From Sneathiella marina (GTDB lineage: Bacteria > Pseudomonadota > Alphaproteobacteria > Sneathiellales > Sneathiellaceae), in assembly GCF_023746535.1 (NCBI RefSeq), contig NZ_CP098747.1, positions 2,998,501 through 3,062,500 on the forward strand: a stretch of 64,000 nucleotides of DNA, given 5' to 3'. The stretch's first letter is position 1; the number at the start of each line of letters is the position of its first letter. The notes under the pieces are model-generated. The model did not search any database. It had not been told where the DNA came from and was given only the letters and a program-made list of their open reading frames with translations. The translations under genes were made by a program, and so were the position numbers. Below are positions 1 to 64,000 of this stretch, piece by piece.

Positions 1-609
1 CCTCGTCAGAGCAATATCACCCCGGTTCTGCTGCCATCCAATAAAGTCGTGATCCTTGAGATCATCTATAGACTGCGGATAACCACGGCTTTCAAGATAG
101 CTTTTCGCCCCGTACAATCCAAAACCCGCCTTCCCGACACGCCGCCCGATTAAGTCGGATGATCTGGGATTTGCAAGCCGTAATGCCATGTCAGCTTCTC
201 GTTTTCGCAAATCAAGGACAGAGATATCAAGAATAAGTTCGAACCGGATGTTCGGATAAAATTTCTGAAATTTGCTGATATTCGGTGTCAGCCAGTAGCT
301 GCCAAATCCTTCCGTCGCTGAAAACCGGATCAATCCGGAAAGCGATTTATCCATCCCCCTAATCTGGCTTTCAATATCTCGAAACCCGAGTGCAGTTTCT
401 TCTATTCTGGCCCTTATCTGCTGACCCGCTGTCGTCAGTAGATATCCATGGGAAGCCCGCTCGAACAATCGCGTTTCCAGCCTGGCTTCAAGCTCAGCAA
501 TTTGCCGGCCGACCGTCGGTTGCGATACAGAAAGTTGGCGAGCGGCAGCAGATAAGCTGCCAGATTCTGCAACTGCTAAAAAATATCTGTAAAGATCCCA
601 AGACATCAT
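1..609 (-). CDS. LysR family transcriptional regulator (C-terminus cut by window edge)
   Basis: This is a partial DNA-binding regulator; about 203 residues are present and the reading frame runs off the left edge. The protein starts MMSWDLYRYFLAVAESGSLS and continues with a LysR helix-turn-helix (AAARQLSVSQPTVGRQIAELEARL, residues about 20-45) followed by FERASHGYLLTTAG, the usual LysR linker start. The beginning of the periplasmic-binding-like effector domain follows (TEGFGSYWLTPNISKFQKFYP). I chose the ATG ending at 607 because the other nearby ATGs are in frames that do not give LysR sequence. It is divergent from the PaaI-like thioesterase, with a 100-base gap that contains two inverted repeats, so it probably controls itself and that neighbour. 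The effector is unknown. Confidence 0.93.
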   Translation of the reverse strand, partial: MMSWDLYRYFLAVAESGSLSAAARQLSVSQPTVGRQIAELEARLETRLFERASHGYLLTTAGQQIRARIEETALGFRDIESQIRGMDKSLSGLIRFSATEGFGSYWLTPNISKFQKFYPNIRFELILDISVLDLRKREADMALRLANPRSSDLIGRRVGKAGFGLYGAKSYLESRGYPQSIDDLKDHDFIGWQQNRGDIALTR

Positions 610-709
610 TCATTCATTTTTGTATAGATGATATACATCAATAGCATATTTTCGTATTGATTTTAATCCCTATCTTTAAGCGATAACCTAACTATAAAAC
701 GGAATTATC
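610..709. promoter_or_regulatory. divergent regulator/thioesterase intergenic region with two inverted repeats
   Basis: The 100-base gap between the divergent LysR gene and the thioesterase gene holds two perfect inverted repeats. One is TGTATA-5-TATACA at 621-637, which contains a T-N11-A LysR box (T623 to A635). The other is ATCAATA-11-TATTGAT at 637-661. This is the usual place for a LysR protein to bind and autoregulate. The repeats are seen directly; their role is inferred. Confidence 0.5.
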
Positions 710-1168
710 ATGACCCTCCAGAATGTCGATTTGGAAAAAGCACGACAGCAAATGACAGGCCTTCAACAACTTCAGGCAATGGCCGCAGGCGCAGTACCTG
801 CTCCATCCATAGCCAGTACCCTTGATTTTACCCTTAAGGAAATTTCATATGGAAAGGCTGTCTTTGAAGGAAAACCAAGCTCCAAACATCTTAATCCAAT
901 AGGCAGTATCCATGGTGGGTATGCAGCGACTTTACTTGATTCCGCCTTGGGCTGCAGCGTTCATACAATGATGGAACCTGGGGAGAATTACACCACTGTT
1001 GATTTGAACATCAAATATCTGCGCGCCATGAAGCCCGGAATGGGCATTGTAACTGCCACGTCTGAAGTCGTTCACAAAGGCCGCAAGATCGCCACTGCAG
1101 ACGCAAAATTGATTGGCGAGGACGGCAAAATATACGCGACAGGAAACACCACCTGCGCCGTTTTTTAG
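710..1168 (+). CDS. PaaI-family hotdog thioesterase
   Basis: This is a 152-residue hotdog-fold acyl-CoA thioesterase of the PaaI/YdiI type, expected to hydrolyse small or aromatic acyl-CoA thioesters in the cytoplasm. The family signature is visible as HGGYAATLLDSALG (H68-G-G and D77), followed by TVDLNIKYLRAMKPG, the beta strand region typical of these enzymes, and a C-terminal GRKIATADAKLIGEDGKIYA strand. Length is normal for the family. The gene is divergent from a LysR regulator and converges on nnrU with only 8 bases between the stops. The true substrate cannot be read from sequence. Confidence 0.88.
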   Translation: MTLQNVDLEKARQQMTGLQQLQAMAAGAVPAPSIASTLDFTLKEISYGKAVFEGKPSSKHLNPIGSIHGGYAATLLDSALGCSVHTMMEPGENYTTVDLNIKYLRAMKPGMGIVTATSEVVHKGRKIATADAKLIGEDGKIYATGNTTCAVF

Positions 1169-1176
1169 GCGACTGT

Positions 1177-1875
1177 CTAATATGACATCGGGACCGGCGA
1201 CACACCAAACAAGCTGGAATGGAAATGGAATACCGCAGCGAAGACAAACAGCCCTAAAAGTATGCGCCACCAAAGCGGTTTAAATGAGAATGTTGCCCGT
1301 CCCTGAATAAGTGCGAGAAACGGAAAATTTGACGTCCGGGCAGCATATCGATCCCAACCTTCTGCTAATTGTTGCGCTTTTTTTGCGTCAATTAGGAATG
1401 TTCCAGCCAAAGCCAGCACTCCAAAGCCACCAAAAAAAATGATCGATGTACTGTCCGAATTATTGACCACATGGACAATAGACCAAAGGATTATCGACCA
1501 CATCAAGGGGTGACGGGTAATGGCATTTATTCCGCTGTAAGCGAATTCCTTGTCCACCAATTTATCGCCCCCCAATGTTGTCGGGTTCGGGCTGGTATAT
1601 GCACTGACAAATAACACAAAGGCGATGGGCATCAAAACTGTCCCCAGATACAATCCGGCGTTCCCTGCATCCCAGATTGGTGCTCCAAATGGGGTTTGAA
1701 TATACGCATATATGACCCAGGCAAACGCTGCGATGGATAGCAAACTGAAAAGGCCTAGATAAGCTCCCGTCCCGACTTTGGAGACAATGGCAACCCTAAG
1801 GTAGCTGGAAGGAATAATATGGATAGCGAGAAAAACAATCATCGCCGCCGAGAGCATAAACAAAGAACCCGTCAT
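1177..1875 (-). CDS. NnrU family integral membrane protein
   Basis: This is a 232-residue membrane protein of the NnrU family. NnrU was first described beside nitrite and nitric oxide reductase genes and is related to methyltransferase-like membrane proteins. About six hydrophobic segments are visible, starting with LSAAMIVFLAIHIIP and including GTGAYLGLFSLLSIAAFAWVIYAY and LYLGTVLMPIAFVLFVSAYT. The motif ITRHPLMWSIILWSIVHVVNN matches the conserved R-H-P...W region of the family. No nitrite or nitric oxide reductase genes are nearby, so a link to denitrification is not supported here. The gene stands alone and converges on the thioesterase gene. Confidence 0.85.
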   Translation of the reverse strand: MTGSLFMLSAAMIVFLAIHIIPSSYLRVAIVSKVGTGAYLGLFSLLSIAAFAWVIYAYIQTPFGAPIWDAGNAGLYLGTVLMPIAFVLFVSAYTSPNPTTLGGDKLVDKEFAYSGINAITRHPLMWSIILWSIVHVVNNSDSTSIIFFGGFGVLALAGTFLIDAKKAQQLAEGWDRYAARTSNFPFLALIQGRATFSFKPLWWRILLGLFVFAAVFHFHSSLFGVSPVPMSY

Positions 1876-2011
1876 TCTAAAGCACCCACCACGCTATTTT
1901 CAGATAAATAAAGTTTGGCATACCGAACGCCTTAGGAGAAGATTTTTATGATAACAACCTCAACGCTTTGAGATATTCATCACATTTTTGCTGTAAATTG
2001 TTCTTTTGAGA

Positions 2012-2257
2012 TCAATGCCGATCGGGATATTTATCGACAGTCTTCATACCTTCTTCCGTCAATTTGCAAACGAGCCAGTCAGGTTTGATCGGATTTTTAA
2101 ACCATGAAGCCGCCCATCCTTTACGAATACAGCTGCGGATGGTCATCGCGCTAATTTGCTGACCATTGGGATCAAACAGCGGCAATTTGCCACCTGGCTG
2201 GAAACGGCCAAGTCGCAAATATTTCAGCTGCGCCGTCGTTGGAGGTTTTGAGACCAT
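2012..2257 (-). CDS. small uncharacterised protein (81 aa), winged-helix-like
   Basis: This is an 81-residue basic protein I do not recognise. It has no signal peptide or membrane segment. The sequence TTAQLKYLRLGRFQPGGKLPLFDPNGQQIS, then TIRSCIRKGWAASWF and finally WLVCKLTEEGMKTVDKY, has the rhythm of a small winged-helix fold in which the last part resembles the wing and final helix (LTEEG). It stands between nnrU and gpt with gaps of more than 120 bases on both sides, so it is probably a single-gene unit. Its codon use looks like that of its neighbours. A DNA-binding role is only a guess. Confidence 0.6.
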   Translation of the reverse strand: MVSKPPTTAQLKYLRLGRFQPGGKLPLFDPNGQQISAMTIRSCIRKGWAASWFKNPIKPDWLVCKLTEEGMKTVDKYPDRH

Positions 2258-2383
2258 CGGATTAGACTAGCGGAAAATGTAACCGGTTAAAAGCTTTTGC
2301 AGATCGCCTGATGAAATCGGGACTTTTCTTCTGCGTGACCTCGGTCTAAAACCATCATCAACCTTAACATGAGGAATTAAACA

Positions 2384-2887
2384 ATGACGCAAGAAGCGGG
2401 CTATACAAAATATTTTCCGGTTTCATGGGAAGAACTGCATCGCAACGGCCGGGCGCTGGCTTGGCGACTCATGGAAAAAGCGCCCTTCAAAGGGATCGTC
2501 GCCGTAACGCGGGGAGGATTGGTTCCGGCAGCGATTGTCGCCCGGGAACTCGATATTCGTCACATCGAGACGATTTGTATTTTGGCATACCGGGATGACA
2601 AAACCGTCGGCGAGGTGAATGTGATCAAACCTCTGGATCTGGAAGACGGCGGCGAAGGCTGGCTGATTGTAGATGATCTCGTCGATAGCGGCATAACCGC
2701 CCGCCATGTGCGCCAAATGCTCCCCAACGCCCACTTTGCCAGTATTTATGGCAAACCCAAAGGGCTGGAGCAAGTCGATACATTTATTACAGAAGTGAGT
2801 CAGGATACCTGGATCCTTTTTCCTTGGGACCAAGCACCAACATTTGTTAAGCCAATTGTCGAAGAGACCCGGTCACAATCGGAGTGA
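2384..2887 (+). CDS. gpt: xanthine(-guanine) phosphoribosyltransferase
   Basis: This 167-residue cytoplasmic enzyme transfers phosphoribosyl from PRPP to xanthine or guanine in purine salvage. The PRPP-binding loop is clear as [13 protein letters not shown] (the two Asp residues near 97-98), and an upstream [19 protein letters not shown] segment matches the Gpt active-site loop. The C-terminal [10 protein letters not shown] is also typical of bacterial Gpt. E. coli Gpt has 152 residues, so this one is slightly longer at both ends. The start is supported by GAGG nine bases upstream of the ATG. The hydroxypyruvate isomerase-like gene follows after only 4 bases, so the two are probably cotranscribed. 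Confidence 0.92.
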
Positions 2888-2891
2888 TCTC

Positions 2892-3674
2892 ATGCTCAAA
2901 CTATCCGCAAACCTAAGCTTTTTATATCAGGAACTGCCGTTTCTTGACCGGTTTAAAGCTGCGGCTAAGGATGGATTTAAAGGCGTTGAGTATTTATTTC
3001 CCTATGAATGGGAGAGCTCTGAACTCCTCAGTCTTTTAAATGAAAATGGCTTGCAGCAGGTTTTATTCAATGCCAGCGCCGGCGACTGGGCAGCGGGAGA
3101 AAAAGGCCTTGCTAGTCTTTCCGGAAGAGAACAGGAATTTCGGGATAGTATTTTCCTGGCACTTGAATATGCAACGGCACTGCAATGCCCTCAGATCCAC
3201 ATTATGGCTGGCCTTCGAGATGAGACGATCTCTCATAGTGCACAGCTGGAGATTTATCACCAAAACCTCGCATTCGCAGCGGAAGAATGCGCAAAACGAC
3301 AGGTTGTTGCCCTAATAGAGCCTATTAATGCGAAAGACATGCCCGGTTTCTTTTTGGAAAATATTTCCATGGCCGCGTCTGTCCTTAACATTGTCGATCA
3401 TCCAAGCCTCAGAATTCAGTTTGATATGTATCATATTCAGCGAACGGATGGTGACATTTGCCTGCAGTTTCTGGCCAATGCTGATAAAATTGGCCATATA
3501 CAAATTGCCAACCCTCCACATCGTTATGAGCCAGGCAACGGTGAAATAAATTATCCCTATATTTTCAATTTTTTGAAATCCGAGAGATACTCAGGATGGA
3601 TCGGATGCGAATACAAGCCGTCGACAACGACCTCAAAAACCTTGGGATGGGCCAAAGAACTCCTAACTCAATGA
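2892..3674 (+). CDS. hydroxypyruvate isomerase-like TIM-barrel protein
   Basis: This is a 260-residue sugar-phosphate isomerase-like TIM barrel of the Hyi/OtnI group. These enzymes interconvert hydroxypyruvate and tartronate semialdehyde, or related 3-carbon acids. Visible markers are KLSANLSFLYQELPFLDRF at the N-terminus, HIMAGL, EPINAKDMPGFFL (first catalytic Glu), QFDMYHIQRTDGD, HIQIANPPHRYEPGNGEINY and GWIGCEYKP (second catalytic Glu). I chose the ATG at 2892, which is preceded by GGAG and lies just after the gpt stop, rather than an in-frame start inside gpt. It is likely cotranscribed with gpt, although no metabolic link is obvious. The exact substrate is uncertain. Confidence 0.88.
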   Translation: MLKLSANLSFLYQELPFLDRFKAAAKDGFKGVEYLFPYEWESSELLSLLNENGLQQVLFNASAGDWAAGEKGLASLSGREQEFRDSIFLALEYATALQCPQIHIMAGLRDETISHSAQLEIYHQNLAFAAEECAKRQVVALIEPINAKDMPGFFLENISMAASVLNIVDHPSLRIQFDMYHIQRTDGDICLQFLANADKIGHIQIANPPHRYEPGNGEINYPYIFNFLKSERYSGWIGCEYKPSTTTSKTLGWAKELLTQ

Positions 3675-3808
3675 AAATACTCCATCAAGTCTTTGTGACA
3701 GAATGCATTGGAATTATTGAAACTTTAAGACAATAGCGTTACACCTGAATATCAAAATAAATAACTAAGTGTCCGTAATGTTGGTTTTTTAGGGCAATAG
3801 GCTTCACA

Positions 3809-5602
3809 ATGGCCGTCGTTGAGCGAAATAAAACAAAAGAAAAAATTCTCAACCCGATTTTTTCGGCAACAAATAGCATGCCTGTCAAGCTTGTCGCATG
3901 TGCGATCGCCATCGGCTTGTTAGCAGGTTATGGGGCGGTTGGATTCCGGATCGCCATTAGCGAACTTCAAACCCTGTTTTATGGATATGGAAGCTACGAT
4001 ATCATTTCGATGGCGGATAGCCTTCCATGGTGGCAAATCGTTGCGGTCCCTGTCATCGGCGGACTTATTGTCGGTTTTTTCCTGAAATACCTGATGCCTG
4101 GCCATCGCCCGCAAGGTGTCGCCGATGTAATGGAAGCGGTTATCGTCAATCGTGGGAAGATGAAATTGCTGACCGGCTTTGGTGCCATGTTTGTAAGTGC
4201 GGTGTCACTTGGCTCCGGGGCGTCAAGCGGCCGCGAAGGACCGGTGGTACATTTTGGCGCCATGATCGCCAGCCAGCTCGGGCAGCGGCTAAGACTACCT
4301 TCCAAATATTATATGACATTGGTTGCTTGCGGCGTCGCCTCCGGTGTTGCCGCGTCATTTAACGCTCCTATTGCCGGTATGTTCTTTGCCCTTGAGGTGG
4401 TTGTCGGGTCTCTGGCCACACAGGCTTTCGCCCCAATTGTGATCGCTTCCGTTGTCGGAACGATCATCAGTCGCATATATGTGGGAGACTTTCCGGCATT
4501 CATCATTCCACAATACAGTATTGTTTCCCTGTGGGAATTTCCGGCCATCGCGTTGCTAGGTGTTGTATCCGCATTCGTTTCATTGATCTTCATATGGAGC
4601 ATTACGTTTTCTACGCAAACCATTGACCGTTTTCACATCCCTGACGTTTTACGCCCAGCGGCAGGGGGGCTTATTCTAGGCCTAATTGCCACTCAGTTCC
4701 CGCAGATTATCGGTGTTGGATATGAGGCGACAGATAGTGCGCTAAAGGGCAATTACGGATTGCTTCTCCTCCTGGCCTTGATTGTGGTGAAAACTATGGC
4801 CGTTGGAATTACGATTGGCAGTAAATTTGGCGGCGGCTTTTTCTCGCCGTCCTTGTTTATCGGAGCAATGACCGGTGGCGCTTTCGGCCTTATCGCTGCG
4901 CAGGCATTTCCTGAAATGGCGGCAAGTCATGGACTCTACGCCATTATCGGAATGTCAGCGGTTGCCGCCTCTGTCTTGGGAGCGCCCATTTCAACCATCT
5001 TAATCGTGTTTGAACTAACTGGCGACTACAAGATCTCTATCGCAGTGATGATCGCCGTGTCTGTGGCAACCCTCATCACCAAGCATATAATTGGGCGCAG
5101 CATATTTCAGACACAGCTTCTCAATCGAAATGTCGATGTCAATGAAAGCCGCGCGCTTCGTCAGTTAAGTTTTCGTCAAGTGCGTGGTATTATGGATCGG
5201 GAATTTATCGAAGTTGCCAAAGATGCACCAATGGCGGATCTTCGGAAAATCGTTGGCAATACCAACCATGACAAATTCGTTGTTGTTGATCCCGAAACGC
5301 ACGAATTTTTTGGCCGTATCGACTACTCTGACCTAAAAACCCACCTGTTCGGTGATGAGCCGGAAGAGAACCTTACGGCTATGGATCTTGTCCATGAAGA
5401 TAATCCCGTCCTTTTTCCGGATACCAGCCTGAAGGCAGCCATCGGTATCATTGAAAAAGCTGGTGTCGAGCATATTCCGGTCATTAATAGAGCCAGCGAC
5501 CGCCGACTTATTGGCATTCTGCATCATAATGATCTTTTGCATGCCTATAATGCGGCACTACTCTCCGCCCAGGACGACGCCCGGGATAAAGTTTTTAAAT
5601 AG
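3809..5602 (+). CDS. ClC-family chloride channel/antiporter with C-terminal CBS pair
   Basis: This 597-residue inner-membrane protein has a ClC core (residues about 25-440, many hydrophobic helices) and two CBS domains at the C-terminus (about 455-590). The gating glutamate motif GREGP is present, with the Glu near residue 143. The later pore segment GSKFGGGFFSPSLFIGAMTGG is also canonical. At the position of the usual GSGIP chloride-binding loop the protein reads GHRPQGVADVMEA, so the central Ser is absent. The CBS pair may sense adenine nucleotides. Whether it is a channel or a chloride/proton exchanger cannot be told from sequence, and an ion other than chloride is possible given the altered loop. 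Confidence 0.92.
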   Translation: MAVVERNKTKEKILNPIFSATNSMPVKLVACAIAIGLLAGYGAVGFRIAISELQTLFYGYGSYDIISMADSLPWWQIVAVPVIGGLIVGFFLKYLMPGHRPQGVADVMEAVIVNRGKMKLLTGFGAMFVSAVSLGSGASSGREGPVVHFGAMIASQLGQRLRLPSKYYMTLVACGVASGVAASFNAPIAGMFFALEVVVGSLATQAFAPIVIASVVGTIISRIYVGDFPAFIIPQYSIVSLWEFPAIALLGVVSAFVSLIFIWSITFSTQTIDRFHIPDVLRPAAGGLILGLIATQFPQIIGVGYEATDSALKGNYGLLLLLALIVVKTMAVGITIGSKFGGGFFSPSLFIGAMTGGAFGLIAAQAFPEMAASHGLYAIIGMSAVAASVLGAPISTILIVFELTGDYKISIAVMIAVSVATLITKHIIGRSIFQTQLLNRNVDVNESRALRQLSFRQVRGIMDREFIEVAKDAPMADLRKIVGNTNHDKFVVVDPETHEFFGRIDYSDLKTHLFGDEPEENLTAMDLVHEDNPVLFPDTSLKAAIGIIEKAGVEHIPVINRASDRRLIGILHHNDLLHAYNAALLSAQDDARDKVFK

Positions 5603-5669
5603 GATTAAAGCGGTTTGTCCCTAGATCCGGTATAGCCGGACCGATCATGTTGAGCTATATCATATAGCC

Positions 5670-7949
5670 ATGAGTGACAATTTCGACATTGGTAATTTTG
5701 ACGCCCCTCAAGAAGCGTCGCCGCCCCCAGACCTTTCCTATCTAAATGGCCTGAATGAAGGGCAAACAGCGGCTGTACAATCTCTTGACGGACCCGTTTT
5801 GGTTCTTGCCGGAGCGGGTACGGGGAAAACACGTGTACTGATCACCAGGCTGGCTCATATCCTGAATATGCGTGATGTACGCCCGTGGGAGATTCTTGCC
5901 GTTACCTTTACGAACAAGGCCGCGGCCGAAATGCGAGAGCGAACCGCAAATCTTGTCGGGCCACAAGCCATTGAAATTAAGCTTGGGACCTTCCACTCAA
6001 TTGGCGTCTGGTTACTACGCCGCCACGCTGAATTGGTCGGCCTCAATACCAATTTCACAATCCTGGATACAGATGATCAACTTAGATTGCTGAAGCAAAT
6101 CCTGGTTGACGAAGGCATCGACGTAAAAAAATGGCCTCCGCGGGGATTAGCGGCAGTCATTGACCGCTGGAAAGACAAGGGTTTACGTCCGGATCAAGTG
6201 AAAGATCTGGATGGTAATGGATTCGCCCATGGCCGTGCCGGTGAATTATACAAAATCTACCAAACCCGACTGACCGCCCAGAATGCGTGTGATTTTGGCG
6301 ATTTACTGCTGCATATCCTGACACTCTTCCAGCAAAACCCGGAGATTCTTGCGCAATATCAAAACCGCTTCAAATATATTCTTGTTGATGAATATCAAGA
6401 TACCAATGTGGCCCAGTATTTAATGCTTCGTTTATTGGCGCAGAAACATAAGAACATATGCTGCGTTGGCGATGATGATCAGTCTATTTATGGTTGGCGC
6501 GGTGCTGAAGTCGGCAATATATTGAAGTTTGAAGACGACTTTCCAGGTGCCGATGTAATTCGCTTGGAAAGAAATTATCGTTCTACATCGCATATATTGG
6601 GTGCCGCATCAGGACTCATTTCCCGAAACGAGAGCCGGCTTGGCAAAACCTTGTTCACGGAAGGAAATGACGGTGAGAAAGTTGTTCTCAACGGGCTGTG
6701 GGATGGTGGAAACGAAGCTCGGTGGGTTGCGGATGAAATCGAAAATATCGAACGCAAAGGTGCCAGCTTAAAAGATGTAGCAATTTTGGTCCGCGCCAGT
6801 TTTCAAACCCGTGACTTCGAAGAATGCTTCTTAAGCATGGGAATTAAATATCGCGTCATTGGTGGCCTGAGATTTTACGAACGCCGTGAAATACGCGATG
6901 TCCTCGCCTATCTTCGGGTCATTAATCAGGCGGATGATGATTTGGCTTTTGAGCGAATTTACAATTTGCCGAAAAGAGGCCTTGGTGCCAAAGCCCTGGA
7001 AAAAATCCGAAATATTGGTCGCGCTAACAATCTGTCACTTTCCCGGGCAGCTGTTCTTGCCGTTGAACAAAAATTGTTTAAGGGGAAGCCCCTCGCCGCT
7101 CTTTCTGAGTTATGCGCAAATTTCGAACACTGGCGGGCTCAGAAAGACCTAATTCCACCGAATGAGCTAGTTGAGGCGGTTCTTGAAGAGAGCGGGTATT
7201 TTGACATGTGGCGTCAGGATAAATCAGTCGAAGCCGAAGGGAAGAAAGAAAACCTGAAAGAACTAGGCCCGGCACTGGCGGATTATGAAAGTCTTGGACA
7301 ATTTTTGGAACATGTGTCCCTTGTTATGGAGAATAACGAGGATAAAAGTGACGAAATGGTAAGCGTTATGACACTCCATTCCGCAAAAGGGTTGGAATAT
7401 GACACCGTTTTCCTTCCGGGTTGGGAAGAAGGCTTATTTCCTCATCAGCGGGCCCTTGACGAGAATGGCCTAAAAGCACTCGAAGAGGAACGACGCCTTG
7501 CATATGTTGGCATTACGCGCGCCAAATTGCGGTGTTATATCAGTCACGCCAGTAATCGCCGTATCCATGGACAATGGCAGTCTTCATTACCAAGCCGGTT
7601 CGTCGACGAATTGCCCAAAGAACATATTGCCGATCAATCTGAACAAGGTGTGTACAACACATCGCGCGCTTCCGACGCATCCTCAACGTTCACATGGCGA
7701 ACGGCGGAGCCCACCCATTACACCGATGTAATGAAAAAACGGGCTGCTGCCAACGAAGCCCTGGTGGACAATACAACACAGCCCTTGAAGTCAGACGGCA
7801 GTGACACCGGCAAGGAAGTTGGCAGTCGTATATTTCACCAGAAATTCGGTTATGGCCGTATTTTGCGGAAAGATGGTCCGAAACTCGAAATCGCTTTCGA
7901 GAAAGCGGGTACAAAGAAAGTGATGGAAAATTTTGTCCAAACCTGCTGA
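5670..7949 (+). CDS. uvrD: ATP-dependent 3'-5' DNA helicase UvrD/PcrA
   Basis: This is a 759-residue superfamily 1A helicase that unwinds DNA in nucleotide excision and mismatch repair and clears proteins from DNA. Walker A is GAGTGKTR with Lys53. The other motifs are TFTNKAAAEMRER (Ia), LVDEYQDTN (II), GDDDQSIYGWRGA (III), RLERNYRST (IV), MTLHSAKGLEYDTVFLPG (V) and EERRLAYVGITRAK (VI). The C-terminal FGYGRILRKDGPKLEIAFEKAG is the small domain that PcrA/UvrD use to contact RNA polymerase. The ATG sits one base after a short palindrome and has no obvious Shine-Dalgarno sequence. prmA begins inside its 3' end. No LexA box was seen upstream. Confidence 0.95.
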   Translation: MSDNFDIGNFDAPQEASPPPDLSYLNGLNEGQTAAVQSLDGPVLVLAGAGTGKTRVLITRLAHILNMRDVRPWEILAVTFTNKAAAEMRERTANLVGPQAIEIKLGTFHSIGVWLLRRHAELVGLNTNFTILDTDDQLRLLKQILVDEGIDVKKWPPRGLAAVIDRWKDKGLRPDQVKDLDGNGFAHGRAGELYKIYQTRLTAQNACDFGDLLLHILTLFQQNPEILAQYQNRFKYILVDEYQDTNVAQYLMLRLLAQKHKNICCVGDDDQSIYGWRGAEVGNILKFEDDFPGADVIRLERNYRSTSHILGAASGLISRNESRLGKTLFTEGNDGEKVVLNGLWDGGNEARWVADEIENIERKGASLKDVAILVRASFQTRDFEECFLSMGIKYRVIGGLRFYERREIRDVLAYLRVINQADDDLAFERIYNLPKRGLGAKALEKIRNIGRANNLSLSRAAVLAVEQKLFKGKPLAALSELCANFEHWRAQKDLIPPNELVEAVLEESGYFDMWRQDKSVEAEGKKENLKELGPALADYESLGQFLEHVSLVMENNEDKSDEMVSVMTLHSAKGLEYDTVFLPGWEEGLFPHQRALDENGLKALEEERRLAYVGITRAKLRCYISHASNRRIHGQWQSSLPSRFVDELPKEHIADQSEQGVYNTSRASDASSTFTWRTAEPTHYTDVMKKRAAANEALVDNTTQPLKSDGSDTGKEVGSRIFHQKFGYGRILRKDGPKLEIAFEKAGTKKVMENFVQTC

Positions 7950-8793
7950 TACCTCCCTCTGGCAGCTCAGCGTTACCCTCCCATTGCCAGAACTTGAACC
8001 GATTGAACAGATACTTGAAGACCATGCTTTGACGATTTCAACAGAAGAAGCTGTGGCTGATGGTTCCCTTTGGACAATGAATGTCTTGTTTGAGCAAAAA
8101 CCGGGCGATCAACTCCTGCAACAATTAGACGCTGATCTTGACTATCTTGTTGCCCCTCTGGTTCAAAAAGATTGGGTTTCGGAAAGCCAGAAAATGCTTC
8201 CACCCGTCGATGCAGGACGATTTTACATTCACGGATCCCATGATCCTGTTCATCCCTCTATTTCCCGACATGATCTGACAATTGAGGCGGGGCGCGCCTT
8301 CGGAACAGGCTTGCATGAAACGACCTTCGGCTGTCTTTTGGCTATTGATGACTTACGGAAAAAGCGGGAGTTTTATAACGCACTCGACCTTGGCTGCGGA
8401 TCAGGCGTCCTTGCACTTGCCATTGCGAAAGCCTGGCGAAGACCGGTTCTCGCCAGCGATATCGATATAGATGCTGTCCTGGTAACAAATGAAAATGCCA
8501 AGAAGAATGGTCTGGCACCCCTCATTAAGGCAGAACATGCGGCAGGATTAAATAGCCGCATCCTGCACCAGCACGGACCTTATGATCTGATCGTTGCAAA
8601 TATTCTGGCAAAACCGCTAGTCACTATGGCTTTCAGCATTGCCAATGCTTTGGCAGACAATGGAGTGCTTATCCTGTCGGGTTTGCTTGGTAAGCAGGAA
8701 CAAATGGTGTTCAGCAGTTACCGACTACAAGGCTTGCGGTTGCAACGACGGTACGCCATAGGTGAATGGCGCGCGCTCGTCTTGTCAAAATAG
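7933..8793 (+). CDS. prmA: ribosomal protein L11 methyltransferase
   Basis: This 286-residue cytoplasmic enzyme uses S-adenosylmethionine to methylate ribosomal protein L11. The SAM-binding core is LDLGCGSGVLALAIAKAW followed by SDIDIDAVLVTNENAKKN, and the substrate-side motif is DLIVANILAKPL. The AFGTGLHETTFGCLLAIDDL segment before the core is the PrmA signature. The start is probably the TTG at 7933, inside the last codons of uvrD with a 17-base overlap. The first in-frame ATG would remove about 48 residues of the N-terminal substrate domain. The two genes are likely cotranscribed. Confidence 0.93.
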   Translation: MSKPADTSLWQLSVTLPLPELEPIEQILEDHALTISTEEAVADGSLWTMNVLFEQKPGDQLLQQLDADLDYLVAPLVQKDWVSESQKMLPPVDAGRFYIHGSHDPVHPSISRHDLTIEAGRAFGTGLHETTFGCLLAIDDLRKKREFYNALDLGCGSGVLALAIAKAWRRPVLASDIDIDAVLVTNENAKKNGLAPLIKAEHAAGLNSRILHQHGPYDLIVANILAKPLVTMAFSIANALADNGVLILSGLLGKQEQMVFSSYRLQGLRLQRRYAIGEWRALVLSK

Positions 8794-8870
8794 TGGAATT
8801 GTCGCTCTAGAAAAGAAGCAGCCGGTCCATCAACACTATGGGGGGATGCATATGAACCGGCTGCTGACGA

Positions 8871-9488
8871 TCAAACCGCGTGACGGTGATCGTTATCCTG
8901 TTTGTTGTCATTAGGTGGATTATGCAGATCATTCTTATCCGCAATTGCTGTTAGACTTCCCTGTTTAGAATTTATGTTTGCAGATGAACTGTTTGAGGGC
9001 GATAAAATCAAATTGCCCTGCACCGCAGCAACAATCATGCCTCGTGAAATACCTAAATCCGCAAGCTGTGAGTCACTCATTGCCATCAATTCACGATAAC
9101 CAGCTCGTCTTTGCGTTGCTTTTTCAATATTATCCCGGACTTTCGCTAAATATTGTTTCAATGCCGCAAACGACGTTGAGAAGCTTCTCCGCGGACGCCC
9201 GCTAACGATAAACTCGATTTCCCCCCTGGAGATTCCGAGTTTGGCAAGTTCATAGTCCTTCATCGCATAAAGTTCTTTTTTTGCGGTCGAGTTACGTTTG
9301 TACAGTGCAATGCGCCGGGAGATGAGCTGTGCCGTTAGCACTAACCTTCTCCGCACATGGCTACTTCTGAAGCGCCGCGCTCGTAAATGAAGTTCATCCA
9401 CGGTTCTATGATTGCGGTTAGATGGGTTTGCAGGCGCAACATTCGCTGCAAAAAACCCTCCAAAATCCGTCATATAATAATGCATCAT
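8871..9488 (-). CDS. double DUF1127-repeat protein A
   Basis: This is a protein of about 205 residues with two DUF1127-like units instead of the usual single one. Unit 1 is KELYAMKDYELAKLGISRGE followed by IEFIVSGRPRR. Unit 2 is GYRELMAMSDSQLADLGISR followed by GMIVAAVQGN. DUF1127 proteins are usually 50-90-residue, Arg-rich proteins of alphaproteobacteria, and some bind RNA. Here the units sit in a basic context (RARRFRSSHVRRRLVLTAQL) and are followed by a low-complexity tail ending HRHAV. I chose the ATG at 9488 because the longer frame begins with a TTG. No signal peptide or clear membrane segment is present. Its neighbour at 9788-10306 is a paralog with the same final pentapeptide. Function is unknown. 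Confidence 0.75.
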   Translation of the reverse strand: MMHYYMTDFGGFFAANVAPANPSNRNHRTVDELHLRARRFRSSHVRRRLVLTAQLISRRIALYKRNSTAKKELYAMKDYELAKLGISRGEIEFIVSGRPRRSFSTSFAALKQYLAKVRDNIEKATQRRAGYRELMAMSDSQLADLGISRGMIVAAVQGNLILSPSNSSSANINSKQGSLTAIADKNDLHNPPNDNKQDNDHRHAV

Positions 9489-9554
9489 ATCAATATCCCA
9501 AAAAAAGTATCGAAGGCTCAAGAGTGCTGCCGCATTCCTTCCAGCGCTTCCGAG

Positions 9555-9582
9555 TATTTAATTTAGCTTTCTTCTGGATCAA
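9555..9582 (-). promoter_or_regulatory. candidate sigma-70-like promoter for double DUF1127 protein A
   Basis: On the minus strand TTGATC (-35-like) is followed after 16 bases by TAAATA (-10-like), about 66 bases upstream of the chosen start. The terminator at 9706-9742 lies upstream, so this gene needs its own promoter. The 299-base stretch 9489-9787 otherwise holds only that terminator. Confidence 0.35.
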
Positions 9583-9705
9583 CAGTTATGCATCGATTAT
9601 GGCTTAAAAGTGTCACCGAAAGCGGATAAGTATTTACATTCCAGGTCACCTGCTAATACCTTGTTTTTCCTGTATAAAATTTTTTATTCACTCCCTCTTT
9701 TTCCA

Positions 9706-9742
9706 GAAAAAAATCCCTCACGCATCGCTGCGTGAGGGATTT
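9706..9742 (-). terminator. Rho-independent terminator after double DUF1127 protein B
   Basis: There is a perfect 14-base stem (AAATCCCTCACGCA paired with its complement) with a 4-base loop. On the minus strand it is followed by a run of T, and it lies 45 bases downstream of the stop at 9788. It separates the transcript of the upstream two genes from protein A. Confidence 0.88.
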
Positions 9743-9787
9743 CATACTTGATTGCCTGCAATATGTATTACAAGCTCATCATCTCAA

Positions 9788-10306
9788 TTAAACTGCATGA
9801 CGGTGTTCATTATTGTTGCTTGCCTGCGCGAGGTTGTCGTTAGCAAGCAAAGCTGTATTTCCATGAACCGCTGCTTCAATATCGCCTTTTACAAGCCCGA
9901 TATCAGCAAGCTGACGTGCATCCATTGCCATTAACTGAGCGTAACCAGCCCGCGCTTTCTGTGCACGCACTAGTTTTTCTTTAAAGCTTGCCCAGAAAGA
10001 AGGCGCCGGTTTTTCGCCCCTTCTTCCTTCTACAGCGTAATCTATTTCAGATCGGGTAATACCCAAATCGACTAGTTCTCTGTCCGACATAGCGTACAGG
10101 CTTCTTTTTGCAGCTGCGATTTGCCGGCTCTTCGCAAATTTACCTGTCACTTTGTTATAAAGGGACGCGATACCATTTGAAATATATTCGCTTCTCAGCA
10201 CATGACCGCGGTAGATCAGTGCATCGACATTGACATTTTCTTTATTCACTTGAACGGGTTGGATCATGGCCAAAGCTTCAAGTTCTTTCTGATTGTAGTT
10301 CATCAT
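9788..10306 (-). CDS. double DUF1127-repeat protein B
   Basis: This is a 172-residue paralog of the protein at 8871-9488. Unit 1 is RSLYAMSDRELVDLGITRSE followed by IDYAVEGRRG. Unit 2 is GYAQLMAMDARQLADIGLVK followed by GDIEAAVHGN. The tail is rich in Asn and Ala and ends NNNEHRHAV. The N-terminal 70 residues (YNQKELEALAMIQPVQVNKE onward) are unrelated to known domains. The start has a strong ribosome binding site, GGAG seven bases before the ATG pair. The 98-residue gene upstream ends 36 bases away, so the two are probably one transcript that stops at the terminator at 9706-9742. Function is unknown; single-unit relatives in other alphaproteobacteria have been linked to RNA turnover and phosphate or stress responses. 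Confidence 0.8.
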   Translation of the reverse strand: MMNYNQKELEALAMIQPVQVNKENVNVDALIYRGHVLRSEYISNGIASLYNKVTGKFAKSRQIAAAKRSLYAMSDRELVDLGITRSEIDYAVEGRRGEKPAPSFWASFKEKLVRAQKARAGYAQLMAMDARQLADIGLVKGDIEAAVHGNTALLANDNLAQASNNNEHRHAV

Positions 10307-10342
10307 AATACTTCTCCTTCGGAAGCAGATTCCCTTTCGGGT

Positions 10343-10639
10343 TTATTTAACAAAAGCGTTATTCACGCTTAGTCGTTCAATTTCATTTTCGTTCACTGAT
10401 TTATTTAAAATCTTGTAATCACGTTTTGCGGCTTGACGTGACACCGCATTTAACAAATCAACTTCGACAGTACTTTCAGATGTTTGACTCTGCCCAAAAC
10501 CCAATACTCGCTGCCAAAACGACGACGCCTTAAAATGACCGTTCAGTGATGAGCCATCTGCTTCGCCATTTGAAGCGCCATACTGCAAATGCAACGCTTG
10601 TCCGTATTTTTCGTTTCTAGAGAACATATCAATTTCCAT
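10343..10639 (-). CDS. unrecognised small protein (98 aa)
   Basis: This is a soluble-looking 98-residue protein that I cannot assign. It starts MEIDMFSRNEKYGQALHLQY and ends RDYKILNKSVNENEIERLSV plus seven residues. I used the ATG at 10639, which has AGGA nine bases upstream; a start at 10690 would add 17 residues without a clear ribosome binding site. There is one aromatic patch (SSFWQRVLGFG) and the rest is polar. The C-terminal half (LLNAVSRQAAKRDYKILNKS) could form a helix and vaguely resembles the basic helix that precedes DUF1127 units, but the signature glycine is missing. It lies just upstream of double DUF1127 protein B and is probably in the same operon. Confidence 0.6.
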   Translation of the reverse strand: MEIDMFSRNEKYGQALHLQYGASNGEADGSSLNGHFKASSFWQRVLGFGQSQTSESTVEVDLLNAVSRQAAKRDYKILNKSVNENEIERLSVNNAFVK

Positions 10640-10835
10640 ACTGTTTGTTCCTGGTACAGAATATATTGCACTGCATTCATTAAAAAACAATGGCTTACCC
10701 CCTGATTTTGCCCGCGAAGATCGTATTGGTGCATTGCATAAAATGCATAGCTAGGATTGCACTCAAACAAAAAAACCCCCATATTCACACTGAATAAGAC
10801 CTTTAATGCCAGATGCCGCATTGGCCGGAGATGTT

Positions 10836-12842
10836 ATGAATACAGCCGCAGAAATTGATGCCCTGCTTGCAACCACTGACACAGATTTAAGTAAGGAGTC
10901 GTTGACGGAACTCATTGAAGCTGTTGCCTCTGCTCCATACCGACCGGACGAAGACAATACCCTTCGGCATGTTTTACCAGGCCTGTCCTCGGAAGAAATG
11001 GATTCTGTAAAAACGGTGCGGGATGCCATTCGTGAAAAAATAGGACAGAATGTTCTGTCGCCTGAAAGTTCATCTGACCGTCTCGCCGCTTTACGTGCAA
11101 AAATGCTTGCGGAAAACTCAGACGGCTTCATTGTCCCGCTTAACGACGAATATCACGGCGAAGCGGCCCCCGCCTGCTCTGAGCGTCTGAAATGGCTGAC
11201 CGGATTCACTGGCTCGGCCGGCGTCGCTGCTGTCTTGAAAGAAAAAGCAGCGATCTTTGTTGACGGACGCTATACCCTACAAGTTGTCAATGAAGTCGAT
11301 ACGTCATTGTTTGAGCCTCGGCATGTTTCAGATGAACCCATGTTTGCCTGGATTGAAGATAATATGGTCAAGGGCCAAACCCTGGCGATCGACCCCTGGC
11401 TCCACACGGAAAGCAGTGTTAATGCGTTCAAACAACTGACGAAACGCCTCGGGATATTGCTAAAGGAAATAGACACCAATTTTATTGACGATGTCTGGAC
11501 AGATCGCCCGCAACCACCGCTCGCCATGGTCGTCCCCCATGCTGACATTTTTTCCGGAGAAACATCTCGCGACAAGCGGGCAGCCGTCGCGGCGACATTA
11601 CAAGAAAATGGAGTTGATGCCTGTATTCATACCCTGCCTGATGTGAACGCCTGGTTGTTGAATATTCGCGGGGCAGATCTTCCCTGCACGCCGTTTGCGT
11701 TGGGCTTCGGCATTCTTCATAAGGATGCTACTGTTGACCTGTACATGGATGAGCGAAAGCTGTCTTCGGAATTGCCGGAGCATTTGGGCAATAGCGTCCG
11801 GTTATTTAACCCAGACCAATTTCAGGACGGTCTCGCTAATCTTGTGGGCAAAGCTGTCCAGGTAGATCCTGCGTCGACCAGTCAATGGATTGTTAATAAA
11901 CTAAAGAGCGCACAGGCGAAAATTGTCCGCGCAGACGATCCCTGCCTTCTGCCAAAAGCAACGAAGAATGCCACTGAAGTTGCGGGAACCCGAAACGCAC
12001 ATATTCGCGATGGTGCTGCTGTAACAAAATTTTTGCACTGGCTTTCCCTCAATGCTGCATCCGGGTCAGTAGATGAAATCTCTGCGGAAGAGAAACTTCG
12101 GGAATTTCGCAAGACAGGAGATAAATTCAAAGATCTTAGTTTTCCAACGATCTCAGCGGCTGGACCCAATGGTGCTCTTTGTCACTATCGCTCGACGACT
12201 GCATCAAACCGTAAGCTTGAAACAGGTACTCTTTACCTCGTTGACAGCGGCGGACAGTATTTGGATGGTACGACTGATATTACCCGTACCATCGCCGTAG
12301 GTGAGCCATCGGAAGAAATGCGGCAGCGGTTTACCCTTGTTCTTAAAGGTCATATTGCTCTCGCAACAGCCCGCTTTCCAAAAGGGACGACAGGGAGCCA
12401 GCTTGATACTTTGGCCAGAGCCCCGCTTTGGGCCGCCGGCCTCGATTATGACCATGGTACGGGGCATGGCGTGGGAAGTTATTTATCTGTCCATGAAGGC
12501 CCACAACGCATTTCAAAAATGCCAAATTCCGTTGCACTCCAGCCTGGTATGATTATCTCGAATGAACCGGGGTTTTACAAAGCCGATGATTACGGGATCA
12601 GGATCGAAAACCTCGTGACTGTTTTTGAAATTGAAGGTTTGAAGAATGCGGAATTAACAACATATGGTTTTGAAACGCTAACTTTCGCCCCGCTTGATCA
12701 AAATCTAATTGAGGGCACATTGCTTACCACGGAAGAAGTTCAATGGGTCAACGACTATCATCAAGCTGTATGGAACAAAATTTCACCGCTGGTGTCCGGA
12801 GATGTTAAAGACTGGCTTCAATCTGCGACTGCCTCAATCTAA
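10836..12842 (+). CDS. pepP: aminopeptidase P family metallopeptidase (M24B) with extended N-terminus
   Basis: This is a 668-residue Xaa-Pro aminopeptidase-like enzyme that removes N-terminal residues before proline in the cytoplasm. The creatinase-type N-terminal domain begins at DRLAALRAKM (about residue 81) and includes ERLKWLTGFTGSAGVAAVL. The M24 catalytic domain carries the metal ligands in YLVDSGGQYLDGTTDITRTI, GTGHGVGSYLSVHEGP, MIISNEPGFY and GIRIENLVTV. The first 80 residues are an extra acidic helix-rich extension compared with the usual 590-610-residue alphaproteobacterial enzyme. The ATG at 10836 is favoured over 10806 because GGAG lies five bases upstream. It converges on ligA with a 3-base gap. 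Confidence 0.92.
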   Translation: MNTAAEIDALLATTDTDLSKESLTELIEAVASAPYRPDEDNTLRHVLPGLSSEEMDSVKTVRDAIREKIGQNVLSPESSSDRLAALRAKMLAENSDGFIVPLNDEYHGEAAPACSERLKWLTGFTGSAGVAAVLKEKAAIFVDGRYTLQVVNEVDTSLFEPRHVSDEPMFAWIEDNMVKGQTLAIDPWLHTESSVNAFKQLTKRLGILLKEIDTNFIDDVWTDRPQPPLAMVVPHADIFSGETSRDKRAAVAATLQENGVDACIHTLPDVNAWLLNIRGADLPCTPFALGFGILHKDATVDLYMDERKLSSELPEHLGNSVRLFNPDQFQDGLANLVGKAVQVDPASTSQWIVNKLKSAQAKIVRADDPCLLPKATKNATEVAGTRNAHIRDGAAVTKFLHWLSLNAASGSVDEISAEEKLREFRKTGDKFKDLSFPTISAAGPNGALCHYRSTTASNRKLETGTLYLVDSGGQYLDGTTDITRTIAVGEPSEEMRQRFTLVLKGHIALATARFPKGTTGSQLDTLARAPLWAAGLDYDHGTGHGVGSYLSVHEGPQRISKMPNSVALQPGMIISNEPGFYKADDYGIRIENLVTVFEIEGLKNAELTTYGFETLTFAPLDQNLIEGTLLTTEEVQWVNDYHQAVWNKISPLVSGDVKDWLQSATASI

Positions 12843-12845
12843 GAC

Positions 12846-16623
<3,778 letters not shown>

Positions 16624-16635
16624 CTATATTCACGC

Positions 16636-17454
16636 TCAGAAAATTGATGTCCAGGCCTTAACAATCCACGAGTCTTCATCTGCTTCAGGCTTCAAATAAT
16701 TTGCATCTAACAAAGCGTAGGAATCCTGATACCACTCACTTCCCGGAAAATTGTACCCTAATACCGCAGCTGCCGTTTGTGCTTCTTCAGTGATCCCTAA
16801 ACTCAGATACGCTTCGGTCAACCGGTGAAGCGCCTCAGGTACGTGGGTCGTCGTTTGGTATTCCTCTATGACAACTCGATACCGATTAATGGCGCCAATC
16901 GGATAATCCTGTGATTGATAATATCTACCAATCGCCATTTCTTTCCCGGCCAAGTGATCTTTGGTCAAATCTATTTTCAAACGAGCATCCCGCGCATATT
17001 CCGTATTCGGAAAACGACGAACAAGATTCTGAAGCGCAGCAAGCGCCTGACGAGTGACCTTCTGATCTCGCTCTACACCGGTGATCTGTTCATAGTATGA
17101 AATCGCAACTAAGTAGTATGCATATGCGACATCTTTGTTTCCGGGATGGAGTTCTACGAACCTCTCTGCTGCAAGTATCGCCTGATCGTATTGATTGCTT
17201 TGATAATAAGCAAATGAAGACATTAGCTGCGCTTTTGTTGACCAAACTGAATATGGATGCTGTCTCTCAACTTCATCGAATCCCTGAGCCGCCTGGAGAT
17301 AATTTTCATTGTTAAGTGCAGCCAGTGCCTGATTGTATAATTCCTGAACAGGCCGTTCCACATATTCCGGTGCTTCATCGGAACTACAGGCTGCCAATGA
17401 CACCAGAATCACCATATAAACTGCCAACAAGCTTTTCTGACCAACTGATTTCAA
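16636..17454 (-). CDS. bamD: outer membrane assembly lipoprotein BamD
   Basis: This lipoprotein of about 272 residues is a part of the BAM complex that inserts beta-barrel proteins into the outer membrane. The signal peptide KSLLAVYMVILVSLAAC ends in the lipobox LAAC, and the mature protein begins CSSDEAPEYVERP. TPR-type repeats follow (ELYNQALAALNNENYLQAAQ, PYSVWSTKAQLMSSFAYYQS, FVELHPGNKDVAYAYYLVAI, NRYRVVIEEYQTTTHVPEAL). A GTG at 17478 would add eight acidic residues before the signal. The TTG at 17454 has AAGGA about nine bases upstream and gives a better signal peptide, so I used it. A 31-base inverted repeat lies 30 bases upstream of the GTG. Confidence 0.93.
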   Translation of the reverse strand: MKSVGQKSLLAVYMVILVSLAACSSDEAPEYVERPVQELYNQALAALNNENYLQAAQGFDEVERQHPYSVWSTKAQLMSSFAYYQSNQYDQAILAAERFVELHPGNKDVAYAYYLVAISYYEQITGVERDQKVTRQALAALQNLVRRFPNTEYARDARLKIDLTKDHLAGKEMAIGRYYQSQDYPIGAINRYRVVIEEYQTTTHVPEALHRLTEAYLSLGITEEAQTAAAVLGYNFPGSEWYQDSYALLDANYLKPEADEDSWIVKAWTSIF

Positions 17455-17508
17455 CTTCGTAATTCCTTCATAATCCACAGGGTAACCTTCATATGGAGTT
17501 TTAGTATT

Positions 17509-17539
17509 TTAACTCAACAATATTATGTTGAAAAGTTAA
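17509..17539. repeat. interrupted inverted repeat upstream of bamD
   Basis: The arms TTAACT and CAACA (17509-17519) pair with TGTTG and AGTTAA (17526-17539) around ATATTA, with three extra A bases on one side. The symmetry suggests a binding site for a dimeric regulator over the bamD promoter. The adjacent XRE protein is the obvious candidate. The repeat is seen directly; the role is inferred. Confidence 0.45.
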
Positions 17540-17705
17540 GGTTGATTAATTCTTATCACAAAATATATGACAAAAATCGAAAAATCATTTGCGAATTGTG
17601 ACAACTAATATGCAATAAATTTCAATTATTTTTATATATCAATAAACATAATTTATCATATTTATAATTTTTAAGTATTTTCTTTTCAGGCCCGAACGTG
17701 CTATA

Positions 17706-17721
17706 TTACCTATAAGGGTAA
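17706..17721. repeat. short inverted repeat upstream of XRE regulator
   Basis: TTACC-TATAAG-GGTAA forms 5-base arms around a 6-base AT-rich centre, 119 bases before the XRE start and right after a TATATT box. XRE repressors commonly bind such sites next to their own promoter. The site is short, so chance is possible. Confidence 0.35.
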
Positions 17722-17840
17722 TGCGATTGTTTTATTTTCTCCTCCAAATGCATTCTTTATGCACTAAAGCGGATCGCAAAATTCTTGACCAATTGTTGAA
17801 ACGAAGACGAAGACAGAGAGTTCGGGAAAGGTACCAAAAA

Positions 17841-18227
17841 ATGGGAAAACTCGCAAAGAAAGTCGACAACCATGTCGGTGAGCGTATTCGCGAAAGACGT
17901 ACAATGATGGGCCTGACGCAGGAGCATCTTGCGCAAGCTTTAAACATTTCTTATCAACAAGTGCAGAAATACGAAACCGGGGCAAATCGGGTTAGCGCTG
18001 GTAGACTTTTTGAAATTGGACAGCGACTGGAAGTAGATGTCGCGTTTTTCTTTGAAAATCTCGAACCTCTTGCTGCCTCTTCTCCACTGGAACATGGTGG
18101 TAAAAATCGCTCAACTATTGAACTTGTCCGCAATTATGGCGATATCAATGAAGCAGCTGTTAGATCCGCTGTTAGTGGGCTTATCAAAAGCCTGGCAGGA
18201 AAAGAAAGAAAACGCAAGTCTGCGTGA
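17841..18227 (+). CDS. XRE/Cro-type helix-turn-helix regulator
   Basis: This is a 128-residue DNA-binding protein. The helix-turn-helix occupies residues about 10-65: VGERIRERRTMMGLTQEHLA, QALNISYQQVQKYETGANRV, SAGRLFEIGQRLEVDVAFFF. This is the widespread alphaproteobacterial subtype related to PraR-like repressors. The C-terminal half (NRSTIELVRNYGDINEAAVR, SAVSGLIKSLAGKERKRKSA) is probably a short dimerisation or tail segment. I used the ATG at 17841 with GAAAGG upstream; an in-frame ATG at 17721 adds 40 basic residues that relatives lack. It stands alone on the plus strand inside the division cluster, between bamD and lpxC, and converges on lpxC. Confidence 0.9.
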   Translation: MGKLAKKVDNHVGERIRERRTMMGLTQEHLAQALNISYQQVQKYETGANRVSAGRLFEIGQRLEVDVAFFFENLEPLAASSPLEHGGKNRSTIELVRNYGDINEAAVRSAVSGLIKSLAGKERKRKSA

Positions 18228-18245
18228 TATAATAGTCTACAAAGG

Positions 18246-18279
18246 AAAAGGCACTGAAAATAACTTTCGTGCCTTTTTT
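18246..18279. terminator. bidirectional terminator between XRE gene and lpxC
   Basis: The stem AAAAGGCAC / GTGCCTTTT extends with GAAA / TTTC around ATAAC. It is followed by a T run on the plus strand, and by TTTTCCTTT on the minus strand. It lies between the convergent stops of the XRE gene and lpxC and can serve both. Confidence 0.85.
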
Positions 18280-18316
18280 GTTGACCAAGCCTAAATCTCT
18301 TCAGGGAATATCCGCT

Positions 18317-19252
18317 TTACGCAGTAATGGGTGCTGCCGCTTGTTGCGCCGGCCAGTGCGCTCCACCAACATTTCCAATTCGAACCGGTGCTTCCGTTGT
18401 ATAACACCAGGCATCAGAATTTGCGAAAAGAGCCTGCAACAATTTATTGTTCAACGCATGTCCAGACCGAAATCCATAAAATTGGCCAACGATAGGTGCC
18501 CCAGCAAGGTACAAATCACCGACGGCATCCAGAGCTTTATGCCGGACAAACTCATCATCGTAACGTAAGCCCTCTTCATTCAAGATATCGGGGCCGCTCA
18601 AAACAATCGCATTGTCGAGAGAACCGCCCTTTGCCAACCCCATTTCCTTCAGTTTTTCAAAATCGCTTAAAAAACCAAAGGTCCTAGCCCGGCAAATTTC
18701 ATTTTTAAACGTACCGTTTCTAAGGTTAAAGCTGCAGTTTTGCTTTCCAATCCGTGGGTTCTCGAAATCGATTTCAAATGAGACAGAAATATTATCGGCA
18801 GGCGCAAGCACTGCTTTCGCTCCCCCTTCCGACACTTCAACTTCCTTGAGGATCTTTATATACCGGCGAGCATCGCCTTGCTCGATTGTATCCGCACATT
18901 CGATCAAGAAAACAAATGGGGCAGATGAGCCATCCATTACGGGTACTTCTGGAGCATCCAGCTCTACAATCGCATTATCAATCCCACAACCTGAAAAAGC
19001 GGCCATCAAATGCTCTATGGTTGCGACTTTAACCCCGGCTTCATTCTCAACAGTCGTACACATAATAAGATCTGAAACCGCATCGAACCGTGCCGGTATC
19101 TCCGAAATTTCATCTGCAACATCAACCCGCTTAAAAACAATACCGGTATTAACAGGTGCCGGAATCAACTTCATATTGATTAAATATCCGCCATGAAGGC
19201 CGACACCGGTACAGCTAATGCTATTTCGCAGGGTTTTCTGATAAGCAACCAT
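18317..19252 (-). CDS. lpxC: UDP-3-O-acyl-N-acetylglucosamine deacetylase
   Basis: This is a 311-residue zinc enzyme that performs the committed step of lipid A synthesis in the cytoplasm. The N-terminal domain starts YQKTLRNSISCTGVGLHGG. The zinc ligand His81 is in TIEHLMAAFSGCGIDNA, and VPVMDGSSAPF and HKALDAVGDLYLAG (second His and Asp ligands) follow. SFEIDFENPRIGKQ is also family-typical. Length is normal. It follows ftsZ after 238 bases containing the ftsZ terminator, so it has its own promoter. A perfect short palindrome (TAACTC-T-GAGTTA, 19260-19272) lies eight bases before the start codon. Confidence 0.97.
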   Translation of the reverse strand: MVAYQKTLRNSISCTGVGLHGGYLINMKLIPAPVNTGIVFKRVDVADEISEIPARFDAVSDLIMCTTVENEAGVKVATIEHLMAAFSGCGIDNAIVELDAPEVPVMDGSSAPFVFLIECADTIEQGDARRYIKILKEVEVSEGGAKAVLAPADNISVSFEIDFENPRIGKQNCSFNLRNGTFKNEICRARTFGFLSDFEKLKEMGLAKGGSLDNAIVLSGPDILNEEGLRYDDEFVRHKALDAVGDLYLAGAPIVGQFYGFRSGHALNNKLLQALFANSDAWCYTTEAPVRIGNVGGAHWPAQQAAAPITA

Positions 19253-19416
19253 ATTCCGCTAACTCTGAGTTATTGTAATAATTTTGTAGCATTAATCTAC
19301 TAATGCTGCATCGCATATACAAATCACACTTTGTTACCGATTATTTCTTGAAAAATAGCTGATTGGCTCATCGAGGAAAATACTGCGATGCACAATTACC
19401 CTGCCCTTTACCAAGC

Positions 19417-19452
19417 AAAAAGGCCCTCCCAGCCTTTACTGCCGGAAGAGCC
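19417..19452 (-). terminator. Rho-independent terminator after ftsZ
   Basis: On the minus strand a 12-base stem with three wobble pairs (GGCTCTTCCGGC / GCTGGGAGGGCC) and a 7-base loop is followed by TTTTT. It lies 39 bases after the ftsZ stop and ends the division cluster transcript before lpxC. Confidence 0.85.
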
Positions 19453-19490
19453 CGTATAACTTTATAGCCTTTAGTCAGCTGTACAGAAGC

Positions 19491-21182
19491 CTAATTAGCC
19501 TGCCGCCTCAAAAATGCCGGGATGTCCAAAAGGTCTTCATCTTCGCTTTTCTGACTGATTTTCATTGAAGACAGCGCCTCCTGGCGCGGCTCCACGGCTG
19601 GTGTAGCTGGCGCCGCTGGTTGTTTGGGCTCAACTTCACGATGAGCTGACGTTGTTGGTTCCTGGCGTACCGAACGCTCTGTTTGTTGCGCAATTTCTTG
19701 TTTCTTAGATCGACCAACACCGGTCATTCTTTCAAACAAACTTGGGCCTTTACGCTTTTTTGCAGGGTCAGCTGTTTCGGCTACCGCGTGATGGGCATCC
19801 GGATTAACCAGTGCTTCAGGCCGCTTCTCGACAGTTACAGCCGGTGGGGCTTGAAACGGTGCGTCTTTCCCTTCCGGTTGAACTTCAACCTGATCACTTT
19901 CCTCCATCTCCTCGTCAATGCTGGACAGCAAATCACGCTCTGCATCAATCGCAAGATTTCCGCTCATATCAAGCGACGACGTTGATCCCATTTCCAACGG
20001 CGACTGTGTATCCACACTATCATCCGCTTGCGCAACTGGCTGGCCGGATATGTTACTTCCTGGCAGGCTCGCGCCAAAACCCGAAGCAGAAATTGATGCC
20101 GCAGCCGGTAACGAAGGCGAGCCGGCTTCATCGGAGCGACCTCCAGCAGGTCGTGGTGTGTCACCTTTCACTTGAAGTATTGATGTCACATTTGGAGAAT
20201 TTGCTTTTTGAACCTCGAGAGCATCGATACCCGTCGCAACTACCGATACCCGCATGGAGCCTTCCATGTCGCTATCAAACGTTGACCCAACAATAATGTT
20301 TGCTTCCGGATCCACTTCACTTCTTATTCTGTTTGCGGCTTCATCAAGTTCATACAATGTTAGATCCATGCCGCCTGTGATGTTAATCAGTACGCCACGT
20401 GCACCTTTCATGGATACATCGTCAAGCAACGGATTGGAAATGGCAGCTTCGGCAGCTTCAATAGCGCGGTTTTCACCGCTTGCCTCGCCCGTACCCATCA
20501 TGGCCTTACCCATCTCGTTCATCACTGTATTTACATCAGCGAAATCGAGATTGATCAGTCCTGGCATTACCATAAGATCCGTTACACCGCGAACACCGGA
20601 GTGCAGAACTTCATCCGCCATGTTAAAGGCGTCAGCAAATGTTGTCTTTTCATTAGCGATACGGAAAAGATTCTGATTTGGAATTATGATCAACGTATCA
20701 ACATAGCGTTGCAGTTCATCGATCCCTGAATCTGCAATTTTCATCCGGTGATTACCTTCAAACTGGAAGGGGCGAGTGACGACACCGACTGTAAGTATAC
20801 CTAATTCCCGCGCAGCCCTCGCCACAACAGGTGCAGCGCCTGTACCCGTACCACCGCCCATACCAGCCGTAATAAAGCACATATGAACGCCATTGAGATG
20901 AGAGATAATTTCATCAATCGCTTCTTCTGCGGCTTCCGCACCGATATGTGGCTTCGAACCGGCTCCCAAGCCCTCTGTTAGCTCAGCTCCAAGTTGAATA
21001 CGGCGGTCTGCCAAATTCTGTTTAAGTGCCTGAGCATCCGTATTTGCTACAACGAATTCAACACCCTGTAACTCCGAACTGATCATATTGTTAACCGCGT
21101 TACCACCGGCCCCTCCAATACCTAAAACCAGTATCTTCGGCTTGAGTTCTGTTTGATCCGGGACTGACAAATTGATACTCAC
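19491..21182 (-). CDS. ftsZ: cell division protein FtsZ
   Basis: This is a 563-residue tubulin-like GTPase that forms the Z ring. The GTP-binding signature GGGTGTG lies at residues 109-115, and the T7 loop is visible as [20 protein letters not shown]. The conserved globular domain ends near residue 320. After it comes a long disordered linker of about 220 residues, as in many alphaproteobacteria, and then the C-terminal peptide [14 protein letters not shown], which binds FtsA and other partners. The start is a GTG with a strong AAGGAGG eight bases upstream. It follows ftsA after 107 bases, and a TTAA-N7-TTAG element in that gap resembles a CtrA half-site pair. Confidence 0.98.
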
Positions 21183-21289
21183 AGTACTATCCTCCTTAGT
21201 TACGCATGCTAACTGCTAATTAATACCAAATATTGTGGTTAATGGAACCCTACTTCTTACATATTGACGTTTTTTATGCATTTTTTTGC

Positions 21290-22531
21290 TCAAAAATTCT
21301 CTTTAAACCAATTTCCAACCTTTAAGAGACGACTTTTAGGCTGCTTTTCAACTACAGACATCTTTACATTGTCATCAAACCGCTCGCGAACAGCAAATGT
21401 CAATAATCCAGCCGCCGTTGTGAATGCTGGACCATCTGTCGCGTCAGCTAATCCTTTAACACGGATAGGTTTACCCATTCGTACTTGTTTATCCAGAATT
21501 CGCGCCGCCAATTCCTGCACACCGGCAAGCTGAGCGGCACCACCGCAAAGTACCGCACGGCGGCCAGCTACCTTGTTAAAGCCTGAGGCCAGAAGACGGT
21601 CATTTACAAGTTCGAGTATCTCTTCCACACGCGGCTTTATAATGCCAACGAGCATGGAACGAGGAACGTGATTGGCAATCTCATGATCACTTTCACCAAT
21701 CAAAGGAACATCAATGATTTCCTTTTCATCCGCCGGACTGGCGAGGGCATTTCCGTAGAGTGTCTTCATACGCTCGGCATTTGCCAATGTAGTCGATAGA
21801 CCCCGCGCAATATCGTTACTTACATGCCCGCCGCCAACAGGAACAACTTCATTGAAAACCATTTCTCCATCATAGAATACTGCAAGGGAAGTGGACCCTC
21901 CGCCCATGTCAATGACGGTAACACCAAGGTCCATTTCATCTTCCACCAGGCAGGAAAGGCCCGAAGCGTATGGTGCCGCGACCATATGAGCCACTCCCAG
22001 ATGACAGCGCTCCACGCAATTTGCAATATTTCGCATATGGCTGTTCTGCAGCGAAACCATATGCATGCTAATACCTAAATTTTCACCATACATACCACGA
22101 GGATCCCGAATTCCTCGATTACCATCGACAGAGTAGCCTACTGGAAGAGCATGAATAACTGTCCGGCCTTCCGGCTGGTAACTTGCACGCGCTTCTTTCA
22201 GTGTACGCTGCAAGTCTTTCTCGCCAATCTCCTGCCCCCCTAAGGACATCTCCATATCGACAGTTTGAGACGCTGGTTTACCTGCAGATACACCTAAATA
22301 GACTTCGCGTATTGTCTCTCCCGCCATCCTTTCAGCAGCATCCACAGCCGATCGAATGGCTTCTTCCGCCATTTCCATATTTGTAATTCCACCGGCGCGC
22401 AATCCTCTGGAAACCTGGTGCCCGATACCGGTCACCCGGAGACGCCCGGCTTCTTCGACGGCGACAAAGCAGCAGACTTTTGTAGAACCTACATCCAGGG
22501 CAGCCAAGGGTCCATTGCGTCCAGTTGCCAT
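21290..22531 (-). CDS. ftsA: cell division protein FtsA
   Basis: This is an actin-like ATPase of about 413 residues that tethers FtsZ to the membrane and recruits later division proteins. The phosphate 1 motif is AALDVGSTKVCCFVA, the 1C domain follows (YLGVSAGKPASQTVDMEMSL), and the phosphate 2 region is TVIDMGGGSTSLAVFYDGE. GRRAVLCGGAAQLAGVQELA is the adenosine motif. The C-terminus LLKVGNWFKENF is the amphipathic membrane-targeting helix. I used the ATG at 22531, which gives the standard N-terminus; an in-frame ATG at 22600 overlaps the end of ftsQ and adds 23 residues. Neither has a strong ribosome binding site. Confidence 0.96.
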   Translation of the reverse strand: MATGRNGPLAALDVGSTKVCCFVAVEEAGRLRVTGIGHQVSRGLRAGGITNMEMAEEAIRSAVDAAERMAGETIREVYLGVSAGKPASQTVDMEMSLGGQEIGEKDLQRTLKEARASYQPEGRTVIHALPVGYSVDGNRGIRDPRGMYGENLGISMHMVSLQNSHMRNIANCVERCHLGVAHMVAAPYASGLSCLVEDEMDLGVTVIDMGGGSTSLAVFYDGEMVFNEVVPVGGGHVSNDIARGLSTTLANAERMKTLYGNALASPADEKEIIDVPLIGESDHEIANHVPRSMLVGIIKPRVEEILELVNDRLLASGFNKVAGRRAVLCGGAAQLAGVQELAARILDKQVRMGKPIRVKGLADATDGPAFTTAAGLLTFAVRERFDDNVKMSVVEKQPKSRLLKVGNWFKENF

Positions 22532-22583
22532 TATGTCATTGCCAGTTTCATGCTGTAGCAAAAATGCATTGCAGTTAATTCCA

Positions 22584-23639
22584 TTACGTTTTTTCACCAT
22601 TCGCGCGACGCAAAGCTGCCGCGTCGGATTTGAGCCTCACATACACACGATCCGCTGCCCTTAAATCTATGGCGACAAGTCCCTTGTCGAGCAGTTTCTT
22701 TTTATCTTGCATCGCTGCAAGTTGTTTCCATGCCTCAAGGGCATTTTCCTCGGGCAATAAAACAGTCACATCATTATCAAATTCCAGGTTCCAACGGCGA
22801 TCGCGAACTCGAACCGCATTGCGCAATCGAGTGAAAAGGGTTGGATTTTGTGCGAGCATGTCAAAAAGCTCCGCCGCATGTTCATTCGCCCCGGAGCCAA
22901 CGACTTTTGGAAGGTATCTGAATTCCGGTGTGTCATTAGAGGTTACCACAGCGCCGTTACGATCAATCAATCCCGTACGTCCATCGATTTGCCATCTAGC
23001 AAACGGACGGCGTTCATCAATCTTGATATAAATTTCATCTGGGTATCGACGCATGACCGAAGCCGACTCAACCCAGCCCAATGTTTCAATTCGCTCACGT
23101 GCGTGCTCGGGATCAACATCCAGTATGCTATCTCCCCGGGCGACATCCAGCGCTTTCAACAGATCTTTAGGTGACGTTTTCTCTCTTCCGACAACGCTGA
23201 TTTCCTGTACCGTTAAACCAAAGGCACGAGCCAATGCAAATTGCTGCTCATCAATCCAGTCGGAACTTGCCTGAACAACATCTCTTTCGGACAAGAAATT
23301 ACTCAAGCCAGCAATAGCAATTGCGCCGACTAAAGTACATCCGCAAATAATTGCGGGCTTTCGCCAAACAGGCGCCGGTTTACGACGTGCTGAGGAACCT
23401 GCAGTTCTTTTCCGCCGTAGTTTCTGTGTGGCATTTTTAGTGGTACCAAAAAGAGAAGTCACGGCAAACAACAAGGATCCTTTACCCAAGCGCAATTCAA
23501 TTTTTGGCTTATTTGATCGCTTGCTGATTTGTCTCTTCGACGTTGAAAGGCGTTTTCGAATTGTGTTCTTCTTCACCGGTTTTCTTTTTGACTTTTGAGC
23601 GCCTAACCTGTCATTTTTGTCTACTGTCAACGGTCGCAT
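22584..23639 (-). CDS. ftsQ: cell division protein FtsQ
   Basis: This 351-residue bitopic inner-membrane protein links early and late divisome parts. The N-terminal 90 residues are very basic and cytoplasmic. One membrane helix follows (KPAIICGCTLVGAIAIAGLS), then a periplasmic POTRA domain (VQEISVVGREKTSPKDLLKA then GWVESASVMRRYPDEIYIKI). The beta domain contains RPFARWQIDGRTGLIDRNGA. The ATG at 23639 has GGAGG seven bases upstream and overlaps the ddl stop by 13 bases. The basic cytoplasmic tail is longer than in E. coli, as is common in alphaproteobacteria. Confidence 0.95.
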   Translation of the reverse strand: MRPLTVDKNDRLGAQKSKRKPVKKNTIRKRLSTSKRQISKRSNKPKIELRLGKGSLLFAVTSLFGTTKNATQKLRRKRTAGSSARRKPAPVWRKPAIICGCTLVGAIAIAGLSNFLSERDVVQASSDWIDEQQFALARAFGLTVQEISVVGREKTSPKDLLKALDVARGDSILDVDPEHARERIETLGWVESASVMRRYPDEIYIKIDERRPFARWQIDGRTGLIDRNGAVVTSNDTPEFRYLPKVVGSGANEHAAELFDMLAQNPTLFTRLRNAVRVRDRRWNLEFDNDVTVLLPEENALEAWKQLAAMQDKKKLLDKGLVAIDLRAADRVYVRLKSDAAALRRANGEKT

Positions 23640-24535
23640 GACGCATCCTCCACCATCCATCGGACCAAATCTTCAAAACTAATTCCGCAGTAGCCCGCTA
23701 TTTCCGGAACAAGACTTAACGAGGTCATACCGGGCTGCGTATTTGTTTCCAGAATATAAAAAGTAGAGGACCCATCTGCATTTTCTTCCAAGCGAAAATC
23801 ACTTCGGCTCACCCCACGGCAACCCAAAGCCTGATGCGCGCGCAATGCCAGATCCAAAGCCTCCGCATATTCGTCTTTTGATAACGGAGCCGGCATCAAA
23901 TGTTCAGCTTTTCCAGAAGTATATTTGGCCTCATAATCATAAAATCGGCCTAGCGGTCTAATTTCAACAGCTCCCAGGGCTGCGTCACCCATAACGGCAA
24001 CATGAATTTCTCTTCCAGGAATATAAGTTTCGATCAGCACTTTATCCCCAAAGGTCCAGGGGAGCTCGCTGAGGTTCATGTTCTCACCTTCCAAGAAGAT
24101 CGTAACACCAACACTTGATCCCTCGTTAAAAGGTTTGATAACAAATGGCTTCGGATAGGTTGCGCCATCAAGTATTTCCTGGCGCGTAAAAATTTGCCCG
24201 TCAGCGCATTTGATCCCTGCAGCGGCAAACAATTCTTTGGCCACAGGTTTATTCATTGCCATTGCGGATGCCAGCACACCGGAATGAGTATAGGCTAATC
24301 CCATGATTTCAAGGAGACCCTGTATGTATCCATCCTCACCATAACGGCCATGCAAGGCGTTGAAACAGACATCTGGCTTTGTCAGCGCTAACGTCTCAGC
24401 GACGTCTCGACCGACATCAATCGGCGTTACTTCGTAACCACAAGATTTCAGCGCTTCTGAACAAGCTAGCCCGCTATTTATGGAAACTTCACGCTCCGCT
24501 GACCACCCCCCCATTAAGACGGCTACATGCGTCAT
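23627..24535 (-). CDS. ddl: D-alanine--D-alanine ligase
   Basis: This is a 302-residue ATP-grasp ligase that makes D-Ala-D-Ala for the wall pentapeptide. It starts VAVLMGGWSAEREVSINSG, the Ddl signature. ATP-grasp motifs PFVIKPFNEGSSVGV, LIETYIPGREIHVAVMG and FYILETNTQPGMTSLSLVPE are present, and GCRGVSRSDFRLEEN gives the metal and substrate residues. Length matches the DdlB type. Its start overlaps the murB stop in an ATGA junction, and ftsQ starts inside its last codons. Confidence 0.97.
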   Translation of the reverse strand: MTHVAVLMGGWSAEREVSINSGLACSEALKSCGYEVTPIDVGRDVAETLALTKPDVCFNALHGRYGEDGYIQGLLEIMGLAYTHSGVLASAMAMNKPVAKELFAAAGIKCADGQIFTRQEILDGATYPKPFVIKPFNEGSSVGVTIFLEGENMNLSELPWTFGDKVLIETYIPGREIHVAVMGDAALGAVEIRPLGRFYDYEAKYTSGKAEHLMPAPLSKDEYAEALDLALRAHQALGCRGVSRSDFRLEENADGSSTFYILETNTQPGMTSLSLVPEIAGYCGISFEDLVRWMVEDASCDR

Positions 24536-25476
24536 GTCACAGTCCCTTCCAAATCCAATTCGCTCTCACCAAGCCGGACGATTTCCCAACGCAGAAGGAC
24601 ATCATGTGTTTCGAAAACGCGCCGACGCACCTCCTCTCCCACTGCCTCCAGATCAGCTGCAGTTGCTGTGCCTGTGTTGATGATGAAATTACAATGCTTG
24701 TCCGAGATTTTTGCATCGCCAATTTGCAATCCTCTCCCGCCAACACTTTCAATTAGTTCCCAGGCCTTCTTCCCAGGGGGGTTTGCAAATGTTGATCCGC
24801 CAGTTCTGCTTCTCACCGGCTGACTTTCTTCACGGTTGCGGGAAATATCAGACATTCTTGCCAGAATCTCTTCTGTCGAGCCAGCAGATAGCTGCAAGGT
24901 CGCCTGCGTGAAAATCCAATCTTTGGGAATCTCACAATGACGGTATGCAAATCCCATATCCTCCGGCATCAAAACATGCCGCATTCCTTGCCGGTCATAA
25001 GCGACTGCCGAGACGAGTATCTCCGACATATCAGTCCCATATGCCCCGGCGTTCATGCGAAGCGCACCACCAATACTCCCTGGTATACCGCTCAAAAATT
25101 CCGCACCCTCGAGAGCCGCATCCGCCGCAAATCGTGCGACATTTCCATCAAGAGCCCCTGCCCCGACAACAAGACGGGTCCCTTCAGTTTTCATTTTGGT
25201 GAAATGCCGCCCCAGTCGCAAGACGACACCACGAACGCCGCCGTCACGGATTAGAAGGTTTGAACCGACACCGAGCGCAAGTATCGGTACATCAAAAGGA
25301 AGGTTGGTCAAAAATTCGGATAAATCTGCTTCATCTTCCGGTTTAAAGACAAAATCAGCTGGACCGCCGACTTGAAACCAGGTCACCTTATCCAGACGAA
25401 CATTCTCACGTATACGCCCTCTTACTTCCGGCAATTTTTCTCTATACTCATTTTGGATTAGGGTCATATCGTTCAT
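24532..25476 (-). CDS. murB: UDP-N-acetylenolpyruvoylglucosamine reductase
   Basis: This 314-residue flavoenzyme reduces the enolpyruvyl group to form UDP-MurNAc, using NADPH and FAD. The FAD-binding part includes [17 protein letters not shown] and [58 protein letters not shown] and [20 protein letters not shown] follow, the last of which marks the type I enzyme with its catalytic Ser. I used the ATG at 25476, which overlaps the murC stop as ATGA and has GGAAGGGG just before it; a longer frame into murC is not needed. Confidence 0.97.
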
Positions 25477-26897
25477 ACTTCCCCTTCCTTCTTGTGCAAG
25501 GCTTCCAGCTGTGCTGGTAAGGCATTTGCCCAGCCTGAAATTGAACCAGCTCCCAGGCAAACGACGACGTCGCCTTCATCCGCCTGTTTCCGAACCAACT
25601 CCGCCAGTTTGTCGGGGTGGGTCAGGCGAAGAACATTCTTGTGCCCCCTTTCGCGAAGGCCGTCGACATAATGCTGTTGGTCCACGCCTTCAATCGGATC
25701 TTCCCCAGCTGCGAATATATCTGCGACAATCACCACATCTGCGTCATTGAAGCAGGTACAGAATTCTTCAAAAAGATCGTTCAGCCGGGAATATCTATGA
25801 GGCTGGACGACGGAGATAACCTTTTTGTCATATGCCTCTCTTGCCGCGGACAAGACAGATGAAATTTCCACAGGATGATGTCCATAATCATCAATGATCG
25901 TGACACCAGAAACTTCGCCAGTTTTTGTAAAACGCCGCTTGACGCCACTAAATTCGCGAAGCCCTTTCTTCAGGTCTATTTCCGAAAAACCCATTTCGCT
26001 TCCAACAGCTATGGCTGCCAACGCGTTTTGAATATTATGGGCGCCCGGCATTGGGAGCTCAAATCCCTTCATTACCCGGGTTTCACTCTCTGCACGGTTG
26101 CTGACGGCAACGTTGAAGAAAGAGCGTCCCGCATCGAAGCGAACATCGATAGCGCGATAGTCGGCTTGCGGTGAGGAGCCATAGGAAATAAGCCTCCGGT
26201 CGGAAATGCGTCCGATCAAAGCCTGCACCTCCGGGTGATCTATGCAAACAGCGGCAAACCCGTAAAATGGAATATTCTGTACGAAGGTTTGAAATGCGTC
26301 ACGCACGCCATCAAAATCACCATAGAAATCGAGATGCTCAGGATCGATATTCGTGACCACGGCGATAGTCGCCGGTAGCTTAATAAAGCTTCCGTCTGAC
26401 TCATCTGCCTCCACAACCATCCAGTCGCCCTTTCCAAGGCGTGCATTCGTACCATAGGCGTTGATGATCCCGCCATTGATGACAGTCGGCTCCATATTAG
26501 CGGCATCCAGCAGGCTGGCTAGTAAGGATGTTGTTGTTGTTTTTCCATGTGTTCCGCCAACAGCGATTGCCCATTTCAACCGCATCAGTTCAGCGAGCAT
26601 TTCAGCACGTCTAACTACAGGTATCAGATTAGCACGCGCCCCGCGCACTTCCGGATTATCGGATTTAACGGCCGAAGACACCACAACTACACGCGCCTCA
26701 CCCAGATTGGCTGCATCATGGCCAATTTTGACGTCGATGCCCAAGGCGCGCAGACGATCTACGTTCGCATTCTCCGATAAATCGGAACCTTGAACCAAAT
26801 AGCCCAGGCTTTGCATGACTTCTGCAATTCCACTCATTCCAATTCCGCCAATGCCAACGAAATGAACAAGACCCATATCTAGGGGAAGCGATCTCAT
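25473..26897 (-). CDS. murC: UDP-N-acetylmuramate--L-alanine ligase
   Basis: This 474-residue Mur ligase adds L-Ala to UDP-MurNAc. The Rossmann-like first domain is [20 protein letters not shown], which is typical of MurC. The ATP P-loop is [15 protein letters not shown], and the middle domain continues with [17 protein letters not shown]. The third domain has [20 protein letters not shown] and [17 protein letters not shown], all MurC-specific. The ATG at 26897 forms an ATGA overlap with murG. The murG coding end supplies GGAAAGG as a binding site. Confidence 0.97.
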
Positions 26898-28033
26898 GCC
26901 GCGACCTTTCCGTTTTTTTCTTTGTTGTTTTTTTGCGGTATGAACCGGTTGATAAGATCTGCTAATTTTTCTGCTGCATGTATTTCGCCTAAACTTGACG
27001 CAGCGCCTGCCATCACTGACAAGCAATCGGGATGACGAAATAAGAATATTAGCTGCCTCTCTAGTTCTTCCGCCGTAAAGTTGTCCTGCAATATGACCCT
27101 TGCCGCACCGCGGGCCACAGCATTCTCTGCGTTTTTCCGCTGATGATCGTCCATTGCATGCTTATACGGGACGAGAATTGATGGTTTTCCTGCTACGGTT
27201 AGTTCCGATAAGGTTGAAGCACCAGATCGCGTAATTGCTAGATGGCATGCATCCAAAAGAGCTGCGACATCATCAAAGAATTCTGAAAGAGTTGGGGTAA
27301 TCAACGAACCTTGATATTGACGTGTGGCCCGTTCAAGATCTTCTTTCCGGCATTGCTGGGACACATGAAGGCGAGATTGTAGATCTTCTGGCAGAGATAC
27401 CAAGGCTGCCGGCACGACCTCTGATAAGATTGTAGCGCCTTGACTACCGCCCAAAACAAGAACCCGGATCGGACCATCATCTGAAGGGCTGATATATTTC
27501 TTGCCGAACAAAGGTAACACAGCTTGGCGAACCGGGTTTCCTGTATAGACCATCTTTGCCGTGATCTCTTCGTCCGGGCTTTCAGTATGGTCAAAAGATG
27601 TGGCAATCTGCCGGGCAAAACCAGACAGCAATTTATTCACTCGTCCGAGAACCGCATTTTGTTCGTGCAGAATTAGGGGAATACCCATACTGGCCGCCGC
27701 TGCGGCTGGTGGCATCGAAGGATATCCGCCAAAGCCAACCACCGCTATCGGCTTTAAATGCCGCAGCACTTTACGAGATTGAAAAATCCCCATGGTGATT
27801 GCAAGCACCGCTTTGATTTTACCGACCAATCCACCTACGGAAGGCGAGCCGGATTTGACGACAATCACTTTTACATTGGGAAAGAGTTCATCATATTTTT
27901 CGCCGCGGCCGTCCGTCATCAGAACGACGTTATAGCCTCTTGTATTCAGCTCTTCAGCGAGAGCGCGAGCGGGGAAAATGTGACCGCCGGTTCCGCCACT
28001 GGCTAAAACAACATATTTGCCATTCTCGCTCAT
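26894..28033 (-). CDS. murG: UDP-GlcNAc--lipid I GlcNAc transferase
   Basis: This is a 379-residue GT28 glycosyltransferase at the inner face of the membrane that converts lipid I to lipid II. The first G loop is [20 protein letters not shown] and the second is [46 protein letters not shown], the UDP-GlcNAc-binding region, is complete. The ATG at 28033 overlaps the ftsW stop (ATGA), and the in-frame upstream codons inside ftsW do not look like MurG sequence. Confidence 0.97.
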
Positions 28034-29154
28034 TTTAGTTCCCCGGTACCAACACGACGGCGACTCAAGGCAAGGAGCATTCCCATCATAATTGCGAGTG
28101 CAAACATTGAGGATCCGCCATATGAAATAAACGGAAGTGTCATGCCTTTCGTCGGCATCAATCTCAAATTCACCCCAATATTGATGATCGCCTGGAGCCC
28201 GAACTGAGTAAGCAATCCGGCAGCAGCAAGAACAACAAAGAAATTCTTTTCCTCTAATAGTCGACTGAAACCACGCAATACGATCAGGGCGAACAGAGCA
28301 ACGACGAGCAAACAAATGATGACGCCAAATTCTTCGCCCAGAACAGCAAATATAAAATCAGTATGGGCGTCCGGGAGTTGTGTCTTCACGGATCCGTCAC
28401 CTGGGCCAACCCCAAAAAAGCCACCGGTCTGAAAGGCCTCCATTGCCCGTTCAATCTGATAATTTCCACCGCCAGATGGATCCATAAACCTGTCTACCCG
28501 ACTGGCAACATGGGGGAAAAGACTATAGGCCGCAGCGGCGCTTACTATACCAAACACAACAAACAGCACGACCCAGAAAATAGGCAGGCCAGCCAAAAAG
28601 AATTGAGCAAACCAAACCGCGGAAATCACAAGTGTCATTCCAACATCCGGCTGCATGAGAAGCAATCCGATAACAAAAGCAAAAAGCGCCATTGAGATTA
28701 AATTACCAGGAATCTCATCACTCTTTCGCTGTTCTGCAAACATCCAGGCGGCCACAACGGCAAAAGATGGCTTTAGGAATTCTGTTGGTTGTAACGTAAA
28801 ACTCCCAAACTGTAGCCAGCGATGGGCTCCTTTAACTTCCGGACCGACAAGCAGCGTGGCGATAGTCAAGATGGAAAAGAAGCCAAACATGACGACTGCC
28901 AGCCGCCTAACCCATAAAGGGGACATAAGTGATATGGAAAAAATAATAATCGCCGCCATGGGAAGATACATAAATTGGCGTCTGACAAAATGAAAATTAT
29001 CTAGCCCAAGCCGGGCTGCAATTGCGGGACTGGCCGCCAGTACCATCACGCCCCCAAGCGCGACAAGCAATCCAACCGCGATTAGTGTCCAGCGATCAAC
29101 AGTCCACCACCAACTACTAACGACCGAGCGATCCAGGCGCGTAAAAGTTGTCAT
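28030..29154 (-). CDS. ftsW: SEDS peptidoglycan glycosyltransferase FtsW
   Basis: This is a 374-residue inner-membrane protein of the SEDS family with about ten membrane helices. It polymerises lipid II at the septum in partnership with FtsI. Visible family segments are GAHRWLQFGSFTLQPTEFLK, LLMQPDVGMTLVISAVWFAQ, FFGVGPGDGSVKTQLPDAHTDFIF and GMTLPFISYGGSSMFALAIM. These include the conserved Asp of the catalytic loop in the PDAHTDF context. The start overlaps murD by an ATGA junction. Confidence 0.96.
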   Translation of the reverse strand: MTTFTRLDRSVVSSWWWTVDRWTLIAVGLLVALGGVMVLAASPAIAARLGLDNFHFVRRQFMYLPMAAIIIFSISLMSPLWVRRLAVVMFGFFSILTIATLLVGPEVKGAHRWLQFGSFTLQPTEFLKPSFAVVAAWMFAEQRKSDEIPGNLISMALFAFVIGLLLMQPDVGMTLVISAVWFAQFFLAGLPIFWVVLFVVFGIVSAAAAYSLFPHVASRVDRFMDPSGGGNYQIERAMEAFQTGGFFGVGPGDGSVKTQLPDAHTDFIFAVLGEEFGVIICLLVVALFALIVLRGFSRLLEEKNFFVVLAAAGLLTQFGLQAIINIGVNLRLMPTKGMTLPFISYGGSSMFALAIMMGMLLALSRRRVGTGELK

Positions 29155-30533
29155 TTATCCCCCACTAACAGATCCGTCACAAAATTTCGAAAGGCGTCAC
29201 CCCGAGCTTCAAAGCTGTCAAATTGATCAAAACTCGCAGCAGCGGGGGAAAGCAGAACAATCGCGCCTGACGATAATTTTTTCGCCGCCAGCGCCGCAGC
29301 CTTCGTGGCTTCTTCAAGATCCTTACAAATTGTATAGTTGACCTTGCCCTCCAGTTGATTTGCAAAACTCTCAGATGCCTCACCAATCAAAAACGCTTCC
29401 CGAACACGATCGAAATGCGGGGCCAGTTGTTCGATGCCGCCAGCTTTTTGGCGGCCGCCCGCGATCCAAAATATATCGTTAAAGCTAGTCAGCGCCTTTT
29501 CAGCAGCCTCAGCATTGGTCGCTTTGGAATCATTGACAAAAGTAACATGATCGAGAGATCCCACATTCTCCATTCTGTGGGCAAGGCCACCAAACGTTCG
29601 CAACCCATTTTCAATTTCATCTGGCGTTAATCCCAAATGGCTTGCCGCGGCAACAGCTGCCGCCGCATTTTGCCAATTGTGGCGACCTCGCAGTGACGCA
29701 ATATCGGATATATCAAGTGTCCAAGATTGATCGTCTAGCGACTGGTCACTGAGGAGGCCGTCAATTACATACACACCCGCTTCGACGGGATGATTTACGG
29801 AAATCGGAACTATTTTTGCTTTACTATGCCGCTTCAACTCAGAAGTAATGGCGGCACAAATGGAATCATCTGCATCAACAATCGCAATCCCGGTTTCAGA
29901 TTGGTGCTGAAAAATCCGGCATTTGACAGCAGCATACCCCGCCATGTCGCCGTGACGATCCAGATGATCAGGCGTAATATTGAGCAAGATCGCAATGTCA
30001 GCCTTCCAAGAAGGCGTCAGGTCCAGCTGATATGATGATAGCTCCAGGACATAAGCGCCTTCTTCTGGCAGCTGGGGTAAATCCATAACAGGTGTGCCAA
30101 TATTTCCGCCCAGGGCAGCCGACTTACCGGCGGAAGTCAGCAAATGATCAATCAAAGCCGAAGTCGTCGATTTACCATTCGTACCGGTAACCCCGATAAT
30201 TTTGCCGGCTTTTTTCTCTTTCAGAAACACTTCAATATCACCGACTATTTTCGCGCCAGCCTTCAATGCCATTCCAACAACAGGATGAGGCGCTGGATGG
30301 GTAAGGGGTACACCTGGGCTCAAAATCAGGGCGTCCGTCGCGGTCCAGCTGTCTGATATCAGATCCTTTATCACCAACCCTTTTGACAGTGCCAGATCCC
30401 GGCGACCTTGGTTGTCATCCCAAACGAAAACATGGGCTTTACCAGTGGTAAGGCGTTCAGCTGTCGCCATTCCACTTTTTCCGAGGCCGAAAACCGCAAT
30501 ATTTTTATTTTCGAAGGCGTGGCTTTCCATCAT
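29151..30533 (-). CDS. murD: UDP-N-acetylmuramoyl-L-alanine--D-glutamate ligase
   Basis: This 460-residue Mur ligase adds D-Glu. The N-terminal domain is NIAVFGLGKSGMATAERLTT, the P-loop is GVTGTNGKSTTSALIDHLLT, and the substrate and ATP regions are VLELSSYQLDLTPSWKADIA, LNITPDHLDRHGDMAGYAAV and FVNDSKATNAEAAEKALTSF. AHRMENVG is also diagnostic. Two ATGs are adjacent at the start (30533 and 30530). mraY ends 4 bases upstream. Confidence 0.97.
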   Translation of the reverse strand: MMESHAFENKNIAVFGLGKSGMATAERLTTGKAHVFVWDDNQGRRDLALSKGLVIKDLISDSWTATDALILSPGVPLTHPAPHPVVGMALKAGAKIVGDIEVFLKEKKAGKIIGVTGTNGKSTTSALIDHLLTSAGKSAALGGNIGTPVMDLPQLPEEGAYVLELSSYQLDLTPSWKADIAILLNITPDHLDRHGDMAGYAAVKCRIFQHQSETGIAIVDADDSICAAITSELKRHSKAKIVPISVNHPVEAGVYVIDGLLSDQSLDDQSWTLDISDIASLRGRHNWQNAAAAVAAASHLGLTPDEIENGLRTFGGLAHRMENVGSLDHVTFVNDSKATNAEAAEKALTSFNDIFWIAGGRQKAGGIEQLAPHFDRVREAFLIGEASESFANQLEGKVNYTICKDLEEATKAAALAAKKLSSGAIVLLSPAAASFDQFDSFEARGDAFRNFVTDLLVGDK

Positions 30534-30537
30534 CTCG

Positions 30538-31626
30538 TTACCTCAATTTTAGGGACGCAAGTCCGATAAGGGCGAGTATCACGGCGATAATCCAAAACCG
30601 TATAACGATGGTGGGTTCTGCCCAGCCTTTTTGTTCGTAGTGATGATGCAGGGGCGCCATTCTGAATACGCGCTTACCTGTCAACTTGAAGGAAGCGACC
30701 TGAACGATCACTGAAACAGTCTCCAAAACAAACAATCCGCCAATTATTGCCAGAACAATTTCATGTCGCGTCACCAGACTGATGCTGCCAAGCGCGCCGC
30801 CCATTGCCAGGGATCCTGTATCTCCCATAAAGACCATGGCAGGTGGCGCATTAAACCAAAGAAAGCCAAGGCTTGCGCCGATTAACGCGCCACAGAAAAC
30901 TGTTAGCTCTCCTGTACCGGGCACATGCTGAATTTGCAGGTAGCCTGAAAAAACAGCATTACCAACGAGATATGTAATTAGGCCAAAAGATGCCGCGGCA
31001 ATCATAACCGGTACAATTGCCAAACCATCCAAACCATCCGTCAAATTCACAGCGTTGCCAGCACCGACAGTGACAATAATTGCGAAGGGTAAATAAAACC
31101 AGCCCAGGTCGAGCAGCGCATTTTTCAGGAACGGAATAGTGAGAACAGATGCTATATCAGGGTTGGAGACCTTCATAATAAAGTAACCCGCAATACCGGC
31201 AATAACAATTTCCAATATCAACTTGAGTTTTCCGGGCACTCCTACCGTGTTATGTCGACTGACCTTCAGATAATCATCTGCGAACCCGATGGCGCCAAAG
31301 CCGAGAGTTACAAGTAAAACGATCCAAACATAGCTATTTGACAAATCTGCCCATAACAATGTCCCGATGGTCAGGGCAATGAGGATCAGAAAGCCGCCCA
31401 TCGTCGGCGTTCCCTGCTTTGTCACAATGTGGGTTTGGGGCCCGTCGTCGCGAATAGGCTGGCCGCGATGTTGCTTGCTTTTCAGCCATCGAATAACGCT
31501 TGGCCCTAAAATAAAACTGATAAGCAGTGCCGTCATTATGGCACCACCGGTCCGGAAAGTAAGGTACCGAAAGAGATTAAATATGGCAAAATCGTCAGCG
31601 AGCGGGAATAGTAGATTATAAAGCAT
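30538..31626 (-). CDS. mraY: phospho-N-acetylmuramoyl-pentapeptide-transferase
   Basis: This 362-residue enzyme with about ten membrane helices moves phospho-MurNAc-pentapeptide onto undecaprenyl phosphate to make lipid I. Key motifs are [31 protein letters not shown] (aspartates of the magnesium site), [35 protein letters not shown] and [20 protein letters not shown]. The ATG shares its A with the murF stop codon (TAATG). Confidence 0.97.
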
Positions 31627-33062
31627 TAGGTGTCGTCTTCCTTCGAAATGGCCGAGTCATTAGACTTGCGCGCCAATAACGCTTCCAACGGAATACGCAT
31701 TTTACTTCCCAGCGATCCCTTAACTAAAATGATATCGCCCGGACCGGCCGCCGCCAGTAACGGCTTAATCAAAAGGTTCGAATTATCCTGGTGAACACTC
31801 TCGATCGTTGAAGGCATCGCCTTTTTCAATTGAGCCATATTCGAACCACAAGCGAACAAAAGATCTATTTTGGCGGCGCAAATGTCTTCCTTAAGACTGC
31901 GATGTATGTCGCCCGACTTTTCACCAAGCTCCAACATGTCGCCCAAAACAGCAATGCGCCGTCCCTTTCCATCCGGGTATAGGTTACTCAACACTTCAAG
32001 AGAGGCCCGCATCGACGCCGGGCTAGCGTTGTAGCTGTCATCGATCACCATATAACTCCCGCCCTTACAGGGGACCATATGACGGGCTCCTCGCCCTTTC
32101 GGAGATTTCAGCTCATCCAAGGAAGCTGTTGCCTCCTCTATATCTGCTCCGAGCTCGCTTACCGCGCCGAGCACACCCAAAATATTGCTTATCCAATGGC
32201 GACCGGGAACGCCCAATTTAAAGAAAACATCATGGGACGCAATTTTCACTGCGACATCACTGTAATCTGCATACAAAGTGAAATCTGTTAATTTTACATC
32301 CGCTTCACTTTTCTCACCAAATGTTAGAATACGGGTAATTCCAGCGTTTGCAGCAATACTTTTTAGCAGCCCGCCATAGATATTGTCACCGTTCAGAATT
32401 ACCGATCCGCTCGCAGTCAATCCTTCAAAAATTTCTGCTTTTGCTCTTGCAATTGCCTCTACATCTGAGAAAAACTCAAGATGTACGGCTTCAATTGTCG
32501 TGATTAATGCCACATGGGGTTTTACCATTCGCGACAAGGGACCAAGCTCGCCTGGATGATTCATACCAAGCTCGAAGATCGCATATTCAGTATCGCGAGG
32601 CATCCGGGACAAGGACAACGGGACACCCCAATGGTTATTGAAGCTGCCAATGCTGGCATGCGTCTTCCCCTGCAGTGAAAGGATATGCAATAACGATTCC
32701 TTCGTTCCCGTCTTGCCGACGCTGCCCGTAACCGCCACAATCTTCGCATTGGCACGTTCGCGCGCAGCCGCACCAAGCATTTCCAGCGCCTTGAGGGTAT
32801 CTTCGACGACAATTACATTATCATGGTCGACAATATCTTCAGGCACTTCACTCACAAGAACCGCGGCGGCACCATTTTCCAGAGCAACAGCCGCAAATTC
32901 ATGGCCGTTATGATAAGGACCGATAATGGCAACAAATAGATCACCCGGCACGAGTGATCGGCTATCGATAGAGACCCCGTTCGCTTCCCAGTCCAGGTTT
33001 TTCGTTTTTCCGGATACGGCATCAGCGATTTCCGCGCCGGTCCACAAAGCATCATGAGACAT
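31626..33062 (-). CDS. murF: UDP-MurNAc-tripeptide--D-Ala-D-Ala ligase
   Basis: This 478-residue Mur ligase adds D-Ala-D-Ala to finish the pentapeptide. P-loop [40 protein letters not shown] and [20 protein letters not shown] are MurF hallmarks. The P-loop has [10 protein letters not shown] where many MurF proteins have GSxGKTTTKE, so one Thr is replaced by Gly, a mild change. The ATG at 33062 has GGGGAGG upstream inside the end of murE and overlaps it by 11 bases. Confidence 0.96.
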
Positions 33063-34512
33063 TTTTGCCTCCCCTCTTCTGGACAATTTCCTGCGCGACT
33101 TTTTTATCATCAAACGGAATAGTTTCCTTGCCTATGACTTGGCCTTCTTCATGACCCTTGCCAGCTATTACCAGCAAATCATCTGTATTTAGCCCGTCAA
33201 TCGCATGCTCAATGGCGTCGAAACGATCGGGAATGTTTCTTGCTTGCGGGCATGCGACAATAATTTCCGCGCGTATCTGAGAGGGGTCCTCATTACGAGG
33301 ATTGTCGTCAGTAACAATCACATGATCGGCGAAAAGGTCCGCAATTCGGCCCATTTCAGGACGCTTTCCCTTGTCACGGTCACCGCCACATCCAAACACA
33401 ACGTGAATCTTGCCTTTCGCATGAACGCGAACAGCTTCCAACACTGTTTCCAATGCATCTGGAGAATGCGCATAATCCACATAAACCGCTGCATTATTAG
33501 GCAATATCGAAACCAGTTCCAAACGGCCGGGAACATTGGTTATTTTGGGCAGTGCACGGGCAGCTGCAGCCGGGTCACCACCTGCGCCGATAACAAGACC
33601 CAATGCACAAAGTGTATTCATTGCCTGAAATTCGCCGGTCACAGGCAAATCAATTTCATGCAGGTCGCCCATGATTTCTATCTTTACATGTTGGCCCGAC
33701 TGGATCGGAGTGATGTCTATCAGACGAATATCTTCACCAGAGCGCCCATAGGACAACATTCTTAGTGACCTTTCCTTGGCAGCTCGGGCAAAAGCGGGAA
33801 AAACTTCTGAATCCGCGTTAAGAACAGCTGTCCCATCAGGAGAAAGCACACGAGAAATTAAGCCTAGCTTCGCCTGCAAGTATTCCTCAGAAGATATATG
33901 GTAATCCAAATGATCCCGGGTCAAATTTGTAAACCCGGCTGATTTTAATGTCGTTCCATCTAAACGGTATTGATCCAGTCCATGGCTGGATGCCTCAAGA
34001 ACCGCATGGGTGACACCATGCCCAACAAGATAGGTAAGAGTTTTGTGAAGAAGCACCGGTTCCGGTGTCGTGTAACTTAATTTTGTTGTCGCTTCGGAAG
34101 TAACGACGCCAAGAGTACCGACACTCGCGGCTTCTAATCCTATTGCGTGCCAAATCGCCCGCACAAAAAAAGCGACGGATGTTTTACCGTTTGTTCCTGT
34201 TACAGCACAAAGTGTCTCAGGTTGCGCCCCATAAAATCGAGCCGCAAGCGTGGACAGCATCTGCCGTGGATTTTCCTCGCAAAAACAGGGAACTGAGCTA
34301 TCTTCAGGTACATAAGAATTATCGGTTAGAATTGCGACAGCACCTTTATGCGTAGCTTCTTCGATATAATTGCGACCATCTGCCGATGCCCCTGAAAATG
34401 CCGCGAAGAGAAAGCCAGGAAGGACTTCTCGACTGTCCGCCGTCAATCCCTTGACATGCTTATCGTGAACAACAGGAACCTCTCGTCCTTTCATGAGTTC
34501 AGAAAGACGCAA
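33052..34512 (-). CDS. murE: UDP-MurNAc-tripeptide synthetase, meso-diaminopimelate type
   Basis: This Mur ligase of about 486 residues adds the third stem residue. The P-loop is CAVTGTNGKTSVAFFVRAIW, and the motif DDNPRNEDP (DNPR) indicates meso-diaminopimelate as substrate, as expected for a Gram-negative. DSREVLPGFLFAAFSG and VDYAHSPDALETVLEAVRVH are also typical. I placed the start at the TTG (34512) preceded by AAAGGA, which gives the standard beginning LRLSELMKG. An ATG at 34542 adds ten residues and has no evident binding site. It overlaps the end of ftsI by 14 bases. Confidence 0.95.
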   Translation of the reverse strand: MRLSELMKGREVPVVHDKHVKGLTADSREVLPGFLFAAFSGASADGRNYIEEATHKGAVAILTDNSYVPEDSSVPCFCEENPRQMLSTLAARFYGAQPETLCAVTGTNGKTSVAFFVRAIWHAIGLEAASVGTLGVVTSEATTKLSYTTPEPVLLHKTLTYLVGHGVTHAVLEASSHGLDQYRLDGTTLKSAGFTNLTRDHLDYHISSEEYLQAKLGLISRVLSPDGTAVLNADSEVFPAFARAAKERSLRMLSYGRSGEDIRLIDITPIQSGQHVKIEIMGDLHEIDLPVTGEFQAMNTLCALGLVIGAGGDPAAAARALPKITNVPGRLELVSILPNNAAVYVDYAHSPDALETVLEAVRVHAKGKIHVVFGCGGDRDKGKRPEMGRIADLFADHVIVTDDNPRNEDPSQIRAEIIVACPQARNIPDRFDAIEHAIDGLNTDDLLVIAGKGHEEGQVIGKETIPFDDKKVAQEIVQKRGGKNVS

Positions 34513-36295
34513 CTTTTTTTCCTTTCGAATTGATCGGAACAAACATTGCGCGCTTTACTTTCTCGCTTTCCTCTTCAACTGGAGCAATGCCCAGTATTGG
34601 ACCAATTCGTGCTACCAGGCGGCCAACAATAGGAGCCGCAGTCCAACCCGCCCCTCTAAAGCCGTGGGTTTTGGCGTTTCCTTTTGGTTCGTCCATCACA
34701 GCGAGTACAACATAGCGTGGATCATTCATAGGAAAGGCGCTCACGAAAGAGGTTACAACTGCAGACCGTTTGTAGCGTCCCCCTTCAACCTTCTCAGCCG
34801 TGCCGGTTTTTCCGCCAACTAAATATCCTTTTGCTGCAGCCTTACTGCCGGTTCCCTGCTCAACAACCAACCGCATAAGTTTACGCATGGTATCGGAGGT
34901 TTTGGTTTTAATGACTTGCCTCGCCACTATTCCTACTGCCGGATCACGGCGGATTACCGTAGGATTTATATATGCGCCACCGTTCACCACGGCAGAGACA
35001 CCGGCACTCAGTTGCAGCGGGCTTACAGAAAGCCCATGTCCATATGATATTGTCATGGTCTCAAGGCTATTCCACCTTGGCGGCAAAATTGGGGCACCGA
35101 CTTCGGGCAGCTCAATGGATGGTTTTTCCAGTAATCCAAGCTTACCAAGAAAAGCCTTGTGATTTTTAGGGCCAACATCAATCGCCATTTTGGCCGTCCC
35201 AATATTGGAGGAATACATGTATATTTCGGGGACAGATAACCAGCGTTTTTTCGGATGATCATCCCGAATAAGGAAGCCAGCCTTTTTTATCGGCTTTGTC
35301 GCATCATATCCGCCATGTAATCCGATTGTGCCCGCATCCAGTGCCATCGCCGTCGTAAATGTCTTGAATGTTGAGCCCATTTCATAAACGCCAAGCGACA
35401 CCTTATTGAATTTGCTATCGCTCGAAAAATCGTTGGGCCGATTGGGATCGAAATCTGGCAGGGAAACCATCGCCAGGATTTCTCCGGTTTTCACATCCAT
35501 TACCAGGCCCGCGGCACCAATTGCCTGAAACATGGACATATGACGGGTGAGTTCATCCCGCATTGCATGCTGGATACGCACATCAATAGACAAATTCAAT
35601 TCAGATGCCGCTGTTTCTTTTGACCCACTTAATTGTCCGTTAAAATACTTCTCAACACCGGCAATACCCAAATTGTCTAAGTCGGTATATCCGAGCAAAT
35701 GCGATACCAACGCCCCCATTGGGTAAAATCGCTTTTCTTCCTCTTTAAAATGTAGCCCTGGGACTCCCAACGCATTAATTCTATATTGCTGGGTTGGCGT
35801 TAAGTTCCGCTTGAGCCAAACGAAATTTTTAGCGGATGACAATTTGCTCAAAATCATTGCTTCACTCATGTCATCCAACACGCGCGATAGCTTTGACGCC
35901 AGCTCTTGCCTATCCATTACATTTTTAGGCTCAGCAAATAACGATGCCGTCTTGAGGGTTGTCGCGAGCAAAACGCCGTTTCGGTCCCGAATTTCAGCCC
36001 GCATCCCGTCTGAAAAAGCAACTGGCTTTTGATTGGACTTTTCCGGAAATGCCCGAGCCGTATCGCCATCCCCGCTTAGCGCAAGACCGACCAGCCTGCC
36101 GGCTAGGATAACAAAGCAAAAAGCAAAGATTACGCCGGCCATTACAAGGCGGTTTCGCCCCTGCTCGAGGGTTTCTTTAGCGCTTCCCTCCAGACGAAGA
36201 GCAACATTATTGTCGTCGGATTTATGCGCATTCAACGGATTTTTAAGGTTAAGACGAGGGCGGTGCGACTTTGACAGCCAAGTCAATTCGCTCAT
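34499..36295 (-). CDS. ftsI: septal peptidoglycan transpeptidase FtsI (PBP3)
   Basis: This is a 598-residue class B penicillin-binding protein that crosslinks septal peptidoglycan. It has a short cytoplasmic tail, one membrane helix (VMAGVIFAFCFVILAGRLVG, about 51-70), the pedestal domain with MRAEIRDRNGVLLATTL, and the transpeptidase domain. The active-site Ser308 is in STFK, the second motif is SSN in MYSSNIGTAKM, and the third is KTGTAEK. Its start overlaps the ftsL stop (ATGA). Confidence 0.97.
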   Translation of the reverse strand: MSELTWLSKSHRPRLNLKNPLNAHKSDDNNVALRLEGSAKETLEQGRNRLVMAGVIFAFCFVILAGRLVGLALSGDGDTARAFPEKSNQKPVAFSDGMRAEIRDRNGVLLATTLKTASLFAEPKNVMDRQELASKLSRVLDDMSEAMILSKLSSAKNFVWLKRNLTPTQQYRINALGVPGLHFKEEEKRFYPMGALVSHLLGYTDLDNLGIAGVEKYFNGQLSGSKETAASELNLSIDVRIQHAMRDELTRHMSMFQAIGAAGLVMDVKTGEILAMVSLPDFDPNRPNDFSSDSKFNKVSLGVYEMGSTFKTFTTAMALDAGTIGLHGGYDATKPIKKAGFLIRDDHPKKRWLSVPEIYMYSSNIGTAKMAIDVGPKNHKAFLGKLGLLEKPSIELPEVGAPILPPRWNSLETMTISYGHGLSVSPLQLSAGVSAVVNGGAYINPTVIRRDPAVGIVARQVIKTKTSDTMRKLMRLVVEQGTGSKAAAKGYLVGGKTGTAEKVEGGRYKRSAVVTSFVSAFPMNDPRYVVLAVMDEPKGNAKTHGFRGAGWTAAPIVGRLVARIGPILGIAPVEEESEKVKRAMFVPINSKGKKVASF

Positions 36296-36705
36296 TGCAC
36301 CCCTCCAGCCTTCGAGAATGTTGCCAGCGTATAAGAGCCCAAAGGTTTGTTCTTGGGCGGCTTATAGGTTCTTCTTGGTTTTTTCCGGGGCAAAGGAACA
36401 TTCTTGGGTTCTAGTTCCGATAGAGCAATAACATTTTCAGGAACCTGCTCAAGATCCGCTACTTGATAAGGTGCTATCAATAAAAGGGGAAGATGTTTTG
36501 TCGCCAGTGACTGAAGGACATCCGGCCTATTCTGATATGCCCATTCCGCCTTTAAAATACGAATTGTTTCCCTGTTATCGGAGATATTTTTGTCCAAAGC
36601 CGCCAAATTCTTTTCTAATCCCTGCACCTCATACGACAGTTGATACAAACCGTAGGAAACCCCGGCGACAAGCAGCAGTGACAATGCTGTAAGGTTCATT
36701 TTCAT
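36292..36705 (-). CDS. ftsL: cell division protein FtsL
   Basis: This is a 137-residue bitopic protein with a membrane helix right at the N-terminus (LTALSLLLVAGVSYGLYQLS, about 4-23) and a periplasmic coiled coil (YEVQGLEKNLAALDKNISDN then RETIRILKAEWAYQ). The tail is rich in Pro and basic residues (PLPRKKPRRTYKPPKNKPLG). Position between rsmH and ftsI supports the call, because sequence conservation of FtsL is low. The start overlaps rsmH as ATGA. Confidence 0.88.
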   Translation of the reverse strand: MKMNLTALSLLLVAGVSYGLYQLSYEVQGLEKNLAALDKNISDNRETIRILKAEWAYQNRPDVLQSLATKHLPLLLIAPYQVADLEQVPENVIALSELEPKNVPLPRKKPRRTYKPPKNKPLGSYTLATFSKAGGVQ

Positions 36706-37664
36706 GCGGCCACCTCATCCCAGGCTTTCGCGCTTGTACGGATGGCACCACGAAGGCGCGCAGACCGCGATCTGGAATTGGCGGTCAATTCGTCTTCGCG
36801 CGCCTTGATCGCGCCTCTTTTGACTAACTTAAAGGAGGGAGCTGGCCCCTCGTCATTCACAGGAACATGACGAGACGGCCTGGCACGCCCTTCAGACCTT
36901 GCTGACAGGAAGTTTTTCACGCGACGGTCTTCTAGACTCTGGAACGATACAACCGCGAGACGACCACTGGGAGTAAGCAGTCGCTCGGATGCGGCCAGAC
37001 CTTTGACCAGCTGCCCAAGTTCATCATTTACAAATATACGCAACGCTTGGAAGGTACGCGTCGCCGGATGGATGCCCTTTCCTGTAGGACGAACCACTGA
37101 CGCCACCGCTTCCGCTAACTCTACTGTACTGGTGAAAGGCTTTACTTCGCGCCTCTCGACTACGACACGCGCAATTGCGCGTGATCTTCGCTCCTCGCCA
37201 TACACAAAAATAATCCTGGCAAGTTCCGCTTCAGATTCTTCATTTACGACTTCAGCTGCTGTCCGTCCCTTACTTGACATTCTCATGTCCAAAGGCCCGT
37301 CGCGCATGAATGAGAAACCTCGGTCGGCTTCATCAATTTGCATGGAGGAAACACCGATATCCAATGCGATACCGTCTACAGCCGATAATCCCTTAGCGGC
37401 CAACAGCATTTCCATATCGGCATAACATCCTTCAAGCATTCTTAATCGGCCGGAATATTTATCAGCCATCTTGTGCCCGATGGAAATTGCAAGCGGATCT
37501 CGATCTATTCCATAAACTACACAATTCGCCGCCTCAAGAATGGCCTGGCTGTACCCGCCTGCCCCAAAGGTACCATCCACAAACACTTCGCCGTCCTTAG
37601 GCGCCAATATTTCAATAACTTCTCGCAACAGAACAGAAATATGAGGCGCATTGCGTTTAGTCAT
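36702..37664 (-). CDS. rsmH: 16S rRNA (cytosine-1402-N4) methyltransferase
   Basis: This 320-residue SAM-dependent enzyme methylates C1402 in the decoding centre of 16S rRNA. It begins HISVLLREVIEILAPKDGEV, and the SAM motif FVDGTFGAGGYSQAIL has Asp30. DGIALDIGVSSMQIDEADRGFSF, DMRMSSKG, PATRTFQALRIFVNDELGQL and LAVVSFQSLEDRRVKNFL are diagnostic for RsmH/MraW. It overlaps mraZ by 8 bases and is the second gene of the division cluster. Confidence 0.97.
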   Translation of the reverse strand: MTKRNAPHISVLLREVIEILAPKDGEVFVDGTFGAGGYSQAILEAANCVVYGIDRDPLAISIGHKMADKYSGRLRMLEGCYADMEMLLAAKGLSAVDGIALDIGVSSMQIDEADRGFSFMRDGPLDMRMSSKGRTAAEVVNEESEAELARIIFVYGEERRSRAIARVVVERREVKPFTSTVELAEAVASVVRPTGKGIHPATRTFQALRIFVNDELGQLVKGLAASERLLTPSGRLAVVSFQSLEDRRVKNFLSARSEGRARPSRHVPVNDEGPAPSFKLVKRGAIKAREDELTANSRSRSARLRGAIRTSAKAWDEVAA

Positions 37665-38127
37665 GACCGCCCCCTTCCGCCTTCATGCTCGTGCTATCCG
37701 CCCGCTTTGATTTAGCGCGTGCACGCGCTTCTTTCTTGCGGGCCATAAAGGCCTCGGGTTGCCAAATTTGAAAGCTATCACCACGGCCCACAAAGGCGCA
37801 TTGGCCGTCAATACCGGCGTCTTCCAACATATCTGCCGGGATCATGATGCGGCCATCCCCGTCAAAGGACAATTCAATAGCATCACTCATCAACACATCC
37901 GCGAAGCTTTCCCGGTCTTCAGAAAGAGGGTCAAAACTGCCGATTTTTTCCAGGAGTTTTTCCATGACATTCATGCCACAGCCATCTATGGCATCGCCAT
38001 TTACAGTGGGGAACAAGACAACACTGTCAAATCCGTTTTCTGCCAACACAGATCGAAAACGGGCAGGTACTGACACGCGCCCCTTCTTATCGATCTTGTT
38101 AATATATGTGGACAGAAACAGGGCCAT
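37657..38127 (-). CDS. mraZ: transcriptional regulator MraZ
   Basis: This is a 156-residue protein with two SpoVT/AbrB-like swapped-hairpin domains: residues 5-50 with NKIDKKGRVSVPARFRSVLA, and about 77-125 with LSFDGDGRIMIPADMLEDAG. MraZ forms a ring and represses the mra promoter by binding direct repeats with a 10-bp period. The tail is basic (ARKKEARARAKSKRADS). The ATG at 38127 is preceded by GGGGGA. It is the first gene of the division cluster, and the repeats upstream fit autoregulation. Confidence 0.95.
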   Translation of the reverse strand: MALFLSTYINKIDKKGRVSVPARFRSVLAENGFDSVVLFPTVNGDAIDGCGMNVMEKLLEKIGSFDPLSEDRESFADVLMSDAIELSFDGDGRIMIPADMLEDAGIDGQCAFVGRGDSFQIWQPEAFMARKKEARARAKSKRADSTSMKAEGGGHD

Positions 38128-38141
38128 AACAGCCAAAATCC

Positions 38142-38230
38142 CCCTAAATTCCCTATTTTCACCCTATATTTTCTGATTTTTTCGGATCAAATCCTTCAGT
38201 AAACGGGATAATCCGGGATATCATGGGATA
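38142..38230 (-). promoter_or_regulatory. mra promoter with candidate MraZ-binding repeats
   Basis: On the minus strand TTGATC (38185-38190) and TATAGG (38163-38168) with a 16-base spacer form a plausible promoter. Three TAGGG units (at 38142, 38151 and 38162 on the plus strand as CCCTA) overlap the -10 and leader, the nearest one reaching the ribosome binding site. Upstream, three GGGATA units at 38205, 38215 and 38225 repeat with an exact 10-base period on the plus strand. E. coli MraZ binds TGGGN repeats with the same period. Binding here is inferred. Confidence 0.55.
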
Positions 38231-38380
38231 AGATGGAAGTCAACGGAAATACACCGTAAAATCGCGGGTTTCAAGTATTCTGTGAAGGATTTCGAAATGC
38301 GGTTAGCAAGATTACTTTGTCATTACTTCTCGACATTCATGAAATTTTTTAGTCTTGATTTTAATATAGTTTTTTTATTT

Positions 38381-38395
38381 GTTCTTGTTTTGTTC
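38381..38395. promoter_or_regulatory. LexA-box-like direct repeat GTTC-N7-GTTC
   Basis: GTTCTTGTTTTGTTC matches exactly the alphaproteobacterial SOS box (GTTC, 7 bases, GTTC). It lies about 190 bases upstream of the candidate mra promoter, in an AT-rich stretch, and no gene start is close on either strand. Chance is a real possibility for an 8-base consensus. Confidence 0.3.
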
Positions 38396-38412
38396 TTTAT
38401 TGAAAAATCCTC

Positions 38413-38452
38413 ATAAAAAGTAAAGCGCGTGACACCGGCTTCGGCATGTCGC
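38413..38452 (-). terminator. weak terminator-like hairpin after the antiporter gene
   Basis: On the minus strand a bulged stem (GACA / TGTC with CCG / CGG around AAGC) is followed by TTTACTTTTTATG, about 120 bases after the antiporter stop. The stem is imperfect. Confidence 0.35.
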
Positions 38453-38574
38453 TTGAACTCGACCTATCCAACCATCAGATGAAATATCTCAAACATCATA
38501 ATTTTCAGATATATCCGCAAAAATTGCGAATCTCTCAAGAGCCAGGTGGAAAGCAAGCTAAAATCCAGAGAATT

Positions 38575-40428
38575 CTACTTGAGGATTTCTGATCGTTCAT
38601 GATGAGGGCCATATAGCTCCTCTTGCTCCTGACGATAGTCCTTGATGGACCCTTCCATGGTTCTTGTAATGATCTCTTCCAGTGAACGGGCCGTATTTAT
38701 CCGACCCATATAGACATAATCAGCCCCGGAGGCATAGACATCCTTAGCGGATGAAAGCTCTTCTGCGTTGGCTATTACAATCGCACTCTTATTCATGTTC
38801 CGGACCGTTTGCACAAGTTTTTGATTGCTTGTCCCGCGAAGAATATCATCGGGTATTGTTGCAACAACGACTTTGGCCCTATCTATTCCTGCATGCATCA
38901 AAGTGTCATCATTGGACAAATCACCGTAACGAACATTTGCGCCCAATTTACGAATAGCCGCATGAAGCTGAACATTAAAATCTATTACCAGAATACGGGA
39001 GACCAGTTCAGGTTTGTGCTTTGCGATCTCATGGAGCAAGGAAGAGGCTACACGGTGAAAACCAAGCAGAACCAGATCATATTCTTTGTCCGTTTCCTCA
39101 AGGCTCTCGGCCGGTTCCTTGAATCCCAGCTTTTGCAAAAATGGCGCAATAAAGCGATGAATATCATACGCATGTTTATAAAGAGGTGGTGTCAGTAAGG
39201 CCGTAATAATAAATCCGAAAATTATTGCACTGGCAAATTCGTCCGAAATATGCCCGTATTGCGATCCGAGATATGCGATGACCAACCCAAACTCCGATAA
39301 CTGCGCCAACCGTATCGAAGCCACTTCCGCATGCCGCTGATCTCCGCCGGTAAAATAAAGCAAGGGAAAGAAGATCAATTGACGGCTCAGTAGAGCAAAA
39401 AATGCCAAAGCAATGGCAATTACAACGACACTAATTCCGGTTATAGGCGGGATACTCATGCCCAGGCCGACAAAAAACAGTGTTATAAAGAAATCCCTGA
39501 CTATTCCGACCTTTGCGACTATTTCCCGGCTGTATGGCAGCGTCGCGATAGTCATGCCAGCGATCAATGCGCTCATGCCTGTTGCGACGGACATGACCGA
39601 ATTTTGGCCAAATATATAAACACCAACATAATCCAGCCCACCGCCAATAAAAACAATGGTAAAGCACCAGCCGATCGCGCCAACAAGAATAAGTTGTGGC
39701 TCCTTCGCTAGCCACCTGAACACTATGGGCACCAGGCTTTTAGCCAAACTATAGGAAAGGATGCTTAATATGACGATCCCAAGACAGGACATCAGCGCCG
39801 GAACAAGTTCTGGATTACTAAATGTCGGTTGCATGATAATCACAATGATCGCCCAGAAATCCTGAAATACCAGAATACCCAGAGCAATCCGGCCGGGCTC
39901 CGTATCCAGTTCATATTTTTCCTGAAACAGTTTGATAACCAGAAGAGTTGAAGAGCCAGCGATAAAGATGCCAAAATACAGAGCATCATAAGTACCGTTT
40001 AGACCCGTTGACAGTCCAAGCCAGAGAAGGCCCTTAACAACGACAAAACCAAACAATACGCTGATTGGATATTGCAAAAAGCCCGTTATGATGATCATTT
40101 TTCCGCTGCGAAGCATCCGGCGTAAATCAATTTCCATACCGATCATGAAAAGAAGCAGGATAAACCCGAGCTCTGCGATTGTGTCTATATTCTCAGGATG
40201 TGTGATCAGTCTTAAGCCAATAGGCCCGATTAATATTCCGCTCAGAAGAAAAGCTGCAATACTGGGGATTTTAAGACGCACAAAGACAATGGCCAGAATA
40301 CTCGCAATAAAAATACTGATGCCAATGTCATAAACAAGCGGGGGCATCTCGGTTGCGGCAGCAAAGGCAAAAGAAGGGTCAAAAAATACAAAAAAAGTTA
40401 CGAAAAGTAATGAAATTAAGGCGGTCAA
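38575..40428 (-). CDS. CPA2 cation:proton antiporter (KefB/YbaL-like) with nucleotide-binding-like domain
   Basis: This is a 617-residue inner-membrane transporter. About twelve membrane helices span residues 1-410 and include the antiporter core FMIGMEIDLRRMLRSG and LGILVFQDFWAIIVIIMQP (QDF motif). A C-terminal TrkA-N-like domain follows (YDLVLLGFHRVASSLLHEIA then LVIDFNVQLHAAIRKLGANV and YGDLSNDDTLMHAGIDRAK). The usual GxGxxG nucleotide loop is replaced by GFHRVAS, so NAD binding may be altered or lost. The first 24 residues could act as a signal-like helix. It probably exchanges K+ or Na+ for protons. It is a single gene upstream of the division cluster. Confidence 0.9.
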   Translation of the reverse strand: MTALISLLFVTFFVFFDPSFAFAAATEMPPLVYDIGISIFIASILAIVFVRLKIPSIAAFLLSGILIGPIGLRLITHPENIDTIAELGFILLLFMIGMEIDLRRMLRSGKMIIITGFLQYPISVLFGFVVVKGLLWLGLSTGLNGTYDALYFGIFIAGSSTLLVIKLFQEKYELDTEPGRIALGILVFQDFWAIIVIIMQPTFSNPELVPALMSCLGIVILSILSYSLAKSLVPIVFRWLAKEPQLILVGAIGWCFTIVFIGGGLDYVGVYIFGQNSVMSVATGMSALIAGMTIATLPYSREIVAKVGIVRDFFITLFFVGLGMSIPPITGISVVVIAIALAFFALLSRQLIFFPLLYFTGGDQRHAEVASIRLAQLSEFGLVIAYLGSQYGHISDEFASAIIFGFIITALLTPPLYKHAYDIHRFIAPFLQKLGFKEPAESLEETDKEYDLVLLGFHRVASSLLHEIAKHKPELVSRILVIDFNVQLHAAIRKLGANVRYGDLSNDDTLMHAGIDRAKVVVATIPDDILRGTSNQKLVQTVRNMNKSAIVIANAEELSSAKDVYASGADYVYMGRINTARSLEEIITRTMEGSIKDYRQEQEELYGPHHERSEILK

Positions 40429-40561
40429 TTTTTTAACTTCATCCTTTCTGCATGAAACTCACCGATTTGGGAAATGTGTACGCGCCCCTTGAACCTTTGT
40501 CCAGCATAGCTGGCAATTTCGTTCATTATACTTTTTAACACCTACAAACGAACTTATTTAA

Positions 40562-40940
<379 letters not shown>

Positions 40941-40945
40941 TACTC

Positions 40946-41716
40946 TTAGGTAAGCCGCGCCGCCAGTGGTGTCAAGCGGCCAGACCGCTTAAAAATTTCC
41001 TCCACGGCTGATTGAGTTTCACTATCAGCGACACCGTCAATCAAGTTGGGACGCCAATGACGTTGAAAAGCCTTGATGACAACCGATAGCTCGTCATCGA
41101 ATAAGCCGATTTCCGCGACGCCATATCCTATTCCCCTAAGATGTTCGCGCAATCTCTGAACGATATCTCCTTCACTACCAACATGTAGTGAGGGCCGGGT
41201 TAAATCAGCCCTCCACCCCTTCCCAAACCAGATTCCGACACCAATTTCAGACAATTTTTCCCAGGCAAATAATTCGCCTGGATCTTCTTTTCGAGCGGGC
41301 GCTACATCCGAATGGCCGACAACATGCGTTGGCTGTATACCATGTCGCTCAACAATGTCTTTTGACAAGTCAGCGACACTTGCCATTTGATTATCAGGGA
41401 ATGCTCTATACCCAAATTCATGGCCCGGATTAACAATTTCTATTCCGATTGATCGGGCATTTATATTGGTTTCGCCTCGCCACGCGGAAACACCCGCATG
41501 CCAGGCCCGGTTTTTTTCTTCGACGAGCTGAAAAACCGTTCCATCTTCTTCAACAAGATAATGAGCGCTTACCTGAGAATTTTCTTCTGTCAATCTAGCA
41601 AGAGCCGCGGCCCCTGTTTCCATGCCCGTGTAATGCAATACAAGCATGTCCGTAGGCACGCCGTCGCCCCTATCGTCAAAATTTGGAGAAGGTTGCCAAA
41701 TCGTTTTTTCAACCAC
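40946..41716 (-). CDS. N-acetylmuramoyl-L-alanine amidase, AmpD/AmiD-like
   Basis: This is a 256-residue zinc amidase of the Amidase_2 family that cuts the bond between MurNAc and the stem peptide. Zinc ligands are predicted as His28 (VLHYTG), His135 and Asp145 (VGHSDVAPARKEDPG), with Glu93 in GIEIVN. The C-terminal third (GDIVQRLREHLRGIGYGVAE onward) is a peptidoglycan-binding domain. No signal peptide is visible, so the protein is probably cytoplasmic and acts in muropeptide recycling, like AmpD. It overlaps the transporter gene upstream by 8 bases. Confidence 0.92.
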   Translation of the reverse strand: MVEKTIWQPSPNFDDRGDGVPTDMLVLHYTGMETGAAALARLTEENSQVSAHYLVEEDGTVFQLVEEKNRAWHAGVSAWRGETNINARSIGIEIVNPGHEFGYRAFPDNQMASVADLSKDIVERHGIQPTHVVGHSDVAPARKEDPGELFAWEKLSEIGVGIWFGKGWRADLTRPSLHVGSEGDIVQRLREHLRGIGYGVAEIGLFDDELSVVIKAFQRHWRPNLIDGVADSETQSAVEEIFKRSGRLTPLAARLT

Positions 41717-42590
41717 CGTTAATACCCTCTACAGCCCGCCTTTGATTGGAGCGAAAAGTAATAATTGTTACGCCGCCCATAACCATTGCCCCGCCAATTA
41801 CTAATTCCAAAGTGATCTGATCTCCCCAGAACACGACACCGAGAATTATGGCGAATACCGGAACCAGAAGATAATAGGGTGCAATCGTACTCACAGGATA
41901 GAATTTTATCAGATAATTTCCAAGACCATGACCGATAACTGTTGCCCCAATGGCAGAAAAGGCGACTGCCGACCATTCTTCCCAGCCCGCAGACTGAAGC
42001 GCGCTTATTTGCCCTGACTCAAAAATAAACGATAGGCCCAGTATCGGAATAAAAGCAATTGTCGCTGTCCAAAACGTTAAGTTAAGTGCACCAATACCCG
42101 GCATTGTTCGAACAATGACTAAATTGACGGATAGGAAAAACGACGCTATTGCCACCAATGCAGGCGACAAAAAACTGCTGAATATGATCGGATCGAAACC
42201 AATAACCATCACGCCTGCAAAAGCCATAACAATGGCTGTCCACCGTCGCCAGCCCAGCCGTTCTTTAAGAAAAATTACGGCCATCAATGCTGAAAAAGGT
42301 ACGAAAGTCTGGTTTACAATTGCCACCGGCGAAATATCCGGTGCAATAGATAACCCCCAAAACATAAGGGAGTAATGCAAGACACCCATCATCAAGCCAA
42401 CAATCAGCAGCTTGCGCCAATATCCATGGGGGATTGAGATAAACGGCACCATAACAACGATCACCATGGAGAATCTCAGCGCCGTAAAAAATAACGGCGG
42501 AAATTCCTCCATACCGATTTTGGCTGCTAAAAAATTAGATGCCCATAGAAAATTGACAAGCAGAATAAGCGCAAGATCTTTGTTTTTCAA
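41709..42590 (-). CDS. EamA/DMT-family transporter
   Basis: This is a 293-residue inner-membrane protein with ten predicted helices in two EamA repeats. The N-terminal repeat starts LALILLVNFLWASNFLAAKI with the usual small-residue and Asn pattern, and the second begins around LVAIASFFLSVNLVIVRTM. Family members export or import amino acids, purines or other small metabolites, so the substrate cannot be named. It ends inside the start of the amidase gene, which suggests cotranscription with it and with the djlA-like gene 14 bases upstream. Confidence 0.88.
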   Translation of the reverse strand: MKNKDLALILLVNFLWASNFLAAKIGMEEFPPLFFTALRFSMVIVVMVPFISIPHGYWRKLLIVGLMMGVLHYSLMFWGLSIAPDISPVAIVNQTFVPFSALMAVIFLKERLGWRRWTAIVMAFAGVMVIGFDPIIFSSFLSPALVAIASFFLSVNLVIVRTMPGIGALNLTFWTATIAFIPILGLSFIFESGQISALQSAGWEEWSAVAFSAIGATVIGHGLGNYLIKFYPVSTIAPYYLLVPVFAIILGVVFWGDQITLELVIGGAMVMGGVTIITFRSNQRRAVEGINGG

Positions 42591-42604
42591 ATTTGTTTCC
42601 GATC

Positions 42605-43345
42605 TTACAAGCCTCGAATTTTAGAAACTTCGTCATACGCTGCATTGATCTTCGCCAACTTGTCATTTGCAACATCTACAAATTCCTGTGGCAATCCTTG
42701 CGCCATGACTTTGTCCGGATGATTTTCGAGAATTAATCGTCGGTGCACTTTCTTAAGCTCATCGTTGGAAATATCCGCCGATACACCCAGTATTTGATAG
42801 GGATCACTTTCACCGTCTTTGGCATGATAACTTTTGATCCGAGCGTAAGCCGCCTCGTTAAAGCCAAATATCCCGGCAACGTTTTGCAAATAAATATCTT
42901 CATCCGGATGCAAGACGCCATCTGCCATGGCAATGGAAAACAATCCATGAAGCAAGTCTTCCATCATTTGAGGTGTATCACGGAACATACGCTCTACCTG
43001 AGCTGCATATTCCTCATACCCAGCTGTATCTTTACGGGCCATGTTAAAGACCCTGCCGACATTCTTCTCCTCATTGGCTGGAATACGGAAAACCCGCTTA
43101 AAAACATCAATTTCCTCTCTCGTGACAACACCATCGGCCTTCGCCATTTTTGCTCCCAGAGCAATAACCGCAATGGTGAAAGCAACTTGCTTGACATGAT
43201 GCATGCCTGTCTCGCCGCCAGGCTCTTCGCCAGCCTGACGTATTTTGTCGACAGCATGGCCGGCCAGGCCGCCTACCAGGGCTCCCAAAGGCCCACCGAC
43301 CAACAGTCCGGCTGCTCCGCCAAGAATTTTTCCCCAAATAGCCAT
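42605..43345 (-). CDS. djlA: DjlA-like protein (TerB domain plus C-terminal J domain)
   Basis: This is a 246-residue co-chaperone-like protein. The N-terminus WGKILGGAAGLLVGGPLGALVGG is a glycine-rich hydrophobic segment that probably inserts in the membrane. A TerB-like domain follows (AFTIAVIALGAKMAKADGVV and ADGVLHPDEDIYLQNVAGIF), and the last 60 residues form a J domain with the HPD motif in ILENHPDKVMA, which stimulates DnaK. I used the ATG at 43345, giving the family's usual beginning MAIWGK; a start at 43396 adds 17 hydrophobic residues. Confidence 0.9.
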   Translation of the reverse strand: MAIWGKILGGAAGLLVGGPLGALVGGLAGHAVDKIRQAGEEPGGETGMHHVKQVAFTIAVIALGAKMAKADGVVTREEIDVFKRVFRIPANEEKNVGRVFNMARKDTAGYEEYAAQVERMFRDTPQMMEDLLHGLFSIAMADGVLHPDEDIYLQNVAGIFGFNEAAYARIKSYHAKDGESDPYQILGVSADISNDELKKVHRRLILENHPDKVMAQGLPQEFVDVANDKLAKINAAYDEVSKIRGL

Positions 43346-43568
43346 GATGTAAATTTCGCCATAGATGAAGTTGAAGACGAACAGTAGCAGGCTCACCTAA
43401 AAACTGCCAGCATTCCTCAAATACAATTTTGAAAACCACTTTCTCAAATCGAGCCAATCAATTTTGTTTTGTCCGTATTTCGGTATTTTTTGACTTTATT
43501 GCGAAAGATTACGAATGCTAGAGACCTTATAATTGGCCAACTGATAGATTTACTTGGGTTGAAGAAGA

Positions 43569-44780
43569 ATGAATAGATTACAAAAATGGCGCACACCGGA
43601 AATCATGTTGATGACGGTCGCAGCCGGCTGGTCCGTCGGTTTTGCCGTTTGGATGGCGCTGCTCAATAACTTTGCTGTCGACGCAGCAGCATTTTCCGGC
43701 CGCGAGATCGGTATATTACAATCGCTCAGGGAAATACCTGGGTTCCTTGCCTTTACAGTGATCTTTGTCTTGCTGATCATTGCCGAGCAAAGATTGCTGA
43801 TGATCTCGCTGTTGATTTTTGGGATCGGCGTCGCGATAACCGGCTTCTTTCCATACGAATATGGCCTCTATTTCACAACTGTCCTCATGTCTATCGGCTT
43901 TCATTACGGAGAAGCGATAAAGCAATCACTTACCTTGCAACTCATCTCCAAGGAACACACACCGCTTGCGCTTGGGCGGCAAATATCTGCACAGGCTTTT
44001 GCTGCGCTCATCGCGTATGGCGTGATTTTCCTCGGAACCAAATTACTAGATCTGGATTACGCTGTTATTTACGCCGTTGGTGGCGCGATCACTGTATTCA
44101 TTACTTTGGGGGCTTGGGCCTTCTTTCCACAATTTAAGGTCGCCGTGCCACAATCAAAGAAAATCATCCTGCGTAAACGCTATTGGCTGTATTACACCCT
44201 CACTTTTTTGGCCGGAGCCCGGCGGCAAATCTTTATTGTCTTCGCAGGTTTTATGATGGTCGAAAAATTCGGATATGATGTCGCGACGGTCACCCTCCTG
44301 TATTTGGTCAATCACGCCATCAATATATTCCTGGCGCCTCGCATCGGGCGTCTCGTCGCCCATTGGGGCGAGCGAAAAGCCCTTGTGTTCGAATATTCCG
44401 GACTAGTCCTGATCTTTGCGGCATACGCTTTTGTTCAGAACGCAACAATGGCTGCCGGCCTGTATATTCTTGATCATTTGTTTTTCGCATTTGCAATTGG
44501 AATTAAAAGCTACTTCCAGAAAATCGCCGACCCGAAAGATATGGCGGCAACCGCTGGCGTGAGTTTTACAATCAATCACATAGCCGCTGTTGTAATACCG
44601 GTTCTTTTCGGTCTTTTATGGCTTATATCCCCGGCCAGTGTGTTTTTGGCTGGTGCTGGTATGGCGCTACTTTCATTGATAATTTCACTGAACATTCCCC
44701 GCCATCCTTGCGAGGGGAATGAAGTAATCAAGGGGCCGAGATTTGACAACGCGGGAAATGTAATTCACGCAAATCCTTAA
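43569..44780 (+). CDS. MFS transporter
   Basis: This is a 403-residue protein of the major facilitator superfamily with about twelve hydrophobic helices, beginning IMLMTVAAGWSVGFAVWMAL. The first half ends near FFPQFKVAVPQSKKIILRKR, which is the central cytoplasmic loop. The loop APRIGRLVAHWGERKALVFE matches the conserved G-x-L-x-D/H-x-x-G-R-K-type motif in the second half. The substrate is unknown. It is the only plus-strand gene in this part and converges on ccoS with 7 bases between stops. GAAGAAGA lies just before the ATG. Confidence 0.85.
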   Translation: MNRLQKWRTPEIMLMTVAAGWSVGFAVWMALLNNFAVDAAAFSGREIGILQSLREIPGFLAFTVIFVLLIIAEQRLLMISLLIFGIGVAITGFFPYEYGLYFTTVLMSIGFHYGEAIKQSLTLQLISKEHTPLALGRQISAQAFAALIAYGVIFLGTKLLDLDYAVIYAVGGAITVFITLGAWAFFPQFKVAVPQSKKIILRKRYWLYYTLTFLAGARRQIFIVFAGFMMVEKFGYDVATVTLLYLVNHAINIFLAPRIGRLVAHWGERKALVFEYSGLVLIFAAYAFVQNATMAAGLYILDHLFFAFAIGIKSYFQKIADPKDMAATAGVSFTINHIAAVVIPVLFGLLWLISPASVFLAGAGMALLSLIISLNIPRHPCEGNEVIKGPRFDNAGNVIHANP

Positions 44781-44787
44781 ACTAAAA

Positions 44788-44955
44788 TCAAGTTTTTGCT
44801 GGCGGGTCGTCCGGGTCCTTCTCATCGATAAGGATCCGGTTTGCCGCCCCTTCCATATCCTCATATTGGCCGTTCTTTAAACTCCATAGAAAAGCCACCA
44901 GGCCGAGCCCTCCTAGAAACAATGCCACCGGAATTAAATAAATAAGGACGTTCAT
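44788..44955 (-). CDS. ccoS: cytochrome oxidase maturation protein CcoS (55 aa)
   Basis: This tiny inner-membrane protein is required to insert copper and heme into cytochrome cbb3. It reads MNVLIYLIPVALFLGGLGLV and then AFLWSLKNGQYEDMEGAANR, followed by ILIDEKDPDDPP. One membrane helix followed by the conserved W-x-x-x-x-G-Q-Y/F-E/D-D-x-E/x-x-x-x-R-I/M-L pattern is diagnostic. It follows ccoI with an ATGA overlap, the standard position for ccoS/fixS. Confidence 0.94.
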   Translation of the reverse strand: MNVLIYLIPVALFLGGLGLVAFLWSLKNGQYEDMEGAANRILIDEKDPDDPPAKT

Positions 44956-47276
44956 CTTGCTTCTCTGTTGCGTTCAAGCCTCAGTCTCATGGAATTCAGA
45001 CATACCGCAAGTGAAGATGCTGACATTGCGATTGCCGCAAATAATGGCGTAACAAAACCTGCGACAGCCAACGGAACGGCAATGGCATTATACAAAAAGG
45101 CAAGCGCGAAATTCTGCACAACAAGCCTGTGAGCAGTTTTCGCGACTTTTAGCGTTTCCAAAACAGCGGTTAGGGTTCTCCCCTGAAAAACAAAGTCGGC
45201 TGCGGTCTGGCTTATATCCGACGCTGATGACGGGGAAATGGAGACATGTGCTGCCGCCAACGCCGGAGCATCATTTAACCCATCCCCGATCATAACAACT
45301 TTGCGGCCGCTCTCTTTTAAGGCGGCGAGCCGGGCAACCTTGTCTTCCGGTTTCTGTTGCGCCTTCCAGTTTTCAATCCCCAGTTCAACGGCAATTTGTT
45401 CCACAACAGCCGGCCTATCACCGGAAATGACTTCGACTGCATACCCCTGCATCGTCAGCTTCTGAATGGTCTCACGTGCGCCGGACCTCACCTGGTCCAA
45501 AAATCGAAACTGTACAGGGTCTTTGCCGGAGACGGCCAGCCACAGCTCGGGACCGATGCCCTCTTCCAGATCGGCGATTTTAGCCGCCCCGGTCCAGAAT
45601 CTATTCCCGAGTTTAACTTCGGTGCCGTCAATAATCGCCCGCAAACCCTCACCCGGCAGTTCCTGGACGTCAAGCGCCTTCGCGGCGTTTACTTGTCTGT
45701 GGCGACTGATTGCCATTGCCAATGGATGACGGCTTACCTGCGCGATAGTTGCCGCCAAATTCAGATTCTCTTCGGATATCTCAGCTTGGTTCTGAAGTTC
45801 CAGCCGACCCTCCGTAAGTGTTCCCGTCTTATCAAATACAATCGTGTCAATTTGGGCAAGGCGCTCCAACCCGTCCGCTGATTTGACCAATATGCCCTTG
45901 CCAAGCAAGCGACCACTGGCGACGACCTGAACCACGGGAACCGCCAATCCCAAAGCACAAGGGCATGTTATAATCAGGACCGCAACAGCCTGAAGAAGGG
46001 CAATCTGCCAGTTCGCACCAAAAAACCACCACCCTGCGAAGGTCAACGCTGCCAGTATGTGAACAGCTGGCGCATATATTTCGGCGATACGATCAGCTAG
46101 CCGTACATATTTAGCCCGTCCTTGCTCCGACGCTTCCATAAGCCGGACAATATCGCCAAGCAAAGTATTATCGCCTGTTTTGGTCGCCGTAATATCAAGT
46201 GGACCCTGCAAATTCATGGTTCCGGCAAATGCGTCGTCACCCGTTTTTACAAATACCGGAAGGCTCTCGCCGGTAACCATACTGATATCCAATTCTGATC
46301 GGCCGGAAGAAACAATCCCGTCAACCGGCAGCCGTTCGCCGACTGCAACCTGCACTAAATGCCCGGGCATTACCGCATCTGCTGGAATGGTTTGGCGCGT
46401 TCCATCCGAATTGACGATGGTAGCCGCAACTGATTTTAGTAATAAAAGTCGTTCCGCAGCCGATCTTGCTTTATTCCGGGCTGCGCGATCCAAATACCGC
46501 CCAATGAGCAAGAAAAAAAGCAAAGTTACAGAGGCATCGAAATATGTATGCTCTCCGCCCTGGATGGTTTCCGAAAGACTCATTGCGGCCGCAAGTAAAA
46601 CAGCCAGGGAAATCGGCACATCCATATTGAGTCGACCATTCCGCAGCGCCCCCAAGGCAGATTTAAAGAAGGGCTGCCCCGCATATGCAACTGCAGGTAA
46701 GGCAATCATTGCGGAAATCCAATGCAGAAAACTCCGTGTAGCTTCCCCCATATCATCTGAGAAAAAACCAGCCCAAACGGAGACAGATAACAGCATAACA
46801 TTCGCCGCCGCGAACCCCGCGACTGCCAGCGCTTTCAAAAGTTGCCGGTCTTCCGCCGCTGACGCTGCCTGAATGAGGTCCGGATTGTAAGGCGTAAGCG
46901 GGTATCCCATGGAGATGACAGGACGTAGCAAGTCACCTGCAACCGTTTTTTCTTCGTGCCAACGGACAAAAAGCCGCCGGGTGGAAAAATTAACCCGCGC
47001 GTCAATAACCGCGGGGTTTGAGTGCAGGGTCTCCTCGATGTTCTTGATACAATTGGCGCAATGCATGTTTTCGACAAGCAAATACAGCATTGCGTTGCCA
47101 TCCTGATCATGGGTCACAAAAGCCGTTGGATCTGAATCAACGAAATCGCGATAACTTTCCTGGTTAGTCCCTATTTCGGCAAGGGCTGTTGCGCCACCCG
47201 CACAACAGTCCGCGCCGATGTCATGCGCACGTGGCATCAACGGATTTTCTGTGTCTTTGAGCGCTAATCTACCCAT
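44952..47276 (-). CDS. ccoI: cbb3-type Cu+ P1B-type ATPase CcoI/FixI
   Basis: This copper-transporting ATPase of about 774 residues supplies copper to cytochrome cbb3. The N-terminus has a Cys pair (DCCAGG) and one HMA domain with LLVENMHCANCIKNIEETLH. The membrane metal site is CPC in VLIITCPCALGLAVPV, the phosphorylated Asp is in IVFDKTGTLTEGRLE, and VVMIGDGLNDAPALAAAHVS is the hinge. About eight membrane helices are visible. I used the ATG at 47276, inside the end of ccoH; a frame from 47342 adds residues lacking family similarity. The neighbours ccoG, ccoH and ccoS identify it as CcoI rather than CopA. Confidence 0.95.
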   Translation of the reverse strand: MGRLALKDTENPLMPRAHDIGADCCAGGATALAEIGTNQESYRDFVDSDPTAFVTHDQDGNAMLYLLVENMHCANCIKNIEETLHSNPAVIDARVNFSTRRLFVRWHEEKTVAGDLLRPVISMGYPLTPYNPDLIQAASAAEDRQLLKALAVAGFAAANVMLLSVSVWAGFFSDDMGEATRSFLHWISAMIALPAVAYAGQPFFKSALGALRNGRLNMDVPISLAVLLAAAMSLSETIQGGEHTYFDASVTLLFFLLIGRYLDRAARNKARSAAERLLLLKSVAATIVNSDGTRQTIPADAVMPGHLVQVAVGERLPVDGIVSSGRSELDISMVTGESLPVFVKTGDDAFAGTMNLQGPLDITATKTGDNTLLGDIVRLMEASEQGRAKYVRLADRIAEIYAPAVHILAALTFAGWWFFGANWQIALLQAVAVLIITCPCALGLAVPVVQVVASGRLLGKGILVKSADGLERLAQIDTIVFDKTGTLTEGRLELQNQAEISEENLNLAATIAQVSRHPLAMAISRHRQVNAAKALDVQELPGEGLRAIIDGTEVKLGNRFWTGAAKIADLEEGIGPELWLAVSGKDPVQFRFLDQVRSGARETIQKLTMQGYAVEVISGDRPAVVEQIAVELGIENWKAQQKPEDKVARLAALKESGRKVVMIGDGLNDAPALAAAHVSISPSSASDISQTAADFVFQGRTLTAVLETLKVAKTAHRLVVQNFALAFLYNAIAVPLAVAGFVTPLFAAIAMSASSLAVCLNSMRLRLERNREAR

Positions 47277-47761
47277 ATTCTTTTGTCCAGCCGGTAAGGT
47301 TCCGTATAACCTCCCCCTAGTATTTGAATGGTCACATCCCATTGACCTTTCTCGAGATCGACAAGATCAGCGGTATAAAACTGTTCGGCAAAAACAAATG
47401 TAACCGTCTTGTCTGATTCTTCGATGACGGGGCGACCGAGAGTGCCGGATACCGTCAAGTTCGCCATTGGTTGTTTATCCAGATCCAATAGTTTCAAGCG
47501 GATAATACCGTTTTTATCGTCCAACTGCACGAATTCCAGCATATGTTGCCATCCCCGTGCATTTTGCTTTTCTTTCGCCTGAAGTTCCTGATTATAGGCG
47601 AGACCTCGGCGATAGGCGTCTGACACACTTACGCCCGAAAAACTATTCAATGCAAAGTAAACAAAAACCCCATTTACGGCGAACATCAAGCCGAAAAAAC
47701 CCGCAAGCATGAAAGCGACATGCCGTCCGGTCAATTTCCTGCTTGTCACCTGCCCGCTCAT
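47264..47761 (-). CDS. ccoH: cytochrome cbb3 maturation protein CcoH/FixH
   Basis: This is a 165-residue bitopic inner-membrane protein of the FixH family needed for cbb3 assembly and stability. One membrane helix (HVAFMLAGFFGLMFAVNGVF, about 14-33) is followed by the conserved VYFALNSFSGVSVSDAYRRG segment, then Y-N-x-x-L in GLAYNQELQAKE, and a periplasmic beta-rich domain ending in GQWDVTIQILGGGYTEPYRL. The start overlaps ccoG as ATGA, and ccoI starts inside its 3' end. Confidence 0.93.
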   Translation of the reverse strand: MSGQVTSRKLTGRHVAFMLAGFFGLMFAVNGVFVYFALNSFSGVSVSDAYRRGLAYNQELQAKEKQNARGWQHMLEFVQLDDKNGIIRLKLLDLDKQPMANLTVSGTLGRPVIEESDKTVTFVFAEQFYTADLVDLEKGQWDVTIQILGGGYTEPYRLDKRIWVD

Positions 47762-49218
47762 TTCTCCGGCCCTTTGAAGCTTGTATTCTGCGTGTCCGTT
47801 TCACCGGTTTCACGATCTACGACCGTAACATCCAGATCCGTACTTTTACTTTTCAGATTAGCCGCTGGTATCGAGACAAACAACTTCACACTAGATACGG
47901 AATCGCCCGGAACGGTAACAATCATTGTGTGATCTTTCGGGCCTTCTTTTTGGAACCAGCTCTGCAAACCCGCAGAGCCTGTAACTTCCACATGATACTT
48001 CCGCACCTCGTGTAGTTTATTGAGAATCTTGACCGTATATCCGTTTCTTATGGATCCATCCGACAGTGTCACAAATAACGGGTTCCTATCTCGTATGACG
48101 TTGACATCAAGAATTGAGCGGTTCAATAGCGTAAACAACATAATTGCACCAACAAAAGCCAAAATCGCGCCATAAGCGATGGTTCTGGGCCGTATAAGAC
48201 GTACTTTAAGCTTTTTTTCCGGGTTTCCGTCAAATTGCCCGGCATATGTATCGTAACTTATCAAGCCTCTTGGCAAGTCAATTTTATCCATAACATCGTT
48301 ACAGGCATCGATACAAAGTGCGCAGGTAATGCATTCCATTTGCAATCCATCACGGATATCAATCCCCATCGGGCAAACTGCGACACATTGATTACAATCG
48401 ATACAATGGCCCCTATTTTCCCATGACTGCCCTTTTTTGTGCGGGCCACGCGGCTCTCCTCGCGCCCCGTGATATGTCACTGTTAAGGACTCGTCCCCGA
48501 CCATAGCGCCCTGAATTCGGGGCCACGGACACATATAGGTACAGACTTGCTCCCGCATCAGGCCGCCAAAAACATATGTTGTTGCTGTCAGTGTCGCGAC
48601 ACTGGCGTAAGCAATTACAGCGGCTTCTAGGGTGAAGAGATCGACAAGTAGCGTCGGTGCATCTGCAAAGTAAAACACCCAGGCACCCCCGGTAAGGACG
48701 CCAATCAATAGCCATATGGCATGCTTGGTGACACGCTTTGTCAGTTTCGACATCGACATTGGCGCCTTGTCGAGCTTTAGCCGAGCGTTACGATCCCCTT
48801 CGATTAAGCGCTCAACGAAAATGAACAAATCCGTCCAGACTGTTTGCGGACAGGAGTATCCGCACCACGCTCTCCCGAACAGAGCCGTCACCAAGAACAG
48901 GGACACGGCAGCTATGATAAGAAGGCCGGTGATGTAATACACTTCTTGCGGCCAAAGCTCGATAAGAAAAAAATAGAAACGTTCCCGCGCGAAATCCACC
49001 AGCACGGCCTGATCCGGCGCGCCCTCCCCGCGATCCCAACGGATCCATGGCGTGACATAGTAGATCGTCAGGGTCACCGCCATGATGATCCATTTCAATC
49101 GCCGAAAATCACCCCGTGCCTTTTTCGGCTGGATCTTCTCGCGTCTTTCAAAAAGCGCCCGGTTTTCTTTTTTATTGACCGGACGGACATCTACATTCTC
49201 TACGGCGCTCTCAACCAA
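47758..49218 (-). CDS. ccoG: cytochrome c oxidase accessory protein CcoG/FixG
   Basis: This is a 486-residue membrane protein with two 4Fe-4S ferredoxin-type clusters that reduces copper for cbb3 biogenesis. Membrane helices flank CGYSCPQTVWTDLFIFVERL. The cluster motifs are CIDCNQCVAVCPMGIDIRDG and CITCALCIDACNDVMDKI. A C-terminal Ig-like domain (VTLSDGSIRNGYTVKILNKL) is standard for the family. It is 35 bases after ccoP and overlaps ccoH by 4 bases, so ccoGHIS probably belongs to the same transcript as ccoNOQP. Confidence 0.96.
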   Translation of the reverse strand: MVESAVENVDVRPVNKKENRALFERREKIQPKKARGDFRRLKWIIMAVTLTIYYVTPWIRWDRGEGAPDQAVLVDFARERFYFFLIELWPQEVYYITGLLIIAAVSLFLVTALFGRAWCGYSCPQTVWTDLFIFVERLIEGDRNARLKLDKAPMSMSKLTKRVTKHAIWLLIGVLTGGAWVFYFADAPTLLVDLFTLEAAVIAYASVATLTATTYVFGGLMREQVCTYMCPWPRIQGAMVGDESLTVTYHGARGEPRGPHKKGQSWENRGHCIDCNQCVAVCPMGIDIRDGLQMECITCALCIDACNDVMDKIDLPRGLISYDTYAGQFDGNPEKKLKVRLIRPRTIAYGAILAFVGAIMLFTLLNRSILDVNVIRDRNPLFVTLSDGSIRNGYTVKILNKLHEVRKYHVEVTGSAGLQSWFQKEGPKDHTMIVTVPGDSVSSVKLFVSIPAANLKSKSTDLDVTVVDRETGETDTQNTSFKGPEK

Positions 49219-49253
49219 AAGCTCATCTCCAAGACGGATTGGTTAAACTGAAA

Positions 49254-50123
49254 TTACTCCCCGCCCCCCAGGGAATGCACAAATAACGTCATTTGGCGTA
49301 TGGTTACATCATCAAGACGACCTTCCCAGGCCGGCATTACATTGGCACGGCCTTTTGAGATTGTTCTGACGATGGTTGCTTTATCGCCGCCATAAAACCA
49401 GATAGCGTCAGTGAGATTTGGTGCCCCAAATTCACGCAGTCCCTTGGCGTTTTCCCCATGGCACGATGCACAGTTTTCCATGTAAACTTCCTTGCCGCGT
49501 GCAACCGCTTCGGCGCTTTGACCACTTTGCGACAATGATAATACATAATCCGCAACATCATTAATCTGGTCTTTCTCCAATAATTCGTCATCCAGGAACG
49601 CGGGCATGTCACCGACACGCGTGTCCTCGTGATCGGACCGGATCCCGTATTTGATGGTTTCATAAATTTGATCAACGCTGCCGCCCCATAGCCAGTCATC
49701 GTCGTTCAGGTTTGGAAACCCTGCCGCACCTTGTGCCCCGGATCCATGACATTGTGAACAATTCACCGCGAACGCAGATTTTCCGCCGGAAAGAGCGAAC
49801 TGATAAGTTTGCGGATCGGATTTAACATTGCTGAGTTCCATGGTAACCAGTGCCGCTCGATCAACGGAATGAGCATCGACTGCCGCAGCTAATTCCTGTT
49901 CCAGCACGCCACGAGAGGAATAACCGAACATCCCTTTCGTATAGTCCGTCACCAGTGGCCAGGCCGGCATGACAACCCAGTAACCGATCGACCATATGAT
50001 CGTGGCATACATCGTCCATAGCCACCAGCGAGGCATCGGTGTGTCCAGTTCTTTAATACCGTCCCATTCATGGCCTGTCGTCTGGGTGCCGGAGAACTCA
50101 TCTTTCTCTATATTGTCGGACAT
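49254..50123 (-). CDS. ccoP: cytochrome cbb3 oxidase subunit III (diheme cytochrome c) CcoP
   Basis: This 289-residue membrane-anchored diheme cytochrome c passes electrons to CcoO and CcoN. The N-terminus has HEWDGIKELDTPMPRWWLWT, the CcoP signature, and one membrane helix (about 37-57). Heme sites are CSQCH (Cys122, Cys125, His126) and CASCH (Cys217, Cys220, His221). Distal Met ligands are likely in GDMPAF and NVMPAW. It begins 2 bases after ccoQ. Confidence 0.97.
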   Translation of the reverse strand: MSDNIEKDEFSGTQTTGHEWDGIKELDTPMPRWWLWTMYATIIWSIGYWVVMPAWPLVTDYTKGMFGYSSRGVLEQELAAAVDAHSVDRAALVTMELSNVKSDPQTYQFALSGGKSAFAVNCSQCHGSGAQGAAGFPNLNDDDWLWGGSVDQIYETIKYGIRSDHEDTRVGDMPAFLDDELLEKDQINDVADYVLSLSQSGQSAEAVARGKEVYMENCASCHGENAKGLREFGAPNLTDAIWFYGGDKATIVRTISKGRANVMPAWEGRLDDVTIRQMTLFVHSLGGGE

Positions 50124-50125
50124 GT

Positions 50126-50275
50126 TTAATCTTCCTCAAGCGGGATCTGGGCAGCTTTGTCAAATTTTTCCTTGTTTCGCGGCCAAAGCGCATAGGCAAG
50201 GACAATTAAAAACACACCGAACAGGTAAAGCAGGCCGTAACTCTGTGCGAAGGCGGAAACCGAATTATAATCCAT
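50126..50275 (-). CDS. ccoQ: cytochrome cbb3 oxidase subunit CcoQ (49 aa)
   Basis: This small inner-membrane subunit stabilises the cbb3 complex. It reads MDYNSVSAFAQSYGLLYLFG and VFLIVLAYALWPRNKEKFDK, ending AAQIPLEED. One membrane helix followed by the A-Y-x-x-x-P-x-N-K-x-x-F-D-x-A-A-x-x-P-L motif is the family mark. The ATG has AGGAGG upstream. It lies in the expected position between ccoO and ccoP. Confidence 0.96.
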   Translation of the reverse strand: MDYNSVSAFAQSYGLLYLFGVFLIVLAYALWPRNKEKFDKAAQIPLEED

Positions 50276-50283
50276 CTATCCTC

Positions 50284-51009
50284 CTACCTCTTGTTGGCGT
50301 CAGCGTCATAAGACGTAAAATCAACAAGCGTTCCCATCATTTGCAAATAGGCGATCATGGCATCCAGCTCAGATATCATTGCGGGATTGCCATCGAAGTC
50401 ACGAACCTGGGCTTTCGGATACCTCTCCAATAAACCGTCGACATCATCTGCGTCAGGATCGACTTGTGTTCTCAAATCCGCAGCCGCCTGCTCCAGCATT
50501 TCATCCGTATAGGGAACACCGACCATTCTATTGGCGACAAGATTTGCCTTTATATCCGGAACGTCCAACGGCGTTTTCGCAAGGAAGGGATAGCCGGGCA
50601 TAATCGATTCAGGGACAACATCCCGCGGATTATTCATGTGGGTTGTATGCCATTCATCTGAATACCGCCCACCGACGCGTGCAAGATCCGGTCCTGTTCG
50701 TTTGGATCCCCATTGGAACGGATGGTCATACATGCTCTCGGCGGCAAGGGAATAATGTCCATATCGCTCCGCCTCGTCCCGTAAAGGGCGGATCATCTGA
50801 CTGTGGCAGTTATAGCACCCTTCCCGGATATAGATATCGCGGCCCGCCAGTTCCAAGGGACTGTAAGGCCGCATACCTTTCACTTTCTCAATCGTACTCT
50901 CAAGATAGAATAACGGTGCGATTTCGATAATTCCGCCAATTGATACGACAAAGAGCGACAGGACCAACAAAAGGATCGAGTTTTTCTCAATTACTTTGTG
51001 ACTGAACAT
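50284..51009 (-). CDS. ccoO: cytochrome cbb3 oxidase subunit II (monoheme cytochrome c) CcoO
   Basis: This 241-residue membrane-anchored monoheme cytochrome c receives electrons from CcoP. A single membrane helix ([19 protein letters not shown], about 12-30) precedes the heme motif CYNCH (Cys65, Cys68, His69) in [20 protein letters not shown]. The rest, including [20 protein letters not shown] and [14 protein letters not shown] with the axial Met, is typical. It lies 5 bases after ccoN. Confidence 0.97.
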
Positions 51010-51014
51010 ACTGC

Positions 51015-52643
51015 TTACCTCGCCCCTACATATTCTGCATTAAGAACCAAAGCGCCCGCTTCTTTTTGGCGGACATCACCGCGGATACTGCGCCAGATAT
51101 TGTAAGCCATTATCAACGACCCGATTACGAATAGCACGCCGCCCAAGGCGCGAATTACATAGAACGGGTGCATTGCTTCAACGGATTCGCTGAAAGAATA
51201 TTCAAGGAAGCCAAAGCTGTCATAGGCCCGCCACATTAGGCCTTGCAATATGCCCGATACCCACATGGCGGTGATGTATAAGACAATGCCAATGGTCGAA
51301 ATCCAGAAATGAAGATTAACCAGGGTATCAGAATAAAGTGTTTTTCGTTTCCATAGAACGGGAACCAGGAAGTATATGGCGCCAAAGCTGACGTAAGCGA
51401 CCCAACCGAGCGCCCCGGAATGCACATGACCGATCGTCCAGTCCGTATAATGACTGAGCGCGTTCACCGCTTTGATCGACATCAACGGCCCTTCAAAAGT
51501 GCTCATGCCATAAAAGGCGACAGACGTCACTAGGAAGCGGACAACCGGGTCCGTGCGCAACTTGTCCCAAGCTCCGGATAAGGTCATCAGGCCGTTGATC
51601 ATGCCGCCCCAGGAAGGCATCCATAGCATGATTGAAAAGGTCATCCCCAAAGTCTGCGCCCAATCGGGCAAAGCCGTATAATGCAGGTGATGCGGCCCAG
51701 CCCAAATATACAGGAAGATCAGCGACCAAAAATGAATAATTGATAGCCGGTATGAATACACAGGCCGATTAACACGTTTGGGAATGAAGTAATACATGAT
51801 CCCCAGAAAGCCTGCTGTCAGGAAAAAGCCAACGGCATTATGACCGTACCACCATTGTGTCAGCGCACTTTGGACGCCGGCGAACAGAGAATAGCTCTTC
51901 ACGCCGGTAATACTTACAGGCATGGACAGGTTATTGACGATATGAAGCATCGCGACAGTGACAATGAAGGCAAGATAGAACCAGTTCGCCACATAAATAT
52001 GTTTTTCTTTTCGCTTCCATAGGGTTGCAAGGAAAACCAGCAGATAAACAACCCACACCAAAGTCAGCCATATATCCACATACCATTCAGGTTCAGCATA
52101 TTCCTTGGATTGCGTCACACCCAGAAGATAACCGGTTGCTGCCAGAACAATAAACAGTTGATAGCCCCAGAAAACAAACCAGGGGGCAATTGTTCCGGCC
52201 AAGCGGGCACGACAGGTTCGCTGCACGACATGAAATGATGTCATGATCAGCACATTTCCACCGAATGCAAACACCACGGCCGACGTATGAAGCGGCCGCA
52301 ATCTGCCAAAATTAGTCCAGGGTAAATCGAAATTCAGAACCGGAAAGGCCAGTTGCAAAGCAAGAGCAAGGCCGACGGCGAACCCGACAACTCCCCAGAA
52401 AGTCGAGGCGATAACCCCCGCCTTGACAATATCGACATTATAATCGACTTGCCCATTCCCATTGGACAATACGGGAATGTTGAGCGAACTATAATGCCGG
52501 GAAATAAGGGCAAAAGCACTTATAACGCTCGCGATCGAAAAGAGCATCCCATGGATCATCATTGCCGGATCTGCGGCCTTGGCCGACAGCAAGATTCCAA
52601 TTAGTGCCCCAATAATTGTAAAGCCTAGCCATAACAGATTCAT
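51015..52643 (-). CDS. ccoN: cytochrome cbb3 oxidase catalytic subunit I CcoN
   Basis: This 542-residue heme-copper oxidase reduces oxygen with high affinity. About 14 membrane helices are present (residues 1-100 carry extra N-terminal helices). Histidine ligands are seen in [20 protein letters not shown] (low-spin heme), [20 protein letters not shown] (CuB His and the cross-linked Tyr region), [16 protein letters not shown] (CuB) and [20 protein letters not shown] (heme ligands). It is the first gene of the cco operon. A perfect FNR box lies about 113 bases upstream of its start, so it is probably induced at low oxygen. Confidence 0.97.
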
Positions 52644-52755
52644 GTCGAGTTCCGTCTTCTACGTTAATATTCTCGGGTTCTGAAATTTGCGCCTCAGGAA
52701 CTTCTTTGCGATGAACCCCAGCATCCCCACTTTATCGCGCCTTCCCCAGCTCGCA

Positions 52756-52769
52756 TTGATTAGGATCAA
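52756..52769 (-). promoter_or_regulatory. FNR box upstream of ccoN
   Basis: TTGAT-TAGG-ATCAA is a perfect FNR/FixK half-site pair (TTGAT-N4-ATCAA) in the 181-base gap between hemN and ccoN. A regulator with the matching recognition helix (ETVSR) is encoded 2 kb upstream. The distance to the ccoN start, about 113 bases, leaves room for activation of a downstream promoter. Confidence 0.85.
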
Positions 52770-52824
52770 TAGCCGGCTAAGAAACTTCCCCAAACGCGCT
52801 CTTCGTATATTACAGTATTTTAAT

Positions 52825-54177
52825 TTAAACTGCTTTTGAGTGCCGCGCCAACCCTTGATTTAGATATTGGTCAAACACGGAGCAAATGGTCCGGACGAAT
52901 AATCGTCCCGTATCCGTTACTTTCAATCGATTAAAGGTGATATCTACAAGGCCCTCATTTTCAAATTCGGAAAGCTCTGACAACTCTTCTCGAAATTCCG
53001 AAACTGGTATCTGATACAATCTACTTACGCTATTTAAATCCACTTCAAGATCGCACATCAATCTCTCGATTATATGGCGCCGAACTTTATCGCTGAGATT
53101 TAGCTCGATCCCCTTCGAAACCGGAAATTCTCCGTTTTGAACCGTTTCCTCATACGCATGCATCGGCACAACATTTTGAACATAACCGCCGGGTAAACTG
53201 CCAATGGAGGAAGCGCCGATACCAATAAGGGTCTCTGCGTTATCTGTTGTATATCCTTGAAAATTCCGGCTCAACGTACCTTCTTCACGAACAGTTGTCA
53301 GATCATCTTTTTCCGTCGCAAAATGATCGAGGCCAATTTTCTGGTATCCCAGCGATGTCAATCGATCAGCTGCAGCGGTGGCTTGCGCCAAACGCTGTGG
53401 CCCGTCCGGCAGGTCTTGATCCTGGATCATCTTCATATGGCTTTTCATCCAGGGAACATGCGCATATCCAAACAAGGCAATACGGTCAGGACTGAGGCTA
53501 TGGGCCAAATCCACGGTGTGCCGCACGTCAGCCTCGCTCTGCAACGGCAACCCATACATCAGGTCAAAATTAATATTGGAAATACCGGCTCTCCGGAGAT
53601 CCTCCGTCACAGCCTTAGTAGTTTCAAAAGGCTGAACGCGATTTATCGCATTTTGTACAATCGGGCTAAAGTCCTGTACCCCCAGACTGGCGCGATTGAT
53701 TCCCGCAGTCGCCAGTGCTTCAATCATCGGTGCGTCAAGTGTCCGGGGATCTATTTCGATTGCCTTCTCAGCCGTGTCAGTGAAGTCGAAATGATCCTCA
53801 AACAATCGCATAATATTGCCGAAGTCGGTTGGTGACAGGATAGTGGGTGTGCCACCTCCCCAATGAATATGGGAAATGGAAAATTTTCCCGGTAATGCGG
53901 AGGCCAGCAAACCAATTTCCGTCCGCATCGCATCTACATATGCGGCAATCGGGTCATATTTCGCAGTTACTTTTGTATGACAGCCGCAATACCAGCACAT
54001 TTTCCGGCAAAAAGGAACATGGACATATATTGAAAGAGGCGTATTTGGGTCCAATTCCGATAACCACTGACGGTAAATTCGGGCATCAATGGCCGGGGAA
54101 AAATGCGGTGCTGTCGGATAGCTCGTATATCTTGGAACGGATTGAGCCAGTCTTTTTTTTAACGCAGCTGTCATCAC
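52825..54177 (-). CDS. hemN: oxygen-independent coproporphyrinogen III dehydrogenase
   Basis: This 450-residue radical SAM enzyme converts coproporphyrinogen III to protoporphyrinogen IX without oxygen, for heme synthesis. The cluster motif is CRKMCWYCGC (Cys57, Cys61, Cys64, plus Cys66), the pattern of true HemN. It is preceded by PRYTSYPTAPHF, the substrate-trip motif of HemN. HIHWGGGTPT, RASLGVQDFSPIVQNAINRV and NFDLMYGLPLQSEADVRHTV are also conserved, as is the C-terminal HemN domain (ELNLSDKVRRHIIERLMCDL). It starts with GTG or the next ATG, overlapping the fnr stop, so both are one unit for heme supply at low oxygen. Confidence 0.95.
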   Translation of the reverse strand: MMTAALKKRLAQSVPRYTSYPTAPHFSPAIDARIYRQWLSELDPNTPLSIYVHVPFCRKMCWYCGCHTKVTAKYDPIAAYVDAMRTEIGLLASALPGKFSISHIHWGGGTPTILSPTDFGNIMRLFEDHFDFTDTAEKAIEIDPRTLDAPMIEALATAGINRASLGVQDFSPIVQNAINRVQPFETTKAVTEDLRRAGISNINFDLMYGLPLQSEADVRHTVDLAHSLSPDRIALFGYAHVPWMKSHMKMIQDQDLPDGPQRLAQATAAADRLTSLGYQKIGLDHFATEKDDLTTVREEGTLSRNFQGYTTDNAETLIGIGASSIGSLPGGYVQNVVPMHAYEETVQNGEFPVSKGIELNLSDKVRRHIIERLMCDLEVDLNSVSRLYQIPVSEFREELSELSEFENEGLVDITFNRLKVTDTGRLFVRTICSVFDQYLNQGLARHSKAV

Positions 54178-54962
54178 TCTATCCCGGCCAGGTATTTCAA
54201 TTCCATCATATCAAGGACAGATATCTGATCCGGAGATGGAATTGACACAACACCCTTTGTTTTTAGGGCCGTCAGTGTTCGGCTGACGGTTTCGATTGTC
54301 AAACCCAGATAGTCAGCAATATCGCGCCTGCTCATGGAAAGGCCAATATCTGTATTTTCAGCGGTCGCGCTTTCAAACTTCTTTGCGCGTTCAACCAGGA
54401 AGGTTGCAACTTTCTCGATGGGGGTTTTTCGGCCCAGTAACATAAGATGGCTTCGCATCTGGTTTATTTCGGTTTCCATCTTTTCCATCAGCGAAACACG
54501 TAGACCCGGCATTTCACTCATACGAGCTTGCAGTTCCGGAAGCGGTATCTGGCACACAATCATGTCGGTTATCGCCTCAGCATTCGCTGAATAATAGCCT
54601 TGAATATGTTCTCCTAGCTTGTCACCGCAGGCCCGGAAATCCGTAACTTGCCGCCGCCCGTCATTCAGTAAACTTGACAGCCGTGCCTCGCCTGAAACAA
54701 CCGTGTATAAATAATTTGCAGGATCCAATTCCCGATAAATTGACTGCCCTGCCTTGACCAGACGAACCTGGCTCAGCTTTCTGAACCGGTGCAGCTCCGT
54801 ACCGTCCAAAGAAGCACAAATTGCCTTTTTATGGGCGGCACAACAGTTACATGGAGATAGCGGAATTGGTCGAGCTTTCGCCTCAGGATTATGCGGAGGA
54901 TAAGGTTTCGCCTTATAGGCGTCGTATACACCGGTATCTCGATCTCTCAATTCTAGTGCCAT
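54174..54962 (-). CDS. fnr: FNR/FnrL-type oxygen-sensing transcription regulator
   Basis: This is a 262-residue Crp/Fnr regulator that binds a 4Fe-4S cluster in the absence of oxygen. Likely ligands are Cys38, Cys41 and Cys49 (PCNCCAAHKKAIC) and Cys137 (MIVCQIP), matching Cys20, 23, 29 and 122 of E. coli FNR. A further Cys40 is nearby. The DNA recognition helix reads LTIETVSRTL; the E-x-x-S-R pattern recognises TTGAT. I used the ATG at 54962 with GGGGAATAGAGAAA upstream; a longer frame to 55055 adds 31 unrelated residues. It overlaps hemN. It probably controls the cco operon via the FNR box at 52756. Confidence 0.95.
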   Translation of the reverse strand: MALELRDRDTGVYDAYKAKPYPPHNPEAKARPIPLSPCNCCAAHKKAICASLDGTELHRFRKLSQVRLVKAGQSIYRELDPANYLYTVVSGEARLSSLLNDGRRQVTDFRACGDKLGEHIQGYYSANAEAITDMIVCQIPLPELQARMSEMPGLRVSLMEKMETEINQMRSHLMLLGRKTPIEKVATFLVERAKKFESATAENTDIGLSMSRRDIADYLGLTIETVSRTLTALKTKGVVSIPSPDQISVLDMMELKYLAGIE

Positions 54963-55145
54963 TTTCTCTATTCCCCATGTCGCACATTCCCCAGTGGCAA
55001 CGAAAGACAGCCTCTGGTTAAGGAAATAATTCCCGTATTTTAAAGAACATTCCATGTGGTCAGATGACGCAGGTCGCCTCAGCGGTTCAATTTACAGAAA
55101 ACTTACGTGAAAATTGCGGGTTTTTGGCAGTTTATATAGCGTTTT

Positions 55146-55193
55146 TAAGAAAAATTCCCCGGTAGCGGCAAATTGCCACAGCCGGGGAATTTA
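55146..55193 (-). terminator. Rho-independent terminator after the acyl-CoA dehydrogenase pair
   Basis: On the minus strand AATTCCCCGG pairs with CCGGGGAATT around a loop that contains a second small stem (GGCAA / TTGCC), followed by TTTTTCTTAAAAA. It lies about 45 bases after the stop at 55239 and separates the dehydrogenases from fnr. Confidence 0.8.
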
Positions 55194-55239
55194 CGGTTTT
55201 CTCGCGTTATTTTTATTATTTTTTTCGCGAGAAAACCGT
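55193..55239. repeat. perfect 14-base inverted repeat at the end of the acyl-CoA dehydrogenase gene
   Basis: ACGGTTTTCTCGCG (55193-55206) is repeated inverted at 55226-55239 around a 19-base loop made only of A and T. It directly abuts the stop codon and lies just before the terminator hairpin. It lacks a T run after the stem on the minus strand, so it is not a standard terminator itself. Confidence 0.7.
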
Positions 55240-57029
55240 CAAAGAGTTAGCAGATCTGTTACATCCGCCAAAGAAACAGGCTCGTCCTGTAATAAGCGGT
55301 TTCCAGCTTCTATCTCGAAAGCATCATCACCAACACTTAAAGGATCGTGAGACCGCAGTCTGGTATCAACAACCAAACGCGATAACAACAAGCGGCGGGC
55401 GTCTCCTCCTGCCTTACCAAGCGCGGCGCCTTCCACGGCCAGTAATGTTGCCGTTGTAACATGATATAGAGCATCCGACGCTTGTCGTGCCTGGGTTTCA
55501 TTCCCGGATTTAGCAATTTCTTCCGCAAATGATGTTGCCCTGTCGATCAACCCCACCAGCTCACCGCCATATTGGCCCGGCATGCCAACTGTCGTGTCAA
55601 TCCGGCCTTTTAAATCTTCGGCAAGAGTTTCATGAGCACCGGTTTTTGCAATCGCCCGTGTCGTGATATCCAGGGCGTTGATATTGGATGTTCCCTCCCA
55701 GAGCAAACCGGTATGTGCATCCCGAACCAGGCGGGAATTCACCCAATCCTCAATAAAACCGTTTCCACCCCGGATCTCCAATGAGCCGGTGGCAACAGTA
55801 ATATTGTCCCGGCACGCCCGGAATTTCAGCAAGGGGGTCAGGATACGATTGAGCTTCCTGGCGCCCTCATCCCCACTGTCCGCTTGGTGCAATGTTTTGG
55901 CCACATGCATCACCATTGAAAGGACCTGCTCTGTTGGGACCATCAATTTCAGCAATTGCCGGCGAAGAAGCGGCTTGTGAATTATGGCTTCACCAAAAAC
56001 GTTTCTTGTTTTCGCGGTCACCAGCGCCTCGTTCAGGCATCGTCGCATCATCCCTGCGGCCCGGACACCATGGGACAACCTTGACATGCTGACCTGATCC
56101 ATCATTTGCTTCAGGCCCGGATTAGGCTTCGCACCGACATCACCAAAGGCATACCCCAAGGCGCCGTCAAAAACGATTTCACCTGATGCCATGGATTTTG
56201 TACCCATTTTATCTTTCAGGCGCACAATGCGGTATTTATTCCGGCGGCCATCCTCAAGCTGTCTTGGAACCGCAAAAATCGCTAAACCTGAATTTCCGTC
56301 CGGCGCTCCCTCCGGCCGCGCCAGCACCAGGCAAACATCTGCATCCGCGCACGAGCAAAACCATTTGTCGCCGTATATTTTCCACTCGCCATCTTCCAGT
56401 TTTGCCGTGACAGCGAAATTTGCGACCTCAGACCCCCCGATCTTCTCCGTCATAAACTGGGCGCCCTTGTAGCTATTCGGGGCATCCTGACTGAGCATGC
56501 GATCGAGATATTTGTCCTTGGCGATGGCCGGACCGTATCTTTCAAGCAACATTGCAGAGGTATCTGTCACGGAAATTGGACACATCAGTCCAAATTCCGA
56601 CTGGGTAAACAAATACTGGAAAATATATTTAGCCATGGGTGGAATTTTTTCAGGCCAATCGAATACGCCCGGCTTATGCGACATGGCATGGATACCAAAT
56701 TCCCCGTACCCCAACTGCTCCATTTCCCGGTAGGCCGGATGAAATTCAATCCAGTCCTCATTCCGTCCTCTTGCGTCACGGGTATGCAATACAGGTGGAT
56801 GCCGATCGCACATCCGGGCCAGATCATCCAGTCTGTTTCCGGCGATGCCGCCCAATCGCCGATAAACCGGGGTCATATGCTCGCGCAGGTCTTGTGGCAG
56901 ATACAGGGTCAGTAAATCCTGAAGGCTTTGATCGATATCGAAAAAATTAAGGCCATGGCAGTCATCCGCTACCCAGTCTTCCAATTCCTTCTTTTCCGTT
57001 TCTTTGGGAATAGATGCTTCGATATTCAT
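55239..57029 (-). CDS. AidB-like acyl-CoA dehydrogenase family flavoprotein (copy 1)
   Basis: This flavoprotein of about 596 residues belongs to the long acyl-CoA dehydrogenase branch related to E. coli AidB. It has the N-terminal extension with HTRDARGRNEDWIEFHPAYR, and FMTEKIGGSEVANFAVTAKL, YGDKWFCSCADADVCLVLAR, IVRLKDKMGTKSMASGEIVF and SLEIRGGNGFIEDWVNSRLV, the last ending in WEGTSNINALDIT. The family uses FAD and the usual catalytic Glu may be missing in AidB relatives; the position cannot be decided by eye. I used the ATG at 57029 with CTGGAG upstream. It is the downstream copy of a tandem pair, 37 bases after the other. Confidence 0.9.
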   Translation of the reverse strand: MNIEASIPKETEKKELEDWVADDCHGLNFFDIDQSLQDLLTLYLPQDLREHMTPVYRRLGGIAGNRLDDLARMCDRHPPVLHTRDARGRNEDWIEFHPAYREMEQLGYGEFGIHAMSHKPGVFDWPEKIPPMAKYIFQYLFTQSEFGLMCPISVTDTSAMLLERYGPAIAKDKYLDRMLSQDAPNSYKGAQFMTEKIGGSEVANFAVTAKLEDGEWKIYGDKWFCSCADADVCLVLARPEGAPDGNSGLAIFAVPRQLEDGRRNKYRIVRLKDKMGTKSMASGEIVFDGALGYAFGDVGAKPNPGLKQMMDQVSMSRLSHGVRAAGMMRRCLNEALVTAKTRNVFGEAIIHKPLLRRQLLKLMVPTEQVLSMVMHVAKTLHQADSGDEGARKLNRILTPLLKFRACRDNITVATGSLEIRGGNGFIEDWVNSRLVRDAHTGLLWEGTSNINALDITTRAIAKTGAHETLAEDLKGRIDTTVGMPGQYGGELVGLIDRATSFAEEIAKSGNETQARQASDALYHVTTATLLAVEGAALGKAGGDARRLLLSRLVVDTRLRSHDPLSVGDDAFEIEAGNRLLQDEPVSLADVTDLLTL

Positions 57030-57066
57030 ATTAACTCCAGGATTGTAGGGACAACAGGGCGTTTGA

Positions 57067-58854
57067 TCATAGGGTAAGAATACCCTTGGCTTCGTCAAGG
57101 CCAATTGACTTGTCTGACAACAGCACATCTGTTGCCGCCGTGTCAAAAGCATCATTTTCCATCGAAAGCGGCTGTGCGGAATTCAGTTTATGATCCACGA
57201 CCATCCGCGACAACAGCAACCGACGGGCATCCCGGCCCATTTCACCGAGCATGGAGCCTTCATTCGCCAGCAAAGTGGCGGTTGTTACGTGATACAGCGC
57301 GCTTGATGCTTTGCGGGCATGGGTTTCTTTCCCCGATCGCGCAACCTCTTCTGCAAATTTAACAGCCTGATCAACCAGACCTTTCAGCTGTCCCGCATAT
57401 TGGCCGGGAAGGGATTTATTATCCTCCAGCTGCGCCGTTAATTCTTCACCAAGATCCTCATGAGCCCCTACTCTTGCAATTGCCCGTGTGGTGACGTCAA
57501 GCGAATTAATATTCGACGTCCCTTCCCACAACACTCCTAAATGGGCATCCCGGACAAGGCGTGGATTAACCCAATCTTCGATAAAGCCATTGCCGCCACG
57601 AACTTCCATGGCACCGGTGGCGACGCGCACGTTATCCCGGGCAGTCCGATATTTAAGAAGCGGTGTCAAAATGCGTGTCCGTTTGGCCGCAGCTTCATCA
57701 CCCGCATCCGCTTTATCAAGGTTATCAGCAACATACATAAACATTGAAAGAGCCTGTTCGGTTGGCACCATCAGTTTCATCAATTGCCGGCGCAGCAGTG
57801 GCTTGTCAACCAAGGTGCTGCCAAATGCTTTTCGGTAGTTCGCCACGGTCAGGGCTTCGTTCAGGCACCGGCGCATCATTGACGCCGCACGAACACCGTG
57901 GGAAAGACGAGATATATTCACCTGGTCCATCATCATCTTTAATCCGCCATTTGGATGTGCACCGACATCCCCCAGCGGATAGGCAACGGCGCCATCAAAT
58001 ATCACTTCGCCTGACGCCATGGACTTCGTTCCCAATTTCTCTTTCAGGCGGACTATCCGGTATGAATTGCGACGACCATCGTCCAGATGTCGTGGCAAGG
58101 CAAAGAGGGCGAGACCACTGTTCCCCTCCGGCGCCCCTTGTGGGCGGGCAAGCAAAAGCGTCACGTCCGCATCCGCACAGGAACAGAACCATTTTTCACC
58201 ATATAGCTTCCAGACGCCGCCTTCGTCACGGGCCTCAAGAACAATATTGGATACATCAGAACCACCCGTTTTCTCCGTCATAAACTGGGCGCCTTTGAGG
58301 ATTTCATTCATATCCTGGCTGAGCATCCGATCAAGGAAACGCTCTTTGGTCTTGTCATCTGCGTAACTCTTGATCAGCATGGCCGTGCTGTCGGTCGCCG
58401 AAACCGGGCAAAGCAGCCCAAATTCGGATTGTCCGAATAAATACTGGAATATATACTTGGCGGCAGGCGGAACAATGCCATCCCAGCCGAGAACACCGCT
58501 TTTACGGGACATATTGTGAATTCCAAAATCGCCAAAAGCTACTTGTTCCATTTTGCGATAAGAGGGATGAAATTCGATCCAGTCTTCATTGCGGCCCCGC
58601 GCATCCCGCGTATGCAGTTTAGGAATATGCCGATCCGCTTCACGGGACCAATCGTCAAGATCGGTGCCTGCAATCTGACCCAAATTCTTAAAATGGGGCT
58701 CCATATGGAGGCGCAGGTCCTCTGGCATATAACAATGCATAAGGTCCTGCAGCCCGGCATCCACATCGTAGAAATTCAATCCGTGGCAATCGGGTGCCAC
58801 ATAGTCCGACAACTCATGCGGGACGAAATGCTGTTTCTTGTTAATAGAATTCAT
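57067..58854 (-). CDS. AidB-like acyl-CoA dehydrogenase family flavoprotein (copy 2)
   Basis: This is a 595-residue paralog of the next gene downstream, with very similar sequence throughout (for example HTRDARGRNEDWIEFHPSYR, FMTEKTGGSDVSNIVLEARD, YGEKWFCSCADADVTLLLAR, AMEVRGGNGFIEDWVNPRLV). The start ATG at 58854 is preceded by GAGGAAAAAAACG. It is divergent from a LysR regulator with a 133-base gap, so that regulator probably controls the pair. Its substrate is unknown; AidB relatives have been tied to alkylation response, while others oxidise acyl-CoA. It is the first gene of the pair and is likely cotranscribed with copy 1. Confidence 0.9.
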   Translation of the reverse strand: MNSINKKQHFVPHELSDYVAPDCHGLNFYDVDAGLQDLMHCYMPEDLRLHMEPHFKNLGQIAGTDLDDWSREADRHIPKLHTRDARGRNEDWIEFHPSYRKMEQVAFGDFGIHNMSRKSGVLGWDGIVPPAAKYIFQYLFGQSEFGLLCPVSATDSTAMLIKSYADDKTKERFLDRMLSQDMNEILKGAQFMTEKTGGSDVSNIVLEARDEGGVWKLYGEKWFCSCADADVTLLLARPQGAPEGNSGLALFALPRHLDDGRRNSYRIVRLKEKLGTKSMASGEVIFDGAVAYPLGDVGAHPNGGLKMMMDQVNISRLSHGVRAASMMRRCLNEALTVANYRKAFGSTLVDKPLLRRQLMKLMVPTEQALSMFMYVADNLDKADAGDEAAAKRTRILTPLLKYRTARDNVRVATGAMEVRGGNGFIEDWVNPRLVRDAHLGVLWEGTSNINSLDVTTRAIARVGAHEDLGEELTAQLEDNKSLPGQYAGQLKGLVDQAVKFAEEVARSGKETHARKASSALYHVTTATLLANEGSMLGEMGRDARRLLLSRMVVDHKLNSAQPLSMENDAFDTAATDVLLSDKSIGLDEAKGILTL

Positions 58855-58987
58855 CGTTTTTTTCCTCGGTGAAGATGCAACCAGACTGATCATTTATTGG
58901 GCTTTACCTTGCGCTTCAGCAGAGCATTAGACAATCGAATATTCCGCATGGTATGATTGCCAAATACTCACGCAAAGGTACCAAGTT

Positions 58988-59875
58988 ATGCTACATATCC
59001 CCTCAACATCAGGTCTTAGGGCATTTGAGGCGGCTTGCCGTTATTTGAGTTTCAATCAAGCAGCAGAAGAGCTTGGCGTAACTCCCGGAGCCGTCAGCCG
59101 CCAAATTCAAAGCCTTGAGCATTATCTCGGCAAGACGCTTTTCCACCGCCATCACAAGAAGGTCGAACTCACGGCCGTGGGACGCCAATATCTTTCAGAA
59201 GTTACGGTACCGCTTGAAAAACTTTCTGCGGCCTCAGTGCGGTTGAGAAGCGAAACCCTTCGAAATGCCCTCTCGATCTGCACGTATCCGACATTCGCGA
59301 TCAATTGGCTCATCCCCCGATGGGCCAATCTCTATGAAAAATACCCGGAAATTGACATACAGCTCATTACGTCCTTGAACCCTGCAGATTACGAACGCGA
59401 TGATTTCGATTTATCCATACAGGTATTGGCAGAGGGAACCACCGTAAAAGGGATGCAAATCGACAAGCTACTGGACGTGGATACCTATCCTGTCTGCAGC
59501 CCGAAAATAGCGGAACAAATCAAGCATCCTGCGGATTTGCAGAATGTTGTTCTTTTACATGAAAATCCGCGACCGACGGATTGGCCGAGATGGCTTCATA
59601 TGGCAGGTCTGGACAGTATTGATTCGAGCAAAGGGTTACAGTTTGAAAGTGCAAATATGGTACAGCATGCCGCTATTAACGGGCTTGGGGTCGCCATCGG
59701 TATCGACGCCCTTGTCCAGGAAGATATCAAGGCCGGCCGGCTCGTAAAACCCTTTGATATTGTCCGCCGGTCCGGCTTTCCTTTTCATATTGTCTCGACC
59801 ACGCGCAAAGCAAGCCGTCCTAAATTAGTGGCCATTCGCGAATGGATGCTTGAGGCGGCCAAACAACCTGTATAA
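58988..59875 (+). CDS. LysR family regulator, GcvA-like
   Basis: This is a 295-residue LysR protein. The helix-turn-helix is FNQAAEELGVTPGAVSRQIQ (about 22-41), followed by SLEHYLGKTLFHRHHKKVEL and the effector-binding domain with LSICTYPTFAINWLIPRWAN. The domain pattern (P-T-F-A-x-x-W-L-I-P-R) is typical of GcvA-type regulators. It is divergent from the tandem acyl-CoA dehydrogenase genes and probably regulates them. A HerA-like gene follows on the same strand after 66 bases. Confidence 0.93.
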   Translation: MLHIPSTSGLRAFEAACRYLSFNQAAEELGVTPGAVSRQIQSLEHYLGKTLFHRHHKKVELTAVGRQYLSEVTVPLEKLSAASVRLRSETLRNALSICTYPTFAINWLIPRWANLYEKYPEIDIQLITSLNPADYERDDFDLSIQVLAEGTTVKGMQIDKLLDVDTYPVCSPKIAEQIKHPADLQNVVLLHENPRPTDWPRWLHMAGLDSIDSSKGLQFESANMVQHAAINGLGVAIGIDALVQEDIKAGRLVKPFDIVRRSGFPFHIVSTTRKASRPKLVAIREWMLEAAKQPV

Positions 59876-59941
59876 ATTCCGAAAACCGTATATAGATAAG
59901 TACTGGCTTAAGAATACTCGAAGACAACAGGTGGCGATGTT

Positions 59942-61432
59942 ATGGATTGTTTGGTGGATGACGCCATATTTATTGGCAAAAGTGACAATGGCAGTGGCGC
60001 CAATCAATATCTGCCGCTCAAATGGGGCAATCGACACGGATTGGTTGCCGGCGCAACCGGAACCGGTAAAACCGTAACATTACAGGTTTTGGCAGAAGGC
60101 TTTGCCGCCGCCGGGGTGCCGGTTTTCCTTGCTGATGCCAAAGGCGATTTGTCTGGAATGTGCCGCCCCTCGAAAATGGAAGGGTTTCTAAAAAAACGAG
60201 CCGACCTGATCGGTTTTTCGGATGAATTTGCCGGACAGCCCTATCCGGTCGTCTTCTGGGATCTGTTCGGCAAGCAAGGACATCCGGTTCGAACCACTGT
60301 CTCCGAGATCGGCCCCCTTATGCTGGCCCGCATGCTGGAGCTTAACGATACGCAGGAAGGTGTTCTAAATATTGCCTTTCGAGTAGCGGATGAGCAGGGA
60401 TTGTTGTTGCTGGATTTGAAGGATTTGCGAGCGCTTCTCGGATCCGTAAATGAGCAGCGAAAAGAGATTTCCGCTGAATACGGGAATGTCTCCCCGCAAT
60501 CCATTGGTGCCATCCAGCGCTCATTGCTGCGGCTTGACAATCAAGGCGCCAGTCAGTTCTTCGGCGAGCCCGCACTTGACCTGAATGACTTTATCAGAAC
60601 CGACACAGAAGGCCGGGGCAAAGTAAACATCCTTGCGGCGGACAAGCTCATGAATTCTCCGCGGTTATACGGCACTTTCCTGCTCTGGATGCTGTCGGAA
60701 CTGTTTGAGGAATTACCGGAGTCCGGAGATTCTGACCGTCCGAAACTTGTGTTTTTCTTCGATGAAGCGCATTTATTGTTCAAGGATGCCCCAAAGGCAT
60801 TGCTGGAAAAAATAGAACAGGTTGTCCGGTTAATCCGGTCCAAGGGTGTGGGGGTCTTCTTTGTTACGCAAAGCCCCGGGGATATTCCGGATTCTGTTCT
60901 TGGCCAATTGGGCAACCGTATCCAGCATGCCTTGCGGGCCTTTACCCCCAAACAGCAAAAAGCCATTCGCCTGGCGTCCCAGACGTATCGTCCAAACCCG
61001 GCCTTTGATGTGGAGGATGTCATAACGACACTTGGAGTTGGTGAAGCCCTGATCTCAACCCTGGAGGCAAAAGGACAACCCTCCATCGTCCAGCGGACAA
61101 TGATCCGGCCGCCTTCGTCGAAACTGGGTCCGGTGACAAAAACCGCCCGCAAGAGCGAGATCACGGAAAGTGATCTGGCGGATAAGTATGATCAAGCGGT
61201 CGACAATGAATCCGCCTATGAAATCCTGCAGGAACGGGCCGAAAAAGCCGCAAGAGCAGCTGAAAAGGCGGCGAAGGAAAAAGAGAAAACGGCGCCGAAA
61301 AAACGGGCCTCCAACCGGCAGAGTGCCGGGGAAGCCGCTTTTAAATCCTTGCTCAGATCCATTGGCACCACGGTTGGAAGATCAATCGTAAAAGCACTTG
61401 AGCGCGGGATACTTGGCGCCTTGAAAAGATAA
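59942..61432 (+). CDS. HerA-like ATPase (DUF853, YjgR family)
   Basis: This is a 496-residue ATPase of the DUF853 branch of the FtsK-HerA superfamily. Walker A is GATGTGKT (residues 37-44), and [15 protein letters not shown] and Walker [21 protein letters not shown] follow. [20 protein letters not shown] and [20 protein letters not shown] are the conserved C-terminal motifs, which include the arginine-finger region. The tail ([20 protein letters not shown] then [11 protein letters not shown]) is a charged, probably helical extension. DUF853 proteins are widespread, but their DNA-related function is not settled. No nuclease partner such as NurA is adjacent. Confidence 0.9.
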
Positions 61433-61499
61433 TCGCTCCCCCCCAAATACTGAACACCCCAGTCAAGAAGGACGGATTGACCCATAAATCCGAATAAAA

Positions 61500-62144
61500 A
61501 TGAAAGCAGTCATTATCCCGGTTACCCCATTTGCCCAAAATTGCAGCCTTATCTGGTGCGAGGATACCATGAAGGGCGCGGTCGTTGACCCCGGCGGTGA
61601 TCTCGATCAAATCCTGAAAGCCGCGGAAGATCAAGGCGTCGAAATCGAGAAGATACTGATCACCCATGGCCATCTGGATCATGCCGGTGGCACGCAGGAA
61701 CTCCATGAAAAACTCGGCGTCCCAATCGAAGGCCCGCACATAGACGATAAATTCTGGATCGATCAGCTTCCAGTTCAATGTGCGAAATACGGCTTCCCGA
61801 CATCCTATGCCTTTACGCCGGATCGGTGGCTGGAAGATAATGACAAGGTAACCGTCGGCAATCAAAGTTTTGATGTGGTTCACTGCCCCGGCCATACGCC
61901 CGGTCATGTGGTATTTATTCACCCTGAGGCGCGAATTGCCATTGTCGGCGACGTCTTGTTTCAAGGATCCATTGGCCGCACCGACTTCCCGCGAGGCAAC
62001 CATGAGGATCTTATCCATTCAATTCGCGAAAAGCTGTGGCCGCTTGGCGATGACATCGCGTTCGTCCCCGGACATGGGGATATGTCGACATTCGGGCGGG
62101 AGCGCCAAACCAATCCGTTTGTTGCCGATATGAATTTTGGCTAG
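61500..62144 (+). CDS. MBL-fold metallohydrolase, GloC/YcbL-like
   Basis: This is a 214-residue metallo-beta-lactamase-fold enzyme. Metal ligands are in ITHGHLDHAGG (THxHxDH), VVHCPGHTPGHVVF, AIVGDVLFQGSIGRTDFP and FVPGHGDMSTFG. The short form and the GSIGRTDFP motif match E. coli YcbL, a type II glyoxalase that cleaves S-lactoylglutathione. It begins KAVIIPVTPFAQNCSLIWCE, also typical. The ATG at 61500 is 67 bases after the HerA-like gene. Other thioester substrates cannot be excluded. Confidence 0.92.
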   Translation: MKAVIIPVTPFAQNCSLIWCEDTMKGAVVDPGGDLDQILKAAEDQGVEIEKILITHGHLDHAGGTQELHEKLGVPIEGPHIDDKFWIDQLPVQCAKYGFPTSYAFTPDRWLEDNDKVTVGNQSFDVVHCPGHTPGHVVFIHPEARIAIVGDVLFQGSIGRTDFPRGNHEDLIHSIREKLWPLGDDIAFVPGHGDMSTFGRERQTNPFVADMNFG

Positions 62145-62150
62145 CGGTTT

Positions 62151-63344
62151 CTAGTCAAAAGTCGCCGGATCATCGACCATTTCCAGATGCAATTCCGTGC
62201 CCGTAAACGGATGAGCCGCGATCACATCTTCATTTAGCTCAATCCCCAGACCCGGTTTCGTTGGCGGAATGATATACCCATCCTGCCACTGGATCGGTTC
62301 CTTCAGGATCTCCGCATGGAAGTCACCCATGCTATTGATGCTCTCCTGTATCAGGAAGTTCGGCGTGCAGGTGCTGAGCTGGATATCCGCCATGGCCGAT
62401 ACCGGGCCGCAATACATATGCGGCGCAATCTGGGCATAATACACTTCTGCCAGACTGGCAATTTTCTTGCCCTCCAGCAACCCGCCGACACGGCCCAGCG
62501 CCATCTGCAGGATCGACGCCGCCCCGGCTTCCAGCACCCTGTGAAATTCATATTTTGTACAGAGTCTCTCGCCAGTTGCGACAGGAATTGTCGTCTGGCG
62601 TGAGAGCTTCGCCATTTCGTTGGGGTTCTCCGGCGGGGTTGGTTCTTCAAACCACAACGGGTCATATTTTTCCAGTCGGCGAGCCAATCGAATGGCGCCG
62701 GATGTGGTCAGCTGGCCGTGGGTTCCGAACAGAAGATCTGCCTTGTCACCAACAGCCTCCCGCACCCTTTTGACCAGTTTTTCCGAAATATCCATGCGTT
62801 CCAGCGACGGCTGCCGCGGATCAAACGCCGAGTAAGGCCCAACCGGGTCAAATTTAACTCCGGTGAAACCAAGCGCCACATTTTCTGCCGCGCGTTCCGC
62901 CGCCATATCCGGATCGATATAGACATCGACGGGATCCCCCTCTTTCGGGTAGAGATAGGTGTAGGAGCGCAGCTTTTCATGCACACGGCCGCCCAGCAAT
63001 TCATACACCGGTTTATTGGTTTCCTTGCCGATAATATCCCAACAGGCCATTTCAAGCGCACTGAGAACCCCCATCATGGATATATCCGGTCGCTGTGTAT
63101 AGCCGCTGGAATATACCTGCCGCCACATACGCTCTATATGAAAAGGGTTTTTACCGGCGACGCGGCGCTCAAAAACATCTTCGATCATTTTAACGGTAAC
63201 CTTGGGGTGGAACGGCACGGCATAAGCCTCCCCGATACCCTCAATGCCCGTATCCGTCGTTAATTTGAGCAAAACCCAGAACTGTCCCCCCCAATGCGGC
63301 GGCGGCGTTCCAACGACATAGGTTTTCAGATCCGTGATTTTCAT
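62151..63344 (-). CDS. enolase-superfamily (mandelate racemase/muconate lactonizing type) dehydratase-like protein
   Basis: This is a 397-residue enolase-superfamily protein, likely a sugar acid dehydratase or related enzyme. The N-terminal capping domain includes IGEAYAVPFHPKVTVKMIED. The barrel has GFTGVKFDPVGPYSAFDPRQ, LWFEEPTPPENPNEMAKLSR, PVATGERLCTKYEFHRVLEA and QIAPHMYCGPVSAMADIQLS. Glu ligands are visible in FEEP and TGER. At the first metal ligand site, where most relatives have DFHGR, this protein reads GTHGQ, so the Asp seems to be Gly. It overlaps the alcohol dehydrogenase by an ATGA junction, which suggests one catabolic unit. Confidence 0.85.
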   Translation of the reverse strand: MKITDLKTYVVGTPPPHWGGQFWVLLKLTTDTGIEGIGEAYAVPFHPKVTVKMIEDVFERRVAGKNPFHIERMWRQVYSSGYTQRPDISMMGVLSALEMACWDIIGKETNKPVYELLGGRVHEKLRSYTYLYPKEGDPVDVYIDPDMAAERAAENVALGFTGVKFDPVGPYSAFDPRQPSLERMDISEKLVKRVREAVGDKADLLFGTHGQLTTSGAIRLARRLEKYDPLWFEEPTPPENPNEMAKLSRQTTIPVATGERLCTKYEFHRVLEAGAASILQMALGRVGGLLEGKKIASLAEVYYAQIAPHMYCGPVSAMADIQLSTCTPNFLIQESINSMGDFHAEILKEPIQWQDGYIIPPTKPGLGIELNEDVIAAHPFTGTELHLEMVDDPATFD

Positions 63345-64000
63345 ACTGAGTCCCCAAATATAACGACATTGCGAAGGGCTTTGTCCGCCCGGACTTCATC
63401 AATGGCCTGATTGATATCCTCCAGCGGGTAGCGGCCGGTTATTAGCTCGTCGAGTTTCAGACGGCCCTTCTCATACAGCGTCACCAGTTTTGGGATATCG
63501 ATGCGCAGCCGTGTTGATCCCATTTTACTGCCAATAATTTTTTGCCCTGCCCCGGCGATGTTACCGGCCTCGACGGAAATTTTCTGGCCCGTTGGCGGCA
63601 TGCCGACAATCACCAGCGTCCCCGAGGGTGCCAAAAGATCCAGCCCCTGCTCAAACGCCTTAGGGCTTCCGGCCGCAACAAAGACATAATCTGCCCCGCG
63701 CGCCGATGTCAGGTCCATAACTTTTTCCTGCGCATCATTGACCAGCGGATTGATCATATGTGTGGCTCCGAAATCCTGTGCTGCTTGCAGTTTGCTCTCC
63801 ACCAGATCCAGCGCAATAATCGGGTAGGCATTGACGAGACCGGCCCCCTGCACGGAGTTCAGCCCCACACCGCCACAGCCGATGACGACAACCGAGCTGC
63901 CATATTCAACCTTGGCCGTATTCACGACCGCCCCGAGACCGGTGATCACGCCGCAAGAAAGAAGGGAGGCGGCGTCCAGCGGGATAGTGGCCGGTATCGG
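63341..64000 (-). CDS. zinc-type alcohol dehydrogenase (N-terminus cut by window edge)
   Basis: This is the C-terminal 219 residues of a medium-chain dehydrogenase/reductase; the frame is open to the right edge. It starts PIPATIPLDAASLLSCGVIT, the end of the catalytic domain with the Cys of the active-site region. The NAD-binding motif is VVVIGCGGVGLNSVQGAGLV. Then IALDLVESKLQAAQDFGATH and ADYVFVAAGSPKAFEQGLDL follow. The G-x-G-G-V-G pattern and the downstream YPLEDINQAIDEVRADKALR are typical of class III/benzyl alcohol dehydrogenases. It lies upstream of and overlaps the enolase-superfamily gene, suggesting oxidation of a substrate in the same pathway. The catalytic zinc ligands are outside the window. 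Confidence 0.88.
   Translation of the reverse strand, partial: PIPATIPLDAASLLSCGVITGLGAVVNTAKVEYGSSVVVIGCGGVGLNSVQGAGLVNAYPIIALDLVESKLQAAQDFGATHMINPLVNDAQEKVMDLTSARGADYVFVAAGSPKAFEQGLDLLAPSGTLVIVGMPPTGQKISVEAGNIAGAGQKIIGSKMGSTRLRIDIPKLVTLYEKGRLKLDELITGRYPLEDINQAIDEVRADKALRNVVIFGDSV

Follow-up and report, generated by a model that had tools for sequence, protein, structure and literature searches.

A conserved gene pair with a two-unit DUF1127 protein in Sneathiella, and a tmRNA-tag-like tail on long DUF1127 proteins

Introduction

CcaF1 of Rhodobacter sphaeroides, like the protein that we here call B, carries a DUF1127 domain and comes from an alphaproteobacterium; judging from its length, we take it to be single-unit. 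It is described as a protein of 71 aa encoded in an operon with sRNAs (PMC12501420). The short DUF1127 forms of Agrobacterium, 47–48 aa long, bind the kinase PhoR (PMC12501420, PMC11707872); they have a DUF1127 unit in common with B, as does YjiS of E. coli and Salmonella (54 aa), and all are too short to hold two units and a tail. In Sinorhizobium meliloti, duf1127_1 is, like the gene of B, a long DUF1127 gene whose upstream region is apparently under strong control, and its uORF-dependent attenuation responds to translation inhibition (PMC12218461).

Other likenesses concern parts of the protein. The N-terminal 44 residues of B resemble the family NF046098 (RSP_7527), although most of the matches listed for that family are short, separate proteins that, unlike B, have no DUF1127 units. 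At its other end, B shares an ANDN core with the tmRNA (ssrA) tag, and many of its relatives share the final AA as well; the C-terminal degrons of ClpXP are described as ssrA-like or MuA-like, the latter exemplified by RRKKAI (PMC8138137). Unlike the tmRNA tag, the tail of B is encoded in the gene and not added by trans-translation, and its spacing is longer. Close kin are also the long forms of PF06568 (DUF1127, YjiS-like), many of which share an Asn-rich tail; both units of B score with that model, and B differs from the other long forms by having two units in a fixed order and a co-encoded companion, gene C.

Results

The genome of Sneathiella marina measures 4.07 Mb on one contig, and the window analysed here is a stretch of 64,000 nt from it. 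Three genes lie on its minus strand in the order C, B, A: gene C (10343–10627), which encodes 94 aa without a known family; gene B (9788–10306), which encodes the two-unit long DUF1127 protein of 172 aa; and gene A (8871–9488), which encodes a two-unit DUF1127 paralogue of 205 aa with the tail NDN...HRHAV. The start of A is most likely the ATG at 9488, giving 205 aa, and that of C most likely lies at 10627, giving 94 aa, because the methionine there is aligned across relatives. Only 36 nt separate C from B. The gap between B and A is 299 nt and holds a strong intrinsic terminator (9706–9741, minus strand), a 13-pair hairpin with a T run after it; the 91-nt stretch around it folds at -30 kcal/mol (z -5.05, with 0 of 200 shuffles equally good), and a consensus scan did not pick up the hairpin. 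With a terminator and 299 nt between B and A, the three genes do not form one obvious transcript. On the far side of A, between it and the converging prmA, the window has an inverted repeat at 8818–8864, GCAGCCGGT...ACCGGCTGC, and a similar long hairpin directly follows B in eight of the 13 relatives folded. It looks as if A had been placed between B and the hairpin through a later duplication.

A and B are genuine two-unit members of the family. Searched as whole proteins with PF06568, whose curated cut-off is 23.3 bits, A scores 41.2 bits and B 55.3 bits, each with two stretches and with both totals above the cut-off, and both of the sequence motifs written down in the initial annotation are found in both proteins. 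Taken as separate stretches in the genome search, unit 2 reaches 31.1 bits in B (9860–9970, minus strand; residues 113–149) and 37.3 bits in A (9015–9125, minus strand). Unit 1 of B (10025–10135, minus strand; residues 58–94) scores 28.7 bits alone, over profile positions 15–37 only, and unit 1 of A (9198–9308, minus strand) falls under the cut-off with 16.2 bits, while scoring 45.1 bits against a profile made of the Sneathiella unit 1s. The unit profiles also separate the two units of A, with 45.1 (unit-1 profile) versus 18.7 (unit-2 profile) for unit 1 and 47.1 (unit-2 profile) versus 34.6 (unit-1 profile) for unit 2. The units are thus of distinct types, as had been proposed from the sequence, and their order is common to A and B. 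That the duplication of the units preceded the duplication of the genes, a further claim of the initial annotation, is supported by these profile scores; the ungapped identity of unit 2 of A, 54% to unit 2 and 51% to unit 1 of B, makes the claim less clear for this unit, which also takes no placement in the unit tree (37 columns).

Towards its N-terminus, B has an RSP_7527-like helix (10103–10234, minus strand; residues 25–68) that scores 25.5 bits by hmmscan and 26.4 bits in the genome search against NCBIfam NF046098, whose cut-off is 26. The AlphaFold model of B has a mean pLDDT of 65.6 and a pTM of 0.29, and such a low pTM means that the model gives no relative arrangement of the two units. 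It predicts one long helix running into unit 1 and a second running into unit 2, with two short helices after the long helix of each unit. Comparison of the modelled fold with the PDB gave no confident match (best E 0.57), and the profile search of solved structures returned two matches only (E 0.3 and 0.63).

Proteins with more than one DUF1127 unit are uncommon, but they are not peculiar to Sneathiella. At least two units were found in 17 of the 65 DUF1127 frames at 60 loci of the class; leaving aside six Sneathiella frames and two duplicates, these come from at least nine genomes of four families (G025; G103, G198, G303; G348, G170, G250, G061; G164). The count is a lower bound, since inspection was confined to the loci that came back from the searches, in one of them 30 loci against 101 genomes with a match. 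Two units are likewise present in a frame from Skermanella (L126), and in the set picked with the Pfam model, multi-unit proteins occur at two of 30 loci (L148, L153). Four of the genomes (G348, G170, G250, G061; loci L182, L183, L184, L187) carry three-unit proteins, with tails such as AANSNHRAPKAA. In two of these families, the units cannot be assigned clearly to one or the other Sneathiella type. A common ancestry of the multi-unit proteins of other families was considered and set aside, the tree of the units (37 columns) being mostly unresolved; outside the genus, the unit order is preserved only in the G025 protein, whose gene occupies the equivalent position on the chromosome. Literature searches, covering mostly papers outside subscription, yielded no description of tandem or multi-unit DUF1127 proteins beyond the bare phrase 'DUF1127 domains' in one paper. 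The two-unit architecture is an uncommon, conserved variant of a known family; the novelty first suggested for it is half borne out, since multiplicity alone is shared with the two- and three-unit proteins found elsewhere.

Gene C was detected in 22 of 24 Sneathiella genomes and a match to B likewise in 22 of 24, our own genome included. The same two genomes miss both, and their assemblies are 65 and 66% complete; every sampled Sneathiella genome more than 66% complete has B and C. The loci of 18 relatives were compared, and every one has B flanked by pepP and prmA (at L052, with about 3.3 kb between B and prmA); tblastn places C upstream of B in 16 of the 18, and a motif and a profile search place it there in the remaining two. 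In a sample of 190 genomes from the class, C matched its own genome, two other Sneathiella and, weakly, G144 (E 0.056), with no match in the remaining 186, and it was not found in G024, the sole genome sampled from the same family outside Sneathiella; in the searches made, C thus came up in Sneathiella alone.

The two-unit form appears to predate the genus. Genome G025, from another family, has a two-unit DUF1127 protein between prmA and pepP, as B is, and its unit 1 scores 44.9 with the unit-1 and 22.2 with the unit-2 profile, with a near tie for unit 2 (27.6 versus 24.1); the shared chromosomal place and the shared type of unit 1 argue for the greater age. Gene A, on the other hand, occupies the prmA–pepP place in only two of 19 Sneathiella genomes (the window and 18 fetched loci), the other being G021, and its unit 1 groups with the G021 counterpart in the unit tree (support 97/89). 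A further two-unit copy is found elsewhere in the genome of S. chungangensis (L042/L077); the copy at L077, on scaffold4 and away from prmA–pepP, has a tail of the form ANCN...NDRRRAG. The three genes had initially been taken for one system, a view that the genome survey replaces with a conserved pair, C–B, and a younger paralogue, A.

Gene C, noted at the outset as a gene without a known family directly upstream of B, has kept that status and gained that of a conserved companion. It has no match in Pfam, NCBIfam or PHROGs and none to PF06568 at E values up to 10. Alignments show a conserved N-terminus, MFxRNEKYGxALHLQYG, and an N[EQ]N motif near the C-terminus, which all 17 aligned orthologues have among their last 25 residues and which reads NEN in the C of the window; in one Sneathiella subclade, C ends in, for example, KSNKR. 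The structure model has low confidence (mean pLDDT 53). By eye, the last third of C looks like the end of B, and we considered C as a degenerate DUF1127 protein; we rejected this with an hhalign probability of only 5.4% (E 0.0072, 30 columns) between the alignments of C and B, although the C-terminal end of C may have a distant link to B.

Upstream of C, a stretch of about 125 bp (10661–10785, minus strand) is strongly conserved among 14 aligned Sneathiella loci, with a mean column identity of 71% over the whole alignment. It contains repeated GTGCAA/TGCA elements and a possible uORF of 17 codons, which is intact in 12 of the 14 loci and shorter in L069 (16 codons) and L071 (13 codons). Variability in the two candidate frames is flat over the codon positions, without codon periodicity, and no well-spaced ribosome site was seen by eye in the alignment. 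A structured RNA was considered and rejected, the folding energy being weak and compensatory change being found in 3 of 26 pairs only; a search with Rfam over 8600–11000 gave two matches, both outside this region and far below the gathering scores. A sigma-70-like consensus scan gave four sites versus 3.6 expected, none of them upstream of C. We infer a promoter with operator sites, or promoter/leader. In duf1127_1, a translated uORF drives attenuation (PMC12218461); the region upstream of C is conserved but has no clear coding or RNA-structure signal.

The most far-reaching observation concerns the C-terminal tail of B (9791–9850, minus strand; residues 153–172), which is absent from the initial annotation and reaches well beyond the locus. 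The tail is Asn-rich, is predicted to be disordered (pLDDT below 50), has ANDN at 9833–9844 and ends in EHRHAV. Within the last 25 residues, ANDN is found in 18 and NDN in 19 of 20 aligned proteins, that of G025 included. The tmRNA tag of the S. marina genome is ANDNNEAFAVAA, and a scan of 30 tmRNA loci, 29 of them in other genomes, yielded a tag at 28, every one of which begins with ANDN and ends with AA. The ends of the Sneathiella B proteins are V, I, G, S or K and never LAA; the B of the window ends in HAV.

Across the family, 36 of 54 distinct long DUF1127 tails show the pattern [AVPSGD]NxN within the last 40 residues, compared with 9 of 519 control genes; for a final AA, the figures are 31 of 54 and 20 of 519. 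Tails and controls were drawn from 121 loci: two groups, of 61 and 30, had been selected for their likeness to B, and a third, of 30, with the Pfam model only. Tails were treated as distinct if their identity over the last 45 residues was below 60%, and the controls are non-overlapping open frames of at least 100 codons, not curated genes. Six of the 54 tails belong to B and A proteins of Sneathiella, and a few others come from frames that are unlikely to be genes, such as L136 on the minus strand. At the loci picked by Pfam alone, the motif is found in 6 of 12 tails versus 3 of 92 controls and the final AA in 7 of 12 versus 1 of 92; among 16 DUF1127 proteins without a tail, the motif is found in none and the final AA in one. 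The middle position of NxN is open to many residues (D, E, Q, T, S, H, R, Y and others), and the final residues differ between tails. In the set of 519, the full tag-like pattern has a single bearer, a gene C; gene C likewise accounts for all five AN[DEQRH]N tails among the control genes of an earlier set (n = 628). On the strength of these sequence comparisons, a tail with NxN, and often with a final AA, is a mark of long DUF1127 proteins across the Alphaproteobacteria. Searches of the literature that mentions DUF1127, again mostly outside subscription papers, found no description of this tail and no link between DUF1127 and ClpXP.

We also considered a tag-like tail as a general feature of the proteome and rejected this. 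The genome has 74 sites coding for AN[DE]N, and among the 71 looked at (the set leaves aside 3008333, in B; 3014608, in the window; and 3236366, in the tmRNA tag), 30 lie within 30 codons of a stop. One of the 30, 26 codons from the end of a TolC-like frame, is preceded by more than 100 open codons; the remaining 29 are preceded by between 0 and 78 and are, in our judgement, probably for the most part not gene ends.

The S. marina genome has the adaptor SspB, which scores 134.6 bits and lies 139 nt behind the tmRNA match (the two are neighbours at G000:C1:3236124–3236998). In 27 of 29 relatives having both, tmRNA and sspB lie within about 1 kb on one contig, and in G067 and G109 they are on different contigs; of a further 35 genomes, selected because they carry DUF1127 genes, 34 also have SspB. 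As SspB and tmRNA are expected in the class, their presence is a precondition for any role in the turnover of B and not support for it. Genome G224 has a tailed DUF1127 protein (L145), yet its assembly shows neither SspB nor an alpha tmRNA match; as the two genes adjoin in 27 of 29 genomes, both absences could stem from a single missing contig. In three Reyranella-like genomes, the DUF1127 tails have AANQN, AANEN and AANRN versus tmRNA tags of the form ANDNTVTLAAAA.

Discussion

A tail that is disordered, conserved and tag-like, in a genome with SspB, suggests controlled turnover. Our preferred reading, to which we give a rough probability of 35%, is that B is a DUF1127 adaptor sensitive to dose, with a tag-like tail of its own through which SspB/ClpXP sets its level. 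C and B would form a genus-conserved two-gene unit; the two helical units of B could contact two sites, on RNA, on a sensor kinase or on both; the tail would be recognised by SspB and/or ClpX; and ClpXP would keep B low, probably together with the co-encoded C and its related tail, with the level of B rising when the ClpXP route is busy or slowed. The binding partner, the degradation and the joint action of C with B are what we infer here, and several observations count against them. The Sneathiella B proteins do not end in LAA, and the KSNKR-type ends of C in one subclade are unlike a ClpX signal; 18 of the 54 long tails have no NxN and 23 of the 54 have no final AA; and the tails and tags of the three Reyranella-like genomes do not match, and the G224 assembly shows neither SspB nor an alpha tmRNA. 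As to the ends, those such as HRHAV and HRKAV resemble the MuA-like RRKKAI when compared by eye. A tag in which the SspB and ClpX sites are set four residues further apart by an insertion, and whose last residues are altered, depends on SspB (PMC8138137), and the longer spacing in B would fit with that dependence.

It is possible, though somewhat unlikely, that the tail instead serves to dock some other conserved partner, such as a kinase, an RNase or a ribosome factor, with no turnover involved and with the likeness to the tag due to chance or to a shared adaptor preference. Enrichment and disorder would fit a linear motif of any kind, and the loose middle residue of NxN, the varying tail ends and the basic residues that end some C tails sit well with such a role; against it, the likeness extends to both ends of the tag, with the NDN/NEN core on one side and the excess of final AA over the controls (31/54 versus 20/519) on the other, which exceeds what docking needs.

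Reading B as a tandem RNA-binding protein, by analogy with CcaF1 and its presumed single unit, would make its two Arg/Lys-bearing units clamp RNA and its tail incidental, and we consider this unlikely. CcaF1 binds RNA and two further DUF1127 proteins of Rhodobacter likely do so (PMC12501420), A has a high pI of 10.5 and a charge of +14.5, B is moderately basic with a pI of 9.3 and a charge of +3.4, and the N-terminal module of B is like RSP_7527, the 3' UTR of whose mRNA yields the sRNA UdsC (PMC9779115). The Arg content of B, however, is 7.0% versus the 14% quoted as the average for DUF1127 proteins (PMC12501420), Salmonella YjiS showed no RNA binding (PMC11707872), so that published DUF1127 proteins differ in this respect, and the tail is left unaccounted for. 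An ordinary lineage-specific elaboration, with domain duplication but no mechanism of its own, phosphate or stress regulation through PhoR as in other DUF1127 proteins and a fast-evolving C of little consequence, is improbable: two- and three-unit proteins do occur in several families, perhaps through independent duplication since the units of two other families do not sort clearly with the Sneathiella types, and single-unit DUF1127 proteins already act via protein contacts (PMC12501420), but C and B are both retained in every sampled Sneathiella genome above 66% completeness, the 14 aligned loci show strong conservation ahead of C, and the tail of C is related to that of B.

Turnover through SspB/ClpXP, our preferred reading, could be taken one step further, to a proposal that we regard as a long shot: long DUF1127 proteins would bear a gene-encoded mimic of the tmRNA tag, sharing SspB/ClpXP with the products of stalled ribosomes, and C–B would be a doubled, co-encoded version of the same device. 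If this were true, a flood of stalled-ribosome products would spare the DUF1127 adaptors, which would accumulate, and protease load would thereby report trouble in translation to the regulatory network. Many traits depend on the widespread DUF1127 proteins, while their control, and whether they act on RNA or on protein, are unsettled. The tag-like tail, common to many long members in several alphaproteobacterial families, offers a concrete and cheap test of how their amounts are set, and with C–B come a defined companion gene and a DUF1127 protein that is two-sited by nature.
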